Of a DNA stretch of 64,000 nucleotides, positions 1 through 64,000 are shown in pieces; the stretch's first letter is position 1, and each line of letters starts with the position of its first letter. A program made the translations under genes and the position numbers. This DNA comes from Candidatus Zixiibacteriota bacterium (GTDB taxonomy: Bacteria > Zixibacteria > MSB-5A5 > UBA10806 > 4484-95): contig JAGGSN010000210.1 in NCBI GenBank assembly GCA_021159005.1, positions 1 through 64,000 of the forward strand, read 5' to 3'. A model generated the notes under the pieces. The model saw only the letters and a program-made list of their open reading frames with translations, had not been told where the DNA came from and did not search any database.

Positions 1-152
1 TTAGCATGATCAATCTCTGGATTTCCAATCAAGTTGGGAATGACGTGGGCAGTGTGGGAATGACGTGGGTAATGTGGGAATGACGTGGGTAGTGTGGGAA
101 TGACATAATTATTACATCCGCCTAAGGCGGACAAAAGCCCGGACAGTGGTGA
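1..152 (-). mobile_element. Partial copy of the MITE-like dispersed element
   Basis: Read on the minus strand, this stretch aligns base for base with the left third of the element at 51421-51883. It has the same terminal sequence (CACTGTCCGGGCTTTT at its right edge, ending at 152), the same GTCCGCCTTAGGCGGA palindrome, the same tandem 20-bp units and the same tail reading CAACTTGATTGG. The copy runs off the window edge, so its other end is not seen. It contains no gene. The flank after 152 is AT-rich, as at the other copies. Confidence 0.7.
35..104. repeat. Tandem 20-bp repeat, 3.5 units
   Basis: Units begin TGGGAATGACGTGGG and start at 35, 55 and 75, with a half unit at 95-104. Units differ at only one or two positions. 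The same unit on the other strand occurs three times, with one 21-bp unit, at about 51470-51535 inside the related element. There are no unique spacers between units, so this is a tandem repeat and not a CRISPR array. Confidence 0.85.
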
Positions 153-428
153 ATAATTATATAACGTGTGTGGCCTCTATCTATAGTATTCTCATCCCTT
201 GAGAAAGGTTAGGGGACATATGCAATATACCCCTACGTGATTGATATTATTCCCCTCTTGAGAGGGGTTAGGGGTGTATTTTTAACGCTAAATTTTCAAC
301 ATAATTCAGAACAATATTTTAATCCATCTGTAATTATATTGCACAATCCGGATTTGTAATTGGTCTAATAAAATGAATATATTGTCGAGCTTCCATACCT
401 GACAACGCCGAGTAATTTTCGCGCTTGA
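153..428. other. Gene-free stretch with terminator-like hairpin
   Basis: No ORF is supported here. A short inverted repeat at 252-267 (CCCCTC, loop TTGA, GAGGGG) lies downstream of the minus-strand regulator gene ending at 429. A degenerate copy of the GGGG..CCCCTACG intergenic repeat sits at about 217-236. The hairpin could end transcription of the regulator gene, but it lacks a clear U-tract in that direction. Confidence 0.4.
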
Positions 429-1781
429 CTATTGCTGTGTTCTATATTCGCCTAATTTATTTCTTAGAGTTCTGGAGGTTATGCCAAGTATTTCTGCTGT
501 TCGGGCTTTATTCCAATTGTTAGCCTCTAAGGTTTTATAAATCAAACGCCGTTCCATATCTGCAATTGTAGCTCCCGCTTCATTATCGGTTTTTTCAAAA
601 CAGGGCGATCCGATCGCGACTTCCATAGGGAAATCTGAAACTTTCAATTCCTGACCTTTCGACATAACAACCGCGCGTTCAATATAGTTTTCCAATTCTC
701 TGACATTTCCCGGCCAATTATAGCTCATGAAGAATTTAATGACTTTTTCGGAAAGGTTTTTGATTGGAACTCCTTCGCGGTAACAGTATTTTTTTAAAAA
801 GTGATCGAATAATAGAGGAATATCATCAAGCCGTTCTCTCAGCGGCGGCAGATTTATTGGGATAACCTGAAGTCTGAAAAACAAATCATCCCTAAATCTT
901 CCCTTTCTAACTTCCTGTTTAAGTTCACGATTGGAAGTGGCGACAAGCCGAACATCAATAGGAATAGTCTGTCCGGAGCCAAGCCGCTCTATTTCTCTTT
1001 CCTGAATTACCCTTAGAAGCTTTACCTGTATTCGGGGAGAGATTTCAGATATTTCATCCAGCAGGAGAGTTCCGCCATTGGCCTGCTCGAAGCGGCCGAC
1101 AGTTGATTTCACGGCGCCAGTAAAAGCTCCTTTTTCATGGCCAAAAAGTTCCGATTCTATAAGACCTTCGGGCAAGGCGGCGCAATTCATTTTTATAAAA
1201 GGCTTTTCCGCCCTATAAGAATTGTAATGGATGGCTCGGGCGACCAGCTCTTTGCCGGTGCCGGTTTCGCCGTTGATAAGCACAGTTGATGGGGAATCGG
1301 CAATATTATTGATAATCTCATATATTTTCTGCATATCGGGAGATTTCCCCACAAGGCTATCGAAAGAATAATTCCCCGCAAGTTCCTGTTTAAGTTTTTT
1401 ATTTTCATCTTTGAGTTTTTTAAACTCTAAAGCTCTTTCGACCAGGATTTCGAGTTCTTTGGCATTGAATGGTTTGGTAACATAATCATAGGCGCCCAGC
1501 TTCATAGCCTCAACAGCGTTTTCAATTGTGCCGAATGCAGTTACAACCATAACCCGGCATTCGGGCTGAACTGTAATAACTGCTTTTAAAACACCCAAAC
1601 CGCTAATTCCCTGCATTTTCAAATCGGTTATAACTAAATCCAACTCCAGCTGGTTAAGTATTTCGACAGCTTTTTCACCCGAGTCTGCCTGCTCGACCTG
1701 ATACCCTTTTCTTTTTAATACTTCAATTATAAACTCTCGAACCAGGGCATCATCATCAACAACTAAAATTCTTGAATACAT
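429..1781 (-). CDS. Sigma-54-dependent response regulator, NtrC/AtoC type
   Basis: A 450-residue enhancer-binding protein that activates sigma-54 promoters once phosphorylated. An N-terminal receiver domain has its phospho-acceptor Asp at about residue 53. It is followed by an AAA+ domain with Walker A GETGTGKE (about 171-178), the sigma-54-contacting GAFTGA loop (about 218) and Walker B GTLLLDE (about 237). A Fis-type helix-turn-helix closes the protein. I place the start at the ATG at 1781 (MYSRILVVDD) because GAGG lies 8 nt upstream; a TTG at 1796 would add five residues and overlap the kinase stop. The PAS kinase directly upstream is its likely partner. No target promoter (-24/-12) was identified in the window. 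Confidence 0.95.
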   Translation of the reverse strand: MYSRILVVDDDALVREFIIEVLKRKGYQVEQADSGEKAVEILNQLELDLVITDLKMQGISGLGVLKAVITVQPECRVMVVTAFGTIENAVEAMKLGAYDYVTKPFNAKELEILVERALEFKKLKDENKKLKQELAGNYSFDSLVGKSPDMQKIYEIINNIADSPSTVLINGETGTGKELVARAIHYNSYRAEKPFIKMNCAALPEGLIESELFGHEKGAFTGAVKSTVGRFEQANGGTLLLDEISEISPRIQVKLLRVIQEREIERLGSGQTIPIDVRLVATSNRELKQEVRKGRFRDDLFFRLQVIPINLPPLRERLDDIPLLFDHFLKKYCYREGVPIKNLSEKVIKFFMSYNWPGNVRELENYIERAVVMSKGQELKVSDFPMEVAIGSPCFEKTDNEAGATIADMERRLIYKTLEANNWNKARTAEILGITSRTLRNKLGEYRTQQ

Positions 1782-1792
1782 ACTACAATACC

Positions 1793-2995
1793 TCAAATTG
1801 GCAAATCTATTATAAAAACAGCTCCGCCGTTTTCTGATATTCCGGAATCAATAACGCCATTATGAAAATCAACAACCTTTTTTACCATAGACAACCCCAA
1901 TCCGATACCGTTGTTGCGAGTAGTATAAAAAGGTTTGAATAATTTTTCCTTTTCTTCTATGGAAAATCCTTTGCCAGTATCAATGAATTTTATTCTTAAA
2001 TTATTGCTATTTATAATTTCCAAAGTTACGGTTACCGTCCCACCGTCAGGTTCCATAATCTGACAGGCATTTTGAATAATATTGATAAATGCCTGCCGCA
2101 GTAATATTGGATCAAACTTGTAAGATATCGATTCGACATCGGTTTTGAAATCGATTACACTATTAACAGCATACGGTTCGTTTGAGAGCGATTTAATAAT
2201 ATTCTCAATAAAGTTCACCATATCAAGTTCGAGATATTTTGGTTCCATTTTCTTTGTGAAATCTAAAAGGCTGGTTATGATTCTGTTTAGCTCTTTTGCG
2301 CCGGTTGATATCTTTTTAGATATCAAAGATGAAGAATGGTCTTCAGGCAAATCTCTTTGCAAAAGATCAGTAAAACCAATAATACCGGCTAACGGATTCC
2401 TAACCTGATGAGCAACAGTAGCCGCCATCTCACCCAAAGCCGCCAGCGCCGATACATGACGTATGGTTTCTCTCAATTTCTTCTCAGCAGAAATATCATA
2501 TAATATTTCCACCACGCCGCAAAACACATTATCGTCATCAAAGATTTTGCTTGATGAATAACCTACTGGCTGAGCGCCAAACCATTTTTCGCCATGAACC
2601 TTAATTTCCTTGCTTTCCAGCAAATTATATGTTGGCGCATGCTCATCCTGTGGAAAGACATCTTGATAATTAGTATTAAGAATATCAATTTTTGAAATAC
2701 CTGTCAATCTTTCGGCCGCCTTATTAAATAAATTTATACTCCCGTCAATGCCAAAAACCACAACTCCGGCATTTAGGCATTCGAGGATATTATTCAGATA
2801 TACCGAAAGTTTGCTGTTGCTTACTAATGCTTCGGTTAACTGTATATTAGTCTGTTCGAGTTGTTGGCTTTGCAGTTCGAATTTTTCTGATATTTCCTGA
2901 TAATCTTTCTGAAATTTTTCAGCCAAATCAGAAATGGAAATATAAGAATCTGAGATTCTCTTTAAGTTGTTTAATTTTTGATTATCTTTTCTCAT
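1793..2995 (-). CDS. PAS-domain sensor histidine kinase
   Basis: A 400-residue soluble kinase with no membrane segment. Residues 1-65 are predicted coiled coil. A PAS domain (about 67-170) follows, then a HisKA domain with the phospho-accepting His at 196 (VAHQVRNPLAG) and a HATPase domain with N-box Asn 309, G1 box DTGKG (339-343) and G2 box GIGLGLS (363-369). All catalytic motifs are intact. It ends 12 nt before the preferred start of the NtrC-type regulator, so the two form an AtoS/NtrB-like two-component pair. The signal sensed by the PAS domain cannot be told from sequence. The Shine-Dalgarno is weak. Confidence 0.93.
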   Translation of the reverse strand: MRKDNQKLNNLKRISDSYISISDLAEKFQKDYQEISEKFELQSQQLEQTNIQLTEALVSNSKLSVYLNNILECLNAGVVVFGIDGSINLFNKAAERLTGISKIDILNTNYQDVFPQDEHAPTYNLLESKEIKVHGEKWFGAQPVGYSSSKIFDDDNVFCGVVEILYDISAEKKLRETIRHVSALAALGEMAATVAHQVRNPLAGIIGFTDLLQRDLPEDHSSSLISKKISTGAKELNRIITSLLDFTKKMEPKYLELDMVNFIENIIKSLSNEPYAVNSVIDFKTDVESISYKFDPILLRQAFINIIQNACQIMEPDGGTVTVTLEIINSNNLRIKFIDTGKGFSIEEKEKLFKPFYTTRNNGIGLGLSMVKKVVDFHNGVIDSGISENGGAVFIIDLPI

Positions 2996-3260
2996 AGTTA
3001 TTATTTTACCATAAACCTGAAATATTTCAATTGTTTTATTTGATTATTTTTCACAACATTTTCTGCGAATTAATAGTACAGCCTGTAAAAATAGAATAAT
3101 GTTCCCATAACTTTAGTCATAATCAACTTCTTAGTATTTAATTTTGGAGTGTATAACTTCCGAAAAACAACTTCTTACCGTACAACTTTTATCTGAACTC
3201 CGTGTTATTGCAGCCAGCATTTTAAATCAAACATCAGGCTGGCAAAAATAAATAGTACTA

Positions 3261-4334
3261 CTAGAAACAATTCACAATTTCTGAAGCCATATGCTGAAGC
3301 GGAACAACTCTATCGGCTAAATTATTTTCCACTACTGCTCTTGGCATGCCGTACACTATACATGTTTCTTCATTTTGAGCAAAAACTGCTCCTCCTTTAC
3401 TTTTAACAAGCCGCATACCCTCCAAACCATCCGCGCCCATTCCGGTTAATATCACTCCAAGAACTCGTGAGCCATACCCCTCTGCTACAGACTTGACCAT
3501 AACATCCACCGCCGGTTTGTGAAGCGTATCGGTTGGCTCATCAGATAAACGCACTTGCGATAATGATGGCATTTTTCTTACAAGCAAATGTTTATCGCCA
3601 GGAGCGATATATACGGTGCCGGGATTTAATTGTTCGCCTTGTTCGGCCTCTTTTACGTTAACTTTAGAAAGTGAATTAAGTCTTTCGGCTAAGGATTTGG
3701 TAAACAGCGGCGGCATGTGCTGTACAACTGTTACCGGTACTGGCAGATTTTTTGGTAAAAGCGGAATGATAGCCTGAAGCGCCGGCGGGCCGCCGGTTGA
3801 GACTCCGATAGCTATAATGCTTGCGTTTAGCTTTTTTCCCTTACTTTTCAGCGAGCTTGCGCCCATAGTTGTTGCTACGGATATTGTTGGCTTGCTGCTG
3901 TTTTTGTTCCGAAAAGCCCTGATAAGACGCGCTTTATTTAAGGCAATATCCTTAATCTTTTTAAGCAATTCCTCTTTTATATTAACAATATCAAGAGCCA
4001 CAAAAGATAACTGTTTTGGGATAAAATCAACCGCTCCCAGCGAAAAAGCCTCGAGCGTAGCCGATGCCCCGTCAGTAGTAAGCGAACTTAGCATCATAAC
4101 CGGCGTGGGATTCTCGTTCATTATATGCTTCAAAGCCGTAAGCCCATCCATTCTCGGCATCTCGATATCCAAAGTTACAATATCGGGCTTAAGCTTTTTG
4201 ACCATCTCGATGCCTTCTAACCCGTTGTTAGCCGTGCCAACAACCTTGATGTCAGGGTCGGACTCTAAAAGCATTGATATTGCTTTCCGCATAAAAGCGG
4301 AATCATCTACAACTAAAACTTTTATTTGTATCAT
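3261..4334 (-). CDS. cheB: CheB protein-glutamate methylesterase
   Basis: A 357-residue response regulator that removes methyl groups from (and deamidates) chemoreceptors when phosphorylated by CheA. The receiver domain carries Asp 56. The C-terminal methylesterase domain carries the catalytic triad Ser 179 (GVSTGG), His 206 (VQHMPP) and Asp 302 (GMGADG). Length is normal for CheB. It starts 10 nt after cheA and is the last gene of the chemosensory run. A 265-bp gap separates it from the kinase gene at 2995. No receptor gene is visible nearby, so its substrate must be encoded elsewhere. Confidence 0.96.
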   Translation of the reverse strand: MIQIKVLVVDDSAFMRKAISMLLESDPDIKVVGTANNGLEGIEMVKKLKPDIVTLDIEMPRMDGLTALKHIMNENPTPVMMLSSLTTDGASATLEAFSLGAVDFIPKQLSFVALDIVNIKEELLKKIKDIALNKARLIRAFRNKNSSKPTISVATTMGASSLKSKGKKLNASIIAIGVSTGGPPALQAIIPLLPKNLPVPVTVVQHMPPLFTKSLAERLNSLSKVNVKEAEQGEQLNPGTVYIAPGDKHLLVRKMPSLSQVRLSDEPTDTLHKPAVDVMVKSVAEGYGSRVLGVILTGMGADGLEGMRLVKSKGGAVFAQNEETCIVYGMPRAVVENNLADRVVPLQHMASEIVNCF

Positions 4335-4344
4335 GATTTTTCTT

Positions 4345-6117
4345 CTAAACTAACTCAAAAAGGCTTGCCAGATCTATAATAAGCCTCACTCTGCCGTCGC
4401 CCATGATTGTAGCACCCGCCACACCGGGCGTTTCACCCAGGTAATCGCCCATTGATTTAATAACGATTTCTTCTTGTCCGACAAGCGAATCGACGATTAA
4501 TCCCATTCTCTTTTCGGCTAAACCGACAACCACGATTCTTAAGTTGTCCCTATTTTCGGGAGATATGTTAAATAATACATGAGTTAATTCCACAATAGGC
4601 AGTATGCTGTCGCGAAGCTTTATTACCGGTTTTTGATTTATATATTTAACTTGACCTATAGGCACAATCACGGTTTCAATAACTGACGCAAGCGGCACTG
4701 CAAAAACATCCTTGCCACACTTTACCAGCAATCCTTGAACTATCGCCAGAGTAAGAGGAAGCCTTATCGTTACCAGAGATCCTTTCCCCTCTTCGCTAGA
4801 TAGTTCAATAGTGCCTTTTAGTTTTTCAATGTTTGTTCTTACTACATCCATCCCTACACCGCGCCCCGAAACTAAAGTTGTTGTTCTCGCGGTAGATAAG
4901 CCGGGTTGGAATATATAGGAAAGAATTTCCTTTTGCGCCATTTGTTCTACAGCCTCAGGAGAAGCTAAACCTTTTTCAATAATCTTCTTCTTAATAGACT
5001 CCAAATTCATTCCTTTGCCGTCATCCCCCACCTTGATAACAATATTATTTCCTTCCTGACAAGCAGATAGTTCAATTGTACCGCGTTCAGGTTTGCCGGC
5101 GTTCACCCTGTCTTCAGGCAATTCAATTCCATGGTCGGCCGAGTTTCGAATCAGATGCATTAAAGGATCATTGATTTCCTCGATTACCGATTTATCAAGT
5201 TCTGTATCCTCGCCTGAAATTTCCAAGTCCATTTTTTTGGATAATTCACGTGAAAGGTCGCGTACAATTCGCGGGAATTTGTTGAATACATGACCAATCT
5301 GCAGCATTCTCATTTTCATAATGGCCACATGAAGTTCGGTGGTCATAAAACTGATGTCTGATGCTGCCTGAACAAGTCGTTCTACATTTTGGTCGGCCTC
5401 ATGTGCGCCCTGAAGTATGTTTGTTGTCTGTATAAGGGCGTTTCTATGAAGCACCAGTTCGCCAACCATATTAACCAAACTATCCAACCTGTCGACGCCA
5501 ACCCTGATAGTTGATTCGATAACATTGCTTGCGCTTTTCTTAGGTGGCGCAGAACTTGAAACCGCCGCTTCAGTCCGTGGAGATTCCTTTGGCTTATCGG
5601 AAGCTGCTGTTTCTGCTTTTATTTCGGTTGTTTCAGCCGCCGTTTCACCTTTGGTTTCCTCTACTTCAACGCTTGCTGAATCAGCTGCTTGCGGTTTTGA
5701 TTCAGGGAGCGGTTCGCTATTGTAAATTGCGGTTAGCTTAGAAATAATTCCGGAGGTGTCGGTATTACCCTGCTGATTATCGATTATATCCTGTAAAACC
5801 AACTTAACATAATCGACAGCCTCAAGCAGAACATCCATTACTTTTTCCGTAACCTGTAGTTCGTTTTTACGAAGCTTATTTAGCACATCCTCCATGCGGT
5901 GAGTCAAATTCATCAGGTGGTCATATCCCAGAAACCCGGAGGTACCCTTCATTGTATGAGCGCCCCTGAATATGGAATTTAGTAGTTCTAAGTCATGGGG
6001 GTCCTTTTCGAGTTTAATCAGATCTGAATCTAAAGATTCGACAATCTCAGTAGTTTCTATCATAAACTCATCTATAATTTCCTGCATATCATCTAACGAA
6101 TTATCGGTTTCACTCAT
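4345..6117 (-). CDS. cheA: CheA chemotaxis histidine kinase
   Basis: A 590-residue kinase with an N-terminal HPt (P1) domain holding the phospho-His at residue 54 (FRGAHTMKGTSGFLGY). A roughly 70-residue Ala/Glu/Thr-rich linker (about 130-200) stands where the CheY-docking P2 domain would be. Then come the P3 dimerisation domain, the P4 ATPase domain (N-box LIRNSADHG, G1 DDGKGM, G2 GRGVGMD) and a C-terminal CheW-like P5 domain. It phosphorylates CheY, CheB and possibly the extra receivers of this locus. Start at 6117 is supported by GGAG 6 nt upstream. No stand-alone CheW gene lies in the locus; the CheV-like protein at 52009-53379 could supply an adaptor. Confidence 0.96.
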   Translation of the reverse strand: MSETDNSLDDMQEIIDEFMIETTEIVESLDSDLIKLEKDPHDLELLNSIFRGAHTMKGTSGFLGYDHLMNLTHRMEDVLNKLRKNELQVTEKVMDVLLEAVDYVKLVLQDIIDNQQGNTDTSGIISKLTAIYNSEPLPESKPQAADSASVEVEETKGETAAETTEIKAETAASDKPKESPRTEAAVSSSAPPKKSASNVIESTIRVGVDRLDSLVNMVGELVLHRNALIQTTNILQGAHEADQNVERLVQAASDISFMTTELHVAIMKMRMLQIGHVFNKFPRIVRDLSRELSKKMDLEISGEDTELDKSVIEEINDPLMHLIRNSADHGIELPEDRVNAGKPERGTIELSACQEGNNIVIKVGDDGKGMNLESIKKKIIEKGLASPEAVEQMAQKEILSYIFQPGLSTARTTTLVSGRGVGMDVVRTNIEKLKGTIELSSEEGKGSLVTIRLPLTLAIVQGLLVKCGKDVFAVPLASVIETVIVPIGQVKYINQKPVIKLRDSILPIVELTHVLFNISPENRDNLRIVVVGLAEKRMGLIVDSLVGQEEIVIKSMGDYLGETPGVAGATIMGDGRVRLIIDLASLFELV

Positions 6118-6188
6118 TATTTGCTCCAGTAAGAAAAGTTTAGCATTTACACAGTTTTGAAAACTAGATCGGCTATTTCAAAATTATA

Positions 6189-6797
6189 TTACCGGTTTTT
6201 AATGATATCATCGATTTCCCGCTGCTGTTTTTTGTCTTCTACGGTAAATTCTGCATTGGGATCGAAAGCGCGCTGTTTTTTAGTGCCTTTGTTTTTAACA
6301 ATACCATTTTTGTTGCCAATAGCGTTAAGCAGGGACATTAATCTATCCTCAACATCATCAAGCAGCGTTATAGCATGATCCACCTGCTGAGTAGTAATAT
6401 CCTGAAACTGCATAGCATCCATGATATTGAACAGATCATTGAGATTACTCACGGTATTTTTTCCGACTTTATCCATTAATGACTCTAATTCATTTGATGC
6501 TGACAACACTTCTCTGGGGATTAGTTCTTTAATCTTGCTAACCCATTCACTGATTTCAGATTCACGATTATTGATAGCTTCTACCATATCCAAAACTCTA
6601 TTAGTGGCTTGTTCGGTTTGTTCGGTTACTTTTTCAAGTTGTTGAGCGGTCGTAGGAACTTTTTTAACTGATTCCACAATAGGTTTGCGTATTTGACGGA
6701 ATGCTTCCATCATTTTACTTACGGATGATGTTAATTCTTTTAATTCGTTGCTTATCATACCGGTAATTTCAATTTTGTTTATCTTTTTTGCTGTCAT
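6189..6797 (-). CDS. CheZ-like CheY-P phosphatase
   Basis: A 202-residue, mostly helical protein. The motif AMQFQDITTQQ (residues 128-138) matches the CheZ active-site helix and keeps the catalytic Asp (133) and Gln (137) spaced D-x3-Q. The C-terminus EIDDIIKNR resembles the CheY-P-binding peptide at the end of CheZ. It should dephosphorylate the CheY encoded just upstream. The start is the ATG at 6797, with GGAGG 7 nt before it; a longer reading frame upstream overlaps cheY and is not supported. Called CheZ-like by motif, since overall identity to proteobacterial CheZ cannot be judged here. Confidence 0.85.
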   Translation of the reverse strand: MTAKKINKIEITGMISNELKELTSSVSKMMEAFRQIRKPIVESVKKVPTTAQQLEKVTEQTEQATNRVLDMVEAINNRESEISEWVSKIKELIPREVLSASNELESLMDKVGKNTVSNLNDLFNIMDAMQFQDITTQQVDHAITLLDDVEDRLMSLLNAIGNKNGIVKNKGTKKQRAFDPNAEFTVEDKKQQREIDDIIKNR

Positions 6798-6810
6798 CCC
6801 TAATCCTCCA

Positions 6811-7188
6811 CTAAATAGATTGAAGTACTTGATTAATCTTTTCCGCAAGTGTCTCTGGCGTAAAAGGTTTAACGATGTAATTGTTAACTCCGGCATCCAT
6901 AGCTTGAATAATATCATCCTTGACAGACCTGGTTGTAATCATCAAAACGGGCATAGATTTTAGACTATCATCGGCTCTGAGCGTAGTAACAAATGTCAAG
7001 CCGTCCATTTCGGGCATATTCCAATCAGTAATAACAAAATCGAATTTGTCTATTTTTAGCTTTGCCAAAGCATCTTTACCGTCGCATGCTTCGGCAACAT
7101 TATTGAAGCCGGCTCTTTTCAATGTGTTGAGAATAATTCTCCGCATAGTTGGAGAATCGTCCACAGCTAATATTTTTATATCAGACAC
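6811..7188 (-). CDS. cheY: CheY-type single-domain response regulator
   Basis: A 125-residue receiver with the full active site: acidic pair D10/D11, phospho-acceptor Asp 55 in the CheY-like context DWNMPEMDG, Thr in MITTR and Lys 107 in VKPF. It has no output domain, so it acts by protein contact, classically on the flagellar switch or another motor. GTG start at 7188 with AGGAGGG 5 nt upstream, a strong ribosome binding site. It lies 13 nt before the CheZ-like gene, which is the natural partner. Confidence 0.94.
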   Translation of the reverse strand: MSDIKILAVDDSPTMRRIILNTLKRAGFNNVAEACDGKDALAKLKIDKFDFVITDWNMPEMDGLTFVTTLRADDSLKSMPVLMITTRSVKDDIIQAMDAGVNNYIVKPFTPETLAEKINQVLQSI

Positions 7189-7200
7189 TCTATCCCTCCT

Positions 7201-7593
7201 TTATATAGCAGGCTGCTTTGTTTTCAGATACTTTGACACTTCAGCCATCAGAACTGGTGGCTTGAAAGGTTTCACTAAATATGACGAGGCGCCAACTTTG
7301 GTTCCAAGTTTCTTGTCTTTTTCCTCCTCCTCAGAAGACAGAATGATAATTGGAACATTAGTATACGCAGGGTTTTCCCTAACTGTTTTAATTAATTCGT
7401 AGCCGTCAACATTCGGCATGTTAAGATCTGTTATTATCAGGTCAACTTCTTTCTCAAGTGATGACATTTTTTCAATGGCATCCATACCATCACAGGCAGT
7501 AACAACCTTACAGCCTGATGACCTTAATGCGAAAGAAACAAATTTGACAACTGTCGGAGAATCGTCAACTACCATTATCAGATTTTCGTTCAT
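7201..7593 (-). CDS. Single-domain response regulator
   Basis: A 130-residue receiver with VVDDSP acidic pocket, phospho-acceptor Asp in ITDLNMPNVDGYE and the conserved Lys in LVKPFKPP. The start is placed at ATG 7593 because GGAG stands 6 nt upstream; a second in-frame ATG at 7605 has no such site. Only 12 nt separate it from cheY. Two adjacent CheY-like proteins usually mean that one drives the output and the other serves as a phosphate sink or second output. Which is which cannot be read from sequence. Confidence 0.92.
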   Translation of the reverse strand: MNENLIMVVDDSPTVVKFVSFALRSSGCKVVTACDGMDAIEKMSSLEKEVDLIITDLNMPNVDGYELIKTVRENPAYTNVPIIILSSEEEEKDKKLGTKVGASSYLVKPFKPPVLMAEVSKYLKTKQPAI

Positions 7594-7610
7594 ATCGTAC
7601 TCCATAAATA

Positions 7611-8531
7611 TTATTCTTTTTTATACACAAGCCCATTTTTCAAGTAAACAAGTTTAAAAGCCTTGCTAATACCATGCAGCGATTCCGAATGACCAATAAA
7701 ATAGTAGCCGTTCTTAACAAGACTGCTATAAAAAGATTTAGTTATTTTTCTCTTAACCTCATCCGAAAAATAAATCGTAACATTCCGGCAGAAAATAATA
7801 TCTATGTTCTTTATTAATGACATTTTTAATGAATCCGTCATATTTATCTGAGAGAATTGAATCAGCTTTTTAACTATGTCATTAATATGATAAACACTGC
7901 CTTTTTTAGTAAAATACTTATCTTTATAATATTTAGGAGTAGTCCGCAGAGACAATTCATGATAGATGCCTTTTCTGGCGGCTTGAAGAACATCTAAAGA
8001 TATATCGTTGGCGATTATCTCAATATTATAAGTTTGCCAATTGGGAATTTTCTCCATAACAGTCATTGAAAGCGTAAATGGTTCTTCTCCGGTAGAACAA
8101 CCGGCGCTCCATATTCTCAAGTTCTTATTATTGGTTTTAGCTTTTTCTTTTATCACCATAGGTAATACCTCGTCGCTAAAAGCAGTAATCTGAGGTAGAT
8201 TGCGAAAAAAGGATGTTTCATTTGTCGTCAGCAGGTTCATTAAGACATTGAATTCTTTCAAGCTGGTATCATATTTAACCATATAGAAATAGTCTTTGAA
8301 GTTTTTGATGCCGAGTTGATTCATTCTATTCGAAAGACGGTTTTTAATCAGATACATTTTATTTTCATGAAAAAACATGCCGCATTTTTCATGGATGAAA
8401 TCTCTAAAATTTATAAAATCCTCGGTTTTAAGTTCGATTGTTTTTATTGATACAGAAAATGCTGGCGCAGATTTGACGACCGTACTTCTACCCCCAACAT
8501 CCTTTTTAGGCAATTTCGCAGTTAATGTCAT
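7611..8531 (-). CDS. cheR: CheR chemoreceptor methyltransferase
   Basis: A 306-residue SAM-dependent enzyme that methylates receptor glutamates, opposing CheB. After a roughly 35-residue extension come the helical N-domain, TTNETSFFRN, the SAM-binding loop WSAGCSTGEEP, FCRNVTIYF and the final GHSESL. These are all CheR hallmarks. AGGTG lies upstream of the ATG at 8531. It stops 17 nt before the preferred start of the response regulator at 7593. Presence of both CheR and CheB implies methylated receptors exist elsewhere in the genome. Confidence 0.95.
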   Translation of the reverse strand: MTLTAKLPKKDVGGRSTVVKSAPAFSVSIKTIELKTEDFINFRDFIHEKCGMFFHENKMYLIKNRLSNRMNQLGIKNFKDYFYMVKYDTSLKEFNVLMNLLTTNETSFFRNLPQITAFSDEVLPMVIKEKAKTNNKNLRIWSAGCSTGEEPFTLSMTVMEKIPNWQTYNIEIIANDISLDVLQAARKGIYHELSLRTTPKYYKDKYFTKKGSVYHINDIVKKLIQFSQINMTDSLKMSLIKNIDIIFCRNVTIYFSDEVKRKITKSFYSSLVKNGYYFIGHSESLHGISKAFKLVYLKNGLVYKKE

Positions 8532-8638
8532 AATTTCACCTATACTCTTATATCTATTTACCTAAGTATTTAATGATTAAATACACCATTCCTTCTTTAA
8601 TAAACTGCATGAATCAGTTCGTTAGCTACAGTACCGTT

Positions 8639-9040
8639 TTATGTGCAGCCTCTTTCCATTCTGTATTTAGCCTCATTTAAAGCGCTTTTCACTGTTTCGG
8701 CCAATTCAGTCATTTTGAATGGTTTGACAATATAATTAAATACTCCTTTTCGTATTGATTCTATAGCGCTATCCATTGATGGAAATGCAGTCATAATTAT
8801 TATCGGCACTTCCGGTTTTTTTCGTTTCAACTCAGATACAACTTGTATTCCATCAACTTCCGGCATTTTCAGATCTACCAAAGCTACCTGAAAACTAACC
8901 TCATTGATTATCTTGAAAGCTTCCTTCCCATCACCTGCCATATGAACTTTATAGCCCTGGGATGTAAAAAAATCATAAAGAAGATCCCTTATTAAAAGTT
9001 CATCATCCACAACCAGTATTTGAGCATTCTCAGCTTGCAT
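8639..9040 (-). CDS. Single-domain response regulator
   Basis: A 133-residue receiver (MQAENAQILVVDDE...) with acidic pair, phospho-acceptor Asp in LVDLKMPEVDG and Lys in IVKPFKM. The DLKMPEVDG and MTAFPSMDSAIE context is NtrC-receiver-like rather than CheY-like. I take the ATG at 9040, so the gene overlaps the end of the HEAT-repeat gene by 11 bp, and GGAGG lies 15 nt upstream. A longer in-frame extension to 9133 would overlap more and is unlikely. The overlap suggests translational coupling to the HEAT protein. Confidence 0.9.
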   Translation of the reverse strand: MQAENAQILVVDDELLIRDLLYDFFTSQGYKVHMAGDGKEAFKIINEVSFQVALVDLKMPEVDGIQVVSELKRKKPEVPIIIMTAFPSMDSAIESIRKGVFNYIVKPFKMTELAETVKSALNEAKYRMERGCT

Positions 9041-10874
9041 TTCTGCTTTCAATCGCCTCCATAGCGGCATTTCGAATATCTTCGTTTTCTGATTTTGATA
9101 TTTTTTCCAGTTCCGATACAACTTTAGAATCATCAGCTATTGAAATCAGATTAATTATTGGGATTTGCACAAATGGCGGTTGAGCCGGCATTATTTCAAG
9201 CAATTTATCAAGGCAGCTTGCATCGTTGATTGAAGCCAAAGCATTAATAGCATAGAACCGCACCCACATATCATCATCATCAAGAAGAACTCTTATTTTT
9301 TCGCCGGCATTTTCACCCAAGATATTCAAATAGGCGTCAACGACAGCTTTTCTGACCTCCGGGTTCTCATCTATAAGCAGATATGTTAATTTATCATCTA
9401 AGCCCGGATAGTGCATTTTTGATAAGCCAATAACCGCATGACGGCGCACTTCAGCTTCCTCGTTGCCTAATGAGTTCAGCAATATTTCAACTGCCTGCTG
9501 TTCGCCAATCCAGCCTAACCCGCGGACTGCCAATATTTTTCTCTGTATGTTCGAGCTTTCAATATCCCTTTTAAACAGGTTAATTGTTTTTTCGCCGCCA
9601 ATCAGCACTAATGCGCCAAAACAAGCCTCGCTTACGTCCGAATACTCATCATCAAGATGTTTGGCTATATTCTCAACGATAGACTCATCACCGATATAAC
9701 CGAGCGTTTTAAGGGCTTCTGCTTTAACATGACCAACATCATCATTTGTGAGACTCAGTAGGACATCAATAGTTTCTTGATTATAGAATTTTGCCAGCGT
9801 TTTAGCCACAGCCACTCTAACATCAGGGTTATCAGATTTTGCTTGAGATAGAATAACCTCAAGCAATTCGGGCGATTTTAAAAACGATGATATTTCGATT
9901 AGATATGTTTTTATTAAATCCGTACCGTTTTTAACACCGTCAATAATAGCGTTCAACCCGGTACTGCCGGCAATTCTTAGCGCTCCCTGAGCCATTTCAA
10001 CAACTTCCTGATTGGGAAATTCACACGTTTTGATAAGAGCTTCCACTACCTTATCGCCGCTCCAAAAAGCCATTTCGCCGATAACAGCTTTTTTTACTTC
10101 CAGGTCATCGCTGGCTGAAGCCTCTATTAAATAATCAACGAATTTGCCTCCGGAAGCATTGAAGAGTTCGTCTCTACTTCCGGAACCAGCCTTTTTTAGT
10201 ATCGCTGTCAGAACAAAATTTCTGAGTTCGGGATTTTCAACATTCATCAGCCTTAAGAGGTTCTTTAAAGAATCGGGTGAATCGATTTTACCAATCGCCT
10301 CAATAGCGGCATAAGCCAGCACTATGTTGTCGGACTCGGATTTTTCATAGAGTATGGGAATAGCTTTATCAGAGCCTATATTCCCTAAAGATTCGATAAC
10401 CTGAGGACCGGCATCGGGATGCGAGTTCAGGCATTCTATCAAAGGTTCAATAGCCTCGGCGCTGGTAACCTTGCCTAAAGCTTCCGCCGCTGAACCGATT
10501 ACGTTTTCGTTTGAGTCTTTCAGTAGTTTTATTAAGACGGGCACATATTGAGAGTCACCAATAAGAGCCATAATATCGACAGCAAATTTTCTAACATCAT
10601 GGTCGCTTGATGAGCATTCTTTTATCAATGCTTCAGACGCAACTGTTCCCATTTTAACTAAAACTTCTGCAACAAGATTCCGAATAGAAATATCCGGATC
10701 ATAAAGAAGCGAGCATAATTCTTCAGCCATTTGAGGGGCAGGATTAGCGGCCAATTCATAAGCCGCATCCTCTCGCTCCATTCTGTCGGGGTCTTTCAAT
10801 TTCAAGACCTGTTCAGAAAGCTTGACATGCTTCTTCTTGCTAATATTCTTTATTGCTGAGGATGAAACTGACAT
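9030..10874 (-). CDS. HEAT-repeat scaffold protein
   Basis: A 614-residue protein built almost wholly of HEAT-like helical repeats of about 31 residues (for example DVRKFAVDIMALIGD, EVRRHAVIGLSKM, DIRNAAMEAIESR). There is no signal peptide or membrane segment, so it should be a cytoplasmic superhelical scaffold. A strong AGGAG precedes the ATG at 10874. Embedded between the STAS gene and a receiver gene, it is placed to bridge the partner-switching module and the chemosensory proteins, but that role is inference. A lyase-type HEAT repeat of the phycobilisome kind is an unlikely alternative in this context. Confidence 0.9.
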   Translation of the reverse strand: MSVSSSAIKNISKKKHVKLSEQVLKLKDPDRMEREDAAYELAANPAPQMAEELCSLLYDPDISIRNLVAEVLVKMGTVASEALIKECSSSDHDVRKFAVDIMALIGDSQYVPVLIKLLKDSNENVIGSAAEALGKVTSAEAIEPLIECLNSHPDAGPQVIESLGNIGSDKAIPILYEKSESDNIVLAYAAIEAIGKIDSPDSLKNLLRLMNVENPELRNFVLTAILKKAGSGSRDELFNASGGKFVDYLIEASASDDLEVKKAVIGEMAFWSGDKVVEALIKTCEFPNQEVVEMAQGALRIAGSTGLNAIIDGVKNGTDLIKTYLIEISSFLKSPELLEVILSQAKSDNPDVRVAVAKTLAKFYNQETIDVLLSLTNDDVGHVKAEALKTLGYIGDESIVENIAKHLDDEYSDVSEACFGALVLIGGEKTINLFKRDIESSNIQRKILAVRGLGWIGEQQAVEILLNSLGNEEAEVRRHAVIGLSKMHYPGLDDKLTYLLIDENPEVRKAVVDAYLNILGENAGEKIRVLLDDDDMWVRFYAINALASINDASCLDKLLEIMPAQPPFVQIPIINLISIADDSKVVSELEKISKSENEDIRNAAMEAIESRNAS

Positions 10875-10894
10875 AATTTCTCCTGTAAGTCCGG

Positions 10895-11227
10895 TTAATA
10901 ACTAGAAAGCGCCTGTTTTTCATCAGGGAAAATCTCGAAGATGTTTGCAAGCTGAGTTATATCGAATATCTCTTTGACATAAGGCGCCAGATTTGTCAGT
11001 TTCATCGACCCTCGCGAGCTGCGCACTTCTTTGAGAATCGATACTAAAGCACCAAGTCCTGAGCTGTTAATAAAATCGACTTTATTAAGGTTTAAAATCA
11101 TTTTTTTCGATTCCGATTCCAGCACCTGTTTTGATGCATCTTTCAAAGATGAAGCGCTTGTTAAATCAAGCCGACCTTCGATGTTTAGGATGGTAATATC
11201 ACCTTCCATACGTTTTTGAATATCCAT
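10895..11227 (-). CDS. STAS-domain anti-anti-sigma factor
   Basis: A 110-residue single STAS domain (SpoIIAA/RsbV family) with the phosphorylatable Ser region FINSSGLGALV. In the partner-switch scheme the RsbW-like kinase phosphorylates this Ser and the SpoIIE-type phosphatase removes the phosphate. The unphosphorylated form captures the kinase. The start at ATG 11227 is favoured over one at 11245 because GGAGG lies 8 nt upstream. It is 24 nt after the kinase gene and 20 nt before the HEAT gene. Confidence 0.92.
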   Translation of the reverse strand: MDIQKRMEGDITILNIEGRLDLTSASSLKDASKQVLESESKKMILNLNKVDFINSSGLGALVSILKEVRSSRGSMKLTNLAPYVKEIFDITQLANIFEIFPDEKQALSSY

Positions 11228-11250
11228 TTTTGCATCCTCCAGCAAATATA

Positions 11251-11682
11251 TTAAGATCTCACTATTTTATTCTCATCAATTTCAATTTCGACAAATACTT
11301 CAAATATATTATTACTTATTTTCCTGAATTCTACTTTATCGCATAATTGCTTAATAATTTTTAATCCCCTCCCCGATTCGACATCTGCTGAAGGGTATTC
11401 ATTCCAGCTAATATTTTTGTCGTCAAATCCCGTCCCTTCATTTATTATCGAAGCTGTAAATTTATTATTTTTGAAACATGTTTCAAAAACAATTTGGGCA
11501 TCTAACGAGTCTTTATTGCCATATAGATAGGCATTATTATAAGCTTCCGATAAAACGGTCATGATATTGTATGCTTTCTGGCGATCTGAGGTGACATTAT
11601 TAGCAATAACGCTGAATATATCCTCCGCTATTTTCAGGTATTCCCATCTGGCTGGAAAATATATTTTTAGCGGGCATGTCAT
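11251..11682 (-). CDS. RsbW/SpoIIAB-like anti-sigma kinase
   Basis: A 143-residue GHKL ATPase of the HATPase_c_2 type. N-box EAYNNAYLYGN, G1-like NEGTGFD and G2-like SGRGLKII are all visible. Such proteins bind and phosphorylate STAS partners and may sequester a sigma factor or another effector. Its ATG overlaps the stop of the phosphatase gene by 4 bp (ATGA), indicating translational coupling. No sigma factor gene follows, so the output may be the HEAT protein or a receiver rather than a sigma factor. Confidence 0.9.
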   Translation of the reverse strand: MTCPLKIYFPARWEYLKIAEDIFSVIANNVTSDRQKAYNIMTVLSEAYNNAYLYGNKDSLDAQIVFETCFKNNKFTASIINEGTGFDDKNISWNEYPSADVESGRGLKIIKQLCDKVEFRKISNNIFEVFVEIEIDENKIVRS

Positions 11683-12995
11683 TTTTTTACCTCTATATGC
11701 ATCAAGGTTGTATCATCAACATAGCCAACATCATAAGAGTATTCCTTAAGCAGAATTTTTAAATCATTAACAAAATCATGCCAAGGAGCGTGACAGTGTT
11801 TTTTCAGGAATTTTAAGGAATTAGCTAAACCCAGCATTTCTCCTTTCGAGTTGACAGATTCGAAAATGCCGTCAGTGTAAACAATCAACTTATCGCCGGT
11901 TTTTAAAGGCGTTTTGTTTTCTATATATTTAATACCGGAAAATTGACCAACGAAAGGACCGCCGGTTTTTAATTTTATTACTTCATCACCGCGGAAAAGA
12001 TAACCGGGAGGATGTCCAGCATTTACTGATAATAGGATATTTTCTTTTAGGTCGAATAGTCCGAAAAACATGGTTATAAACATACCGCCCATTCTTTGCA
12101 TATCCCGACATAAAAACTCGTTAAATTTGGCAACGAATTCGGATAAAGAACTAATATCTTCGGCTAGTATGTGAATATACGATCTCGCTGCTGTCATTAT
12201 CAAAGCCGCCGGCATACCCTTATTAGACACATCAGCAACAATTGCTAGATATTTGCCATCCTCCAATTTGACAATATCATAAAAATCGCCCCCAACCTGA
12301 CCTGCTTGATGATGATAGACGTTAACATCAATTCCATCATATTCTACATTTTCCTGAGGCATCAGTGTTTGTTGAACATGTTCAGCTATGTCAAGTTCAT
12401 GTTCGATTTTTTGCTTAATCAGGGCTTCCTCGTGAAGTTCCACATTCATAACAGCCACAGCCGCGAAACTACCGAGAAGTTCCAGGGAAAATCTATCATC
12501 TTCATCGAATTCCTGGCCATCTTCTTTATTGGCAATTGTAACGACGCCGACAACTTTATCTTGAGCTTTTAAAGGTGTTGATATAATTGAATTTATGCTA
12601 ACCTGATGAACTCTAACTTTATCGTTGTCATGGAAACTAAGATTATTTATTGTTATAGATTCACCTGTATTCCTTACATGGTCAATTATATTGACGCCCT
12701 GTTGGGTTTTAATTTTCTGAATGTTTTCATATGACAACCCCCAGCTTGCCGTTTTCGGCTGTTCCCCGGAATCAAAAATGATTATCTCGCCTACTTCGCC
12801 CTTTACTATCCTTAAGGCGGTCTCAATAACCATAGGGAGAATCATATCCAGGTCGAGAAGAGATGTAAAAACAGCGCCTATATGTGATAGGTCTATAATT
12901 TTGTTTATTTGGTCTTCAAGTTTTTCTTCAATTTCGGTAAGCTGTTTTTCTAAAACTTCGCCAATTTGAAAAAAGTCGTCAATTGATTCGCCCAT
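11679..12995 (-). CDS. GAF-domain SpoIIE-type PP2C phosphatase (RsbU-like)
   Basis: A 438-residue protein. A short N-terminal coiled coil is followed by a GAF domain (about 35-190) and a C-terminal SpoIIE/PP2C domain. Metal-binding motifs are present: VGGDFYDIV, VADVSNKGMPAAL, YTDGIFES and VDDTTL. It should dephosphorylate the STAS protein encoded two genes downstream in response to a signal reaching the GAF domain or the receiver encoded just upstream. AGGTG precedes the ATG at 12995. Confidence 0.93.
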   Translation of the reverse strand: MGESIDDFFQIGEVLEKQLTEIEEKLEDQINKIIDLSHIGAVFTSLLDLDMILPMVIETALRIVKGEVGEIIIFDSGEQPKTASWGLSYENIQKIKTQQGVNIIDHVRNTGESITINNLSFHDNDKVRVHQVSINSIISTPLKAQDKVVGVVTIANKEDGQEFDEDDRFSLELLGSFAAVAVMNVELHEEALIKQKIEHELDIAEHVQQTLMPQENVEYDGIDVNVYHHQAGQVGGDFYDIVKLEDGKYLAIVADVSNKGMPAALIMTAARSYIHILAEDISSLSEFVAKFNEFLCRDMQRMGGMFITMFFGLFDLKENILLSVNAGHPPGYLFRGDEVIKLKTGGPFVGQFSGIKYIENKTPLKTGDKLIVYTDGIFESVNSKGEMLGLANSLKFLKKHCHAPWHDFVNDLKILLKEYSYDVGYVDDTTLMHIEVKK

Positions 12996-13046
12996 AAAAA
13001 TACACCTGTATATTTATACTGCTTTTGATTGTTTAGATGCCTAACA

Positions 13047-13451
13047 TCAGGCAGAAGTTTCCTTAATCGAATTATCTATCATCTCCATAACAGCATCTAA
13101 GAAAATCGGTTTATGATAGATTTTTTCAATTCCTAATGATTTTTGCATATTGAGCATGTTTTTATCATAATATCCGGAGATTAAAGCAATCGAGATTTGT
13201 GGATATTTATCTTTCAAATATCGAACAAGATCAAAGCCATTCTTTCCCGGCATAATGACATCAGAAATAACCATAAAGTATTCATCCGAATTTAGAATTT
13301 TCAAAGCCTCATTCACAGAACCAACAATTACCGGAATATAGTTTAACTGCTTGATATAATTGCTTAACAACGATGCCATATCACTTTGGTCATCAACAAT
13401 TAAAATTTTTTTCGTTTTCTGACCAACTTCGTTTTCTTTAGTTTGGCGCAT
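13047..13451 (-). CDS. Single-domain response regulator heading the locus
   Basis: A 134-residue receiver with ILIVDDQ, phospho-acceptor Asp in VISDVIMPGKNGFD and Lys in YHKPIFLDA. It is the first gene of the minus-strand run, 51 nt before the phosphatase gene. A free receiver next to a SpoIIE-type phosphatase is a common arrangement for phospho-control of the phosphatase, but here the kinase that phosphorylates it is not evident. The upstream region to 13779 is gene-free. Confidence 0.9.
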   Translation of the reverse strand: MRQTKENEVGQKTKKILIVDDQSDMASLLSNYIKQLNYIPVIVGSVNEALKILNSDEYFMVISDVIMPGKNGFDLVRYLKDKYPQISIALISGYYDKNMLNMQKSLGIEKIYHKPIFLDAVMEMIDNSIKETSA

Positions 13452-13779
13452 ATTTATAATTCCCTATCAACAACAATTCATTTATAAACATAGTCGGTTA
13501 ATCATAATAGAATGTTTAGCAGATATTAATGGTATTGTTCATAGTGATTTTAAAATGTTTTGACATTTTTAATAATAAGGAAAGAGATTAGCATTTAGAT
13601 ATCATGATATTAATATAAATAGTGATTTTCTGCTTTAGATTCTATATATGTGAAACTTCCGGAGAACTTCTGCAAGTTTTTTCCTTGACATTCTCAAGCG
13701 ACTTAGTATTCTATAACGATAATAAATATGAGTCTATTTGAGGGATTCATAGAGAATAATTAAACTGAATACTTTTTTA
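13452..13779. other. Gene-free divergent region
   Basis: No ORF is supported. It lies between the first gene of the signalling run (minus strand) and tRNA-Cys (plus strand), so promoters for both should be here. The only clear candidate is the TTGACA element described for the tRNA. The DNA is very AT-rich. Confidence 0.5.
13685..13712 (+). promoter_or_regulatory. Candidate sigma-70 promoter for tRNA-Cys
   Basis: A perfect -35 box TTGACA (13685-13690) is followed after 16 nt by TATTCT (13707-13712), which matches four of six -10 positions. It is about 67 nt upstream of the tRNA. It is the only consensus -35 seen in this gap. Confidence 0.4.
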
Positions 13780-13851
<72 letters not shown>

Positions 13852-14134
13852 TTTTTCTTTTATTATACAAATAATATACTAATCGCTTGGGGTCTATGCT
13901 TTTGCGAGAAGCATTCATGGAAATACTTCGGATTTACTATAGATGCCAAGCATCGTCCCAAACCAGATAGCCTCAGATGAGCCGTATGGCTGATTAACAA
14001 TGTTATGATATCTCATGAAACTCCTGCGCTTATTTATGTTGACATTATAACTTCGAATCTATATTTAGCTTTTTTAATTGCAAGTGGGTTAAGTGATTTA
14101 TGATAACTTTATATTTAGACAAAAGGAGATTAGA

Positions 14135-14944
14135 ATGGAAAAAGCTATTGAGCAGTTAACTATTTTTGCAACGGGATATGGTTTAAAAATAATCAGCGCT
14201 GTATTAATCCTTATTATCGGACGTGTTATTGCCGGCGTTGCGCGAAAATTCGTAATTAAGCTATCAACCAAAGCTAAAATAGACCCGACAGTAATTTCAT
14301 TTGTCGGGAGCGTTTCTTATGTGCTCATACTTGTATTCACCATATTGGCCGTTTTAGCGAAATTCGGGATTGAAACCGCTTCTATGATAGCAGTGCTTGG
14401 GTCGGTCGGATTCGCCATAGGGTTTGCCCTGCAGGGTTCGCTGTCAAATTTTGCGGCGGGATTGCTCATTTTAGTGTTCCGATATTACAAAGTTGGCGAT
14501 TATATCGAAGCTGCCGGAGTATCAGGCACGGTAAAAGAAATATTGTTGTTTAACACTGTTCTGGCTTCGCCCGACAATGTGAAGATAATGGTGCCCAGCA
14601 GTAAAATATTTGGCGATACTATCAAGAATTACTCAGCTAACGACATCAGAAGGATTGATCTGATTGTGGGTGTTGGCTATACATCCTCCATTCAAAAATC
14701 GATGGAGATTGTTTCAAAATTACTAAATGAGGATAAAAGGATATTAACAAATCCTAAACCGCAAATAGATGTATCTGAACTTGCCGATTCAAGCGTAAAC
14801 CTTTTCATACGTCCCTGGGTAAAAAGAGATGATTACTGGGCAGTCAAATGTGATATTACTTACAAAATCAAAGAAGCTTTTGACCGAAATAATATTGAGA
14901 TACCATTTCCCCAGCAAGTGGTGCATATGGTTTCTGCCGTGTAG
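14135..14944 (+). CDS. mscS: MscS-family small-conductance mechanosensitive channel
   Basis: A 269-residue inner-membrane channel opening on hypo-osmotic stress. Three membrane segments are visible, the third being the pore helix rich in Gly/Ala (LGSVGFAIGFALQGSLSNF). The beta domain follows, beginning YYKVGDYIEAAGVSGTV. Length is close to E. coli MscS (286). ATG at 14135 is chosen since AGGAG lies 6 nt before it; a frame-extending ATG at 14093 lacks a site. It stands alone on the plus strand. A hairpin at 15013-15041 lies downstream. Confidence 0.95.
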   Translation: MEKAIEQLTIFATGYGLKIISAVLILIIGRVIAGVARKFVIKLSTKAKIDPTVISFVGSVSYVLILVFTILAVLAKFGIETASMIAVLGSVGFAIGFALQGSLSNFAAGLLILVFRYYKVGDYIEAAGVSGTVKEILLFNTVLASPDNVKIMVPSSKIFGDTIKNYSANDIRRIDLIVGVGYTSSIQKSMEIVSKLLNEDKRILTNPKPQIDVSELADSSVNLFIRPWVKRDDYWAVKCDITYKIKEAFDRNNIEIPFPQQVVHMVSAV

Positions 14945-15012
14945 AATATTCGGTCTTGAGAGATTTTCCTCTCCCGCATTATTCACAATATTAATATGTG
15001 ATTATTATACCA

Positions 15013-15041
15013 GAGCTGTCGGAAGCAACTTCTGACAGCTC
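15013..15041 (+). terminator. Hairpin downstream of mscS
   Basis: GAGCTGTC and GACAGCTC form the outer arm, extended by GAAG/CTTC around a CAA loop with one G-T pair between them. It lies 69 nt after the mscS stop. There is no long U-tract, so termination strength is uncertain. Confidence 0.5.
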
Positions 15042-15050
15042 AAAAATACA

Positions 15051-15139
15051 GTCCCTGCGAGTAATGTAGCGACGAAGAAATCTCTTGTTAGACAAAGGAT
15101 TGAGATTGCTTCGCCCGCCTTCGGAGAACTCGCAATGAC
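15051..15139. repeat. CATTGCGAG-type palindromic repeat
   Basis: Outer ends TGCGAG and CTCGCA and inner GAAATCTC/GAGATTGC are inverted relative to each other. The same pattern, with a different centre, recurs at 25794-25901. This fills most of the gap between mscS and the minus-strand fusion gene; the remainder to 15265 holds no gene. Confidence 0.55.
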
Positions 15140-15265
15140 TAATTGTAATGAAGTTATTTACGGGATAGCAGATTAGGATGTCTGCTTCTCGTAATGATTT
15201 TGAATTGACTGAAATTATATTCTCTTCAGGAAACGCTGATAAAGCTATCCGGGAATTGAGCTGGA

Positions 15266-18200
15266 TTATTTAGTTTGCTTCATTAACTGCAAAGGTCGGG
15301 CTGCATCAGTAACTGCCTCGATTTTAATAGCATAGCTTGTCTTCTTGGCAATATCATCATCGGTAATAATATGGATATCCAAAAGGCCACCATTATCAAA
15401 TCCGGTCTTCTGGTAATTCATCTCAGCCAAACTCAAACTCCACCCCTCCAGCCACAACATAAGCTTTTTACGCTGCTCATCTGTTCCCTGAAAATGAATT
15501 AAAACATTAATATCGCTTTCCGGTCCGGCTGTGGCATTTTTAGTACTTCCAAAAACATAAAAACCTTTAACTCCAAAACGATCGGGGGCAATCTGTGAGG
15601 CAATTTTTTCAGCCATCTGTAGTCGCCAAGCCCAGTGATTTCCCGATTGCTGTTCGCTATAATCTTCAATACTTTTCCGAAAAGGTGCTTCCTTTGAGGG
15701 TTTTGCTAAAATTCCAATCGCTTCATTAAGTTCGGCATTCATGAGCACTTTTAATATTTCACCATCGGTAGAAGCGGATACATCAATCAGCTGTACTGTA
15801 TCTTTTAGCGATTCATATTTTGGCAAAACTTCAGAAAGGATATTATTTGAGCCTTTCAGGAATTTTTTATTGAATAATGTATTTTTTTCATCCGGATAAA
15901 GAGGCAGATAACGAATTCCTGCTTCTACTAAATCCTGGAAAAAATGTGTTCCAAAAGATAAATCAGGCGTGTAATTCCCTTTCTTCCAGGCAATCTCAAT
16001 AAGCATAGCAGTATTGTTAATATCAGAATAAGTAACATTAACTCCTAGCTTAATATCGCCGCGGCTGCCCCAGCGTCCTGGCCCCATCAAAATAAATTGA
16101 CGTTTAGGAAGAAGCTTGTTTAACCTGCCAACTGCTCGTCCGACAGAAAGCAGGGATGATTTATCCGATAGCTCGCTATAACTCTGCGGATCAACATATA
16201 CGATGTGAGTAATATCCGGAATCTTTCCATTGGAAATGTAGCGATTGGCTGAAAACACTATCTTTTCTTTTGGGACATCCTTTGGAATTGGCGAAGGAAA
16301 GCTATCCTCCGAATAACTCTGCGGCCGGCATTGCAAAAGATAAAAGTTTTTCCCATCATGAGCAAATTCAATATCAACGGGAGTTTCAAACTTATCTTCC
16401 AAAAGCTTTAGAACGTTCCCTATCTGCTTGACAAAAGGAGTATCTGTGATTAGCCCCTCAAATGTTACCAACAGGTCATCCTTTTGATAATCTATGTTAA
16501 AGCCTATCGGTTTGCGAATATGATGACCATCAAAAATGGAAACTGCTTTACTGATGCCGGGAATCTGATCGCCGTACTGTTTTAATAAATCATTAATATC
16601 GATTGTTTCAAAAGTATTATTTTTCAGATTTACAACATCAATTTTCTTGGGAGAATATCGAACCACTTCATCAGTGGTAACATTAACCCGCAAGCCTGGC
16701 TGGCCGGGCGCTATTAAAACGGGATAATCATCAGCTACCCTGTCAACGGCTCGGGTTCCCAATCCGGGGACTAATCTGACTAAACCATCTTTCCGTTTTA
16801 TTCTTGGCGACCAGCAAAACTCGTTTCTGCTAAAGGCAACTCCGGCAAAAGTAGGGAGGAAATAATCGCCGATTTTAGTTCCTACTACCTCTTGAATCAT
16901 GATACCCATTTCTTCACTAAAATCAAGCAGCCCCCTCTCGGCTCGATACTCAATCGGATCAGGTCCAAAAACAGAGGCGTATACTTCAGCTATAGCGTCG
17001 GTTAATGCCTCGAGCCTTTGCTGCTTACTACCCTGATTAGAAATAAACAGGCTTTTATACTTGCCGGAAAACGCAGTCCCCATCCTGTCTTCCAATAAAC
17101 TGGAACTCCGAACAATCAAAGGACAATCCTGAAATTCATCAAGAACCATCGCAAGGCTCTGAATGATATCCGGAGGGAAATGACAATTTTTAAATGATTG
17201 AACAATATGGGGATATTCAAAGCGAATCTGGTTAATATCTTTGTATTTTTGTTCTATAACTTCACCAAGGTTGTTATATTTTAAGAAATACAGCAATATA
17301 TTCGATGTGATAAACCACGATCGGGGAATCTTGATATTACTAAGAATATCAGAAGAATCACCGGCCTTTTTAATTATCTGTTCAGCCAATAGTAAACCGG
17401 CGCTCTTACCGCCAAGCTGGCCGTGGCTTTCACCGGAATAGATAATATGATCGATTTTATCATGAATATCGTTGATAGTAAAAAAGTTTTTGGCAATATT
17501 AATATATTGCATCTGGCTGGAAAGAAGCCGTCGAACAAGAGCAATTTCAACCCCTTTTTTAGTAGCTGGAGGCAACTCAATTCCTTCGGGCGCAATAAAA
17601 TGATAGCGGCGAACAGCATCAAAAATCTCAGCCAGTGATGAATTCTTGTTGGCTGCATAGGTTAAGAAATTCAGTTTATCCTGCTGTATCCATTTTTGAA
17701 TCTGGGCAAGTATTTGATCATCATAAACATGCTTCTCGGCAATCTCATAGATTTTATTGCAAAACTCTTCTGATAAGACTAATTCTCTTTTTAGATGCGG
17801 CTGGTTATCCTCACCTAAAACTTCTTCTTTATATATATTTTGAATACTGGATTGTTGAAGCAACTGTACCGCCTCATCATATCCGCTCCAACTAAGAAAG
17901 TTTAGCATTTTTTGCGTAATGTTCAAATATAGATTTTTATCGGTTTGACGGAGCAGGTTTAAGACAACTCGCCATTCTATTGTTTTATTTTCGGCTATAT
18001 GTTTTCTGACAGTTCGGTATTCCAAAGAAATCTGTTTCATTCTGTTTATCATCGTAAAATGACCTATCCGGTCGGCAATCATTTTAAGAATCTTGGTCTC
18101 TTCTTTAAGAAATGGGCTGTCATCAATGTTGGGCATTTCCTTAGTATAATAGACGCTGATTTTTCCAATTACCTGGTCATGAATGTTTATATCAGCGCTC

Positions 18201-18448
18201 TGTACCCAAGGGGTTTCTTTAAATCCCCGGGATTTATACTCGGAACCCTCAAGAACAATTTTTACCTGGCAAACATCGGAATATTGCCAGCCTGATGGAA
18301 TAGATTCTATTGCTCCCCGGCAAACATCCTCTATGGCAACATCAGCTTTATTTATTATTTCTTCCAATCGATAAAGGCAGCTTAATTCCTTTTCCCTTTC
18401 TCGAAGGAAACGAATAATATCACTGGTATCTTTCTTCTGCTCATCCAT
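15266..18448 (-). CDS. GAF / PEP-synthase-like ATP-grasp / nucleotidyltransferase fusion
   Basis: A 1060-residue protein. Residues 1-150 look like a GAF-type sensory domain. A PPDK/PEP-synthase N-terminal ATP-grasp domain follows, with VRSSSLLEDRMGTAFSG near 443 (counterpart of the VRSSA..ED..G signature) and the closing FYLLQCRPQSYSED near 705. The phosphohistidine swivelling domain and the PEP/pyruvate TIM barrel of true PPDK or PpsA are absent. A C-terminal nucleotidyltransferase-like domain starts near 964 with FGSTKN and DIN where DxD would be expected, and DIH later. It cannot be an ordinary PEP synthase. Substrate is unknown; regulation of another enzyme or a nucleotidyl transfer is possible. 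GAGGAG stands 9 nt before the ATG at 18448. Confidence 0.85.
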   Translation of the reverse strand: MDEQKKDTSDIIRFLREREKELSCLYRLEEIINKADVAIEDVCRGAIESIPSGWQYSDVCQVKIVLEGSEYKSRGFKETPWVQSADINIHDQVIGKISVYYTKEMPNIDDSPFLKEETKILKMIADRIGHFTMINRMKQISLEYRTVRKHIAENKTIEWRVVLNLLRQTDKNLYLNITQKMLNFLSWSGYDEAVQLLQQSSIQNIYKEEVLGEDNQPHLKRELVLSEEFCNKIYEIAEKHVYDDQILAQIQKWIQQDKLNFLTYAANKNSSLAEIFDAVRRYHFIAPEGIELPPATKKGVEIALVRRLLSSQMQYINIAKNFFTINDIHDKIDHIIYSGESHGQLGGKSAGLLLAEQIIKKAGDSSDILSNIKIPRSWFITSNILLYFLKYNNLGEVIEQKYKDINQIRFEYPHIVQSFKNCHFPPDIIQSLAMVLDEFQDCPLIVRSSSLLEDRMGTAFSGKYKSLFISNQGSKQQRLEALTDAIAEVYASVFGPDPIEYRAERGLLDFSEEMGIMIQEVVGTKIGDYFLPTFAGVAFSRNEFCWSPRIKRKDGLVRLVPGLGTRAVDRVADDYPVLIAPGQPGLRVNVTTDEVVRYSPKKIDVVNLKNNTFETIDINDLLKQYGDQIPGISKAVSIFDGHHIRKPIGFNIDYQKDDLLVTFEGLITDTPFVKQIGNVLKLLEDKFETPVDIEFAHDGKNFYLLQCRPQSYSEDSFPSPIPKDVPKEKIVFSANRYISNGKIPDITHIVYVDPQSYSELSDKSSLLSVGRAVGRLNKLLPKRQFILMGPGRWGSRGDIKLGVNVTYSDINNTAMLIEIAWKKGNYTPDLSFGTHFFQDLVEAGIRYLPLYPDEKNTLFNKKFLKGSNNILSEVLPKYESLKDTVQLIDVSASTDGEILKVLMNAELNEAIGILAKPSKEAPFRKSIEDYSEQQSGNHWAWRLQMAEKIASQIAPDRFGVKGFYVFGSTKNATAGPESDINVLIHFQGTDEQRKKLMLWLEGWSLSLAEMNYQKTGFDNGGLLDIHIITDDDIAKKTSYAIKIEAVTDAARPLQLMKQTK

Positions 18449-18607
18449 GGCAAATTACTCCTCGCCCATTTCGGCCATCAACTTTTACCTGTAAAGGGGA
18501 TTGGATTTCAACATATTTTATAAATTTATTTTCCGCATCTGTATTTTGGCAATTGAATCAAGCCAGCACTTTATGTACAATTGTTTCTCGTTACTTGTAT
18601 TATCATA

Positions 18608-18641
18608 CCGCATCTTTCCGGCTTAGTGCAGAAAGATGCGG
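18608..18641 (-). terminator. Terminator hairpin after gdhA
   Basis: An 11-bp perfect inverted repeat, CCGCATCTTTC at 18608-18618 and GAAAGATGCGG at 18631-18641, around a 12-nt loop. It lies 19 nt after the stop of the glutamate dehydrogenase gene, between it and the fusion gene. No strong U-tract follows on the minus strand. Confidence 0.6.
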
Positions 18642-18659
18642 CATCAAATTTAAATAAAA

Positions 18660-19946
18660 TTATACCCAGCCACGGTCTTTGCAAGCCTGAGCAACGCGTC
18701 CAATAGCAATTACATAAGCGGCATCACGCATATAGAGATTTCTTTTTTTTGCCATTTCGCTAACCGCTAAAAAGGCTGACGTTATTTTAATATCAAGCTT
18801 GCTTAAAACCTCATCCTTTTCCCAGAAATAATTCATGTTGCTCTGAACCTGTTCGAAATAACTGCAGGTAACGCCTCCGGAATTACAAAGAAAATCAGGA
18901 ATCAAGAAAATACCACGTTCTGCGATTACTTTATCAGCCTCAGGGGTTGTTGGTCCGTTGGCGCCCTCGGCGATAATTTTAACCTTTTTACTGATTTTAT
19001 TAACATTATCTCCCGTTATCTGGTTTTCCAGAGCCGCTGGAATTAAAATATCAACATCCTGCTCAAGCCAGGCATCCCCGGGAAGTATTTCATAACCCTG
19101 TTCTTTAGCCTTAGCCTTATCTATTCCGCCAAAACGGTCAGTGATTTTCAGAAGAGCTTTTAAATCTACGCCATCGCTTTTTTTAAAGCTATATGAGGTT
19201 TGATCTTTTTGGTCCCAGCAAGAAACGCAAATCACCTTGCCTTGAAGCTGTTCATAGAGTTCAATTGCATATTGGGCAACATTACCAAAACCCTGAACGC
19301 TTGCGGTAGTATCTCCGGGCGGTAAATCTAATTCTTTTAAAGCTTCTCTGACATTAAAAATAACTCCATACCCCGTAGCTTCCGTGCGGCCAAGAGAACC
19401 GCCCATGCCAACCGGTTTTCCGGTAATTAATCCGGGAGATTTTTGCCCGTGAATGGTTTCATATTCATCGAGCATCCATAACATATGCTGAGCGCTAGTC
19501 ATAACATCGGGAGCAGGCACATCAACATAGGGTCCTATATCTTTCGATAATTGCCGCACCCAAGCCCTGCATATCTGTTCTTGTTCCCTCATACTCAGAT
19601 TATGGGGATCGCATATAACGCCGCCTTTACTTCCGCCCAATGGTATATCTACCACAGCGCATTTCCAGGTCATCCACATGGAAAGCGCCTTTACTGTATC
19701 TATTGTTTCCTGCGGGTGAAAACGGATACCGCCCTTGGCAGGTCCTCTGGCATCGTTGTGCTGAACTCTAAAACCGCGGAATACTTTCGTACTGCCATCA
19801 TCCATCCTTACGGGGATGCTTAAATGGTATTCTCTTAACGGCTCTCTCAATAAAGCTCTTGTTGCTTCATCTAATTCCAGTCTGTCGGCTACTTTATCGA
19901 ACTGAGTCTGAGCCATTTTGAATGGATTATATGCTTTGTTAGCCAT
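18660..19946 (-). CDS. gdhA: Glutamate dehydrogenase (Glu/Leu/Phe/Val family)
   Basis: A 428-residue hexameric-type dehydrogenase interconverting glutamate with 2-oxoglutarate and ammonia. Motifs include RGFRVQHNDARGPAKGG, the catalytic-lysine segment PLGGSKGGV, the dinucleotide loop VQGFGNVAQ and PDFLCNSGGVTCSYFE. Length and the PDFLCN..VT..YFE ending are typical of bacterial and archaeal Gdh. AGGA lies 9 nt before the ATG. It is monocistronic, with gene-free DNA on its upstream side. NAD versus NADP preference cannot be assigned. With proline dehydrogenase at 28.8 kb it could serve amino-acid catabolism. Confidence 0.95.
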   Translation of the reverse strand: MANKAYNPFKMAQTQFDKVADRLELDEATRALLREPLREYHLSIPVRMDDGSTKVFRGFRVQHNDARGPAKGGIRFHPQETIDTVKALSMWMTWKCAVVDIPLGGSKGGVICDPHNLSMREQEQICRAWVRQLSKDIGPYVDVPAPDVMTSAQHMLWMLDEYETIHGQKSPGLITGKPVGMGGSLGRTEATGYGVIFNVREALKELDLPPGDTTASVQGFGNVAQYAIELYEQLQGKVICVSCWDQKDQTSYSFKKSDGVDLKALLKITDRFGGIDKAKAKEQGYEILPGDAWLEQDVDILIPAALENQITGDNVNKISKKVKIIAEGANGPTTPEADKVIAERGIFLIPDFLCNSGGVTCSYFEQVQSNMNYFWEKDEVLSKLDIKITSAFLAVSEMAKKRNLYMRDAAYVIAIGRVAQACKDRGWV

Positions 19947-20422
19947 TTGATTGATCCTTTCTAATAATAGGATTTAGAACAATTTCTAATACTATGTTTA
20001 TAAAAAGTAGAGAAAAGCAAAATATTAAAATATCCCAACTTCAACCGGGACATGCAAATTTTACTTTTTTCATTAACAGCGTCTATCATTGCCTTTAAAT
20101 TCTCCTCAATTAACAAAAAAGTATAATCTTTTCAATATTGCATGTCAAGATTGATTAGGCAATAGTTTCTCTAAATTATTATAAAGTAACGAAATCCATT
20201 GGATTTAACAGGCGAACCCGCCAAAACCTGTAAATCGCAGGAGCGCCCGCCTAAAGCGGATAGATATACAAGATGCCCTCACGCTCTACAGTATATATTA
20301 TTTATGCCCTAATGCATTACTTGCTAACAACTTAAGGGGCGTTCAATTGAACGCCCCTATAGATAGATACTGTTTTTATTCTAAAACAAGCCGCAACTGA
20401 GTATGACCTGCTGATTAGACTT
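19947..20422. other. Gene-free stretch between gdhA and the C25 protease gene
   Basis: No ORF is supported in these 476 bp. They should hold the gdhA promoter at the left and the end of the protease transcript at the right. Features seen are a GCCCGCCTAAAGCGGA fragment near 20251, related to the GTCCGCC palindromes, and the palindrome at 20335-20358. Confidence 0.5.
20335..20358 (-). terminator. Perfect 24-nt palindrome after the C25 protease gene
   Basis: AGGGGCGTTCAA followed directly by its exact reverse complement, 64 nt after the protease stop. The ends (GGGGCG/CGCCCC) match the intergenic GGGGCG hairpin family of this window, so it may be both repeat and terminator. Confidence 0.6.
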
Positions 20423-23400
20423 TTATTTTAGCAGCAGCATTTTCTTTGTCTGAGCAAACTCGCCTGCCTGTATTCTATAGAAATACATGCCGGATGAATT
20501 ATTCCGGGCATTCCAGACAACCTGATGATAACCCGCCTGCTTGTTTCCATCAACAAGCTCGGCAACTTGTCGCCCAAGAATATCATATAATATGATGCTA
20601 ACATAACCCGATTTTGGTAAACCATATTTAATAATTGCGATGTTATTAAACGGATTCGGATAAGACTGATATATAATATAATCATTGGGTACCAGTCTGT
20701 CGGCATCATCATCGATACCGGTCAGGTTAGCCGTAAATGTCCACACTTCCGACCAATCGCCCCAGCCGACGCCATTACCGGCTTTAGCACGCCAGTACCA
20801 ATCATTGTCGTTGATGTAATCAGTGATGTCAATAGATGTTTCATTGCCATCAACAGCGAAGGATATAGCATCTATAAACAGCGTATCCTGGCACAAATCG
20901 ATTTTAAATGAATCAACATGATTAATCTCATGCCAGATTAAGTATATCGGATCATCTAATAGCGTATCGCTATCGCAGGGGAATATCAATTCGGGAGACG
21001 GCGGCAAATATGATTCGCCAACGCCCAATATGCACGGGATAACAATTTCCGGGTTATCGGTGTCATTTACGGCAAGCAGAATATCCGACAGATGCTGACC
21101 GATATCAAGACCGGAAGCATCGAATGTAACATCGATAGCCATTGTTTCATCAGGCAGCACAATGCCTTTCATCGGGGAAACAGTCAGCCAGCTTATTGGC
21201 AGGCTTATTTTTACCGCCAAATCCGGCTCAATATAAGTTTCATTAAAAGCAACCAAAGTGGCTATGGAAGCGTCATTATTCTGAATGCCTACAGTGCCGC
21301 CATTAGCAGCGCCAACAATCTCATCATACTGGAAAAGAATGCTGCCATTATCATAAAGAATTATCTGAAATGTTAATGATGCGCTGGGATCGTTAGCAAG
21401 CGGCACATCAATATAGGAAATAACCAAGGAATTATCGGACGAGTAATAATACGCCTGTCCCCTTTCGTTGAAATTCAGATTATCCCAGAACGGAGCAACA
21501 AGATTTAGCGGTTCAATTCCATTAGTAGGCAAAGAACGATTGAATGAATTAGCCGCCGCGGATGTAAATGAAATAAACCCGTTGGTGCAGAATCTGAATG
21601 TTTCAAAAGTATTTCCATAAAATGGGAATTCAAAACCGATATCGAAAGGCCCAACATTGATATCATCATCAATATCGGTTATTTCAACTCCAACGTCTGA
21701 AATATCTACCCAATTGAATACAGGTCCGTTCGGCTCGCGCGAGTCTTTCCATGAATAGCCGAAATCATCAGGACCACCGAAATCCAAAAGTAAATTGTCA
21801 TCGGAAGGCGAGTTGCTGTTTTTCTTGGAGATAGGTGTTGTTCTATCATGCCTCATTGTCAACGGTATAGCATTATCCGGAGACGATGAAAGCAAAAGCC
21901 CGTCTGATTCAATAGAAACATCAAACTCGAGTATGCCCTCGCCGCTGTTAGATAGCAGTATCGGAATAGTTGAAATCTCTCCCTGTTCGAGCGAAACATT
22001 AAACGATGACGGATTATAGCCAATATCCGGCAAAACATCAGCGCTCCACCCGTAGCCATGTATAACAACACCATCGATATACCAACCAGCGCGGTTTCCG
22101 AAATTATCTGAACCAAAACGGAACTTGGCAATAATCGTTTCGCCGATATAACCGGATAAATCTATATGGCAATATCTCCAGTTCGTTATTATACCGGAGA
22201 AACCGGGTTCGCCGTCAAGACCGGTTATGTTTGCAGCGGCATAACCGCCTTCCGGCTCGGCTATTTCCCAAGTCCAACCGCCATCAGATGAAATTGATAT
22301 ATTCCCGCCATCAGCTTGCTGGGTTTCGTACCATTGATAAAATGAAAGAAAAGCTAGAGAATCGCTGATTGAGTAGTATGGAGTATACAACGCGCAATCG
22401 GTATTGTTGGGATAATCGCCATCCAAAACAGTAGCCCAAACATTATCGCCATGATAGGCATAATCCGGGCCAGAGGTTGGTGAACCCCATTCCCAAATAT
22501 CATCACCCTGCCAACCAGCTCCGTCAACTTCGAATGATTCGAGACTTTGAAGCGTAAAACCCAGACTTGTTGTATAGCCGCTCTCAGCTTCAATGACCAG
22601 ATTAAACGCAACCGAATAGCCAGTAGGAAAATCAGAGCTGGCAGTTACAATAAATGGCTCATCAGTATTATTTGAACTGCCGCCGGAGGGGCTTAAATCG
22701 CCAAAGGCACTGCTATTATTTGCAAGGCTAACATACTCATCATCCTCAGACAAAACGCCGGTTACATTATAAGCCTCAGCAGAACCTTTATTTATAATAG
22801 CAACAATTACTTCAACCGTTTCACCTGCATCAAGCATACCATTATTATTACCTGAGGCGTCATTTATATCGACAAGAGTAAGTTCTACATTAGGAGCATG
22901 GGTAGTTAGATTAAAAAAACTTGTCCAGGTGTCGCGGGCATTTCCGGTAATCTCCAGTTCAAATGGGACAATATGCCCATCAGGAGTAAAATTAGATACC
23001 TCGAAAGCATAAGCGTCATCTATATTCAATGTACCGCTGTTGCCGCTTATTGTGCCGAAGGTTTCGGCAGCATCAGTAATCGCAATGAACGTATCGACTG
23101 AGCTTAAAGAGGCTGCTACGCTATATGCGGGGTCAAGCCCGGGATTAATCAACTGCATCCCAAGCAGGATATTTTCACCGAAATCAATAAGATTGTTGTT
23201 ATTGCCGTCGGCATCGTTAATGAAGCAAGTATCATAAAAAACAATCGGCTCTTGAGGAGCTATCACCACGATAGTATCAATATACGGTTTATAATTATGA
23301 GCTGAAGCGGTTAAAATAATTCCGCCAAGAGATTGCGGTAGAATAGGCAAACTAACAGTTCCGGAGGAGGCAGTGCCTACTGAATATACTTCATCGCCTT

Positions 23401-25324
23401 TCCATAGGCAAACCATAGCGTTATACGGCAAACCCGAAACCATAAAATCGGAGCCGCCTATATATGTAGAGTCAGCAAACATCGGATTCATAGTAAGCGG
23501 ATTTTCGGTAAATATATCTAATGCGGGGTCGCCGATTGAGTTTATTCCGTAATTGAGCCACCTCATGATGCCATCTCCGCATTCGGGGACTTTAGAGGCT
23601 TTATGAGCAGCCGCAACAGCTCCCATCCAGTAGGGATAACCCTCAGGTATTCCAATAGATTCGCCGGTGAAAAGATAATGGAAGAAAGCATCCGCATACT
23701 GAAAGGAAGCGCCATGCTGTTGATACGGCGGGCCGGGAAAGCCCCAGCCATATCTGCTGCAAGCCTGAAAGCCTACCGCTCCGCCGTTGCCGTTGCGGAT
23801 AAATCCTTCCGACAGACAGGGGTCATTATGGTAGCTTCCATCGCAATCAAAAGCATTCACGATACATGATATCGAATAAACAATTCCTTGCTCATCGCTG
23901 TTGGTCAGCGAAAGCGCATGACCGCTATTGAAGCCGTTGCCGGTTTCCGTTGACCAACCAGTCTGCCAGCCATGGGTTGCCATAAAGAAGAAACTGTAGC
24001 CGTCGCTCAGCACATCAATCATATTGGCGGCAGAAACCTGGTAGCTGGGTCCGCCGAAATCCGTATTGGTGTCATAAAAGCGTTTTCTGGCATGAAGCGG
24101 CCAGACTGGAGCAACATAGTTGTTCCAGAGGTTTTCGCATTTTGCCTCAGCATCTCCCGAATTCCATAATAATACACCGCATAAAAGCATGGGATCGACA
24201 AAGCTGTTATCCGGAGGATTTTTAATATAATTTATGGTTTTATTAACGAAATTATCCGCTTGATAGCTCGCGCGGATAGGAGCGCGGGAAATGAAAACCT
24301 CAGGATAAAGATCAATACCGTCAGAATATTCGCCTACTTGAGTATCGCCATCGGAATTCCAGTCGAATCGGTTATCGAAACAGGCATAGAACAGGTCGGT
24401 GGGCATAGTATTATCGGTATTGCTGCCGCCATCAGCCAGGCAGTTCTGGTCAGGAACAACAGTATCATCGCCGCCTAACAGGACGAACATTGTTCCCTTG
24501 TTTACTGCATAATCATAGATACAGGTTTTTATTTTAAGCTGAGTAGTAGCTCCTTCGTAATTACTGATAATATCCGACATGGTGATAATCTCAGCCGGAA
24601 AGCCTGATTGAGTGTGCCAATCTGCTAACGGCCGGTAAGATGCAACAAGATCGTCTTCGGCAATTATCAGGTATTTCACATCATTGGGGTCAATCGGAGA
24701 AAGAACTACAGGCTGAAATCGAACATCCGCTGGATTATCCACCATCTTTGAAACAACTGTTCCAATTTCAATTGATGGTGAAAAAGGCGTAAAGACTGCC
24801 GAATAATCTACCTCAATTTCCAATTTCTGAAGCAGTTCGAGGCGACCTGAAACCGGATAGTATCTCAAAGGATAGATTATATATCCTGCTAATGAATAGC
24901 CGCGCATCTGGCCGCCGCCGCTGAAAAACATGGGACTTGGCGGATAGGGGTTGTCGGATGAGTAGATTGCGTTATTACGTACAATTTCAGGCAAAGGTCC
25001 CTTGTATGATATCGGAACCTGTGTTGGCGCCGGTTTGATATTATATTCGCCGGGAAGCTCAATCCAGCTTTCGCTGATAATTCTGATATTATCAGCCTTA
25101 GTGCCAAACGGCAATACAATATGCCCCGATTTTGACGGAATAAATGGCTCGCCCGGAATGCCGGTTAAGTCGCAGCCTTCAATTTCCAGCAGATCGCCAT
25201 ATTGATCGCTTGTTGGCTGAATCATATTCTGGTCGAATGCAAACTCATACGAATTCGCCCAGACTCCTGCCGCCGATGCTATAACAAACATCGAAACTAA
25301 AATCGCCCTCATTAAACATCTCAT
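20423..25324 (-). CDS. Gingipain-like C25 peptidase with T9SS-type sorting domain
   Basis: A 1633-residue secreted protein. A signal peptide (about 1-23) and propeptide precede a Peptidase_C25 caspase-fold domain (about 225-600) with catalytic His near 448 (FMATHGWQTGW) and Cys near 489 (SISCIVNAFDC). Several beta-sandwich domains follow: CARDB-like units (about 690-920), a jelly-roll resembling immune-inhibitor-A/MAM domains (about 925-1095), an Ig-like unit, a NIDO-like beta domain and a fibronectin-like unit. The last 90 residues (YQSYPNPFN...SGMYFYRIQAG...KKMLLLK) form a T9SS type A sorting domain. GGGAG lies 8 nt before the ATG at 25324. It should be exported through Sec, then a type IX-like system, and act at or beyond the cell surface. 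Confidence 0.92.
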   Translation of the reverse strand: MRCLMRAILVSMFVIASAAGVWANSYEFAFDQNMIQPTSDQYGDLLEIEGCDLTGIPGEPFIPSKSGHIVLPFGTKADNIRIISESWIELPGEYNIKPAPTQVPISYKGPLPEIVRNNAIYSSDNPYPPSPMFFSGGGQMRGYSLAGYIIYPLRYYPVSGRLELLQKLEIEVDYSAVFTPFSPSIEIGTVVSKMVDNPADVRFQPVVLSPIDPNDVKYLIIAEDDLVASYRPLADWHTQSGFPAEIITMSDIISNYEGATTQLKIKTCIYDYAVNKGTMFVLLGGDDTVVPDQNCLADGGSNTDNTMPTDLFYACFDNRFDWNSDGDTQVGEYSDGIDLYPEVFISRAPIRASYQADNFVNKTINYIKNPPDNSFVDPMLLCGVLLWNSGDAEAKCENLWNNYVAPVWPLHARKRFYDTNTDFGGPSYQVSAANMIDVLSDGYSFFFMATHGWQTGWSTETGNGFNSGHALSLTNSDEQGIVYSISCIVNAFDCDGSYHNDPCLSEGFIRNGNGGAVGFQACSRYGWGFPGPPYQQHGASFQYADAFFHYLFTGESIGIPEGYPYWMGAVAAAHKASKVPECGDGIMRWLNYGINSIGDPALDIFTENPLTMNPMFADSTYIGGSDFMVSGLPYNAMVCLWKGDEVYSVGTASSGTVSLPILPQSLGGIILTASAHNYKPYIDTIVVIAPQEPIVFYDTCFINDADGNNNNLIDFGENILLGMQLINPGLDPAYSVAASLSSVDTFIAITDAAETFGTISGNSGTLNIDDAYAFEVSNFTPDGHIVPFELEITGNARDTWTSFFNLTTHAPNVELTLVDINDASGNNNGMLDAGETVEVIVAIINKGSAEAYNVTGVLSEDDEYVSLANNSSAFGDLSPSGGSSNNTDEPFIVTASSDFPTGYSVAFNLVIEAESGYTTSLGFTLQSLESFEVDGAGWQGDDIWEWGSPTSGPDYAYHGDNVWATVLDGDYPNNTDCALYTPYYSISDSLAFLSFYQWYETQQADGGNISISSDGGWTWEIAEPEGGYAAANITGLDGEPGFSGIITNWRYCHIDLSGYIGETIIAKFRFGSDNFGNRAGWYIDGVVIHGYGWSADVLPDIGYNPSSFNVSLEQGEISTIPILLSNSGEGILEFDVSIESDGLLLSSSPDNAIPLTMRHDRTTPISKKNSNSPSDDNLLLDFGGPDDFGYSWKDSREPNGPVFNWVDISDVGVEITDIDDDINVGPFDIGFEFPFYGNTFETFRFCTNGFISFTSAAANSFNRSLPTNGIEPLNLVAPFWDNLNFNERGQAYYYSSDNSLVISYIDVPLANDPSASLTFQIILYDNGSILFQYDEIVGAANGGTVGIQNNDASIATLVAFNETYIEPDLAVKISLPISWLTVSPMKGIVLPDETMAIDVTFDASGLDIGQHLSDILLAVNDTDNPEIVIPCILGVGESYLPPSPELIFPCDSDTLLDDPIYLIWHEINHVDSFKIDLCQDTLFIDAISFAVDGNETSIDITDYINDNDWYWRAKAGNGVGWGDWSEVWTFTANLTGIDDDADRLVPNDYIIYQSYPNPFNNIAIIKYGLPKSGYVSIILYDILGRQVAELVDGNKQAGYHQVVWNARNNSSGMYFYRIQAGEFAQTKKMLLLK

Positions 25325-25750
25325 GACTATTACTCCCTTAAGTCTTCTTTATATCTCACGGCAACTGCCTTTAAACAGGTCTGAAAGTGAAGTACTGCTA
25401 AAAAGGCGCTTACAATAAGATAATAAAATCATAAAATAAATCAACTTGTAAAATCTATTATTATTTTTGGAAATTCTGTTATTGCAGATAAAAACCAGCA
25501 GGTCTGTTTCCGAGATATTAATAACTTCAAAAACCAAAACAACAACCTCATGGAACAAAGAAAACTCTAATATAAATATTATCGTCATTCCTGCATATAT
25601 AGTAATAAATAAAACAGCTTAAAATCAATGATTTTTTGATATCGCTATATTGTGTAGCCAAACTGGTTAGTACTTGCTTGCAAAAATCAGTTTAACATGA
25701 TTTGGTTTTGATAATGAAAAGCCATTAGATTATTATAAATAATAGCAATA

Positions 25751-25775
25751 GGTTACCAAGCAGAGCTTGGTAACC
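25751..25775. repeat. GGTTACCAAGC hairpin repeat, copy 1
   Basis: Perfect arms GGTTACCAAGC and GCTTGGTAACC around a 3-nt loop. The same hairpin recurs at 32408-32442 and 54907-54941. Compensated variants with GGTTGCC stems lie at 44268-44298 and 59704-59732. All copies are intergenic. Confidence 0.8.
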
Positions 25776-25793
25776 AGGAAAAAATACAGGAGA

Positions 25794-25901
25794 GTCATTG
25801 CGAGGAGCAGAGCGACGTGGCAATCTCGTTGTTGCTGTGCTGATTATAAGCATTGAGATTGCCGCGCTCCCTTTGGTCTCCGCCTAAGGCGGAGCAATGA
25901 C
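25794..25901. repeat. CATTGCGAG-type palindromic repeat with rRNA-like look-alike
   Basis: Begins GTCATTGCGAGGAGC and ends GGAGCAATGAC, with inner GGCAATCTCG and GAGATTGCCGCG inverted to each other and a CTCCGCCTAAGGCGGAG palindrome near the right end. It shares its plan with 15051-15139. No protein is encoded. Elements of this type look like non-autonomous, structure-forming repeats. Confidence 0.65.
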
Positions 25902-25977
25902 AGATTGGCATGCTGTTGCATTACCCTATAGAGTTTATGAATTATCCGGATTAGACTAACTACAAACTGACACACAA

Positions 25978-26006
25978 AAGGGCGTCCGTTTTAGGCGGAC
26001 ACCCTT
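25978..26006 (-). terminator. Terminator-like hairpin after the metalloprotease gene
   Basis: AAGGG-C-GTCCG and CGGAC-A-CCCTT form a stem with one internal mismatch around a TTTTAGG loop, 30 nt beyond the metalloprotease stop. It contains the TCCG..CGGA motif common to repeats of this window. Confidence 0.55.
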
Positions 26007-26035
26007 ACTCTCAATTAGATTATTATCTTATAATA

Positions 26036-28675
26036 TTATTTTTTCACAACGCCAATATTTCTATCGATACCGGCTTTCAAAGCGGCATCAATACGCGCTT
26101 TCGACTCTTCAAGGTGTGCTTTAGTGATTATGTCTAATGTGGGAACAGTAATAGCCTTAGCAATAGCTCTCTGGAGGATTTTCAGGTCGTTCCTGGCTAA
26201 TGTTCTGGCATCCTCAGGTATACCGGCCTGCTTTTGCAAAACCATGCCGATTGCTTTATCCAGATGATAACGCTGGAGTCGCCTTCTGAAACTATTGATA
26301 TTCTTACCGCTGACAATTTCTGGAGACCAAACAGCCCGTCGTAAATCGGTGAACATATCAGTCATAGTATAAATTTCCTGACCTTTTTCATAGTGAAGGA
26401 CTATGTCTTGTAGTCTCGATAAAGCGATTGGATTATATAGGCGGTCTATCGCTATTTTTTGGCAGGAAAATACTCTGTCATGAATAGGGTAATCCAAACG
26501 CTTAATTTTGCCGGCAGACCATTTGAAATCCTCAAGCCTTTCGGGCTGAAGCTTATTCAATAGCGATGCCGGGAAACTAAACACATCCGGCGCAAACAGA
26601 TGTTCTTTTAGAAACTGCATAGCCTCTTTTTGCTTTGATGCTGGTACCGGCTCAAAGGGAAGTGTGTTTTCCGAATCGCCAACATGATAATTATTATGAT
26701 AGATGCCGCCGATAAATTTGGGAATCAGACGAGCAATATAATAATACGGACTCCAACCGCGGTTAAAAGCCGTTAACATTTTCTGATATCGATTGCCGGG
26801 GTTTTCAAATTTCTCCTCTATTTTATCCCAAAGCTCCGTAGATAGAGATATTTCATCCAAAAGGTATGCCATCGGATCAGAACTTAAATCAAACATATTA
26901 CAAAGCGGGTCGATTGATGTCATGGAATTGCCGAACACGTCCTCATCGGTGGCATAAATCAGAAGCGGGTCGGTGCAGCGGGAAGCGATTTTCTCAAGTT
27001 CAGGCAGTTCATCCTCAGGAGTTGCGGCATCAATAGGTTTGTAGCCATATTCGATTGCCCAAAAATCATATGTGCCGGGTATGGAATGGAAAAACTCGCC
27101 CTGCTTGGTTCCCTCGGGAGCGATATTGGCGGGATTGTAATCCATAACCGAACCGGTTACACCAAGCTTTTGCGTTCGGGTTTTATCATGCCGCTGTTCA
27201 TTGGTATTGATAGTCGAGGCTTTGAAATTATGACGAAGGCCTAAAGTGTGCCCAACCTCATGCACAACAAGATCGACTATATATGCCTGCACAAATTCCT
27301 TTGTTGTTTCGTTTTCATCATCAAAATCGCTGCGAGCGTTTAGAATATTCATGGCAAAGGAGGCATCCTTGGCGGACTCCTGGGCATAATTGCAGCGGCG
27401 ATGGTTAGAAAATATGCCGTCATTATAGAAATCGGGTTCAGCTGTTTCGCTAACCAACGGGTCGATATAATATTCTGACTTGATATACATCCAGCGAATA
27501 AAATCGACACAAATTCTGACATCGGCATCATATATCTGGCCTGTATACGGATTAGTATGTGATGGTCCCACCGCATAACTTCTGCCGGGAAATACCACCC
27601 ATTGAATAGTACTGTATCTCGCATCGGCAGGGTCCCAACTGGCAGTATCAGACATCTGCTTAACTACGATAGCATCTTTAAAGCCAATTTTCTCGAACGC
27701 CTTATTCCACAGAAGCACTCCCTTTCTTACATATGGCCGATACTCTTCGGGAATAGTATTTCCCAGCCAATATACTATCGGTTTCACGGGCTTCGAAAGC
27801 GCCGAATCGGGATAGGCTTTTTCTAGATGCCAGCGGTTGATATAGCGAACATACGGCGTCTCTTTATCCAATTGATTATAATCCTGATAAAGCGTCTGGA
27901 AATACCCGATGCGGTCATCGGCAAAGCGCGGCTTATAACCGGTATCAATCAATGCCGACAGTGAAAAATGATAGGTGTGAAGCATACTGTATGAGCTGGG
28001 GAATGTCTGAGCATCATTGGGCTTTTTGGTTTCAAAATGATAGACAGCGTCGATTTCACTGTTTAGCGGGAAAGATTTAATTTCCCCGAAATAGCTGTTG
28101 TCTTTATCGAAAGTGTATTCCAGCTTGCCTTTTTTCCCAAGATAATAACTGATATTGCTTATATCCTGAATGAAGAAAGCCGAGGGGTCGACTAAGACCG
28201 TCTTAGTCTCTTTTTCGGGTTCCGATTCGATTTTGGCAATTCCGAAAATCGAATTGCTAACACCTCTTTCGATAGCTCGAGACAGCGTTGAAGAAGTATC
28301 GGCTCTGAACCGCAAATTTTTCTGAATCATATGAATATTTTTTCCGATTCGCTTAAACTCGAATGGAAACTCTCCTATATCGGCGCCATTGTCATAATAA
28401 GTGCCATCGCCGGCAGAACGAGTGATATTACACATATAAGTTTGCTCAAATTGATCAGGCTTTATCTCCATATAAACTTTGCCTTCATCGGCTTTAGTAT
28501 AAAATGTGAAAAAACCATCGATTTTTTTATAATCCTTGATTACTTCCTCGAACGCTTTGCCATTCTCTTTTTTCTTGTCATTGTCTTTTTTCTTTTTAGC
28601 CTCAAGCTCGCCGGCAGGTATTAGCGCAATTAAGACAGACAGCAGGATTAGAAGCAATTTAGCGGGTTTAAACAT
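26036..28675 (-). CDS. Secreted zinc metalloprotease, DUF5117/DUF4953 type
   Basis: An 879-residue protein with a signal peptide (about 1-27) followed by a Lys-rich stretch. The N-terminal half resembles the DUF5117/DUF5118 regions found before gluzincin-like domains. The catalytic motif VVHEVGHTLGLRHNFKAS near residue 470 gives a HExxHxxGxxH metal site, and SVMDYNPANIAPEG follows as a Met-turn-like segment. It is expected in the periplasm or outside the cell. GGAGG lies 4 nt before the ATG. There is no T9SS sorting domain at its C-terminus, unlike the next protease gene. Physiological substrates are unknown. Confidence 0.92.
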   Translation of the reverse strand: MFKPAKLLLILLSVLIALIPAGELEAKKKKDNDKKKENGKAFEEVIKDYKKIDGFFTFYTKADEGKVYMEIKPDQFEQTYMCNITRSAGDGTYYDNGADIGEFPFEFKRIGKNIHMIQKNLRFRADTSSTLSRAIERGVSNSIFGIAKIESEPEKETKTVLVDPSAFFIQDISNISYYLGKKGKLEYTFDKDNSYFGEIKSFPLNSEIDAVYHFETKKPNDAQTFPSSYSMLHTYHFSLSALIDTGYKPRFADDRIGYFQTLYQDYNQLDKETPYVRYINRWHLEKAYPDSALSKPVKPIVYWLGNTIPEEYRPYVRKGVLLWNKAFEKIGFKDAIVVKQMSDTASWDPADARYSTIQWVVFPGRSYAVGPSHTNPYTGQIYDADVRICVDFIRWMYIKSEYYIDPLVSETAEPDFYNDGIFSNHRRCNYAQESAKDASFAMNILNARSDFDDENETTKEFVQAYIVDLVVHEVGHTLGLRHNFKASTINTNEQRHDKTRTQKLGVTGSVMDYNPANIAPEGTKQGEFFHSIPGTYDFWAIEYGYKPIDAATPEDELPELEKIASRCTDPLLIYATDEDVFGNSMTSIDPLCNMFDLSSDPMAYLLDEISLSTELWDKIEEKFENPGNRYQKMLTAFNRGWSPYYYIARLIPKFIGGIYHNNYHVGDSENTLPFEPVPASKQKEAMQFLKEHLFAPDVFSFPASLLNKLQPERLEDFKWSAGKIKRLDYPIHDRVFSCQKIAIDRLYNPIALSRLQDIVLHYEKGQEIYTMTDMFTDLRRAVWSPEIVSGKNINSFRRRLQRYHLDKAIGMVLQKQAGIPEDARTLARNDLKILQRAIAKAITVPTLDIITKAHLEESKARIDAALKAGIDRNIGVVKK

Positions 28676-28846
28676 ACAACCTCCATGTATTTGAAATATG
28701 TTGAATTGTTAAATTAGATTCGATAAAATGAATTGTCATAATGCTAAATAGAATAATATTATCTTTATAATAAAGCAATTAAAATATTCTCTTGCATATT
28801 TGAGCCTGTGATTTTAAATTGGGGGGTCATATTAGCGGAGGAATTA

Positions 28847-29695
28847 ATGGGTTTTTTAGCATTTTTTGCGCAACGGTTTATTGCGGGAGAGACAGTGGAA
28901 AGCGCCATTACGGCGGTAAACCAACTTAACGCATCGGGCATGACAGCGACTCTGGATATTCTTGGAGAGAATGTCAAATCACAGGAGCAAGCGATACGGA
29001 CGGCTGATAAATATATTAGCATGCTTCAGACTATTGCCGATACCGGCATCAATTCGAACATATCGATAAAGCTTACTCAAATGGGGTTGGATATATCCGA
29101 CCAGTTTTGCTATGATAACGTCAGCCGGATATTAGACAAAGCTGACAAGCTGAACATTTTTGTTCGGGTTGATATGGAAGGTTCTGATTACACCGAAAGG
29201 ACTCTTCAGCTTGTATTCAAATGGTATGAGAAATACAAGAACATGGGCATAGTAATTCAATGCTCTCTTTATCGCTCTGAGAAAGATATAGAGGAGTTGA
29301 ATAAACGTAAAATAACGGTAAGACTATGCAAAGGAGCATATAAAGAGCCGAAAACAGTTGCTTTCGTATCCAAAGATGAGGTTAACGCCAATTTTATAAA
29401 GCTGACCGAAATGCTTATTAAGGATGGCGTTTATCCCGCTATTGCCAGCCATGACAGCGTCATGCTAAAAGCCGGTTTGGATTTAGCTGAAAAATATGGC
29501 AGAGGCAAAGATGATTTTGAATTTCAGATGCTTTATGGGATCAACCGTTCGGCTCAACGCGAGTTAGTGGAGCAAGGTTACCGGGTAAGGGTTTATACGC
29601 CATTTGGTAATCACTGGCTGCCGTATTATTTAAGACGGATGCGCGAACGCAAAGAAAACGTGCTGTTTATATTAAAGCATCTGTTTAAGGATTAA
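28847..29695 (+). CDS. putB: Proline dehydrogenase
   Basis: A 282-residue FAD enzyme oxidising proline to pyrroline-5-carboxylate, of the short monofunctional type. The N-terminal RFIAGETVESAI..LNASGMTATLDILGE and C-terminal FEFQMLYGIN, GYRVRVYTPFG, WLPYYLRRMRERKEN are family hallmarks; the RR..RKEN end binds substrate and flavin. I start at ATG 28847 with GGAGG 5 nt before it; an earlier frame start at 28808 is not supported. It is transcribed away from the metalloprotease gene, so 28676-28846 is a divergent promoter region. No pyrroline-5-carboxylate dehydrogenase is next to it. Confidence 0.94.
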   Translation: MGFLAFFAQRFIAGETVESAITAVNQLNASGMTATLDILGENVKSQEQAIRTADKYISMLQTIADTGINSNISIKLTQMGLDISDQFCYDNVSRILDKADKLNIFVRVDMEGSDYTERTLQLVFKWYEKYKNMGIVIQCSLYRSEKDIEELNKRKITVRLCKGAYKEPKTVAFVSKDEVNANFIKLTEMLIKDGVYPAIASHDSVMLKAGLDLAEKYGRGKDDFEFQMLYGINRSAQRELVEQGYRVRVYTPFGNHWLPYYLRRMRERKENVLFILKHLFKD

Positions 29696-29741
29696 TTATA
29701 TCAGTAAACGCGTAGGGGCGTCATATACCCTGAGAGATTAG

Positions 29742-30218
29742 CTATTCGATAGAGATTTCGGTATTTTTATTACATTCAGGGAATAAGTCAATTAGAATAA
29801 TTTCAAGTTTATACAATCTTGCTAGTATAATATATTGATTTACCATTAGCGAAGATGCTACTTTTATATATCCGCTTTTTCCTGCGCCTTTATAATCATG
29901 ATTTCTCATACAAATATATAATTTTTTTACTCGAGAATCCAGCAAAGCTTTCAGAACATCTTTAAAAAATTCAGAAAATGCATCAGATAAGCTTATTTCG
30001 AAAGCAGTTCCGGTATCCAAATCTAAAATATCAAATGCTTGTAGTTTTGAAGAGTCGATTTTTGTTTCTTTACTTTCATTTAATGCATCAAACCTTAAAG
30101 TCATTCCTTCAGCTACAGGTGCTTCAACATTAACTCTGGTTTTAAATCTTTCCTTGATTATTTCTTGTAATTTTTTTGTAGTTCTAGATGTCTTAGCTTC
30201 ATCTCTATAATCTTCCAA
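29742..30218 (-). CDS. Hypothetical protein, possible 3' part of an interrupted gene
   Basis: A 158-residue soluble alpha/beta-looking protein that I do not recognise. Segments DILDLDTGTAFEISLSD, FFKDVLKALLD and KKLYICMRNH recall the core of restriction-endonuclease-like folds, but no convincing PD-(D/E)xK triad is present, so no function is claimed. Only a TTG (30218) is available as start and no good Shine-Dalgarno precedes it. The same frame is open upstream to an ATG at 30347 except for one TAA at 30240-30242, so the true gene may begin there. Base composition is more AT-rich than neighbours. Confidence 0.6.
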   Translation of the reverse strand: MEDYRDEAKTSRTTKKLQEIIKERFKTRVNVEAPVAEGMTLRFDALNESKETKIDSSKLQAFDILDLDTGTAFEISLSDAFSEFFKDVLKALLDSRVKKLYICMRNHDYKGAGKSGYIKVASSLMVNQYIILARLYKLEIILIDLFPECNKNTEISIE

Positions 30219-30239
30219 TAAATCTATTTGTTTTAGCCA

Positions 30240-30347
30240 TTATTTTTTGTAGGAAGCAAAATGATATCCTCTTCTATTTGTTTTAATCTTAAAAATCTGA
30301 TAAAAGAATTTTTTTATTTCATTTAATATTTCTTCTTCTGGTTTCAT
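30240..30347 (-). pseudogene. 35-codon 5' segment, in frame with the next ORF across one TAA
   Basis: ATG at 30347 lies one nucleotide after the stop of the small zinc-binding gene, as in coupled genes. It opens 35 codons (MKPEEEILNEIKKFF...ASYKK), then TAA, then continues in the same frame with TGG CTA AAA CAA into the 158-residue ORF. Joined, the product would be about 200 residues with no loss of character at the junction. This is either a recent nonsense mutation, an assembly error in an A-run, or a genuine short leader ORF. Confidence 0.5.
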
Positions 30348-30348
30348 T

Positions 30349-30543
30349 TTACCAATCTATCTCTTTAAAACCATTCATGGCAAATTCTTTTCCGCAATTA
30401 GAACATCTAATTAATTCAATATATTCTGAATCTGGAAGACAAACAAGAATGTTTTTTTCGTCAAAAAAACCTTCATACATCTTATCTGCATGAATTATAA
30501 ATTTGTTATTCCCACATTCACAACAATTTTTATAATAATCCAT
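30349..30543 (-). CDS. Small Cys-rich, zinc-ribbon-like protein
   Basis: A 64-residue protein with CCECGNNK near the N-terminus and RCSNCGKEF near the C-terminus, a CxxC...CxxC arrangement able to bind one zinc. AGGAGG lies 9 nt before the ATG at 30543, so translation is well supported. Function unknown. It is the first gene of a two-gene unit with the interrupted ORF at 29742-30347, which begins one base after its stop. Confidence 0.75.
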   Translation of the reverse strand: MDYYKNCCECGNNKFIIHADKMYEGFFDEKNILVCLPDSEYIELIRCSNCGKEFAMNGFKEIDW

Positions 30544-30721
30544 ATTATTTTACCTCCTATTTATATTTATTTAAACTATATTAAATTCAAACTTTAAATT
30601 GAAACCTTAATATTCACTATCACCTTTTCCTATTGCTTTTAAAGTTCTTATTATCTCCTTATCACCTTGTTTCATCTTATACGTTTTTCGTCTTAAGAAT
30701 ATTATTGATATTTAATTTCTC

Positions 30722-32167
30722 TCATCCCTTAATATTCGCCAATGGCAGAAAATGCGCCACCTTTTTCGATATCCCCAGATTGTGAACAGCATCGACAACC
30801 ATATCAACATCCTTATAGGCAAAACCAGCCTCCTCAGCCAAGCCTTTCATCGAGGCGGCTCTTACTGTTATGCCCTGTTTCGTCATCTGGTCTTTAAGCT
30901 CATGGCCGCGTATTTTCCGCTTGGCGGCGGCCCGCGACATAAGCCGCCCGGCGCCATGAATAGTACTGCCAAAAGTGATATTCTCAGCTTGTTTTGTGCC
31001 CACAAGCAGATACGAACCCGACTGCATTGAGCCGCCAACCAGCACCGGTTGCCCTAAAGGGCGATATTTTTCAGGCAGATCTTTATTGCCGGGGCCAAAA
31101 GCGCGAGTGGCGCCTTTGCGATGGACAATCAATTCCTCTAGTCCTTGGCCGGTATCATATTTTTCAATCTTGGCGATATTGTGGGCGACATCATAAATAA
31201 GATTCATTCCGAGTTCCTCAGCCGACTTGCCTAATATCTTTGCAAAGCCTTCTCTTACTCTATGCATAATCACCTGACGGTTGACAAATGCTGTATTGGC
31301 GGCGGCAGCCATGGCGCTGTAGTATGCCTGCCCTTCCAGCGAATCGAATGGGGCGCAGGCAAGCTCGCGGTCGTTGGTGCGGATGCCATACTTTTTCATC
31401 GCCGCGCCGAAACTCTTAAGGTAATCCGTGCCTATCTGATGTCCGAAACCGCGCGAGCCGCAGTGTATCATAACAGTAATCTGGCCAGGCTGGTCGATTC
31501 CCAAAGCCGAGGCAACAGATTTATCGCATTGCTCATCGAAAGTAACTTTCTGCAGTTCTAGATAATGATTGCCCGAACCGAGAGTGCCGACCTGATCCAA
31601 GCCGCGTGTTTTAGCCTTATCGGAGACATTATCGGGATTTGCGCCGGGGATTTTGCCATTCTGCTCGGTGAATTCAATATCGCTATCCCAGGCATAGCCC
31701 TTTTTCAGACACCAGGATGATCCCTCTACCATAAGCTTATCAAATTCAGTCCGGTTCAGCTTTATGATGCCCTTGCAGCCAACTCCGCTGGGCACAAGCT
31801 GATATAGCAGGTCAATCAGTTCCGTAATCTTGGGCTTAATTTCTTTTTCGGTGAGATTGGTTCTTATCAATCGGACGCCGCAGTTGATGTCAAAGCCGAT
31901 ACCGCCGGGCGAGATAACGCCGGTCTTGGTACTGAATGCCGCCACGCCGCCAATCGGAAAGCCATACCCGCGATGGCCATCCGGCATGCAGAGCGCATAA
32001 CGCCGTATGCCCGGCAGGCAGGCAACATTGGTTATCTGCTCGATAACGCCCTCATCAAGGTTATCAAGCAGTTTTTTCGAGGTGATTAAACGCGCGGGGA
32101 CTTTCATCCCTTGCTTTGACCCTTTGGGAATCTCCCAGGTGTAGTCGTCAATTTTAATTTTTTCCAT
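30722..32167 (-). CDS. rtcB: RtcB tRNA-splicing / RNA-repair ligase
   Basis: A 481-residue GTP- and Mn-dependent ligase joining 2',3'-cyclic phosphate (or 3'-phosphate) ends to 5'-OH ends. Metal and nucleotide motifs are intact: GFDINCGVRL (about 89-98), HCGSRGFGHQIG, YDVAHNIAK, HRKGATRAFGPG and GSTIHGAGRLMSR, whose His (near 403) accepts GMP. Length matches the family. The cofactor protein archease lies upstream at 32496-32987 in the same direction, separated by 328 bp of repeats. Likely role is RNA repair, since no intron-containing tRNA is seen here. Confidence 0.96.
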   Translation of the reverse strand: MEKIKIDDYTWEIPKGSKQGMKVPARLITSKKLLDNLDEGVIEQITNVACLPGIRRYALCMPDGHRGYGFPIGGVAAFSTKTGVISPGGIGFDINCGVRLIRTNLTEKEIKPKITELIDLLYQLVPSGVGCKGIIKLNRTEFDKLMVEGSSWCLKKGYAWDSDIEFTEQNGKIPGANPDNVSDKAKTRGLDQVGTLGSGNHYLELQKVTFDEQCDKSVASALGIDQPGQITVMIHCGSRGFGHQIGTDYLKSFGAAMKKYGIRTNDRELACAPFDSLEGQAYYSAMAAAANTAFVNRQVIMHRVREGFAKILGKSAEELGMNLIYDVAHNIAKIEKYDTGQGLEELIVHRKGATRAFGPGNKDLPEKYRPLGQPVLVGGSMQSGSYLLVGTKQAENITFGSTIHGAGRLMSRAAAKRKIRGHELKDQMTKQGITVRAASMKGLAEEAGFAYKDVDMVVDAVHNLGISKKVAHFLPLANIKG

Positions 32168-32249
32168 ATTATCCCCTATTCCATATTAATCATTTAATAG
32201 TAGGAGCTTTCCAGACCCGATATTTTCCAGCATTGCTAATGTTATTCCG

Positions 32250-32292
32250 CCCTCAGGATGTCATTCGCTTAGGCTCATTTCCATCCTGAGGG
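32250..32292 (-). repeat. CTCAGGATG palindromic element, reversed copy
   Basis: Arms CCTCAGGATG and CATCCTGAGG. Read on the minus strand it aligns with the copies at 32341 and 32651, sharing CCTCAGGATGGAA, GCCT.AAGCG and ACATCCTGAG, which shows insertion in the opposite orientation. Confidence 0.75.
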
Positions 32293-32308
32293 ATGTGAAA
32301 TTTGACGC

Positions 32309-32333
32309 GTAGGGGCGTATTGCATACGCCCTC
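32309..32333. repeat. GTAGGGGCG hairpin repeat
   Basis: GTAGGGGCGTAT, loop, ATACGCCC. Related copies lie at 34704-34728, 54869-54893 and 58691-58715 with the same stem in either orientation, and with another loop at 59744-59777. All are intergenic. Confidence 0.75.
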
Positions 32334-32340
32334 TTCTGTT

Positions 32341-32390
32341 ATGCCTCAGGATGGAAGGACATCTCAAACGGACGATATCCTGAGACCGAA
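32341..32390 (+). repeat. CTCAGGATG palindromic element, intergenic forward copy
   Basis: Matches the copy inside archease (32651-32700) at about 45 of 50 positions with no gap. Arms CTCAGGATG and a one-mismatch CATCCTGAG enclose a loop of about 24 nt. Confidence 0.85.
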
Positions 32391-32407
32391 CTGCTTTGCA
32401 TGCGCCC

Positions 32408-32484
32408 ACTCTGGTTACCAAGCGGCGCTTGGTAACCAGAGTAAAGCGGCGCTTGGTAACCAGAGTAATTGGTAACTTGAGTAA
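32408..32484. repeat. GGTTACCAAGC hairpin, 1.5 tandem copies
   Basis: A complete hairpin ACTCTGGTTACCAAGC / GCTTGGTAACCAGAGT (32408-32442) is followed by GGCGCTTGGTAACCAGAGT again and a decayed GGTAACTTGAGTAA. This looks like local slippage or nested insertion. Confidence 0.8.
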
Positions 32485-32495
32485 TTCTCATCATC

Positions 32496-32987
32496 TTACA
32501 AATCCAATATCACATGACCGCTATAGCCGCTGTTGGTTTTCCTCACGCTCAATTTATGATATGTAACTGCTTTTACATCGGTTCTCAAATCATGTTTTTT
32601 AATGTCGATATACTCACCGGTTGCTTTGCATTTAAGCTTATAATTACCGCATGCCTCAGGATGGAAGGACGCCTCAAGCGGACGACATCCTGAGTCCGAA
32701 TTACCGCTTATCTCGATATCGAATTGCTTGAAAAATATCTTCTCTACATCTTTTATATAGATTAACTCCGCCAAAAAGGCAAACAGTAAATCCTCGACAG
32801 TCTCGGCATCAACAGCGAACTCGACTGTCTCTTTCGGTTCCACCTTTGCGGTATCGGTCATCGCCTCGAAAGACGCTATGCCGCAGACCGCGAACAGTTC
32901 CTCAAGCGAATCGCCATAAGCCTCGAACTCGAAATCGGCGAAGGCGCCTGCCTCGATTATTTTGTATTTGGGTTGTTTGTGCATCAT
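32496..32987 (-). CDS. Archease with an in-frame palindromic-element insertion
   Basis: A 163-residue activator of RtcB that promotes its guanylylation. Family features are FADFEFEAYGDSLEELF near the start, VKAVTYHKLSV and the C-terminal VILDL. Typical archeases are about 140 residues. The excess lies at residues 96-115 (NSDSGCRPLEASFHPEACGN), in a loop between two core strands, and is encoded by a copy of the CTCAGGATG palindromic element (32651-32700) that also occurs outside genes. Reading frame and the metal-binding Asp residues on both sides remain intact. No good Shine-Dalgarno precedes either ATG (32987 or 32984). Confidence 0.9.
   Translation of the reverse strand: MMHKQPKYKIIEAGAFADFEFEAYGDSLEELFAVCGIASFEAMTDTAKVEPKETVEFAVDAETVEDLLFAFLAELIYIKDVEKIFFKQFDIEISGNSDSGCRPLEASFHPEACGNYKLKCKATGEYIDIKKHDLRTDVKAVTYHKLSVRKTNSGYSGHVILDL
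32651..32700 (+). repeat. CTCAGGATG palindromic element inside the archease gene
   Basis: Same 50-bp sequence as the intergenic copy at 32341-32390 (about 45 of 50 identical), here within codons 96-113 of archease. Both the arms and the central GGAAGGAC..CAAGCGGACGA are present. The element carries no stop in the used frame. Confidence 0.88.
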
Positions 32988-33011
32988 GGTTTATTTATTG
33001 CGCCGTCAATT

Positions 33012-33042
33012 GTCGGGTTTCCTCCTTTGATCGGAACCCGAC
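33012..33042. repeat. GTCGGGTTTCC hairpin repeat, copy 1
   Basis: GTCGGGTTTCC and GGAACCCGAC form a stem with a TCCTTTGATC loop. It is placed between the archease and DUF202-like genes. Related copies lie at 33536-33581, read as protein, and 34529-34575. Confidence 0.7.
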
Positions 33043-33050
33043 CTGCTTTG

Positions 33051-33452
33051 TTAATCAATGATATCAGCTATCAGACTATATTTCAGCTTAATTTCTTTTA
33101 TATGCTTATCGTGGCGACGTATATTAATTATTGATCTTATTATAAGATAGAGGCCTAAAATGACCAAAGAAACATTTATTATCATCAAAGGCACAAATAG
33201 ATGCATTATATGAGCAGCGTCATAATATTTGGAGGTAGCTATCAAAAAACTAAGCACTGATATGGGTATTGCAAACATGGCAATTCCGGTGCGCAAAGAT
33301 GCCAATGAAGTTCTCTTTTCTGCCAAAAGTAATTGAACCTCATTAATAATGATACTTTTAGGCTTATGCTTGTCTTCCTGAACGTCTTTTGATTTTAAAC
33401 TCAACGGGTTTTCATTTAAATCCATAGTACTCGTCTCTGATTTATTTTCCAT
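33051..33452 (-). CDS. DUF202-like small membrane protein
   Basis: A 133-residue protein. The first 45 residues are polar and Lys/Ser-rich. LLLAEKRTSLASLRTGIAMFA resembles the DUF202 signature (LaeeRt.lAwlRTgla), and two hydrophobic segments follow (about 66-84 and 95-118). The C-terminal tail is charged. Function unknown; DUF202 domains occur in small bacterial membrane proteins and in yeast vacuolar transporter chaperones. AAGGA lies upstream of the ATG. Confidence 0.75.
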   Translation of the reverse strand: MENKSETSTMDLNENPLSLKSKDVQEDKHKPKSIIINEVQLLLAEKRTSLASLRTGIAMFAIPISVLSFLIATSKYYDAAHIMHLFVPLMIINVSLVILGLYLIIRSIINIRRHDKHIKEIKLKYSLIADIID

Positions 33453-33468
33453 TTTATCTATCCTTTAT

Positions 33469-33518
33469 ATGCCTCGGGATAGAAGGACTCCTTAAACGGA
33501 CAACATCCTGAGGCGGAA
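33469..33518 (+). repeat. CTCAGGATG palindromic element, diverged copy
   Basis: Aligns with 32341 and 32651: ATGCCTCGGGATAGAAGGAC, then CTTAAACGGAC and ACATCCTGAGG. The left arm has two changes. It lies just upstream of the DUF202-like gene start. Confidence 0.75.
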
Positions 33519-33526
33519 TTGTATCT

Positions 33527-33769
33527 CTACAGACTGTCGGGTTTCTCCCCGCCGCGGTCCGCCATAGGCGGAGAATCCGACCTGTTTTCTTTAATAAGCG
33601 CCTTTTCTTTCATTATTGCTAACACATTAGAGGGTTCATTTGTTTCCGAAGCATTTCCGGGAACCGTAACAAGATTTTCGCAATGAGGGCAGTATAGTTC
33701 ATCAAAAGGCAACAAAAATCCCGCGATAATGAGCTTACCGCATTTAGCGCAATCAAATTTTAATCCCAT
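33527..33769 (-). CDS. Zinc-ribbon protein with repeat-derived C-terminus
   Basis: An 80-residue protein. CAKCGK (Cys 7/10) and CPHCEN (Cys 27/30) form a zinc ribbon. A linker follows, then the last 18 or so residues (RSDSPPMADRGGEKPDSL) are encoded within a GTCGGGTTTCTCC-type palindromic repeat at 33536-33581, which also occurs outside genes. The stop codon comes after the repeat. AGGAG lies upstream of the ATG at 33769. Function unknown; the ribbon resembles general metal-binding modules of regulatory or ribosome-linked proteins. Confidence 0.75.
   Translation of the reverse strand: MGLKFDCAKCGKLIIAGFLLPFDELYCPHCENLVTVPGNASETNEPSNVLAIMKEKALIKENRSDSPPMADRGGEKPDSL
33536..33581. repeat. GTCGGGTTTCTCC palindromic repeat read as coding sequence
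   Basis: GTCGGGTTTCTCC and GGAGAATCCGAC arms enclose GGTCCGCCATAGGCGGA, itself palindromic. It supplies the C-terminus of the zinc-ribbon gene on the minus strand. Confidence 0.75.
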
Positions 33770-33809
33770 TTTATCTCCTGCATTCCTGTTTCCTCATGCT
33801 TTACGCCAG

Positions 33810-34026
33810 CAAATTGATGAGTTCATATTTTCATCCTGATATATTCATCCTATATGCTACCCTAAATAGGCAGAAGTCAAAGACTTCTTCCCTACTTTGC
33901 TGTTTTATATTCTACTACGCCGTACCCCACCAAATTGATGGGTTTAAATTTTCGTTCTGATATTTCAATCCTATATGCTACCCCAAGCAGGCAGGAGTCG
34001 GGGACTCCTGCCCTACTTTGCTATTG
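33810..34026. repeat. Tandem duplication of a hairpin-bearing block
   Basis: Two blocks of about 95 bp, at 33810-33905 and 33930-34024, share CAAATTGATG, ATCCTATATGCTACCC, the hairpin and CCCTACTTTGCT. Hairpin 1 (33869-33891) is GGCAGAAGTC AAA GACTTCTTCC; hairpin 2 (33990-34012) is GGCAGGAGTC GGG GACTCCTGCC. The A-T to G-C change in the stem is made on both sides. The block stops one base before the stop codon of the PEGA gene, so hairpin 2 is placed to act as its terminator. Confidence 0.75.
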
Positions 34027-34401
34027 CTAATAAGTTCTTTTAATATCCAACGGCAAATCAATATTTGAAGTATCCAATCTGTACCATGAACCCGTTGCAG
34101 CATCCACTATTACAGGTAAAAGTCCACATAGAACATCAAGAACAATTATACCTCCCGATACACGATTTGCTATCGAATATGTTTTGTCTTCATACCCATC
34201 TTTTTTGAAAGTAACAATATAGGAATCATTAGTTTTTAGTTTTAGATGAATTGGCGTTTTCCCCATGTTATTCCCATTTATTATTACCGTTGCACCCTCA
34301 GGGTCAGTGTTCATGCTAATATTTTGGCCGGAACCTAAAAATATTGCACCGCATCCGTTTAAAACTAATAGTATTAATGTTAGCACTACAAACTTCTTCA
34401 T
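34027..34401 (-). CDS. PEGA-domain lipoprotein
   Basis: A 124-residue lipoprotein. The signal sequence ends in lipobox LNGC (Cys 17). A PEGA domain follows (about 30-70): TDPEGATVIINGNNMGKTPIHLKLK and VTFKKDGYEDKT match the family pattern. The tail contains a hydrophobic stretch (about 84-100). PEGA domains are small surface-associated beta modules, often linked to glycan or surface-layer contact. AAAGG lies upstream of the ATG. No partner gene is evident. Confidence 0.85.
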   Translation of the reverse strand: MKKFVVLTLILLVLNGCGAIFLGSGQNISMNTDPEGATVIINGNNMGKTPIHLKLKTNDSYIVTFKKDGYEDKTYSIANRVSGGIIVLDVLCGLLPVIVDAATGSWYRLDTSNIDLPLDIKRTY

Positions 34402-34528
34402 TTTCTACCTTTCTTTTAAAAGTTCGCTGTGATATTTAATTTATAACTATAATATATAATTTCTTATGACAGAACCTGTCAGTAATAATTAAATATTTCT
34501 TATTAATATTACGCTTCATTAGTATTAG

Positions 34529-34575
34529 GTTGGGTTATCCGCCTAAGGCGGACCTCAGCGGGTGAGAAACCCGAC
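34529..34575. repeat. GTCGGGTTT palindromic repeat, copy 3
   Basis: GTTGGGTTA and AAACCCGAC ends flank an inner CCGCCTAAGGCGG palindrome, as in the copy at 33536. Confidence 0.65.
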
Positions 34576-34703
34576 ACCCCTCTACCCCTCAAATACTCCA
34601 ATTTATCAAAAAAATACATCCATTTCCTCCCTTTAAGACTTTAATAAATATAGCCTAATGTCCTTATAATATCAATGCCTTTTATTATTCGTGGTTGGCG
34701 TAC

Positions 34704-34728
34704 GAGGGCGTATGCAATACGCCCCTAC
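34704..34728. repeat. GTAGGGGCG hairpin repeat after comF
   Basis: GAGGGCGTATGCAATACGCC followed by CCTAC. It is the same as the copy at 32309 in reverse orientation, 38 nt past the comF stop, so it may end that transcript. Confidence 0.75.
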
Positions 34729-34765
34729 GAGAAACTGACGTACACCAACTACATCAAATTATCGT

Positions 34766-35533
34766 TTAAATGCGGTTTGATATACTGCGAGAGCCTCGAT
34801 TGTTCGATATCAGGGCAAACACCGCGACATCTTTGACGCCGGCGGCATACAGCGCCTTGGCGCACTCACAGCAAGTGGCGCCGGTGGTTACTATGTCATC
34901 AATCAAAAGCACACGTCTCCCCTTAAGATTGGCAGAGTCATCAACGGCAAAAGCATCGGCGATGTTTGTCCATCTTTCGCTGGCGCTAAGATTAGCCTGC
35001 AGTTCCGTCTTTTTGACCTTCCTTAATATGTCATACTCAACCGGAATAGCCAGCCTTTCCGAAACATCCTCGGCAATTATATGAGTCTGATTAAAGCCCC
35101 GATTGTTAATGTCTTTTTTTAACATCGGCACCGGTATAATGTAATCGAAGCTTATCCCCTGCATTCTATTATATAATTTATCCATAGCGATTTTGGTTAG
35201 ATATCGTCCAAGCTCATTATGACCATCGAATTTGAATTGATGTATCAGTTCCCTGACGACATCCGCATATAGCCCCCAGTAATACATGCGCGGCACATTA
35301 AATTTCTTCTCAACTCGACACCGGCAGGCAATACCCTCCGGACATTTGCATATCAGGCAGACTGCGCCATCGCCGGAGAAATCCAGATGTTTGCGGCAAT
35401 CATCACATAAAGGATTATGCGGGTTCTCCATATATTCATGGCAGCCCGGACATGCGGGGGCAGAAATGAAAGCAAATATCTCATCCAAGCAATAGCTTGT
35501 TTTTTCACGCAGGCTGTTCAGCAGGTTTTTCAT
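34766..35533 (-). CDS. comF: ComF family phosphoribosyltransferase-like protein
   Basis: A 255-residue protein with an N-terminal four-Cys zinc module (CPGCHEY, CDDC, then CLIC and CRC) and a C-terminal PRTase domain with the PRPP loop VLLIDDIVTTGAT. QFKFDGHNELGRYL, PVPMLKKDINNRGFNQ and the zinc module are typical ComF features. ComF takes part in DNA uptake in competent bacteria, though the biochemical role is unsettled. The gene overlaps the end of lgt by 29 bp, so translation is coupled. The last residues read SNNRGSRSISNRI, slightly longer than usual. Confidence 0.92.
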   Translation of the reverse strand: MKNLLNSLREKTSYCLDEIFAFISAPACPGCHEYMENPHNPLCDDCRKHLDFSGDGAVCLICKCPEGIACRCRVEKKFNVPRMYYWGLYADVVRELIHQFKFDGHNELGRYLTKIAMDKLYNRMQGISFDYIIPVPMLKKDINNRGFNQTHIIAEDVSERLAIPVEYDILRKVKKTELQANLSASERWTNIADAFAVDDSANLKGRRVLLIDDIVTTGATCCECAKALYAAGVKDVAVFALISNNRGSRSISNRI

Positions 35534-36326
35534 TTTTTCGCTTCAGATAAATAAACCATATAATCGCTATGATGATTAAACATATACACAGGAATTGATT
35601 CCTTGTAAAGTTTATATCGCCTATAGAGGCGAATATCATGGAATCCTCATAATATCTGATAAAATCGATGATAAACCGCCAGCCGCTATATAACATCACC
35701 GCCAGCCAGAATGTGAAGCCGTGAAAAGTCTTTTTCCGTTCCAAAAGCAGAATCAGGCCGAATAGTATAAATCCCGCCGCAGAGGAGAATAATTGGGTAG
35801 GCCAAATTGCAGCATCGGGAAAAACCCAGCCAGCCATAGAATCAGGCGGAAACACTACGCCGCAGCTGCATTCTGTCGGTACTCCGAAACAGCAGCCATT
35901 GAAGAAACAGCCTATCCTCGTAATGCCCAAACCAAGGAAAAATGCTGGCGCCATCGAATCGAGAAGCGGCCAGGGCAGCATCCTTTTAATGATAAAAAAT
36001 ACCATTACCGCTATAATAGCCAGCACAATACCGCCCATCATCGACAAACCGGCAATGCCGACCTCGCCTGATGATTGGAAAGGATTGACGGCATCAAGCC
36101 AGTGTCCGGTAAATTCCTCGACATGATAGACGACATAAAACAGGCGCGAACCGATTATGGCAGCGACTAAGATTATAAAGCTTAAATCTATCATCACCTG
36201 GCTGTCAAGCCCTGATTTTTTTGCCCTTGCTGCTGCGACCCAAACTCCGACAAAGAAGGAAATCGCTAAAGCCAAACCATAGACTTTTATATGTATCGGG
36301 CCTAAACTAAAAAGATCTGGATGCAT
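35505..36326 (-). CDS. lgt: Prolipoprotein diacylglyceryl transferase
   Basis: A 273-residue inner-membrane enzyme adding diacylglycerol to the lipobox Cys of prolipoproteins. About seven membrane segments are visible. VYGLALAISFFVG near the start, the His/Gly-rich SMMGGIVLA region, and RIGCFFNGCCFG, the variant of the Lgt signature seen in many non-enteric bacteria, support the call. ATG 36326 is preferred over 36344 because AGGAG lies 8 nt before it, and it lies 2 nt after the rodA stop. It serves lipoproteins such as those at 34027 and 59809. Confidence 0.94.
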   Translation of the reverse strand: MHPDLFSLGPIHIKVYGLALAISFFVGVWVAAARAKKSGLDSQVMIDLSFIILVAAIIGSRLFYVVYHVEEFTGHWLDAVNPFQSSGEVGIAGLSMMGGIVLAIIAVMVFFIIKRMLPWPLLDSMAPAFFLGLGITRIGCFFNGCCFGVPTECSCGVVFPPDSMAGWVFPDAAIWPTQLFSSAAGFILFGLILLLERKKTFHGFTFWLAVMLYSGWRFIIDFIRYYEDSMIFASIGDINFTRNQFLCICLIIIAIIWFIYLKRKNEKPAEQPA

Positions 36327-36328
36327 AT

Positions 36329-37537
36329 TTAATACTCCTGCCAATCACGGTTAATAGCTAATAATAAGCCAATAGCGCTCCAGAAAAACAGCATCGATGA
36401 ACCGCCATAGCTAACAAACGGCAAAGGCAAACCGGTTACCGGCATCAAGCCAAGTGTCATGCCGATATTGATTATTGTCTGAAAAAGAACCGCCGATATT
36501 AAGCCTCCGGCGACATAGCTGTAAAATGTATTTCTCACTTTGTAAGCTATCATAAAGCCTCTAATAATCAATGCCGCAAATAATATAATTACAATAACGC
36601 AGCCGACAAAACCCATTTCTTCGCCAATTACAGAATATATAAAATCGGTATGCTGAGCGGGAAGATAATTAAGCTTTGTCTGCGTGCTCTCGATAAAACC
36701 CTTGCCCCAAAAACCACCTGAACCGATAGCGATTTTCGATTGGATAATCTGATAGCCGGCGCCTGCGGGATCCTGGCCAGGGTCAAGGAAAGTCAATATT
36801 CTCAGGCGCTGATATTCATGAAGACGATTCCATAAAATTGGCGTTATCATTCCCAAAGATAAATTCAGCGTAAAATAAATTAAGCTCGGTAATAATTTGG
36901 GCCGCACCATATAAAGCAAGAATAAAAACGCTACGAAAAATATCGCCCACGACAGCCAGTGGAAAGCGGTAACAATACTTATAACCGGTGATATAACCAT
37001 CAGTATTCGCGAAATAGGTGCGCCTGTCCAGATAAGCAAGCCGAAAAATATTGCTATACCCACAAGCGAACTGCCGAGGTCGGGCTGTTTGATAACCAGC
37101 AAAGTAGGGATAGCAACAATAATCATACCCGCAAATATAGTAGAGAATTTCTGTTGTTTCGCCCGTCTGTATGCCAGAAACCTTGCCAAAGCTAAGCATA
37201 ACGCCATTTTCATGAATTCAACCGGCTGAATAGCTATATCGCCAATCTGAAACCAGCGAGCGGTTCCGGATTTGGAAAATACTAATACCAAAATGAGCAA
37301 GGCAACAGCTATGGCATAATAAACATAAGCCATAGCCTCATGAACCCGAAGCGGAATAAAATATATTATGATAGCCGTTATAATACCTGCGGCAAGCCAT
37401 ATTATCTGTTTCTGATAGTAAGACAATCCTGCCTGAGCGGCAAAATGATGCGTGGCGCTGTATATAAAAGCTATGCCGATAAGCGATAACAGCAGCGCTG
37501 ACCCTAATAATACATAATCTATATCCAATTTATTCAT
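36329..37537 (-). CDS. rodA: Rod-shape peptidoglycan polymerase RodA
   Basis: A 402-residue SEDS-family glycosyltransferase with about ten membrane segments. The conserved AAGIITAI, PDLGSSLVG, GSGGFWGKGF, LPAQHTDFIYSVIGEE and GLPLPFVSYGGSSM motifs are present. It polymerises glycan strands during side-wall growth together with PBP2, whose gene overlaps its start by 4 bp. The neighbourhood (mreC, mreD, mrdA) identifies it as RodA and not FtsW. Confidence 0.96.
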   Translation of the reverse strand: MNKLDIDYVLLGSALLLSLIGIAFIYSATHHFAAQAGLSYYQKQIIWLAAGIITAIIIYFIPLRVHEAMAYVYYAIAVALLILVLVFSKSGTARWFQIGDIAIQPVEFMKMALCLALARFLAYRRAKQQKFSTIFAGMIIVAIPTLLVIKQPDLGSSLVGIAIFFGLLIWTGAPISRILMVISPVISIVTAFHWLSWAIFFVAFLFLLYMVRPKLLPSLIYFTLNLSLGMITPILWNRLHEYQRLRILTFLDPGQDPAGAGYQIIQSKIAIGSGGFWGKGFIESTQTKLNYLPAQHTDFIYSVIGEEMGFVGCVIVIILFAALIIRGFMIAYKVRNTFYSYVAGGLISAVLFQTIINIGMTLGLMPVTGLPLPFVSYGGSSMLFFWSAIGLLLAINRDWQEY

Positions 37538-39321
37538 AATGACGCTTGTTTTATATTTTCACCAAGGAAATAATATTTCAAGATCTTTTTAGCTAATGGA
37601 GCGGCTTCAGAACTTCCATGACCGGCGTTTTCAACAATAACGGCTATGACAATTTCCGGGTTTTCGACAGGCGCAAAACATACAAACCAGGCATGTTCGT
37701 TGCCATGAGGATTTTGAGCAGTGCCGGTTTTGCCCGCCACCGGTATACCCGGCAGACTTACAAAGCGCGCGGTGCCATGCTGTTCGCTGGCAACGCCGTG
37801 TAAAGCATCAACAATGATTTGGAAATTCTCTTTATTAACCGGCAGCTTGCCGACAATCTCAGGTTTACAAATAATCGTATCGCCTTCATAAGTAATAATT
37901 TTATTAAGAATTCGAGGTTTATATATAATACCCTCGTTGGAAATTGCCGCATATAATACAGCCATCTGTAAAGGCGTAACTAAAATTTCACCCTGACCGA
38001 TAGCGAGATTATTCATAAAGTATTTTGTCCACCCTCTAACGCCATAGCGCTTATCAAAATAAGCGGACGTGGGACATATACCGGCTTTTTCGCCAGGGAT
38101 GTCGATGCCGGTTAATTCACCCAGCCGGCATAAAGGCATAAACTGGTCCCATAATTCCATACCGCAAGCAAGTCCAAGCTGGTAAAAATAAATATTGCAT
38201 GATTGAACAATGGCATCATGAAGTTCAAGTTTTCCATGCCCGCGTTCGAGCCAGCATTTGAAAATCCTGTTGCCGAATTTTTTCTGGCCGCGGCAAGGAT
38301 CGAATTCTTTTTCCATATCAACTTTATCGAAATGTAAAGCCATCAAGGCGGTAAATGGTTTGAATGTGGAACCGGGCGTATAAATCCCTTGAATAGCGCG
38401 GTTTAGCAGCGGATAAGTAGAATCGGCCATGATTTCTGCCCATTTCTCGGTCGGGACTACACCCGAAAACAGATTGGCATCAAATTTTGGACTTGAAGCT
38501 AAAGCTAACACGCCTCCATTATTAACATTCAAGACGACAATAGAACCCTGTCCTTTGGCAGCAAGAATAGACTCGGCAAGTTTTTGCATCTGCCAATCGA
38601 TGTTTAACTGAAGCGTAGCTCCTTTTTGGGGCGATATATCCTCTCTTTCGGAGTATTTTCCCAGCACTCTGCCTCGTGCGGTTACCTCAAGATATGATAT
38701 GCCGTCGAAGCCCTTAAGATAGTAGTTATAAAATCTTTCCAGCCCTTTTTTGCCGATAATCTCGCCCTTTGAATATTTATTATTAGCTTCAATCTCATTT
38801 TCAGATACTTCTCCAACATAGCCATATACATGACTGCCAAAACCATTTTCGGGATAAAGCCTTGTTGGCTCAACCCGAAATACCACTCCGGGAACATCAA
38901 GCGAATGTTCCTCAAGTATGCTTATTGTTTTAAAATCAACATCCCGTTTAAGACGAATCGGTTGAAATTTCCCTTTCCAGCCTGCCGAAATAATCTTCTT
39001 CAGATAGCTTTCATCCATTTGAAGCATACTGGCAAGGATCGCCGATTCTTCATCGATATTGGGAACCTCATAAGGCACAAGATAAATCGTATATGACGGT
39101 CTGTTCTGGACGATAATATTATTGTTGCGGTCGATTATCTCTCCTCTGGGCGCTTTTATAGGCACGATACGCACGCTATTATCAATTGAAGCCTTACGGT
39201 ATTTAGCGGAGGCAAAAACCTGAAGCGAAAATAGTTTTATAAACATCACTATACAGCAAAAAAGTATAATTGCAAGACTAAGCCGTAAGCTATACTTGCG
39301 GGTTGCAGTATGATAAACCAT
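37534..39321 (-). CDS. mrdA: Penicillin-binding protein 2
   Basis: A 595-residue class B transpeptidase with one N-terminal membrane segment (about 13-33), the pedestal domain (RGEIIDRNNNIIVQN) and the transpeptidase domain. Catalytic motifs are SxxK in GSTFKPFTAL (near 318), SxN in QSCNIYF (near 376) and KTG in GKTGTAQ (near 533). It cross-links peptidoglycan made by RodA. The start at 39321 shares one base with the mreD stop. Confidence 0.96.
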   Translation of the reverse strand: MVYHTATRKYSLRLSLAIILFCCIVMFIKLFSLQVFASAKYRKASIDNSVRIVPIKAPRGEIIDRNNNIIVQNRPSYTIYLVPYEVPNIDEESAILASMLQMDESYLKKIISAGWKGKFQPIRLKRDVDFKTISILEEHSLDVPGVVFRVEPTRLYPENGFGSHVYGYVGEVSENEIEANNKYSKGEIIGKKGLERFYNYYLKGFDGISYLEVTARGRVLGKYSEREDISPQKGATLQLNIDWQMQKLAESILAAKGQGSIVVLNVNNGGVLALASSPKFDANLFSGVVPTEKWAEIMADSTYPLLNRAIQGIYTPGSTFKPFTALMALHFDKVDMEKEFDPCRGQKKFGNRIFKCWLERGHGKLELHDAIVQSCNIYFYQLGLACGMELWDQFMPLCRLGELTGIDIPGEKAGICPTSAYFDKRYGVRGWTKYFMNNLAIGQGEILVTPLQMAVLYAAISNEGIIYKPRILNKIITYEGDTIICKPEIVGKLPVNKENFQIIVDALHGVASEQHGTARFVSLPGIPVAGKTGTAQNPHGNEHAWFVCFAPVENPEIVIAVIVENAGHGSSEAAPLAKKILKYYFLGENIKQASL

Positions 39322-39818
39322 TAAATCAGTTTCCTTAATATATGACGATATCTGATAATTATAAAAACAATAATTCCCGCAATAGCGGTGTTGATGCTTG
39401 CGAACAAAATTGTTGTTATCATATAAGAAAAGTTGATAATAAATAAATCAAAATTTGTAAACAGCTGATAGAAGAAGTTATATACGAAAATAGAACATAT
39501 AAGGGTTGCTATCTTACTTGGTAATGGGTCGATTACAATTTTGTTTTTAATAATACAAACAAGATAACCGATTATTGCCAGCAGAAGGCTTGCCCAACCC
39601 AACTCTATTGGAGTAAGCGCGCCAACAAGCAAACCAACCGCAAAACCAAAAATAACTACGGTTTTGGGATTGCATGTCAGCGCTACCCAGATAGTTAAAA
39701 TTAGCGCCATATCAGCATTGGTATTAGCAAAACTAGTTCGCGGCGCAATAATTATCTGGTAAAATAGCGTAAAGATAGCACCGAAAATTAATTTTATAGT
39801 TATGTTTTTATTCATCAT
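39321..39818 (-). CDS. mreD: Rod-shape-determining protein MreD
   Basis: A 165-residue inner-membrane protein with five or six hydrophobic segments. SFANTNADMALILTIWVAL and the position between mreC and mrdA identify it. A TTG at 39842 is the longest start but lies 35 bp inside mreC; ATG at 39818 (or 39815) gives a more usual 11-bp overlap. The exact start is uncertain. Confidence 0.88.
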   Translation of the reverse strand: MMNKNITIKLIFGAIFTLFYQIIIAPRTSFANTNADMALILTIWVALTCNPKTVVIFGFAVGLLVGALTPIELGWASLLLAIIGYLVCIIKNKIVIDPLPSKIATLICSIFVYNFFYQLFTNFDLFIINFSYMITTILFASINTAIAGIIVFIIIRYRHILRKLI

Positions 39819-40596
39819 AGATAACAACAAAAACTTCCTCAAGAGAACCGAAATCGACCGCTTGTTTTACGATAACATTCTTAAATAAAGTCCCTTCAAG
39901 ATTTTTAGCATAAATTACAGTTCCCACCATCAAACCAGGCGGAAAAATACCTCCCAATCCCGATGATATAATCGTATCTCCGACCACCACTTCGCTTTCA
40001 ATCGGAACATCCCCCATTTTCAGGAATCTGCCTCCCTCCCAGCGAATAATCCCCATCGCCCTTGTGGTTTGATCAATAGCTGAAACTTTGCAGTTATGAT
40101 CGATTAATAATTGAGCAACTGCTGAATTGCCGGATACACCGATAGTCTTGCCAATAATTCCATCCGCAGTTATTATCGGCATATTGACACCTATGCCTTT
40201 ATCCTTACCGGCATTGATTTCTATTGATTTAGCCATAGAACCAGGGTTTAAACCAATCACCTCCGCCGGGATTAACCGATAAGGTATCTGCAAATCAAAA
40301 TTCAGCATCCGGCGCAAACGCATGTTCTCATAGTGGTCTTCAGTATACTTGGCTGCCTGCATCGAAACTTGTGTCAGTTTCTGATTCAATTCGATATTTA
40401 TATTTTTAGTATGAGTCATATCAGTAAAAAACTTATCTACCTGTATAATTGGATAGAAAAACGCAGTAATAAAAACCCTTGATACAGCTATCTTAAAAGA
40501 TAAAGGCAGGATAATCAGAATTATAGAAATAAACGCAGCAGCGAAAATCGGTAAAAGCTGCTTTCTTTTAATTTGTTTTATTGCTGATGATAGCAT
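39808..40596 (-). CDS. mreC: Rod-shape-determining protein MreC
   Basis: A 262-residue bitopic protein: N-terminal membrane segment (about 17-38), a coiled coil (about 45-85) and the periplasmic beta-barrel pair with PYRLIPAEVIG, GADGIIGKT-like ITADGIIGKTIG, and SSGLGGIFPPGLMVG. It scaffolds PBP2 and RodA. The start is one base away from the ptsN-like stop. MreB is not encoded in this run. Confidence 0.94.
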   Translation of the reverse strand: MLSSAIKQIKRKQLLPIFAAAFISIILIILPLSFKIAVSRVFITAFFYPIIQVDKFFTDMTHTKNINIELNQKLTQVSMQAAKYTEDHYENMRLRRMLNFDLQIPYRLIPAEVIGLNPGSMAKSIEINAGKDKGIGVNMPIITADGIIGKTIGVSGNSAVAQLLIDHNCKVSAIDQTTRAMGIIRWEGGRFLKMGDVPIESEVVVGDTIISSGLGGIFPPGLMVGTVIYAKNLEGTLFKNVIVKQAVDFGSLEEVFVVIYDE

Positions 40597-41052
40597 CTAT
40601 TCGTTTGAATCAAGTATTTCTATTAAATCTTCTTTATATTTAGCTTTTATCAATTTACTTCGGTTTTTTTCGTTTTTCATTAAGAATGAAAGTTTTGCCA
40701 TCACATTAAGATGCGCGCCGATGGCATCCTCCGGAGCGGCAATCAGGAAGAACAGGTTAACCGGTTTACGGTCCATAGCCTCAAAATCAACGCCTTCTTT
40801 TTTTCGTCCAAATGCTATTACAACTCCGCGTACCGATTTGGTTTTAGCATGAGGGAAAGCTACATTATAGCCAACTCCGGTAGTAACCAGTTTTTCTCTT
40901 TCGAGAACCGCTTTAAGAAGCTCGTCTTTATTTTTAACCATTTCTGAGGCAGCGGCAAGTTCAACCAGTTCGGTAATAATTTCATCTTTTGTATTGCCTT
41001 TTAAATCGAATGATATGAGATTATCATCAATAAAACGCGACAGTTTTATCAT
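40597..41052 (-). CDS. ptsN: PTS EIIA (PtsN/fructose-type) domain protein
   Basis: A 151-residue EIIA of the mannitol-fructose/nitrogen class with phospho-accepting His 68 in VAFPHAKTKSVRG. It has no EIIB or EIIC domains and no membrane segment, so it is more likely regulatory (nitrogen-PTS-like) than a sugar importer. AGGAGG lies 4 nt before the ATG. It stands directly before mreC, which suggests co-transcription with wall-elongation genes. Confidence 0.9.
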   Translation of the reverse strand: MIKLSRFIDDNLISFDLKGNTKDEIITELVELAAASEMVKNKDELLKAVLEREKLVTTGVGYNVAFPHAKTKSVRGVVIAFGRKKEGVDFEAMDRKPVNLFFLIAAPEDAIGAHLNVMAKLSFLMKNEKNRSKLIKAKYKEDLIEILDSNE

Positions 41053-41061
41053 ATTTTCCTC

Positions 41062-41229
41062 CTAAATTTTTTCCGCTTCATCAATCAACATAACTGGAAT
41101 ATCTCCATCCTCGATACGGTATTTCAGCTTGCAGGCATGACACAATAAAACATTATTGTCTTTGTCATATTCCAGATCACCCTTGCATTTGGGGCAAGCT
41201 AAAATCTCCAGCAGTTTTTCACTTAACAT
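41062..41229 (-). CDS. Trm112-family small zinc-ribbon protein
   Basis: A 55-residue protein, [20 protein letters not shown]... ending [20 protein letters not shown] and LCHACK give the two CxxC knuckles, and LLEILACP near the start with [11 protein letters not shown] near the end is the Trm112/YcaR pattern. Such proteins activate or accompany methyltransferases or lie beside lipid A and wall genes. AGGAAGG lies upstream of the ATG at 41229. It sits 12 nt after the accA stop and 9 nt before ptsN. Confidence 0.88.
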
Positions 41230-41241
41230 AATGCTACCTTC

Positions 41242-42228
41242 CTACTCATTATATACACCCATTACCCTGAATTTCTCAAGTCTTTTATTACAAAGTTCAT
41301 CCGCAGAATAATTGGACAATTCAACTAAAGTCGTTAGAAGTTCGTGTTTGATGTTTTCGGCAGTTTGCTTATAATCGAGATGCGCTCCTCCGGAGGGTTC
41401 GGGAATTATTTTATCGATTATCTTCAATTCAATTAAATCCTGAGCCGTTAGCTTTAAAGCCTCAGCGGCTTGTTTTCGATTAGTCTCCAGCATGGCTGGA
41501 TTGGCATCAGCAGGAGATTTCCACAAAATAGCTGCACAACCTTCCGGCGAAATAACCGAATACCAGGAGTTTTCAAGCATATATATTCTATCACCTACGC
41601 CAATCCCCAGCGCGCCTCCCGATGCGCCCTCTCCGATAACAACAATAATAATTGGCGTTTCAATTACCGACATCTCGCGAATATTTCGAGCAATTGATTC
41701 CGCTTGCCCCCTTTCCTCAGCGCCCGCGCCCGGATAAGCGCCGGGTGTATCGATAAAGATAATTACAGGCAATTTGAACTTTTCAGCCAGTTTAATTAGT
41801 CTTAATGCCTTGCGATAACCCTCGGGGTGACAACTGCCAAAATTGCGATACTGGCGTTGTTTCGTATTGCGTCCTTTCTGCTGACCGATTATCATAATAT
41901 TTTTATCATCTAATTTGGCAAAGCCGCCTACCATAGCTTTATCATCAGCAAAACCGCGATCGCCATGGAGTTCTATAAAATCTGTGAAAATTAACTTTAC
42001 TAAATCCAGACAATAGGGACGAAGCGGGTGCCGCGCCAATTGAACCCTCTGCCAGCGCGTCAACTTGGAATAGACCTCCTTCTGAAGGCGATTACGTTTT
42101 TTTTCTAATACCTTAATTTCTTTCGACAACTCGATATTTTCGGAGGTGGCGAGTTCTTTCATTTCTTTTATTTTACGGTCAAGCTCTATGACCGGTTTTT
42201 CAAAATCCAAGTAGCGCTGTTCACTCAT
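41242..42228 (-). CDS. accA: Acetyl-CoA carboxylase carboxyltransferase alpha subunit
   Basis: A 328-residue subunit that with AccD transfers the carboxyl group from biotin-AccB to acetyl-CoA in fatty-acid synthesis. RHPLRPYCLDLV, ELHGDRGFADDKAMVGG, DTPGAYPGAGAEERGQAE and GEGASGGALGIGVGD are characteristic. An N-terminal helical stretch (about 10-55) is normal. accD is not in the window. Its ATG overlaps the stop of the glycan-transferase gene by 4 bp. Confidence 0.96.
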   Translation of the reverse strand: MSEQRYLDFEKPVIELDRKIKEMKELATSENIELSKEIKVLEKKRNRLQKEVYSKLTRWQRVQLARHPLRPYCLDLVKLIFTDFIELHGDRGFADDKAMVGGFAKLDDKNIMIIGQQKGRNTKQRQYRNFGSCHPEGYRKALRLIKLAEKFKLPVIIFIDTPGAYPGAGAEERGQAESIARNIREMSVIETPIIIVVIGEGASGGALGIGVGDRIYMLENSWYSVISPEGCAAILWKSPADANPAMLETNRKQAAEALKLTAQDLIELKIIDKIIPEPSGGAHLDYKQTAENIKHELLTTLVELSNYSADELCNKRLEKFRVMGVYNE

Positions 42229-43268
42229 TTTCCATTGCCCGCTTTTACATTCCTCAAAATAACAATAGCTGTTAATATAATGAATACTGCCTGCAACACA
42301 AATAAAATGTTGCGATTACCGCCGACAATTCCATATGCCGCCAGCGCAAACTGGATACTAACTAAATAAAAAAGCCAAACAGTAATCTTTGCGGGCACAC
42401 CCATATCCAGTAGAAAATGGAAAATATGACGCTTATCGGCAATGTAAACCTTTTTACCGGCAAATAGCCTTCTGAAAAATGTAACAAATATTTCAATTAG
42501 GGGCACGCCAAGAGCCAAAATCGGCACGAACATAACAACGGTAGCGAAGCTTTTCGGCCAGAATATCGATGTTACCCCAAAAATATAGCCCAAAAATAAA
42601 GAACCGGAATCCCCCATAAATATCGAAGCGGGAAAGTAATTATACTTTAAAAATGCCACCGTGATGCCAATAACACCAGCCGCCAAAAGCGAAGGCAAAG
42701 GCAAATCCATAATTAAGCTTAAAACAAGAAAACTTACCGCTATAATAGCGCTGACACCGGCCGCCAGACCATCAAGGCCATCGATTAGATTTATTGTGTT
42801 GATTATGGCTACCAGCCACAATACTGTTAGGGGTATCCCCCAAAAGCCAAAATCAACTAAATGGTAGAAGGGAATATTTATCACTTCGAGCCGCACTCCA
42901 AAAGCGACAAGAACCAAACAGGCAGCAATTTCCCAAGCGAGTTTGGTTAATGGTTTCACATCTTTAATATCATCCGCAAAACCTAAAATGAATATGATCA
43001 AGCCGCCAAAGAAAATGCCGATTATTGTTTTGATATTCCCCCAAAGAAGGTCAGGCAAAAGCATAAATGCCGGTATCAAACCAAGAAAATAGGCGATAAA
43101 AAATGCCGCTCCGCCAAGTCGGGGCGTGGGAGCTTTATGTATTTTGCGCGGCCCGGGCATATCATAAAGCTGGTGGTCTATACAATAGTTTTTTATCAAA
43201 GGAATAAAAATATAGCATAAATAACCGCTTAGTATGCTAACAAGAACAAAAGTCGGGACTTCTATCAT
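42225..43268 (-). CDS. WecA/TagO-type polyprenyl-phosphate sugar-1-phosphate transferase
   Basis: A 347-residue membrane enzyme of the MraY/WecA family with about ten membrane segments. PTPRLGGAAFF, the Asp-rich FADDIKDVKP, NTINLIDGLDGLAAGVS (about 158-174) and GDSGSLFLGY are the catalytic loops, and DKRHIFHFLLDMG is the His motif of WecA-like members. It should load HexNAc-1-phosphate on undecaprenyl phosphate, starting a surface polymer. MraY is less likely, because no other peptidoglycan precursor genes are adjacent. Four-base overlaps on both sides mark a tight operon. Confidence 0.92.
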   Translation of the reverse strand: MIEVPTFVLVSILSGYLCYIFIPLIKNYCIDHQLYDMPGPRKIHKAPTPRLGGAAFFIAYFLGLIPAFMLLPDLLWGNIKTIIGIFFGGLIIFILGFADDIKDVKPLTKLAWEIAACLVLVAFGVRLEVINIPFYHLVDFGFWGIPLTVLWLVAIINTINLIDGLDGLAAGVSAIIAVSFLVLSLIMDLPLPSLLAAGVIGITVAFLKYNYFPASIFMGDSGSLFLGYIFGVTSIFWPKSFATVVMFVPILALGVPLIEIFVTFFRRLFAGKKVYIADKRHIFHFLLDMGVPAKITVWLFYLVSIQFALAAYGIVGGNRNILFVLQAVFIILTAIVILRNVKAGNGK

Positions 43269-44125
43269 TTTCGCCTTTTAGGTTTTGTAATATTTATCAT
43301 CACCGAAATAACAAACCCTGCCGTTAATACTATCAATAGCAATATATTTCTAATATAATTACCCGAGAAATGCTTTGTAAAGTATTTAAACATGGAATGG
43401 TGATGATAATAACCCGCCCTAAATGATGCCTTCGATGAGCTAGCACCCAGAATATGCTTTAATTTAACATCAGGCAGATACCATATATCAACATTGATAC
43501 TGTTCAGCCTGAAGCATAAATCAATATCTTCAAGGTATAAAAAAAAACGCTCATCGAAACCGTCTATAGTCTGAAACAGGTCATTGCGAATGAATAATGC
43601 CGTTGCCGATACTGCCGGCACTTTAGAGCGATTTTCAGGCATCAGATAACCGGCTGAATCAATACTGGAAAAACCCATTTGATATAATGGAGATTTTCGG
43701 GAGAACAGAACGTTTTTATAGCTTATCAAGTGCCTTGCCGAAAGCTGAGGCGTACCGTCCGGATATATCAGAGCCGGCGATATGACGCCCGGGTTGTTTT
43801 GGGCAAACTCGTATAGTTTTTCGAGCATATCGGCAGGGCATTCACAATCGGGGTTTAGTATATATAGATATTCACCGTTAGCTTGCCGTGATAGATAATT
43901 TATACCGGCGGCAAAACCGATATTCGAGTCGGCGGCATATAGCTTGATATTGTCATATTGCTTAAGTTGAGTGACAGTGTTATCGGCTGAGTTATTATCT
44001 CTGATTATGATTTCAAAGTCTATTAGGGTCTGGTTATCTAAGGATTCTAGACAGCTTGATATGGTATCGGCGTTGTTGAATGTCAATATTAGGATTGAGA
44101 CTTTGTATTTATATTTTTTATTCAT
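43265..44125 (-). CDS. Family 2 glycosyltransferase (rhamnosyltransferase-like)
   Basis: A 286-residue GT-A enzyme. SILILTFNNADTISSCLESL opens the fold, RDNNSADN binds the nucleotide, and YILNPDCECP carries the DxD-like metal site. FFLYLEDIDLCFRLN is typical of the WbbL/rhamnosyl branch. A C-terminal membrane segment (about 258-278) anchors it. No Shine-Dalgarno is evident. It heads the unit with the WecA-like gene and accA. Sugar specificity is not determinable. Confidence 0.9.
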   Translation of the reverse strand: MNKKYKYKVSILILTFNNADTISSCLESLDNQTLIDFEIIIRDNNSADNTVTQLKQYDNIKLYAADSNIGFAAGINYLSRQANGEYLYILNPDCECPADMLEKLYEFAQNNPGVISPALIYPDGTPQLSARHLISYKNVLFSRKSPLYQMGFSSIDSAGYLMPENRSKVPAVSATALFIRNDLFQTIDGFDERFFLYLEDIDLCFRLNSINVDIWYLPDVKLKHILGASSSKASFRAGYYHHHSMFKYFTKHFSGNYIRNILLLIVLTAGFVISVMINITKPKRRK

Positions 44126-44172
44126 AACGACTTGTAATATATTTTATATTACTTATCAATGAAATAATTTTA

Positions 44173-44229
44173 TCACTGCTGTCCGGCCTTTTGTCCGCCT
44201 TAAGCGGATGCTATAATGATGTCATTCCC
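44173..44229 (+). repeat. Fragment of the MITE-like dispersed element
   Basis: Begins TCACTGCTGTCCGGCCTTTT and continues GTCCGCCTTAAGCGGATG, CTATAATGATGTCATTC exactly as the left end of 51421-51883, then diverges. No right terminal repeat is found nearby, so it is a solo end or a decayed copy. It lies between two glycosyltransferase genes. Confidence 0.8.
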
Positions 44230-44267
44230 GTTTTCACGAAAATGACAATACCGGACTCCCGTTTCGC

Positions 44268-44298
44268 TCTGGTTGCCAAGCAATGCTTGGCAACCAGA
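44268..44298 (-). terminator. GGTTGCCAAGC hairpin after a glycosyltransferase gene
   Basis: Perfect 14-bp arms TCTGGTTGCCAAGC and GCTTGGCAACCAGA with a 3-nt loop, 11 nt past the stop of the gene at 44310. It belongs to the GGTTACCAAGC family, with the A-T pair replaced by G-C on both arms. Confidence 0.7.
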
Positions 44299-44309
44299 AA
44301 TTGTATTGC

Positions 44310-45629
44310 TCAGTTCAGTAGATTATTTTTTCGCTGTTTAAGCTCATCTTTCATGCCAACAATCAATTCGGCTAAGAAACCTATAGCAAACAACATCAAA
44401 CCAGATACGGTTAATAATATTACCGCATACAGCAAGGGACGATAACCGGCATTTTGAAAATATCTCAGATACAGCGCCCAGAGACCTATTAAAAATCCGA
44501 GCACTCCCGAAATTAATCCGGCGGAACCAAAAAATAATAGCGGTTTCTTGGTGAATGACAATTGGAATTTGACGCTTAGAAGGTCGAGGAAACCGCCAGG
44601 TAGACGACGTAAGCCAAATTTCGATTTGCCGCTGTGACGGGCATAGAGCTTAACTTTCACCTCATCGACTTTATATCCGGCCTGAGCCGCCATCACAATC
44701 ATATAGCGATGCCAGCCGCTCCGATAACCGAAATAATCTATCACCTCTTTTTTGAACACCTTAATAGAATTCAAATCATGCACTTTAACTTTAAACAGCC
44801 AGCGTGATAATCGGTTATAAATATATGACGCTATGCTTTTTAAACCATACTTGCCCTGTTTCCAACCGGTTACTATATCCGCTCCGCTGTCAATTTTGGA
44901 CACCAGTTTGGGCAGTTCGTTGGCATGGTACTGCAAATCGGCAGGATAAAAGCATAATATCTTGCCGGTTGCTTTTGAGAATCCTGTTTCTAATGCGGCT
45001 GTAATCCCGCGGTTTACCCGATGGCTGTATATCTTCAGCCAAGGATTTTTAAATTGGCTGTCTTTGGCTTTAGCAAGCGTCTGGTCAGTTGAACCGTCAT
45101 CAACAATAATCAATTCCGCCCTGTACGGCAGATTGGAAAACAATTTACTAAACTGTTCAACTAATGGCGCAATGTTGCCGCTTTCGTTAAAGGCAGGCAC
45201 TACGACGCTAAGCTTAACGGTACCGGTTTTTTTAGTTCGAGTCGAGGTTTTATAGACTGTTTGTCTTGCCGGTTTTTTATAACCGTTGCTTTTTTCGGTT
45301 CTATTGCTTCTTGTTCCGGTGTATTTTCTCTCGGGTTTTGAGTATGGTTTTGATTGCCTGGCAGGTGTTTTTCTGATTGTCTCTTTACTGCTTTTACCTT
45401 TGAATTCGCGGCTGCCCGAATTTAATTCCAGCGATGGTTGTGCAGCGGCTTTGGTATCTTCCGTTTTTTTCAATCCTTCAGGGGATTTTTCTGATACAAC
45501 AGGTTTTTCAATAGTTTTCTTAGTTATACCTATTTCGGCGTTTTTTGGTTTTTCGGTTTCATCCGCTTTTTTCGGGTTAATCGGTTTTCTAACCTGACGT
45601 CTTCTACCATAATGTTTTTCGGTTTCCAA
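44310..45629 (-). CDS. Family 2 glycosyltransferase with long basic N-terminal extension
   Basis: A 439-residue protein. Residues 1-140 are disordered and rich in Lys, Arg, Thr, Pro and Glu. A GT-A domain of the dolichol-phosphate-mannose-synthase type follows (KLSVVVPAFNESGNI, IIVDDGSTDQT, YPADLQYHANELPKL), then two membrane helices (about 370-430). It probably transfers a sugar to polyprenyl phosphate for use outside the membrane. The TTG start at 45629 has GGAGG 4 nt upstream and no alternative ATG precedes the domain. Confidence 0.88.
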   Translation of the reverse strand: METEKHYGRRRQVRKPINPKKADETEKPKNAEIGITKKTIEKPVVSEKSPEGLKKTEDTKAAAQPSLELNSGSREFKGKSSKETIRKTPARQSKPYSKPERKYTGTRSNRTEKSNGYKKPARQTVYKTSTRTKKTGTVKLSVVVPAFNESGNIAPLVEQFSKLFSNLPYRAELIIVDDGSTDQTLAKAKDSQFKNPWLKIYSHRVNRGITAALETGFSKATGKILCFYPADLQYHANELPKLVSKIDSGADIVTGWKQGKYGLKSIASYIYNRLSRWLFKVKVHDLNSIKVFKKEVIDYFGYRSGWHRYMIVMAAQAGYKVDEVKVKLYARHSGKSKFGLRRLPGGFLDLLSVKFQLSFTKKPLLFFGSAGLISGVLGFLIGLWALYLRYFQNAGYRPLLYAVILLTVSGLMLFAIGFLAELIVGMKDELKQRKNNLLN

Positions 45630-45650
45630 AAGGCCTCCATTCTTTGCCTC

Positions 45651-45678
45651 AACCGTCGGCTTTGCCCGCTACGGTTGT
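45651..45678. other. Hairpin in the gap before the glycosyltransferase gene
   Basis: CAACCGT and ACGGTTG arms around CGGCTTTGCCCGCT. It lies between the flippase-like gene and the TTG-started glycosyltransferase gene, so it could be a terminator or a leader structure. Confidence 0.4.
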
Positions 45679-45758
45679 TTCGTCCAGCGTTTATTTATTG
45701 GGCTAATTATTTTTAATAACATAATCATGTTTTCATTAATGCCCAAGCTGCCGGGTTA

Positions 45759-46754
45759 TTATTCTTGACTGATTTCATTAATCTTTAAGTGTTCCTTTTT
45801 AAAATAATACAGTCCAATTATCGTAATTGGGAAATATTGACATGACCAGAGAACTATAGAGTACGACAAGGCAATCGATTTCGAAACATCTTGTCCGAAC
45901 ATGCCCAACGATGCTATAAGGTCAAACGCAAATACACAACCTGCCTGAAAAGTGCCGATAAATCCCGGCGATGACGGCAGTGATACTGCCAGAACAGTCG
46001 CAAACAGCATTATAAACGACGCCCATATCGAAGGGTGCAGGTCAAATGCGAAAAATATCATATAGCCGGCAATAGCTGTAAATATCCACAGGAACACTGA
46101 ATATAAAAAGATAACCGCTATTGAAGCCGGCGATGTCAGGATGCTTAAACCATCAGCAAACTTACGGAGAATCGATTCCGCTTTGGTGGATAGATTTGCC
46201 GATACAAATTTTATAGGCGCGCAAAATATTCTAACTGTCGTTTCGGTTTTAACTTTTAAAATGTACAAGAAAATAAGCAGCAGGCAGGTCATAGCTAAAA
46301 CGATTAATCCGGATTTTTTTAATATCTCCGGATAATCCACAAAAAATAATGTAATGAAAAATACAACTAACAAACCGAAACTGTCGAACACGCGTTCGGC
46401 AACGACGGTAGCAAAAATAGAGGACCTGCTCAATGAATGCTTTTTCGACAGCGATACCGCTCTCACAATCTCGCCTATGCGCGCTGGAAGAATATTATTT
46501 GCCATAAAACCAATCATAATCGAGGAAAACAGCGTGCCGAATCTGAAGTCTCCAATAGGACTTAGAAGCCATTTCCAGCGCCAAGTCCGAATTACCATGG
46601 CAAAAATTACAGACAGCATCATAGGAATTGTCCAGCCATAGGAGGCTTCCGAGAAAGCTTTTATGACCTCAGCGAAATCCACTTGGCTTAAAGCGTAAAT
46701 AAGGAATACAGCGCTTATTATAATACCAAGAATGATTTTCCAGCGAATTTTCAT
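45759..46754 (-). CDS. UPF0104/LPG-synthase-transmembrane family protein
   Basis: A 331-residue integral membrane protein with about eight helices. IRTWRWKWLL, LPARIGEIVRAVSLSKK, VVAERVFDSFGLL and SLPSSPGFIGTFQAGCVFAF match the lysylphosphatidylglycerol-synthase-TM (UPF0104, AglD-like) family. Members without the C-terminal synthase domain often lie among glycosyltransferase genes and may act in lipid or lipid-linked sugar translocation. I start at ATG 46754, just after the upstream gene's stop; a longer frame to 46814 would overlap it. Confidence 0.9.
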   Translation of the reverse strand: MKIRWKIILGIIISAVFLIYALSQVDFAEVIKAFSEASYGWTIPMMLSVIFAMVIRTWRWKWLLSPIGDFRFGTLFSSIMIGFMANNILPARIGEIVRAVSLSKKHSLSRSSIFATVVAERVFDSFGLLVVFFITLFFVDYPEILKKSGLIVLAMTCLLLIFLYILKVKTETTVRIFCAPIKFVSANLSTKAESILRKFADGLSILTSPASIAVIFLYSVFLWIFTAIAGYMIFFAFDLHPSIWASFIMLFATVLAVSLPSSPGFIGTFQAGCVFAFDLIASLGMFGQDVSKSIALSYSIVLWSCQYFPITIIGLYYFKKEHLKINEISQE

Positions 46755-46756
46755 AA

Positions 46757-47869
46757 TTATTTCGAAAGAACTGCTTCTATCAGTTTTTCTGTCTGGTCGG
46801 CGGCAATATTCCATGAGAATTTAGCCGCATGCTTTAAAGCGCCTTGCTCCAATTCAGACCTGAATTTCTGATCTGACAATATTTTTATCGCCATCTCTGA
46901 GTACTCATTTACATTGCCATACTCGAACAGCAAACCCGATATGCCTTCATCAACCGAATCGCGAAGCCCCGGAACTCTCGCCGCCAGAACCGGTGTGCCG
47001 CAAGCATTCGCCTCAATATTAGTTAATCCCCATCCTTCCTTCAATGATGAATATATAGACAGATGAGCCTGCCTAAGCAATTTTACTTTAGCTTTATGCG
47101 AAACAAATCCCTTAAACTCAACCCTCTCGTCGAGATGCATTGTCTTTACACGGTCCTGTAAAACCGGCAGATGGTCGCCGGTTCCAACTATAATCAGCCT
47201 TGCTTCGGGAACATGCTTGATTATTTGGGGCATAGCATCTATTGCCGTCTCTATAGATTTATACTTCTTTATCCTGCCAAGATATATAATCGTTGGTTTG
47301 TCAAACTTTGCCGTATCGGAATTTGTATTATAGAGATCATGGTCAATACCGCATTCAACCACATGAACCAAAGACTTGTCAACGCCTCGCTCGACCATCT
47401 CCTCTGCCGTAGATTCGGAAATTACCATCATGTTGTATTTTTTATAAATCAGCGAAAAAGGTTTTTCGAAGAAATAAATATATGACCCCAGAAGAAAATT
47501 AATCTCCTTAAATATGGTATTTGAAAACAGATGAGGAATTACCACAAGACGCGGAATTTTCAGATACAACGGTGAATAGAATGGGATTTTATTAATGTCT
47601 TCGAAAAGGATATCATATTTTTTCTGCTTAGTTAGTTTTTTTATGGCAAAGGGCACAATCCAATTGAAATTAGAGCGGGAGCCGCGCCTGATAATGTTTA
47701 CACCTTCCACGATTTCTTCATCAGCGCCGCCATCAAAACCACAGCATAATAAATCAACATCATGTCCTTTATTAACCAGATGCCGTAATATTTCTTCAAG
47801 ATGAACTTCCGCGCCGCCGGATGCGGGATGCTTCAAGTCCTGCCAGTTGAGAGCAAGAATTCGAGTCAT
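46757..47869 (-). CDS. Family 4 glycosyltransferase
   Basis: A 370-residue GT-B enzyme. The N-terminal domain has HPASGGAEVHLEEILRHL, which contacts the acceptor. The C-terminal domain has IIYLGRIKKYKSIETAIDAM and SLKEGWGLTNIEANACGTPV, the nucleotide-sugar EX7E-type site. It is probably a retaining transferase making a surface glycan or glycolipid. It begins one base after the DUF2723 gene's stop region, so the two are coupled. The sugar cannot be assigned. Confidence 0.93.
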   Translation of the reverse strand: MTRILALNWQDLKHPASGGAEVHLEEILRHLVNKGHDVDLLCCGFDGGADEEIVEGVNIIRRGSRSNFNWIVPFAIKKLTKQKKYDILFEDINKIPFYSPLYLKIPRLVVIPHLFSNTIFKEINFLLGSYIYFFEKPFSLIYKKYNMMVISESTAEEMVERGVDKSLVHVVECGIDHDLYNTNSDTAKFDKPTIIYLGRIKKYKSIETAIDAMPQIIKHVPEARLIIVGTGDHLPVLQDRVKTMHLDERVEFKGFVSHKAKVKLLRQAHLSIYSSLKEGWGLTNIEANACGTPVLAARVPGLRDSVDEGISGLLFEYGNVNEYSEMAIKILSDQKFRSELEQGALKHAAKFSWNIAADQTEKLIEAVLSK

Positions 47870-47870
47870 A

Positions 47871-50309
47871 TTATTGCTGTTGCTGCTGCCGCCGACTTTC
47901 CAACGCCCTTACGAGATTATCAAGATTAGCCAGAGCTTTTGGATCATTTTTATTAATTTCGCTCCAGTATTGAGCCAAGCTGTCAACATTATCATAGTTG
48001 CCAAGAGTATTTTCAGCAACCATTAGATTACTAAAAGCTGTTAAAGATTTAGGTTCATATTCGAGTGATTTCCTCAAAAGCATGCTTCCCTCTTCCCATT
48101 GCTCTTTCGATATAACTTGCTGGGCAGCATTGTTATAAATCTGGGCAATTTCATTGGGAGAGACTCCTTCGATGATTTTATCAATTTCATCGAACTTTCC
48201 CACATCGGCGTAAAGGCCGGAGAGGTATGCTCGATGGCGCCACTCGTTCGGGAATATTTCCAACGATTTCTCGGCTACCGTAATGGCTTTATCATATTCA
48301 CCGACTTTCTTTAAAGTATCGGCAAGCTGTAAAAATCCTGATACATAATTGGCAACCAATCGATTGTCATTTTCATTTTTAAAGATAGTAGTGTCATTAA
48401 GGCCGCGGAACTTAAATTTCTCCATATAAAGCTCCCACATCTTTTCGGGATAAACCCTATTGTGTCCCTTATCCGGAACTATCTTATATGCCATACCCTG
48501 CATTATCATATTTTTTTCCAAATTAAGCTTATTGCCATGAGATACGGTAACTGCAAAAAAGATTGGAATTTTCCATTTGTTGGCGGTAATGATATGCTTT
48601 ATCATTTCATCCTGGACTTTCCATACCTTTTCCTTATCCGGGTCCCAAACCGGTCTTAAATTTTCAATCTGGTCATATGTGAGGTTTATCGGCACGCCCA
48701 TTTCATCTTTTAACTGATGAATATACCAGGGAGTATTTAGAAGACTTAAATTAACTATTCGAACATCGGTGCGAACTCCATCCACCTGCTGAAGGCACCA
48801 CAGAGGGAAAGTATCATTATCGCCATTGGTAAATACAATTCCGTTTTCATCTACTGAATTAAGAATGTTATAGGCATAATCCCAAGGTATATATTTACGG
48901 GACCGGTCATGTTCGAAATAATTTGCTTTAATAGTATGAAGAGGAAACAACATAGTAATAACAAGCGCCCCAACCAAAAGATAATGCCGCTCCGGATGGT
49001 TTTTAGTCCAGTTAGCCAGATCGTATAATAATCCTGATAATCCGACTCCTATCAGTACGCCGAAATACATAAATCCGGGAGTAAAGAAATAGTCTCGGTT
49101 GCGAACCTCAAGAATAGCTCCTCGCGTTCCATCCGAGAAATTCAAATATAAAACTAAACCAACTGTTGAGACTAAAAACAGCGCCAATAGCCATAACCCG
49201 TTTAATTTATCCCTCCTGATTGCCTCATAAATTCCCCAAAGTCCGATAGCAAAAAATAAAAATGTCGCCCATCTTTCCGAGTATTGATCCCTGAAATATC
49301 CCCATAACCCCATATGTTTATGGGTGCCGAATTGGTTTGCCCATGTGCCGCGGCGGCTAAACATACGAGTTGCCATCGACTCCTGACCGTACTGTTTTCT
49401 TTCAAGAAGCGATTTAAACCTTTGCCAATTATCGGGATTATTTTCATTAATTGCCGGTTTTTGATTGGCTCGAATTGGTATATATAAGTGCGTCGAATAA
49501 CCAAGAACAGCTGCTACCGAAATAGCAAATACCCATTTCAACATATATGGTTTTTGTTTTGATGTTATTAAAAACACAGCGGAAACTATGACCAAACCCG
49601 CTAAGCCATACAAGAAACCGTCTAAATAGCCCGTAATCATCAAAAGAAACATCCAAGTTATCCAGAAACGCCAGTCATACATTAATGACCTGTCTTTAAT
49701 AGCCATATAAAGCACAAAAATAGGCATTATCAAAAATACTGTCAGATGTATCCCGATTGATAAAAACGCTATATAACTGATAGCCACCAGCAATTTTCCT
49801 GCGCCGGGCTTACCAATTCTAGAGCCCCACATTAACAGCATATAGCTTAGCAGCAGCATCAGCATCATCGATAAACCATAAACCTCCGCTTCTATTGCAT
49901 TGTCCCAGAAGGTTGAGGAAAAACCCATAATTAAACTGCCGGCAAAACCGCCGACAGCTAAAGCAATTTTCTGCCAGAAATCAGTGATTTCTTTTTCAAA
50001 CCCGATAATCAAGCGAATAATCAGCCAATAAGCTATATATATTGCCGCTACCGAGGACAGCACACTGATAAGATTAATTTTCGCCGCATCATTAAATGTC
50101 AAAGGCAGGAGTATAAAAAACCGCCCAATCAGCGTATACAACGGTGTGCCCGGCGGGTGCGGAACACCCAAAATTTTAGCGCAAGCTATAAACTCACCGC
50201 AATCCCAGAAAGATAAGGTTGGCGCTTTGGTGAGAAGGTAAACTAATAAGCTAACCAGCCCGGCTACAATACCAAAGGTTAAAAATGTTTTATCTTTATA
50301 CAGTTTCAT
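47871..50309 (-). CDS. DUF2723 membrane protein with TPR tail
   Basis: An 812-residue protein. At least ten membrane helices in residues 1-450 carry the DUF2723 signature (PTLSFWDCGEFIACAKILGVPHPPGTPLY, seen here as TLSFWDCGEF and GVPHPPGTPLYTLIG). A soluble region (450-660) and TPR-like repeats (about 670-800) follow, ending in poly-Gln. DUF2723 proteins (TMEM260 relatives) are glycosyltransferase-C-like, and TMEM260 O-mannosylates proteins. A protein or lipid O-glycosyltransferase is therefore plausible here. AAGGA precedes the ATG. It overlaps the methyltransferase gene by 14 bp. Confidence 0.9.
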   Translation of the reverse strand: MKLYKDKTFLTFGIVAGLVSLLVYLLTKAPTLSFWDCGEFIACAKILGVPHPPGTPLYTLIGRFFILLPLTFNDAAKINLISVLSSVAAIYIAYWLIIRLIIGFEKEITDFWQKIALAVGGFAGSLIMGFSSTFWDNAIEAEVYGLSMMLMLLLSYMLLMWGSRIGKPGAGKLLVAISYIAFLSIGIHLTVFLIMPIFVLYMAIKDRSLMYDWRFWITWMFLLMITGYLDGFLYGLAGLVIVSAVFLITSKQKPYMLKWVFAISVAAVLGYSTHLYIPIRANQKPAINENNPDNWQRFKSLLERKQYGQESMATRMFSRRGTWANQFGTHKHMGLWGYFRDQYSERWATFLFFAIGLWGIYEAIRRDKLNGLWLLALFLVSTVGLVLYLNFSDGTRGAILEVRNRDYFFTPGFMYFGVLIGVGLSGLLYDLANWTKNHPERHYLLVGALVITMLFPLHTIKANYFEHDRSRKYIPWDYAYNILNSVDENGIVFTNGDNDTFPLWCLQQVDGVRTDVRIVNLSLLNTPWYIHQLKDEMGVPINLTYDQIENLRPVWDPDKEKVWKVQDEMIKHIITANKWKIPIFFAVTVSHGNKLNLEKNMIMQGMAYKIVPDKGHNRVYPEKMWELYMEKFKFRGLNDTTIFKNENDNRLVANYVSGFLQLADTLKKVGEYDKAITVAEKSLEIFPNEWRHRAYLSGLYADVGKFDEIDKIIEGVSPNEIAQIYNNAAQQVISKEQWEEGSMLLRKSLEYEPKSLTAFSNLMVAENTLGNYDNVDSLAQYWSEINKNDPKALANLDNLVRALESRRQQQQQ

Positions 50310-51045
50310 CGCTTTTCCTTTTTATAATTTCATAAAAAATCGTGGTTCCGACATTTCTAATTACAGGAAGTTTATCTAAAATCTTAGACAATACAACATC
50401 GAGGCTGCTGTTTTTAAAAAGCCTGAATGGCGGCATGCGGAATGAAAGTATTGTCCATTTTTTCCAATCATAGCTGTCATTTGCAAAAACTTTCTTTAAA
50501 GCCTTTTTATCAAGCTGCCATTCATCCGGCGAAAAACAACCTATCATCTTTTTTACATTTTCAACTCCAACCAGTTTCATGAAAAATCGACGGCCATAAT
50601 AGTAGAAAAAGTTAAGGCTCATTCGATGCGGCTCTTGGATAAATACTCGTCCGCCCGGTTTTAATACCCTGGCTGTTTCAGCTAATGAGGCATATTGGTC
50701 GGGCAGATGATGAAGTATGCCAAGATAGATTACAAAATCGCAGGAGTTGGATTTAAACGGCAATACTTGGGCATCCGCTGCCGCGCGGGCGCAATCCGGG
50801 TCATTTTTCAATAATAGCGCATCGGTTATATCGGTTAGAATCACTAAGTTATCATCTTTAAACCGGTAGGCATGTTCGGACACTCCGCAGCCCAATTCAA
50901 GTATTACGGCATCCTTAAGTTTTATCTGGGAAATGTAATCATCGACATTCTTTTTCAAATAACGCGTGTAGGGCCGCGCCATTAATTCATCATAAGCGGC
51001 TACATCATCAAAAGACTCGATTTCTTCTTGTATTCTTTCATCCAT
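50296..51045 (-). CDS. Class I SAM-dependent methyltransferase
   Basis: A 249-residue enzyme with motif I VILELGCGVSEH, an acidic Asp after strand 2 (VILTDI), motif III-like FVIYLGILHHLPD and LKPGGRVFIQEPHR. This is the UbiE/Methyltransf_11 pattern of small-molecule or glycolipid methyltransferases. It leads the operon that continues with the DUF2723 protein and the GT4 enzyme, so methylation of the same envelope product is plausible. No strong ribosome site. Confidence 0.9.
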   Translation of the reverse strand: MDERIQEEIESFDDVAAYDELMARPYTRYLKKNVDDYISQIKLKDAVILELGCGVSEHAYRFKDDNLVILTDITDALLLKNDPDCARAAADAQVLPFKSNSCDFVIYLGILHHLPDQYASLAETARVLKPGGRVFIQEPHRMSLNFFYYYGRRFFMKLVGVENVKKMIGCFSPDEWQLDKKALKKVFANDSYDWKKWTILSFRMPPFRLFKNSSLDVVLSKILDKLPVIRNVGTTIFYEIIKRKSDETV

Positions 51046-52008
51046 AATTCGCTACAGTCCTCTCATCAGAAACTTCAATAACTCTGCAATTTACACAAAA
51101 AATCAATTAAGTCAATATGTTGTTGATTCGGAGCTTCTTTAATGTTTTTTAGTTTATCGCAGGTTGGGTCGAATAAGCCATACATATTAGGTTGTTGACA
51201 AAAGATAATTTTGAAAATTGTTTCAACATCACGGAAATAGCCGGGGCTGGAAAACACCAATCATTAAGTGGTAATATCAATACTTAAAACTTAATAGCCC
51301 CGACTTTGTCAACTGCCTATAGGTCAGATATTCCTGTCTGCCCGGACAGACAAGAATGTCTGTCCCACCAATGACTTATAGATGATTAGATTTATTAAAA
51401 TATTTGGTTTTTATTATTTTTCACTACTGTTCGGCCTTTTGTCCGCCTTAGGCGGATGCTATAATGATGTCATTCTCACACTGCTCACGTGATTCCCACA
51501 CTGCCCGCGTCATTCTCAACACTGCCCGCGTCATTCCCAACTTGATTGGGAATCCAGAGATTAGTCATGCCGATACCTTCTGCCTGCCAGCGCCCGCCTG
51601 TCTGCGGACACGGGGCATGGTATTTTTACTATCCGCCATTGGTTTAGCAAATAGATTCCTGGATTCCCCCGCCGCCGCGGGGGAATGACGCAAATGGGTA
51701 ATCATCGAATTAAAATCAATTTCTAAAATCTTATCTCGAAACATTTAACAAAATAAAAGATGAAGTGCCGATGTTTATCGGAGTCGCCCAACATCCCGCT
51801 GCTCTATGGGTTATGAAATAAGCAAGCTTCGATTGTTTGCGCATTATTTTAAGAACTCTATAAAAAAGGCCGGACAGTAGTGATTATTTTTATTTGATGA
51901 GCCTTTTGTAAAAAGGATTATTTAGTGCCAATATCGTCAGGAAAGGATTCCTGACAATGCAGGGAAAAAATTTCTAAAACATTGGCAATTGCAGAATTTG
52001 TAAAATTA
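51046..52008. other. Long gene-free stretch holding the MITE-like element
   Basis: No convincing gene in these 963 bp. A 61-codon minus-strand frame at 51075-51260 (MVFSSPGYFRDVE...) has no ribosome site and no recognisable features. A hairpin with CCTGTCTGCCCGGACAGACA lies near 51332-51351. The element at 51421-51883 occupies the middle. The tail 51884-52008 is AT-rich and follows the CheV-like gene stop. Confidence 0.55.
51421..51883. mobile_element. 463-bp MITE-like element with inverted termini
   Basis: Left end TCACTACTGTTCGGCCTTTT and right end AAAAGGCCGGACAGTAGTGA are inverted repeats of 20 bp with one mismatch. TTATTTT stands immediately before and immediately after, a possible 7-bp target duplication. 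Inside are a GTCCGCCTTAGGCGGA palindrome, three roughly 20-bp tandem units and no plausible ORF. Homologous copies are at 1-152 (reversed, cut by the edge) and 44173-44229 (left end only). The size and structure are those of a non-autonomous transposable element; no transposase gene is in the window. Confidence 0.75.
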
Positions 52009-53379
52009 TTACTTATCTTCCTCGACCGCTTCCTTAAGACTATTATTCACCTCAACATTATCGGCATCGTTAATTGTAACTTTGTGAGGGGTATTAATTG
52101 TAACTGTTTCAGCATTCATTATAATTTCTGCTTTACTTTCGGTACCGGCATTAGGTTTTAATTTATCTTTGCCGACGTTTGTTTCTTTATTGTACGCGGT
52201 TTTTTGATTATCTTCCGGCGCTGTATTTTCAATTGCCTTGTTATCAGTATCCTTGTCAATTTGTTTAATTATGCCTTTCATACTTGTTTCAACTTCGTTA
52301 AGAATATTTTCCATTTTATTAAATGGTTCAGCGATATTTTCACCGCCGGTTTGAACAATTGTCTCCCTTTTATTGGTTATCGCTGTCTGAGATTCAGCTA
52401 CTGCTGCAGGTTCAGCTTTCGCTTCCATCGAAACGGTGGTTTCGGATTCTATTGCTTTTTCCTCAGATGATGTTTTAGCTTCACCTTTGCCGTTTTCTGT
52501 TAACCTTATGACGTTTTCTAAAAGCTCATCAATATTCAGTTTTGTTACATGAGCGTCAGCATTCAGGAACTCTGCCCTGGCTTTCATCCCAATATCCCCG
52601 ATAGATGAATATACAATTACAGGAATATTTTTAAGCTCAGTATCATTCCTGATAGCACATGTAAGAGCCAAGCCATCCATTTGGGGCATCTCAATATCAG
52701 AGATTACAAGTTTATATGATTTGTCTTTGGTGAGCATTTCCAAGGCTTCCTTGCCATCATGAGCAGTATCCGCTTCAAACCCCAATTCAGCCAGCTCTGA
52801 AGCAAGCATGTTTCTCACTGCCGGAGAGTCTTCGGCAATTAGAATTTTCATTCCCCGGGCATCGTACTTAGTATTAGCTGTTTTTTCCATTTCCTGTGTG
52901 CCAAGGTTTGGACATAATTCTAAGATAATTGTTTCATAATCCAAAAGCGGAACCATCCTCTCGCCGTCGGGCTTAACGATACTGATAACATATTTCTGTT
53001 TGATTGTTTTTAAAATATCATTAGCGTTTATAACATTTTCCCAATGGAAGTGATGAATCCATTTGACAGAATCAACTAAAAATCCGTTCAAGTGCCCAAA
53101 AAATTCAGTGACAACTACTTTTTTAGCGCTATTATCTTCCTTATTTTCCAAACCCAGGAAACCGCCTAAATCGATTAAAGGAATTATTATATCATTATCT
53201 TTAAAAATACCCTTTATACTCGGATGAGTATTCATTGTTGAGGTTAAACATTCCGGTTGGGCAACGATTTTCTGAACTTTGAGAATATTTATTCCAAATG
53301 ATTGCCCGTCAATGGCATATTCCAATATCCTGAGTTCATTACTGCCCGATTGTAAATAGGATTCTGCATCTAAAGTCAT
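52009..53379 (-). CDS. CheV-like chemotaxis adaptor (CheW plus receiver) with long tail
   Basis: A 456-residue protein. Residues 15-160 are a CheW-like domain (LRILEYAIDGQSFGINILKVQKI...). A receiver follows (about 177-295) with acidic pair ED, phospho-acceptor Asp 228 (VISDIEMPQMDG) and a Lys in the expected region. The last 160 residues are low-complexity, acidic and Thr/Ala/Glu-rich, apart from an amphipathic segment FNKMENILNEVETSMKGIIK. This domain order defines CheV, an adaptor that couples receptors to CheA and is tuned by phosphorylation. It may supply the CheW function missing at 3-9 kb. Confidence 0.92.
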   Translation of the reverse strand: MTLDAESYLQSGSNELRILEYAIDGQSFGINILKVQKIVAQPECLTSTMNTHPSIKGIFKDNDIIIPLIDLGGFLGLENKEDNSAKKVVVTEFFGHLNGFLVDSVKWIHHFHWENVINANDILKTIKQKYVISIVKPDGERMVPLLDYETIILELCPNLGTQEMEKTANTKYDARGMKILIAEDSPAVRNMLASELAELGFEADTAHDGKEALEMLTKDKSYKLVISDIEMPQMDGLALTCAIRNDTELKNIPVIVYSSIGDIGMKARAEFLNADAHVTKLNIDELLENVIRLTENGKGEAKTSSEEKAIESETTVSMEAKAEPAAVAESQTAITNKRETIVQTGGENIAEPFNKMENILNEVETSMKGIIKQIDKDTDNKAIENTAPEDNQKTAYNKETNVGKDKLKPNAGTESKAEIIMNAETVTINTPHKVTINDADNVEVNNSLKEAVEEDK

Positions 53380-53381
53380 TC

Positions 53382-54152
53382 TTACCCCTTTCTATACATA
53401 AGAGCAAATTTAAAACTTGCACCGCCGGTTTCATGATTTTCAGCCCATATCCGTCCGCCCATTGCCTGTATTGCCAATCGACAAAAATAAAGCCCTAAAC
53501 CTACACCTTTATATTTGCCTTCTTTTCGTAAACCCATTTGCTTATACTTATCAAAGAGGTCATCCGGATTAATATCTTTAATGCCAGGTCCCTCATCAGT
53601 AATTGAGATAATAACCTCTTTGCCTGCATGTTCGGTTTTAATATAAACATTACTGCCATTTGAGCTATGTTTAAACGCATTAAACAGAAGATTATCTATA
53701 ACTCGCAGAAGAAGGTTTCGGTCTGCTTGAACCGACAGGTTAATAGCCAATAAGCTTCGGACTATTGTAATACCATACTCGAGAGCGCTGGCATTTATCA
53801 TATCGATACTATTGTCTATAACATCGTTTATTTTAATGGTTTCTAATTTGAATGGAATCCCTATCTGCTCAGCCTTAGAAGCATCGAACATATCGTAAAT
53901 TATTGACTCAGACCGCTTAAGCGCTATAGAAGTGCTTTTAACAAGATTTCTGTGAATCTGATTTTCCGGGTCGTATTTATTCATTTCTAAAAACCTGACC
54001 AGAGTTTTCATACTTGCTAACGGGGCTTGAAGATCATGGACCATGATTGAAACAAAATCCATAAGCAAGTCGTTTGCCGAAATCTGTTTATCTTTATTAG
54101 AATTTCCTGATGCTAAGGAAATAACATCAATAGTATTTTCAGCTTTGCTCAT
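53382..54152 (-). CDS. Sensor-less histidine kinase
   Basis: A 256-residue kinase consisting of HisKA and HATPase domains only. The phospho-His is in SIMVHDLQAPLASM (near 39), with N-box LLFNAFKHSSNG, G1 DEGPGI and G2 GVGLGLYFCRLA. There is no PAS, membrane or periplasmic domain, so the signal must come through another protein. Its stop lies 2 nt before the CheV-like start, making that receiver a likely partner. The short N-terminus is Ser/Asn-rich. Confidence 0.92.
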   Translation of the reverse strand: MSKAENTIDVISLASGNSNKDKQISANDLLMDFVSIMVHDLQAPLASMKTLVRFLEMNKYDPENQIHRNLVKSTSIALKRSESIIYDMFDASKAEQIGIPFKLETIKINDVIDNSIDMINASALEYGITIVRSLLAINLSVQADRNLLLRVIDNLLFNAFKHSSNGSNVYIKTEHAGKEVIISITDEGPGIKDINPDDLFDKYKQMGLRKEGKYKGVGLGLYFCRLAIQAMGGRIWAENHETGGASFKFALMYRKG

Positions 54153-54528
54153 GTTTAATCCTAATTATCTAAACAATTTAACCCTATGCTATTTATCATT
54201 AACCGCTGCGCAATATTACATGATGATTTTATCGACATTATTTGCAATAAATATAATTATTCATTTCTTTATGAAACAATAAAAGCATAACGGAATATCC
54301 ATTTTTAAAGTAAAAGTTTGTTTTGCGTTAATTCTTATTTAAAAACACTATCCACTACTCTTAAGTAAATATCAGAGTCGATTCTTAAGTCGTATAGGTT
54401 GTTAACAATGCAATATCCATGCACGGCTAACAAACTCTTCCGGTTTGCCGGCTAAACTCTATTTAACATTTTCGCTTGTATTAACCGATAAAATAATTAT
54501 CTTAGCGCTTGTAGATATCTGAAAATTT
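54153..54528. other. Gene-free region upstream of tRNA-Thr
   Basis: Lies between the divergent kinase gene and tRNA-Thr. No ORF is supported. It should contain promoters for both units, but no sequence close to the TTGACA/TATAAT consensus stands out. Very AT-rich. Confidence 0.45.
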
Positions 54529-54601
54529 GCCGGGGTAGCTCAGCTGGTAGAGCAGCTGATTCGTAATCAGCAGGTAGGGAGTTCGAACCTCCTCCCCGGC
54601 T
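54529..54601 (+). tRNA. tRNA-Thr (CGT)
   Basis: Acceptor GCCGGGG pairs with CCCCGGC; the D arm is GCTC-AGCTGGTA-GAGC; the anticodon arm CTGAT-TTCGTAA-type loop gives anticodon CGT, reading ACG; the T arm GGGAG-TTCGAAC-CTCC is canonical. The discriminator is U and CCA is not encoded. The cloverleaf is complete. Confidence 0.96.
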
Positions 54602-54638
54602 GATATGTTTTTATACTTAAGCTAACTGCCTAATTGTC

Positions 54639-54667
54639 TTGACAAACCACTAATATATATATCATAT
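54639..54667 (+). promoter_or_regulatory. Candidate promoter of the small-ORF locus
   Basis: Perfect TTGACA at 54639-54644, then 17 nt, then TCATAT at 54662-54667 inside a run of alternating AT (TATATATATCATATATAA). The -10 is poor by strict spacing, but the whole region is easily melted. It lies 38 nt after tRNA-Thr. Confidence 0.4.
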
Positions 54668-54722
54668 ATAAGCTAATAGGGTAAGATACAAACTAATTTC
54701 ACATTAATCTTTGGGAGGCAAA

Positions 54723-54806
54723 ATGTTTGTTCAATCAAGACAATTAATGTTGCTTCAGTTCGTAGTGAAGCGTGAACTGAAGCTGCAGCTAATATATCAT
54801 AGATAA
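54723..54806 (+). CDS. 27-codon small ORF with strong ribosome site and internal hairpin
   Basis: ATG at 54723 is preceded by GGGAGGCAAA, an excellent Shine-Dalgarno. It reads MFVQSRQLMLLQFVVKRELK then LQLIYHR and stops at TAA. The product would be small, basic and partly hydrophobic. The DNA inside contains a perfect 10-bp inverted repeat, GCTTCAGTTC and GAACTGAAGC, so the transcript would fold within the ORF. It resembles no family I know. It could be a leader peptide, a small protein or part of a structured RNA. Confidence 0.45.
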   Translation: MFVQSRQLMLLQFVVKRELKLQLIYHR

Positions 54807-54821
54807 TCAATAACGAAATAT

Positions 54822-54850
54822 CGGCAGGTCACGCTTTCGCTGCGACCTGC
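54822..54850 (+). terminator. Hairpin after the small ORF
   Basis: GGCAGGTC and GACCTGCC arms around ACGCTTTCGCTGC, about 16 nt after the small-ORF stop. A GTAGGGGCG-type hairpin follows at 54869. There is no U-tract, so it may be a repeat rather than a terminator. Confidence 0.45.
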
Positions 54851-54868
54851 CTAAACGATAATAACAAA

Positions 54869-54893
54869 AAGGGCGTATGCAATACGCCCCTAC
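54869..54893. repeat. GTAGGGGCG hairpin repeat
   Basis: AAGGGCGTATGC then AATACGCCCCTAC. Same orientation as 34704 and 58691. Confidence 0.75.
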
Positions 54894-54906
54894 GAACCAA
54901 TTTTTT

Positions 54907-54941
54907 ACTCTGGTTACCAAGCGGCGCTTGGTAACCAGAGT
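54907..54941. repeat. GGTTACCAAGC hairpin repeat
   Basis: ACTCTGGTTACCAAGC and GCTTGGTAACCAGAGT, identical in plan to 32408-32442. It lies after the LiaF-like gene stop on the minus strand. Confidence 0.8.
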
Positions 54942-54985
54942 GGGCGTATCCGCCTAAGGCAGACGCCCCCACGAGCTAATTATAC

Positions 54986-55714
54986 TTAATTTTTCACTTC
55001 CACGCCGCCCATTATCGCCATACCCTTAATAATAAGCTTCTTAGCATCTTTCGCTTGGGTTTGCGGAGCATTTTCATCAGGTCTGAATACGGTTTTATTA
55101 TCCATTCCGCCCAGTATGGGTATTCCCTGCATTATTACCTGCCACTTTTGGGGCGCGATGATTTCTATGCCTCCCATCAAGGCAAATGTCTCAATAACTA
55201 TAGCATCATTTTGAATATCAGCATCGGTAAGATTGATAGTGCCGCCGCCCATGATAGCTATAACATTTCCACCTTTCAATTGCTGAGACATGAAGTTAAA
55301 TTTCCCACCGCCTAAGATAAATGATAAGTTGATAAAATCATTACTAAAAGGCGCACTTTTTGAACTCCAAAATGCTTGTTTAATCAACATGATGCCAAGC
55401 AGAATCAAAATTATTGGCCATAATGTATTAAATCCAAAACGAAAGAGGTCAAAATTACTTAAAAGGAATAACAGACCGATTAACAGTAGAATTATCGCGC
55501 CGAGAGTATTTCGATATTCTTTAGGTTGGAAAAGTTTGCTTAGACCAATTATAATAAATATGAGCGGCCAAAAATCCCATACACTTAACGGGATATCCCA
55601 ACCAAAACCTTGAAGTAAGGCAATAATACCGGCAATGATTATCAGAAGTCCAACAATTAGCTTCCAATTAAAAACAGACCTACCCATCGCGGGCGGGTTT
55701 TTTTCTTCGTTCAT
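54986..55714 (-). CDS. LiaF/DUF5668-like membrane protein
   Basis: A 242-residue protein. The first 125 residues hold four or more membrane helices (KLIVGLLIIIAGIIALLQGF, WPLIFIIIGLSKLF, LGAIILLLIGLLFLLSNF, WPIILILLGIMLI). The C-terminal half is a Gly/Ile-rich repeating beta structure (IMGGGTINLTDADI, ALMGGIEIIAPQ, AIMGGVEVKN) of the toastrack type seen in LiaF and related envelope-stress proteins. AGGAGG lies 6 nt before the ATG. No LiaRS-like partner is adjacent. Confidence 0.88.
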   Translation of the reverse strand: MNEEKNPPAMGRSVFNWKLIVGLLIIIAGIIALLQGFGWDIPLSVWDFWPLIFIIIGLSKLFQPKEYRNTLGAIILLLIGLLFLLSNFDLFRFGFNTLWPIILILLGIMLIKQAFWSSKSAPFSNDFINLSFILGGGKFNFMSQQLKGGNVIAIMGGGTINLTDADIQNDAIVIETFALMGGIEIIAPQKWQVIMQGIPILGGMDNKTVFRPDENAPQTQAKDAKKLIIKGMAIMGGVEVKN

Positions 55715-55738
55715 TATATCCTCCTCTAATTAAATCCG

Positions 55739-57088
55739 CTAAAATTCAGTTTTACCCGAAAAATTAAACTTTTTAATCATAATTGTCGGGGAACTGCAGC
55801 AGCCGAAATCATCCCACCAGTTGCTGCAAAGTTTTGTTTCTTTCGATATACCGCCTACTCGCGAAAACGCCTTGGTAATCGATTCGGTAAACCTCAGATT
55901 TTTGACTCCGCCGTTGATTTTACCATTTTTTATTCTGAAAGTGCCATCGCGAGTCATGCCGGTCATCAGGGCTTTGGTAGTATCCAGCAAGCCGTTGATA
56001 TAATGAAACCTCGTTACAAGAATGCCGTTTTTAACTCCGGCGATAAGCGATTCTTTCGATTTCTTGCCGGCGGCAATAAATATATTTCCCGACATCGGAC
56101 CCTCGCCGGAACCCGGCCTAAGGGCATGACCGGTCGATCTGACATTGGCTTTACCAGCATACAGCGAATCATAAACAGGGCTATTGGCAATCCCCTTTTT
56201 TACCATAAACACTTTTCTCTTGGCAACCCCCTCAAAATCGAAAGGCACAGCCAGCCCGGAGGTGTTGACAGCATCATCGTAAATGGTAACATCTTCTCCC
56301 ATTATTTTCTTGCCGATTTTTTTCGATAAAATACTCGTGTTCTCAAAATAAGGTTTGGCGCCAAATGCGATATATGTTAGCCAGTTCATTATTTCGGCAA
56401 TAGCCTCCGGCTCTAAGATAACATCATATTTGCCCGGTTCGAGATTTTCGGGGTTTTGGCTGTCGAGACATTTTTTAATCGCTGTTTGCGCAAGCAAATC
56501 GAACGGTATTTTCACTACGCGCCGCGATAAACCGGAGGCGAAACCGGAGGAGGTATCAGTCATCGCCACAACGTTTATCGAAGCCGCTGTTACCGGTTGA
56601 TAAGCCGCCAATCCATTTGAATTCACTACCGCCAGTTCCGAGGTTGAGGTTGAAAAAGCGCCGGCAACTTTCAAGCCGAACTTATCAGCCTCACGGCAAA
56701 TTTTCAGGATAACCTCAGCCCGTTGTTTAGGCGAATATTTAGCGGTTGGTTCGAAAAATGTTTGTATCTTTTTATATTTACAAGGCTTAGGGAAACCTTT
56801 AAAATCTGGATTTGACGGCTGATGTTTGGCAATCAGTAAAGAGTTGTTTAAGGTCTTAAGAAGATCAGCTTTTTTAAATGAGTTGGTTGCGGCTACGCCG
56901 ATTTTACCATCTATGGCAGTTCTGAAATAAATCGTATTGTTGGCTTGGGCAACATTCTGATGGATATAAGAGTTGGCAAACCGTGTCAAACCTGATTGGC
57001 TACCGTTAAAAACAGCTTCGGTTTGATCAGCCTCTGATTTATTTATAACAGTTCGCAAAGTTGTCAGGATTTTATTTTCCTTAATCAT
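55739..57088 (-). CDS. tldE: TldE/PmbA-like subunit of the TldD/E protease
   Basis: A 449-residue protein of the PmbA/TldE family: FANSYIHQNVAQANNTIYFRTAIDGKIGVA-type start, then the GAKPYFENTSILSKKIGKK region and the C-terminal conserved beta domain. No HExxxH metal site, as expected for the non-catalytic partner. With TldD it forms a heterodimeric metalloprotease that trims unfolded or ribosomally made peptides. Its ATG overlaps the tldD stop by 4 bp with GGGGTGAG upstream. The C-terminus contains several Cys (LCSNWWDDFGCCSSP). Confidence 0.92.
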   Translation of the reverse strand: MIKENKILTTLRTVINKSEADQTEAVFNGSQSGLTRFANSYIHQNVAQANNTIYFRTAIDGKIGVAATNSFKKADLLKTLNNSLLIAKHQPSNPDFKGFPKPCKYKKIQTFFEPTAKYSPKQRAEVILKICREADKFGLKVAGAFSTSTSELAVVNSNGLAAYQPVTAASINVVAMTDTSSGFASGLSRRVVKIPFDLLAQTAIKKCLDSQNPENLEPGKYDVILEPEAIAEIMNWLTYIAFGAKPYFENTSILSKKIGKKIMGEDVTIYDDAVNTSGLAVPFDFEGVAKRKVFMVKKGIANSPVYDSLYAGKANVRSTGHALRPGSGEGPMSGNIFIAAGKKSKESLIAGVKNGILVTRFHYINGLLDTTKALMTGMTRDGTFRIKNGKINGGVKNLRFTESITKAFSRVGGISKETKLCSNWWDDFGCCSSPTIMIKKFNFSGKTEF

Positions 57089-58527
57089 TTACTCACCCCC
57101 ACTGTAACATTATTAAATCTTGTTGGCGAGGCTCCATGAGCCACATGAGCGGTTTGCATAGGTTCGCCCTTTCCGCAGGATGGTATCCCCCATATATGCC
57201 AGTGGTTTTTATTGCAGATAGCATCGCATGAGTTCCAGAACTGCGGAGTAATTCCAGTATATAGCGGATTCTTATACATCTGGCCTATTTTGCCGTTTTT
57301 TATCTGCCAGGCGATTTCGGTACCAAACTGGAAATTCAGCCGTTTGTCATCAATAGACCAGCTTTTATTAGTATCTAAAAGAATACCATCTTTAGTATCG
57401 GCGATAAGGTCATCATATTCCCATTCTCCCGGCTCAAGATTCAAGTTTGTCATGCGAATCAGCGGGACACTGTTCCAACCATCAGCAAGCATACAGCCAT
57501 TGGAAATCGATTTTATCACCGGCGCGGTCTCCCGCGAGGTCAAATAGCCGACTATGATGCCCTCTCTGATAACATCCGAACGGCAGGCTTTGACGCCCTC
57601 GTCATCATAGCCGAATGCGCCCAATCCGCCCTCGGCGGTCGAATCGATAACGATATTGACAATCGGCGAGCCATAGCGGAAACTGCCCATCTTATCGAGA
57701 GTCATAAAAGAACCGCCGGCTAAGGAAATCTCGGTGCCCAGCACCCGGTCGAGTTCGGCAGGATGGCCGCATGATTCATGCACCTGTAAAGCCATCTGCG
57801 AACCGGTGATTATCACAGTAGTATCGGTTGCCGGGCAGGCGGTAGCTTTCAGCAAAGCCGCAGCTTCATCGGCAACACGTTCGGCATTATCAACAAGTTT
57901 CATATTTCTGATAAACTCGAAACCGGCACTGCTGTAATCGCCGCGAAAAGAGGCGGGGTACGACCGTTTCTGCACCTCCGAACCTGAAACAGCAGTTGCC
58001 GTATAGCCGCCGCCAGATTCAAATATCTCCTGCTCGATATAGGCGCCCTCGGTCGAGCAGAATATTTTATTCGTTTTATAGAATCCCAAGCTGGCTTCGG
58101 CTACTTTTACCGCTTTATTTTTACGAAGTATATCTGTCAGATTAAATAACAGTCCCAGTTTCTCATCGATAGGAACCGCGAAAGGATCTTCCCTAAACTT
58201 TGTGCTGTAATTTCCCACAAAAGGCTCAACCTCGGCCAAGCGAACCTCTTCCTTTTTGGTTAATGCGGAAGCCTTAGCTATCTTAATTGCCAAGTTGGCG
58301 GTTTTGATAAGGTCTTCCTCAGCTAAACTGCAGGTTGAGGCAAACCCCCAGCAGCCATCGACAATAACCCGTATGCCCACACCTCTGTCATCATTTAGCG
58401 ACATCGCCTCAACCGTTTGGTCTTTCACCTGTATCGATTGATTGATGCGGTAAACATAACGAGCATCACCATAGGAAACTTTTTTAACTCTAAGATGATT
58501 GATAATCTTCTTTAGCTTTTCCTGCAA
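57085..58527 (-). CDS. tldD: TldD metalloprotease catalytic subunit
   Basis: A 480-residue protein of the TldD family. The catalytic HExxxH motif is intact in QVHESCGHPAE (near 248-258). The N-terminal half carries DDRGVGIRVIVDGCWGFAST, and the end has CGKGEPMQTAHVAHGASPT. It starts at TTG 58527 with GGGAGG 6 nt upstream, and no nearby ATG is better placed. Paired with tldE in one operon. The substrate peptide is unknown; no precursor peptide gene was recognised beside it. Confidence 0.94.
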   Translation of the reverse strand: MQEKLKKIINHLRVKKVSYGDARYVYRINQSIQVKDQTVEAMSLNDDRGVGIRVIVDGCWGFASTCSLAEEDLIKTANLAIKIAKASALTKKEEVRLAEVEPFVGNYSTKFREDPFAVPIDEKLGLLFNLTDILRKNKAVKVAEASLGFYKTNKIFCSTEGAYIEQEIFESGGGYTATAVSGSEVQKRSYPASFRGDYSSAGFEFIRNMKLVDNAERVADEAAALLKATACPATDTTVIITGSQMALQVHESCGHPAELDRVLGTEISLAGGSFMTLDKMGSFRYGSPIVNIVIDSTAEGGLGAFGYDDEGVKACRSDVIREGIIVGYLTSRETAPVIKSISNGCMLADGWNSVPLIRMTNLNLEPGEWEYDDLIADTKDGILLDTNKSWSIDDKRLNFQFGTEIAWQIKNGKIGQMYKNPLYTGITPQFWNSCDAICNKNHWHIWGIPSCGKGEPMQTAHVAHGASPTRFNNVTVGVSK

Positions 58528-58690
58528 TATAATCCTCCCGTTTATTTTTAGGCAATTTATGTTTTATAAGTGCGGTTGTCAAGCTATCTGAAATATTCAT
58601 TATAAAAAATATAAGTTCTCGTGATAGTAATCTGTTAATTCTAATGCTTTATTGAGAGGTAGGATTATCGGTAAATTAACTTGTATAATC

Positions 58691-58715
58691 GAGGGCGTAT
58701 GCAATACGCCCCTAC
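58691..58715. repeat. GTAGGGGCG hairpin repeat
   Basis: GAGGGCGTATGCAATACGCC then CCTAC, between tldD and the PfkB gene; 44 nt beyond the PfkB stop on the minus strand, so a possible terminator. Confidence 0.75.
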
Positions 58716-58758
58716 GCGTTCGGGGCTGGAAAATCCCGACTATATACTACAGCAGTTT

Positions 58759-59691
58759 TTATCTTTCTATAAATCCCGCTAATCCCGAAAATCCGGCTTT
58801 TCGTATGGCTAAATATAAACCCTTATTGCATGCCTTTAATATATCACGGCTATAAATATAACTGCTGATAAACCCCGCCGCGAAACTATCCCCGCAGCCG
58901 GTCGGGTCAACAACTTTCTCCACCGGCTTAACAGGTAAAATATGCGCAACAGGCTTATCTCGATTGCCAGCTATTACAACTATGTCTTTTTCCTCGCGCG
59001 TTATAATGACCGCCATAGGCCCCCTCTCACGCACTTTCAAAGCTGAGCTGATTATCGATTCTGTTTCGTTCTCAGTTTCGGGCATTATTGATTGCAGTTC
59101 GATATGATTCATCTGGACTATATCCGCCAGCTCCACGTACTCCCGCCAGTGAGGATTATATCGGAAATATCGCTTAACCCGTTGGCCGTCTTTATCAATT
59201 TTAATGCGTCCTAATGCTAAGCTGTGGTAGTCCATATAAATCAAGGGGGAGAATTGCCTTTTCAGCCATCGTATATGCCGCGGCGGGAACTCATCCCCAC
59301 CGATATAATTGATAAGTGCAACATCAAGCTTTCTGCAGGATAAGAACAATCTCGGCGTAATCATCGGCATCTCTCCTATATTAATCTCCTCCCGATAATC
59401 AGTGTCTGAATATCTAAGTTCATGGATTTTATTATTTCTCGGAATTTTTTTAGCCTTAGAGAAATCAATTGCCGGAAAACGGCTGAAAAATTCTATAGCC
59501 TGATTATACAAATCATAACCGATATTGCAGACCGGTATAACTCTGCCAGCATCCACGATCATAGCCGCAAGCGCGGTTAAGTTATAGGCTATGCCGCCTA
59601 AGGCATCAACTTTTTGTCCGCCCGGATTGACTATCCTGTCGCGTACGATATGGCCGATAACAGCGATGGTATGTTTAGTGTTTCCAATCAT
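58759..59691 (-). CDS. PfkB-family carbohydrate/nucleoside kinase
   Basis: A 310-residue ribokinase-fold protein. The N-terminal GGIAYNLTALAAMIVDAG holds a version of the glycine pair, and the C-terminal VVDPTGCGDSFAAGFISSY (near 258-276) carries the anion hole and catalytic Asp. The end is cut shorter than usual after the last helix. Substrate cannot be told. No strong ribosome site precedes the ATG. It is separated from the secretion trio upstream by hairpins at 59704-59777. Confidence 0.88.
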   Translation of the reverse strand: MIGNTKHTIAVIGHIVRDRIVNPGGQKVDALGGIAYNLTALAAMIVDAGRVIPVCNIGYDLYNQAIEFFSRFPAIDFSKAKKIPRNNKIHELRYSDTDYREEINIGEMPMITPRLFLSCRKLDVALINYIGGDEFPPRHIRWLKRQFSPLIYMDYHSLALGRIKIDKDGQRVKRYFRYNPHWREYVELADIVQMNHIELQSIMPETENETESIISSALKVRERGPMAVIITREEKDIVVIAGNRDKPVAHILPVKPVEKVVDPTGCGDSFAAGFISSYIYSRDILKACNKGLYLAIRKAGFSGLAGFIER

Positions 59692-59703
59692 TAAATTGCC
59701 CTA

Positions 59704-59732
59704 TTAGTTGCCAAGCAGTGTTTGGCAACTAA
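59704..59732. repeat. GGTTGCCAAGC-family hairpin
   Basis: TTAGTTGCCAAGC and GTTTGGCAACTAA with a short loop and one G-T pair. It is the outermost variant of the GGTTACCAAGC family. Confidence 0.7.
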
Positions 59733-59743
59733 GTACTAAAAAA

Positions 59744-59777
59744 GTAGGGGCATCCGGCAGTTGTCGGACGCCCCTAC
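59744..59777 (-). terminator. GTAGGGGC hairpin after the lipoprotein gene
   Basis: GTAGGGG-C-ATCCG and CGGACG-CCCCTAC arms around GCAGTTGT. It lies about 32 nt past the lipoprotein stop. Same outer stem as the GTAGGGGCG family but another loop. Confidence 0.6.
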
Positions 59778-59808
59778 GGGAGTATTTTCAATTTTCAATT
59801 AAAATCTA

Positions 59809-61611
59809 TCAATCTTCATTCAAGAACCAATCCAGCATATTGGTAAAAACATCCTGAACATCGCCGTCCGAATTGTCCATTAAAAATAACGGGAAACCGA
59901 AATATGATGTTTTAAAAACCTCATGCTCAGGAAAAAATCTTAATGCAACAGGCATATTCTGGAAACCAATCATAGTATCCGGTTGAGCGGCTTGGTATTT
60001 AAATAGCCCCTCAGAATGGCTGGAAAATCTTGAGAATACATCAACTTTATTTATTCCATATTGTCTCAGCAGCCTGGTTCGAGTTGTATCGGTAACTAAA
60101 GTATTAAATCCGCTGTGGGCTGATGTGGCTCCAACGAATTCAGCGCTATCGTTAGCAATATTACGTTGAGATAATCTATAACTGCTCAAATCGAAAAATT
60201 CTATTGCCAAACTATCGTATCTTAGTTGATACTCACCTTCATCTTCATTAGAGCCATTTCCATAATAGAAACTTTGACGGCCAATCACCCAGGCTTTACC
60301 TCCTGCAGAAAGATAATTATATAAAATTGATTCAAGCGGATCTTTTTGCGGATCATTAGACATGTAATCCATATCATCAATAATAATCATTCTATATTTA
60401 GCAATTTCCGGTATGGAAGGTATAGCAATAGGTTCGGTTTCTCCCCCAACAGCTGGCTCGCCGTAAATAGTATATGAGTAATCGCCGGCGCCCTGAATCA
60501 TCTCTGCATAAAAACAAGTATCTAAAGTCGGGAAATAAAGAGGCGTCTCCTGCAAAGTATCATCCGGAGCATAAACAGTATCGGCAGGCCAACCGCGTAT
60601 TGATATTGTCCTATATTGCGTTGCCTGAATTACAAGTATATCCTTAGCCGAATCAGGTTCTTCTATCCACTTGGGAACAACGCAGGCAAATGTGCCCCAT
60701 GCGTCAGTACTATCTTCGACCTCAGCGTCATCCCTTACCCTGACTGTAAACAGGTAGCAGCCGGTTGGAACATTACTAAATGTTATCGTTTGATTCCATA
60801 CCCAGCCGCTGTCGGTTGGCCATTGACTGGCATCACAAGCGCCTAATTCGCCATCGGAACAGGAAAAGGCAAACAAATCGTTTAAATCAACGCTATCAGG
60901 GGTAATGTCAATTATTTTCAAATCTTGATCGTAATGAGACAAGTCGAATGGTCCATACATTTTCCACAAATATTGGAAGTTGGGTTGTTCACCCGCAAAA
61001 TCCAAAGTGTCATCGCCATTCCAGTTGATTTCAAATCCTTCCCAGAGCGCGTTAGTATCTGGTAAGCTCCAAACCAAATCCGTAATCATTAAACCGTTAG
61101 TATCGTACTCATCAACATGATTTCCCGGCAAAAGTTCGAGATATGTTTCGGGCATGTGGTTTCTTCTAAACAAGTTCATGTAAATAGTATTCGAGTATTC
61201 GCCGTCATCATCTTTGCATTTAACAAAAATGTATTGTTGAAGCGAATCCTCTTCATCGTCCATAGCAAAAAGCTGAATTGAAGTGTTTGTTGAGTCGGTT
61301 GACGACCATTGAGTTATGCTTAACGTGTCAAGAATATTCGCAATATAGCCATCCGCGTCGCCTTGGACACTATCCTCACCAACTACAATGTAGTAATATT
61401 CATCAATATAGCCATCGCTGTCGATACCATACCAGTAAATGCGCGCGCTGGAGGTGAAGGTAGAATCCTCTAACGGAAGGTTGGTAAAGGATATTGTCGG
61501 GCTTTCGTTTTCGATAAGTGTTCCGACAAGTTCTTTTGGCGCGCAATTAAAAATAATTATTGAAGCGGCCAGTATGATTAATGCTGCCGCAAATATTAAT
61601 TTCTTTCTCAT
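59809..61611 (-). CDS. Large secreted lipoprotein with Ig-like and GATase-like regions
   Basis: A 600-residue exported protein. A signal sequence ends at Cys 23 (IIIFNCAP), a likely lipoprotein site although Asn at -1 is not ideal. The N-terminal part has repeated DSDGYIDEYYYIV and DDDGEYSNTI segments, typical of Ig/fibronectin-like surface proteins of the FCB group. Around 330-460 an alpha/beta region (AKYRMIIIDDMDYMS, YLSAGGKAWVIGRQSF) resembles glutamine-amidotransferase-like folds with no evident catalytic triad. GGAGG precedes the ATG. It follows the PorV-like gene by 18 nt. Function unknown. Confidence 0.85.
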   Translation of the reverse strand: MRKKLIFAAALIILAASIIIFNCAPKELVGTLIENESPTISFTNLPLEDSTFTSSARIYWYGIDSDGYIDEYYYIVVGEDSVQGDADGYIANILDTLSITQWSSTDSTNTSIQLFAMDDEEDSLQQYIFVKCKDDDGEYSNTIYMNLFRRNHMPETYLELLPGNHVDEYDTNGLMITDLVWSLPDTNALWEGFEINWNGDDTLDFAGEQPNFQYLWKMYGPFDLSHYDQDLKIIDITPDSVDLNDLFAFSCSDGELGACDASQWPTDSGWVWNQTITFSNVPTGCYLFTVRVRDDAEVEDSTDAWGTFACVVPKWIEEPDSAKDILVIQATQYRTISIRGWPADTVYAPDDTLQETPLYFPTLDTCFYAEMIQGAGDYSYTIYGEPAVGGETEPIAIPSIPEIAKYRMIIIDDMDYMSNDPQKDPLESILYNYLSAGGKAWVIGRQSFYYGNGSNEDEGEYQLRYDSLAIEFFDLSSYRLSQRNIANDSAEFVGATSAHSGFNTLVTDTTRTRLLRQYGINKVDVFSRFSSHSEGLFKYQAAQPDTMIGFQNMPVALRFFPEHEVFKTSYFGFPLFLMDNSDGDVQDVFTNMLDWFLNED

Positions 61612-61629
61612 AATTCCTCCTTAAATCCT

Positions 61630-62637
61630 TTAGAATTTGAAATCGAAACTGAAACGGTGAATACAATTAAGATATCCGAAATCCTGGTAGGCATAATCTA
61701 CTTGCATGGTATAACCGGAAACCGGAAGTTTGATGCCGCCGCCAAAAGAAAAACCGGATGTTAGGTTAAACGACCTTATTCCACTGGTATTAAAACCTTC
61801 ATCACTAAGATTACCATTGTTAATATAGTCATACTGGAATTTTTTGCCCAGCCGAAGAGCGAAAGAATCATTCAGCCAGTATTCAAACCCTGTAGCGAAT
61901 TTCTCAAGATTGTCGTTTGGGCGGGAGGCTTGAAGACCACAGGTTAGTTTTTGATTATCGCGTTCGATAATATTGATTGCGGAGCCAAATCTAAAATCAA
62001 TAGGAAGAGCATAAGCCTCGCCGGATTCACCCTCGACAAATTTCATATCCGGGCCGAAATTGGCAATCATCATACAGATAGTGAAATCGCGATAGCCTGT
62101 ATTGTAATAAATGCCAACATCAGAAGCCCAGCCATTAGCGGATTCGAGTTCGAGGAATGAATGTATGAATTTCATAGTTAGACCAATCGCGAAATTATCG
62201 GTCAGGCTGGATGAATAAGTTGCCGCCAGAGCAAAATCTCCAACCGTAAAATTCTGACCGGTACCTTCGGGATGCTTGTAATCGGTATAAGGCATATCGC
62301 CGGTGTGAAGCCAATAAGTTGCCAGGCCGATATTGCCGTAAATTTCAGGCACGGGCGCAACAAAACCAATAAACTCATAATTAATATCCGCCGGATAATC
62401 AATATGAGTAATCATTATTTCTCTTTCCTCAATTAATGCGGTTCCGCCGGGATTGTAATACAAAGCGGACGCATCATTGGCAACGCCGATGAAAGCTCCC
62501 CCCATGCCTATGGCTCTGGCAGAGACTCCTATTTCTAAGAATTGCGCTCCTGCCGTTCCAACCTTGGCTTGCCCGAAAGCTAATACAGGCAGGCAAAGAA
62601 GAAACGTAAGCGTACCAATTGTAAGATATTTTTTCAT
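61630..62637 (-). CDS. PorV/PorQ-like outer-membrane beta-barrel protein
   Basis: A 335-residue protein with a signal peptide ending ...LAFGQA, then KVGTAGAQFLEIGVSARAIGMGGAFIGVANDASALYYNPGGTALI, of which GMGGAFIGVANDASALYYNP is the family signature. The remainder alternates as beta-barrel strands and ends in Phe (FSFDFKF), as outer-membrane proteins do. PorV shuttles T9SS cargo at the cell surface in Bacteroidota. I start at ATG 62637, which has AGGAGG 7 nt before it; ATG 62643 is too close to that site. It is sandwiched between a sorting-domain protein and a lipoprotein, so the three are probably one export unit. Confidence 0.9.
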   Translation of the reverse strand: MKKYLTIGTLTFLLCLPVLAFGQAKVGTAGAQFLEIGVSARAIGMGGAFIGVANDASALYYNPGGTALIEEREIMITHIDYPADINYEFIGFVAPVPEIYGNIGLATYWLHTGDMPYTDYKHPEGTGQNFTVGDFALAATYSSSLTDNFAIGLTMKFIHSFLELESANGWASDVGIYYNTGYRDFTICMMIANFGPDMKFVEGESGEAYALPIDFRFGSAINIIERDNQKLTCGLQASRPNDNLEKFATGFEYWLNDSFALRLGKKFQYDYINNGNLSDEGFNTSGIRSFNLTSGFSFGGGIKLPVSGYTMQVDYAYQDFGYLNCIHRFSFDFKF

Positions 62638-62652
62638 GTTCATGCCTCCTGA

Positions 62653-64000
62653 CTATTTAATAATTGCAAATTTTCCAATTTCTGACTCTCTATTAGTGCC
62701 GCCATCGACAGCAATAAATTCAATGGAATACAAGTATAACCCGGAAACAACAGCCTGTCCGTTGCGTGATACCAGATTCCAATAGATAATTCCTGGCGGG
62801 GTACCGTAATACTGCGGATTATCCGGGTCGTAAGTTATTGCCATAATAAGATCGCCGTCAAGGCTCCATATCCTGACAATCGCTCTTTGGTCATCCGTAA
62901 AGCCCGAGAAGAAAATTCGGCGGTCTTGTTCTGCCCACGTAACCGGACTTTCTTCCTCAAATTGTTGATATATACTAGTATTAGATTTTTTATACGGATT
63001 AGGATAAACCATAATTTTCTTATCAGCATCTTTTTTAATTGGGTAAATCAGAGCGGAATTAATTGTTTTTGCCGATTCAAGCGAACTCAAATCAGTTTGA
63101 GCATTGCCAAAATCAAAAGCTGTTACCGCCAAATAAATGCCTTTTGTTTGCAGCAAATCATCGACTGTGAAGCTATAATAATTAGCCAATACCGTATCAC
63201 TATCGATTACAAGCGTATTAGTACTATCGAGTATTTCATCAAACCCCGAGTTGAAATCATAAGCGGTCCAGTATGGCTCGCCGTCCGTATCTCTTTCGTC
63301 GGGATGCACAAACACGGTATCGCCGCCCAAGCTCATTAAGCTGTCGGTAGTAATTGGATTCTGTCTGGCTAAATTGATTGCCCAACCCTCAGGAGTTGAA
63401 GCATCCCAAGTAACCGGCAGCCAGTCTACTTTGTCGTAGCGGCGCAGAAGCGTCCAGTCTAAAGCGTCATAAGATATGTAAATCGCATAGCCCTCAAAAT
63501 CTTGAAGTCCTGAAAATAGATCTTCGCAATCCTCGGGACCTGTACCGGGTTCATCTATATTAATGCCGCACCATGATAGTTTAATATAACCTTTATCAAC
63601 TTCAAAATTAATCTTAGGAGAAGTTGGCGGCGGCGGGCCTGTAAAATCAGGGACGCCGTCTCCCATATACCAGAATACATCACCTGATGGCAATGTATCA
63701 GCTCTGCCAGAACAGCCATCTCCATCCGTATCAACGCCAGGATTGTCATAAACCCACGAAGCCCACTGGGCGTTGGTGGCAAAATCGCTGAAATTTAAAT
63801 TATCATAAAATGCCTGGACACTGGCTGGGTTATTTGTACCATCTCTCAAATTATTTGCATAGTTAGACGGGTCGTTATGCAGATTTTCACCGCAAATATA
63901 AGCTACTGTCAAAGTACAGATATCACCCGGCATAAGCTTAAATGCATCAGAGCCGCCAAACGAAAATAAGTAGCGTGTATCATAACCATTCGCCAGAGTT
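62653..64000 (-). CDS. Secreted protein with T9SS/FlgD-like C-terminal domain (partial)
   Basis: The frame is open to the window edge: upstream of the ATG at 63933 it continues TLANGYDTRYLFSFGGSDAF, so the 5' end is missing. The visible 448 residues contain fibronectin-like beta domains (PKINFEVDKGYIKLSW, DFEGYAIYISYDALDWTLL) and end with MVYPNPYKKSNTS...SGLYLYSIEFIA...KFAIIK, a T9SS type A/FlgD-like sorting domain. It has a ribosome-spaced link to the PorV-like gene. Probably a large surface or secreted protein; function unknown. Confidence 0.88.
   Translation of the reverse strand, partial: TLANGYDTRYLFSFGGSDAFKLMPGDICTLTVAYICGENLHNDPSNYANNLRDGTNNPASVQAFYDNLNFSDFATNAQWASWVYDNPGVDTDGDGCSGRADTLPSGDVFWYMGDGVPDFTGPPPPTSPKINFEVDKGYIKLSWCGINIDEPGTGPEDCEDLFSGLQDFEGYAIYISYDALDWTLLRRYDKVDWLPVTWDASTPEGWAINLARQNPITTDSLMSLGGDTVFVHPDERDTDGEPYWTAYDFNSGFDEILDSTNTLVIDSDTVLANYYSFTVDDLLQTKGIYLAVTAFDFGNAQTDLSSLESAKTINSALIYPIKKDADKKIMVYPNPYKKSNTSIYQQFEEESPVTWAEQDRRIFFSGFTDDQRAIVRIWSLDGDLIMAITYDPDNPQYYGTPPGIIYWNLVSRNGQAVVSGLYLYSIEFIAVDGGTNRESEIGKFAIIK

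Follow-up and report, generated by a model that had tools for sequence, protein, structure and literature searches.

A palindromic element translated within archease is probably an intragenic REP of a REP-RAYT system in the Zixibacteria

How does a palindromic repeat come to be read as protein inside archease, the activating partner of RtcB-type RNA ligases? The locus lies in a window of 64,000 nucleotides from a Candidatus Zixiibacteriota bacterium. A preliminary description of it proposed that a 50-bp repeat with an intergenic near-copy adds 20 residues to the enzyme, in the manner of the Rickettsia palindromic elements (RPEs). That the repeat is read in frame is borne out by an ORF that is open over all its codons and clearly matches the Pfam archease family, and the likeness of 32651-32700 to 32341-32390 holds at the number of positions claimed. 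The added residues are real as well, while their number had to be corrected when the borders were redrawn. The unique element is 48 bp long and sits between two perfect copies of a 9-bp direct repeat, so the net insertion, one repeat together with the element, amounts to 57 bp, or 19 codons, and adds 19 residues rather than 20 (Table 1). The 9-mer has just these two occurrences on the plus strand of the window, and the peptide stretch at the insert reads SGNSDSGCRPLEASFHPEACGN. An assembly artefact is unlikely, given the copy's unique sequence and the clean repeat at its borders.

Table 1. Positions of the archease insert, its neighbours and related copies (window coordinates unless a contig is named)
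Feature	Position	Strand	Remarks
rtcB-like RNA ligase gene	30722-32167	-	481-aa ORF downstream of archease; named by eye from sequence
Further element copy, opposite orientation	32247-32295	+	Intergenic archease/rtcB; 61.2 bits, model R1
Copies of second palindromic family GTAGGGGCGTATTGCATACGCCC	32309-32331, 34706-34728, 54871-54893, 58693-58715
Closest relative of the element	32341-32388 (match 32341-32390)	-	Intergenic archease/rtcB; 45/50 identical; nearest family member
Archease gene	32496-32987	-	163-aa ORF; Pfam Archease E 2.2e-37
Left 9-bp direct repeat AATTACCGC	32642-32650	.	Perfect copy
Palindromic REP-like element in archease	32651-32698	-	48 bp; arms CTCAGGATG / CATCCTGAG; in frame
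Right 9-bp direct repeat AATTACCGC	32699-32707	.	Perfect copy
Further copy, same subfamily	33468-33517 (match 33469-33518)	-	42/50 identical; 56.5 bits
Composite insert in thiamine pyrophosphokinase gene	L049 about 1428-1530; G000:C219:2627-2730		Pfam TPK_catalytic

The segment is peculiar to this archease. Searches over relatives gave archease matches in 97 of 147 genomes, with a single match in the host genome itself, and the length of the site was compared across the fetched relatives and a scan of named genomes, two misaligned or truncated rows being left out. The stretch across the site spans 50 residues here, as against 30-35 in the 105 others among the 106 archeases measured. The nearest relatives (54-61% identity) continue across the insertion site without a break, and in three relatives of the same family, which have no insert, the flanks match at the junction (for example, VEIS-GNYSLYCKA in L011 versus IEISGN[insert]GNYKLKCKA here). 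The alignment that had been suggested as a check thus finds the segment absent, with clean flanks, from all the others sampled, and these 105 archeases rule out an old feature shared by archeases. The best named matches in the scan were Candidatus Zixiibacteriota. The host belongs to the Zixibacteria group, and its phylum differs from that of Rickettsia, as had been stated; the genus is represented by one genome.

Structural modeling indicates where the extra residues would lie. An AlphaFold model (30 archeases) has a mean pLDDT of 85 and resembles the solved archeases 4n2p and 8btx, with a TM score of 0.87 on the target for the Pyrococcus horikoshii protein 4n2p. Its only internal low-confidence stretch, residues 98-113 with pLDDT < 50, sits between strands 84-94 and 116-126, and the insert is therefore modeled as an unstructured excursion of a β-hairpin turn at the surface. 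In human archease, Mn is coordinated by D51 and D178 and phosphate is bound by K156 and D178 (PMC10944509); in the alignment, the counterparts of these RTCB-activating residues (D18, K139, and D162) are all present. Both structural expectations of the preliminary description, a loop between core strands and intact catalytic surroundings, are thus upheld, and the predicted fold together with the retained residues points to a genuine archease.

Inside the gene lies a member of a sizeable repeat family. Searches with arm patterns detected 13 genomic copies; the strand matches numbered 26 and 104, as opposed to 0 for a reversed-pattern control; the likeness of the archease segment to the family is far above chance. 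A covariance model, for which 19 copies were used, locates 77 distinct places once the strands are merged, and a few more come from a looser arm pattern, giving about 85 in 3.66 Mb. This count is drawn from searches and fetched stretches, which may have passed over copies whose arms are badly decayed. The archease copy scores 63.7 bits (E 2.8e-14) in this model, being itself one of the 19 copies from which it was built. Nearly all copies are intergenic, and a short palindrome dispersed in this way is what is expected of a REP. Among the 58 genomes searched, copies occur in all genomes but one of the order to which the window belongs, with one weak match in the rest of the class. The element has long outer arms (CTCAGGATG) and a variable inner hairpin. 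Its outer stem covaries (CG/GC/UA/AU at column pair 4-46 and CG/GC at pair 6-44), with a score of 0.224 compared with 0.139 for shuffled alignments, a value reached by none of 500 shuffles, which ignore kinship, nor by slid versions. The RNA fold of the element is about -18 kcal/mol, the archease copy lying only 1.6 sd below its shuffles. No GTAG/GTGG head is seen in the consensus TCGCCCTCAGG...CCTGAGGGATA. The start of the arm shows CCTC, CGTC, and TGTC; stem and tail are unlike those given in PMC3733652 for CGTC-tagged REPs, which have a CGTC (or TGTC/CCTC) tag, an 8-9 bp stem beginning with AT and a CCA tail.

Other repeats share the neighborhood and the genome. The copy at 33468-33517 lies upstream of a small ORF (33051-33452) that itself precedes archease, and short tandem-like repeats, GGTAACCAGAGTAA / AAGCGGCGCTTGGTAACCAGAGTA, occupy 32415-32483 just downstream of the gene. 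A second palindromic family, GTAGGGGCGTATTGCATACGCCC, carries a GTAG head as in classical REPs and occurs about 109 times in the genome, with 54 exact copies, and a third, GGACGTACGCCAACCAC, has about 155 copies, sometimes in tandem (for example, at G000:C219:2627-2643, G000 being the host genome).

That the element is a REP is indicated chiefly by the genes that its copies flank. Y1_Tnp proteins (PF01797) adjoin element copies on contigs C134 and C117; the C117 protein is under the Pfam cut-off, yet it shares 60% identity with that of C134. Copies of the CCTCAGG type stand on either side of the C134 gene and copies of the GTCAGG type on either side of the C117 gene, the two stem subtypes pairing with two RAYT paralogues, and orthologues of these genes are found in G002, G005, and G006. 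When 20 RAYT loci were searched with the model, inverted copies were found on both sides of all seven close loci (in G000, G002, G005, and G006), an arrangement that the other 13, more distant RAYT-like loci all lacked. RAYTs have been described as always lying between two inverted REPs (PMC2817692). Two further Y1_Tnp proteins of 169 aa, close paralogues encoded on different contigs (G000:C134:4338-4610 and G000:C195:96798-97070), have no such bracket of inverted CTCAGGATG copies and are possible partners of the other repeat families.

How often does such an element end up within a gene? Every fetched copy of the family was checked for an enclosing ORF, which takes up the proposed genome search for further coding copies and yields a second in-frame survivor. 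Two among about 85 copies lie inside conserved genes, in archease and in thiamine pyrophosphokinase. The latter gene carries an in-frame composite insert, about 36 aa long, made of two GGACGTACGCCAACCAC units and one CTCAGGATG element, which is missing from the thiamine pyrophosphokinase of a relative in the same family. The other overlaps involve gene ends, upstream extensions, or unsupported ORFs (those with no Pfam match, or left unscanned as spurious-looking), which argues against widespread in-frame insertion. Since the remaining overlaps are marginal or unsupported, the intragenic copies are rare survivors. Inspection by eye of 74 sampled copies of two other repeat families revealed none that lay clearly inside a conserved gene. 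One copy of the element, at G000:C191:123-171, comes just after an RHS-like core, HYYGARFMDPSLGRFITVDP, which ends in frame through the element and may be a truncated RHS gene.

The 9-bp repeat around the archease copy bears on how the element arrived. By shuffling, a repeat of at least 9 bp at this copy has a chance of about 0.002, corresponding to an expectation of 0.15 for 75 copies. The bases AA, two of its nine, are also present at the same place in neighboring copies, so the safe length of the repeat is 7-9. The other 74 copies are not above shuffles in a flanking-repeat test, and in a second test no fixed flank geometry stands out; these two tests, on copies with enough flank, revealed no general target duplication for the family. 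IS200/IS605-type transposases make no larger target duplications (PMC2817692). The repeat is neither a family trait nor expected of a Y1 transposase, and it could be explained as a by-product of repair, as a rare mode, or by chance. That the RAYT-linked palindromes of this order can integrate by a staggered cut duplicating about 9 bp, delivering in-frame peptides into essential enzymes, is unlikely; we know of no description of such chemistry for this transposase class.

The origin that we consider very probable is that a REP, i.e., a short non-autonomous palindrome folding as a single-stranded hairpin, was copied or moved into the archease gene by a RAYT encoded elsewhere in the genome, and that the insertion was tolerated. 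If the insertion came with a duplication, the pre-insertion site would have been AGCGGTAATTATAAG, with a single 9-bp copy. Since 57 bp is a multiple of three, contains no in-frame stop and falls in a predicted β-hairpin turn, the gene would have stayed open and the protein would have accommodated the extra loop. That a RAYT did the moving is what the flanked loci suggest. The perfect 9-bp repeat and the missing classical GTAG tag speak against a REP-RAYT origin. The former would suit a MITE mobilized by an unseen DDE transposase with target duplications of 9 bp, for which the flanks of the RAYT genes would be coincidental landing sites. This explanation is unlikely: the rest of the family has no target duplication, an inverted copy stands on each side of every one of the seven orthologous RAYT genes, and in the host genome the stem subtype matches the gene.

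Were archease a decaying pseudogene, its frame would owe everything to luck. In favor of this, a random insertion preserves the frame in one case out of three, and in any one frame about half of the family's members contain no stop. We nevertheless regard decay as very unlikely, because the ORF is wholly open, 54-61% identical to its family relatives, with all invariant residues kept, and it is the only archease copy in a 97% complete genome, next to an rtcB-like gene. To judge by its sequence, the archease with the insert is presumably made and active. The insert might also have been co-opted, the added loop or an mRNA hairpin tuning archease-RtcB function or expression, as the several copies around and inside the archease-rtcB region and the stability of the RNA fold could suggest. 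Co-option is the most improbable of these explanations given that the segment is unstructured in the AlphaFold model, that the archease copy folds little better than its shuffles, and that a single genome carries the insert, with no sign of selection on it. We infer that the insert of this REP is neutral.

Similar insertions have precedents. Di Nocera 2013 (PMC3733652) reports intragenic in-frame REPs in several species and phyla and counts RPE-4 and RPE-6 of Rickettsia among the CGTC REPs. As here, the GTAG/CGTC REPs treated there are short palindromes, mostly intergenic, with some in frame in conserved genes, where they add about 20-30 aa; RAYT genes are flanked by repeats (REPtrons) in the GTAG class, and several repeat families share one genome. 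The phylum and the repeat sequence are new in comparison, the GTAG tag is missing, and neither archease nor thiamine pyrophosphokinase is among the host genes named in its main text. The RAYT/REPtron of Nunvar 2010 (PMC2817692) likewise has a Y1_Tnp protein with an HFH motif between two inverted palindromes that are also scattered, and there too the subtype goes with the paralogue; unlike in that system, the palindrome here has no GT(A/G)G head, and its RAYT is a putative one. The analogy with RPEs drawn in the preliminary description holds in kind, in that a palindrome is translated in frame in a loop of a conserved, apparently functional gene. RPEs of about 150 bp, however, are frequent in genes (PMC10969869), whereas the present element belongs to a different phylum, is linked to a transposase, and lies in just two conserved genes. 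Because it is a REP with its own flanking RAYT genes, it is not best filed as an RPE analogue. Flanked RAYT genes and a missing GTAG head together suggest that the element is an intragenic REP of a REP-RAYT system, though not a classical GTAG REP.

In the literature searched, there is no report of intragenic translated REPs for Zixibacteria, and the phylum, the repeat family with its RAYT, and the host genes are new here. These findings extend translated intragenic REPs to a little-studied phylum, with a transposase pairing that can be traced, and the 9-bp repeat is a concrete clue to how REPs spread. Archease and thiamine pyrophosphokinase provide two clean natural insertions that bear on how enzymes tolerate loops encoded by mobile DNA.
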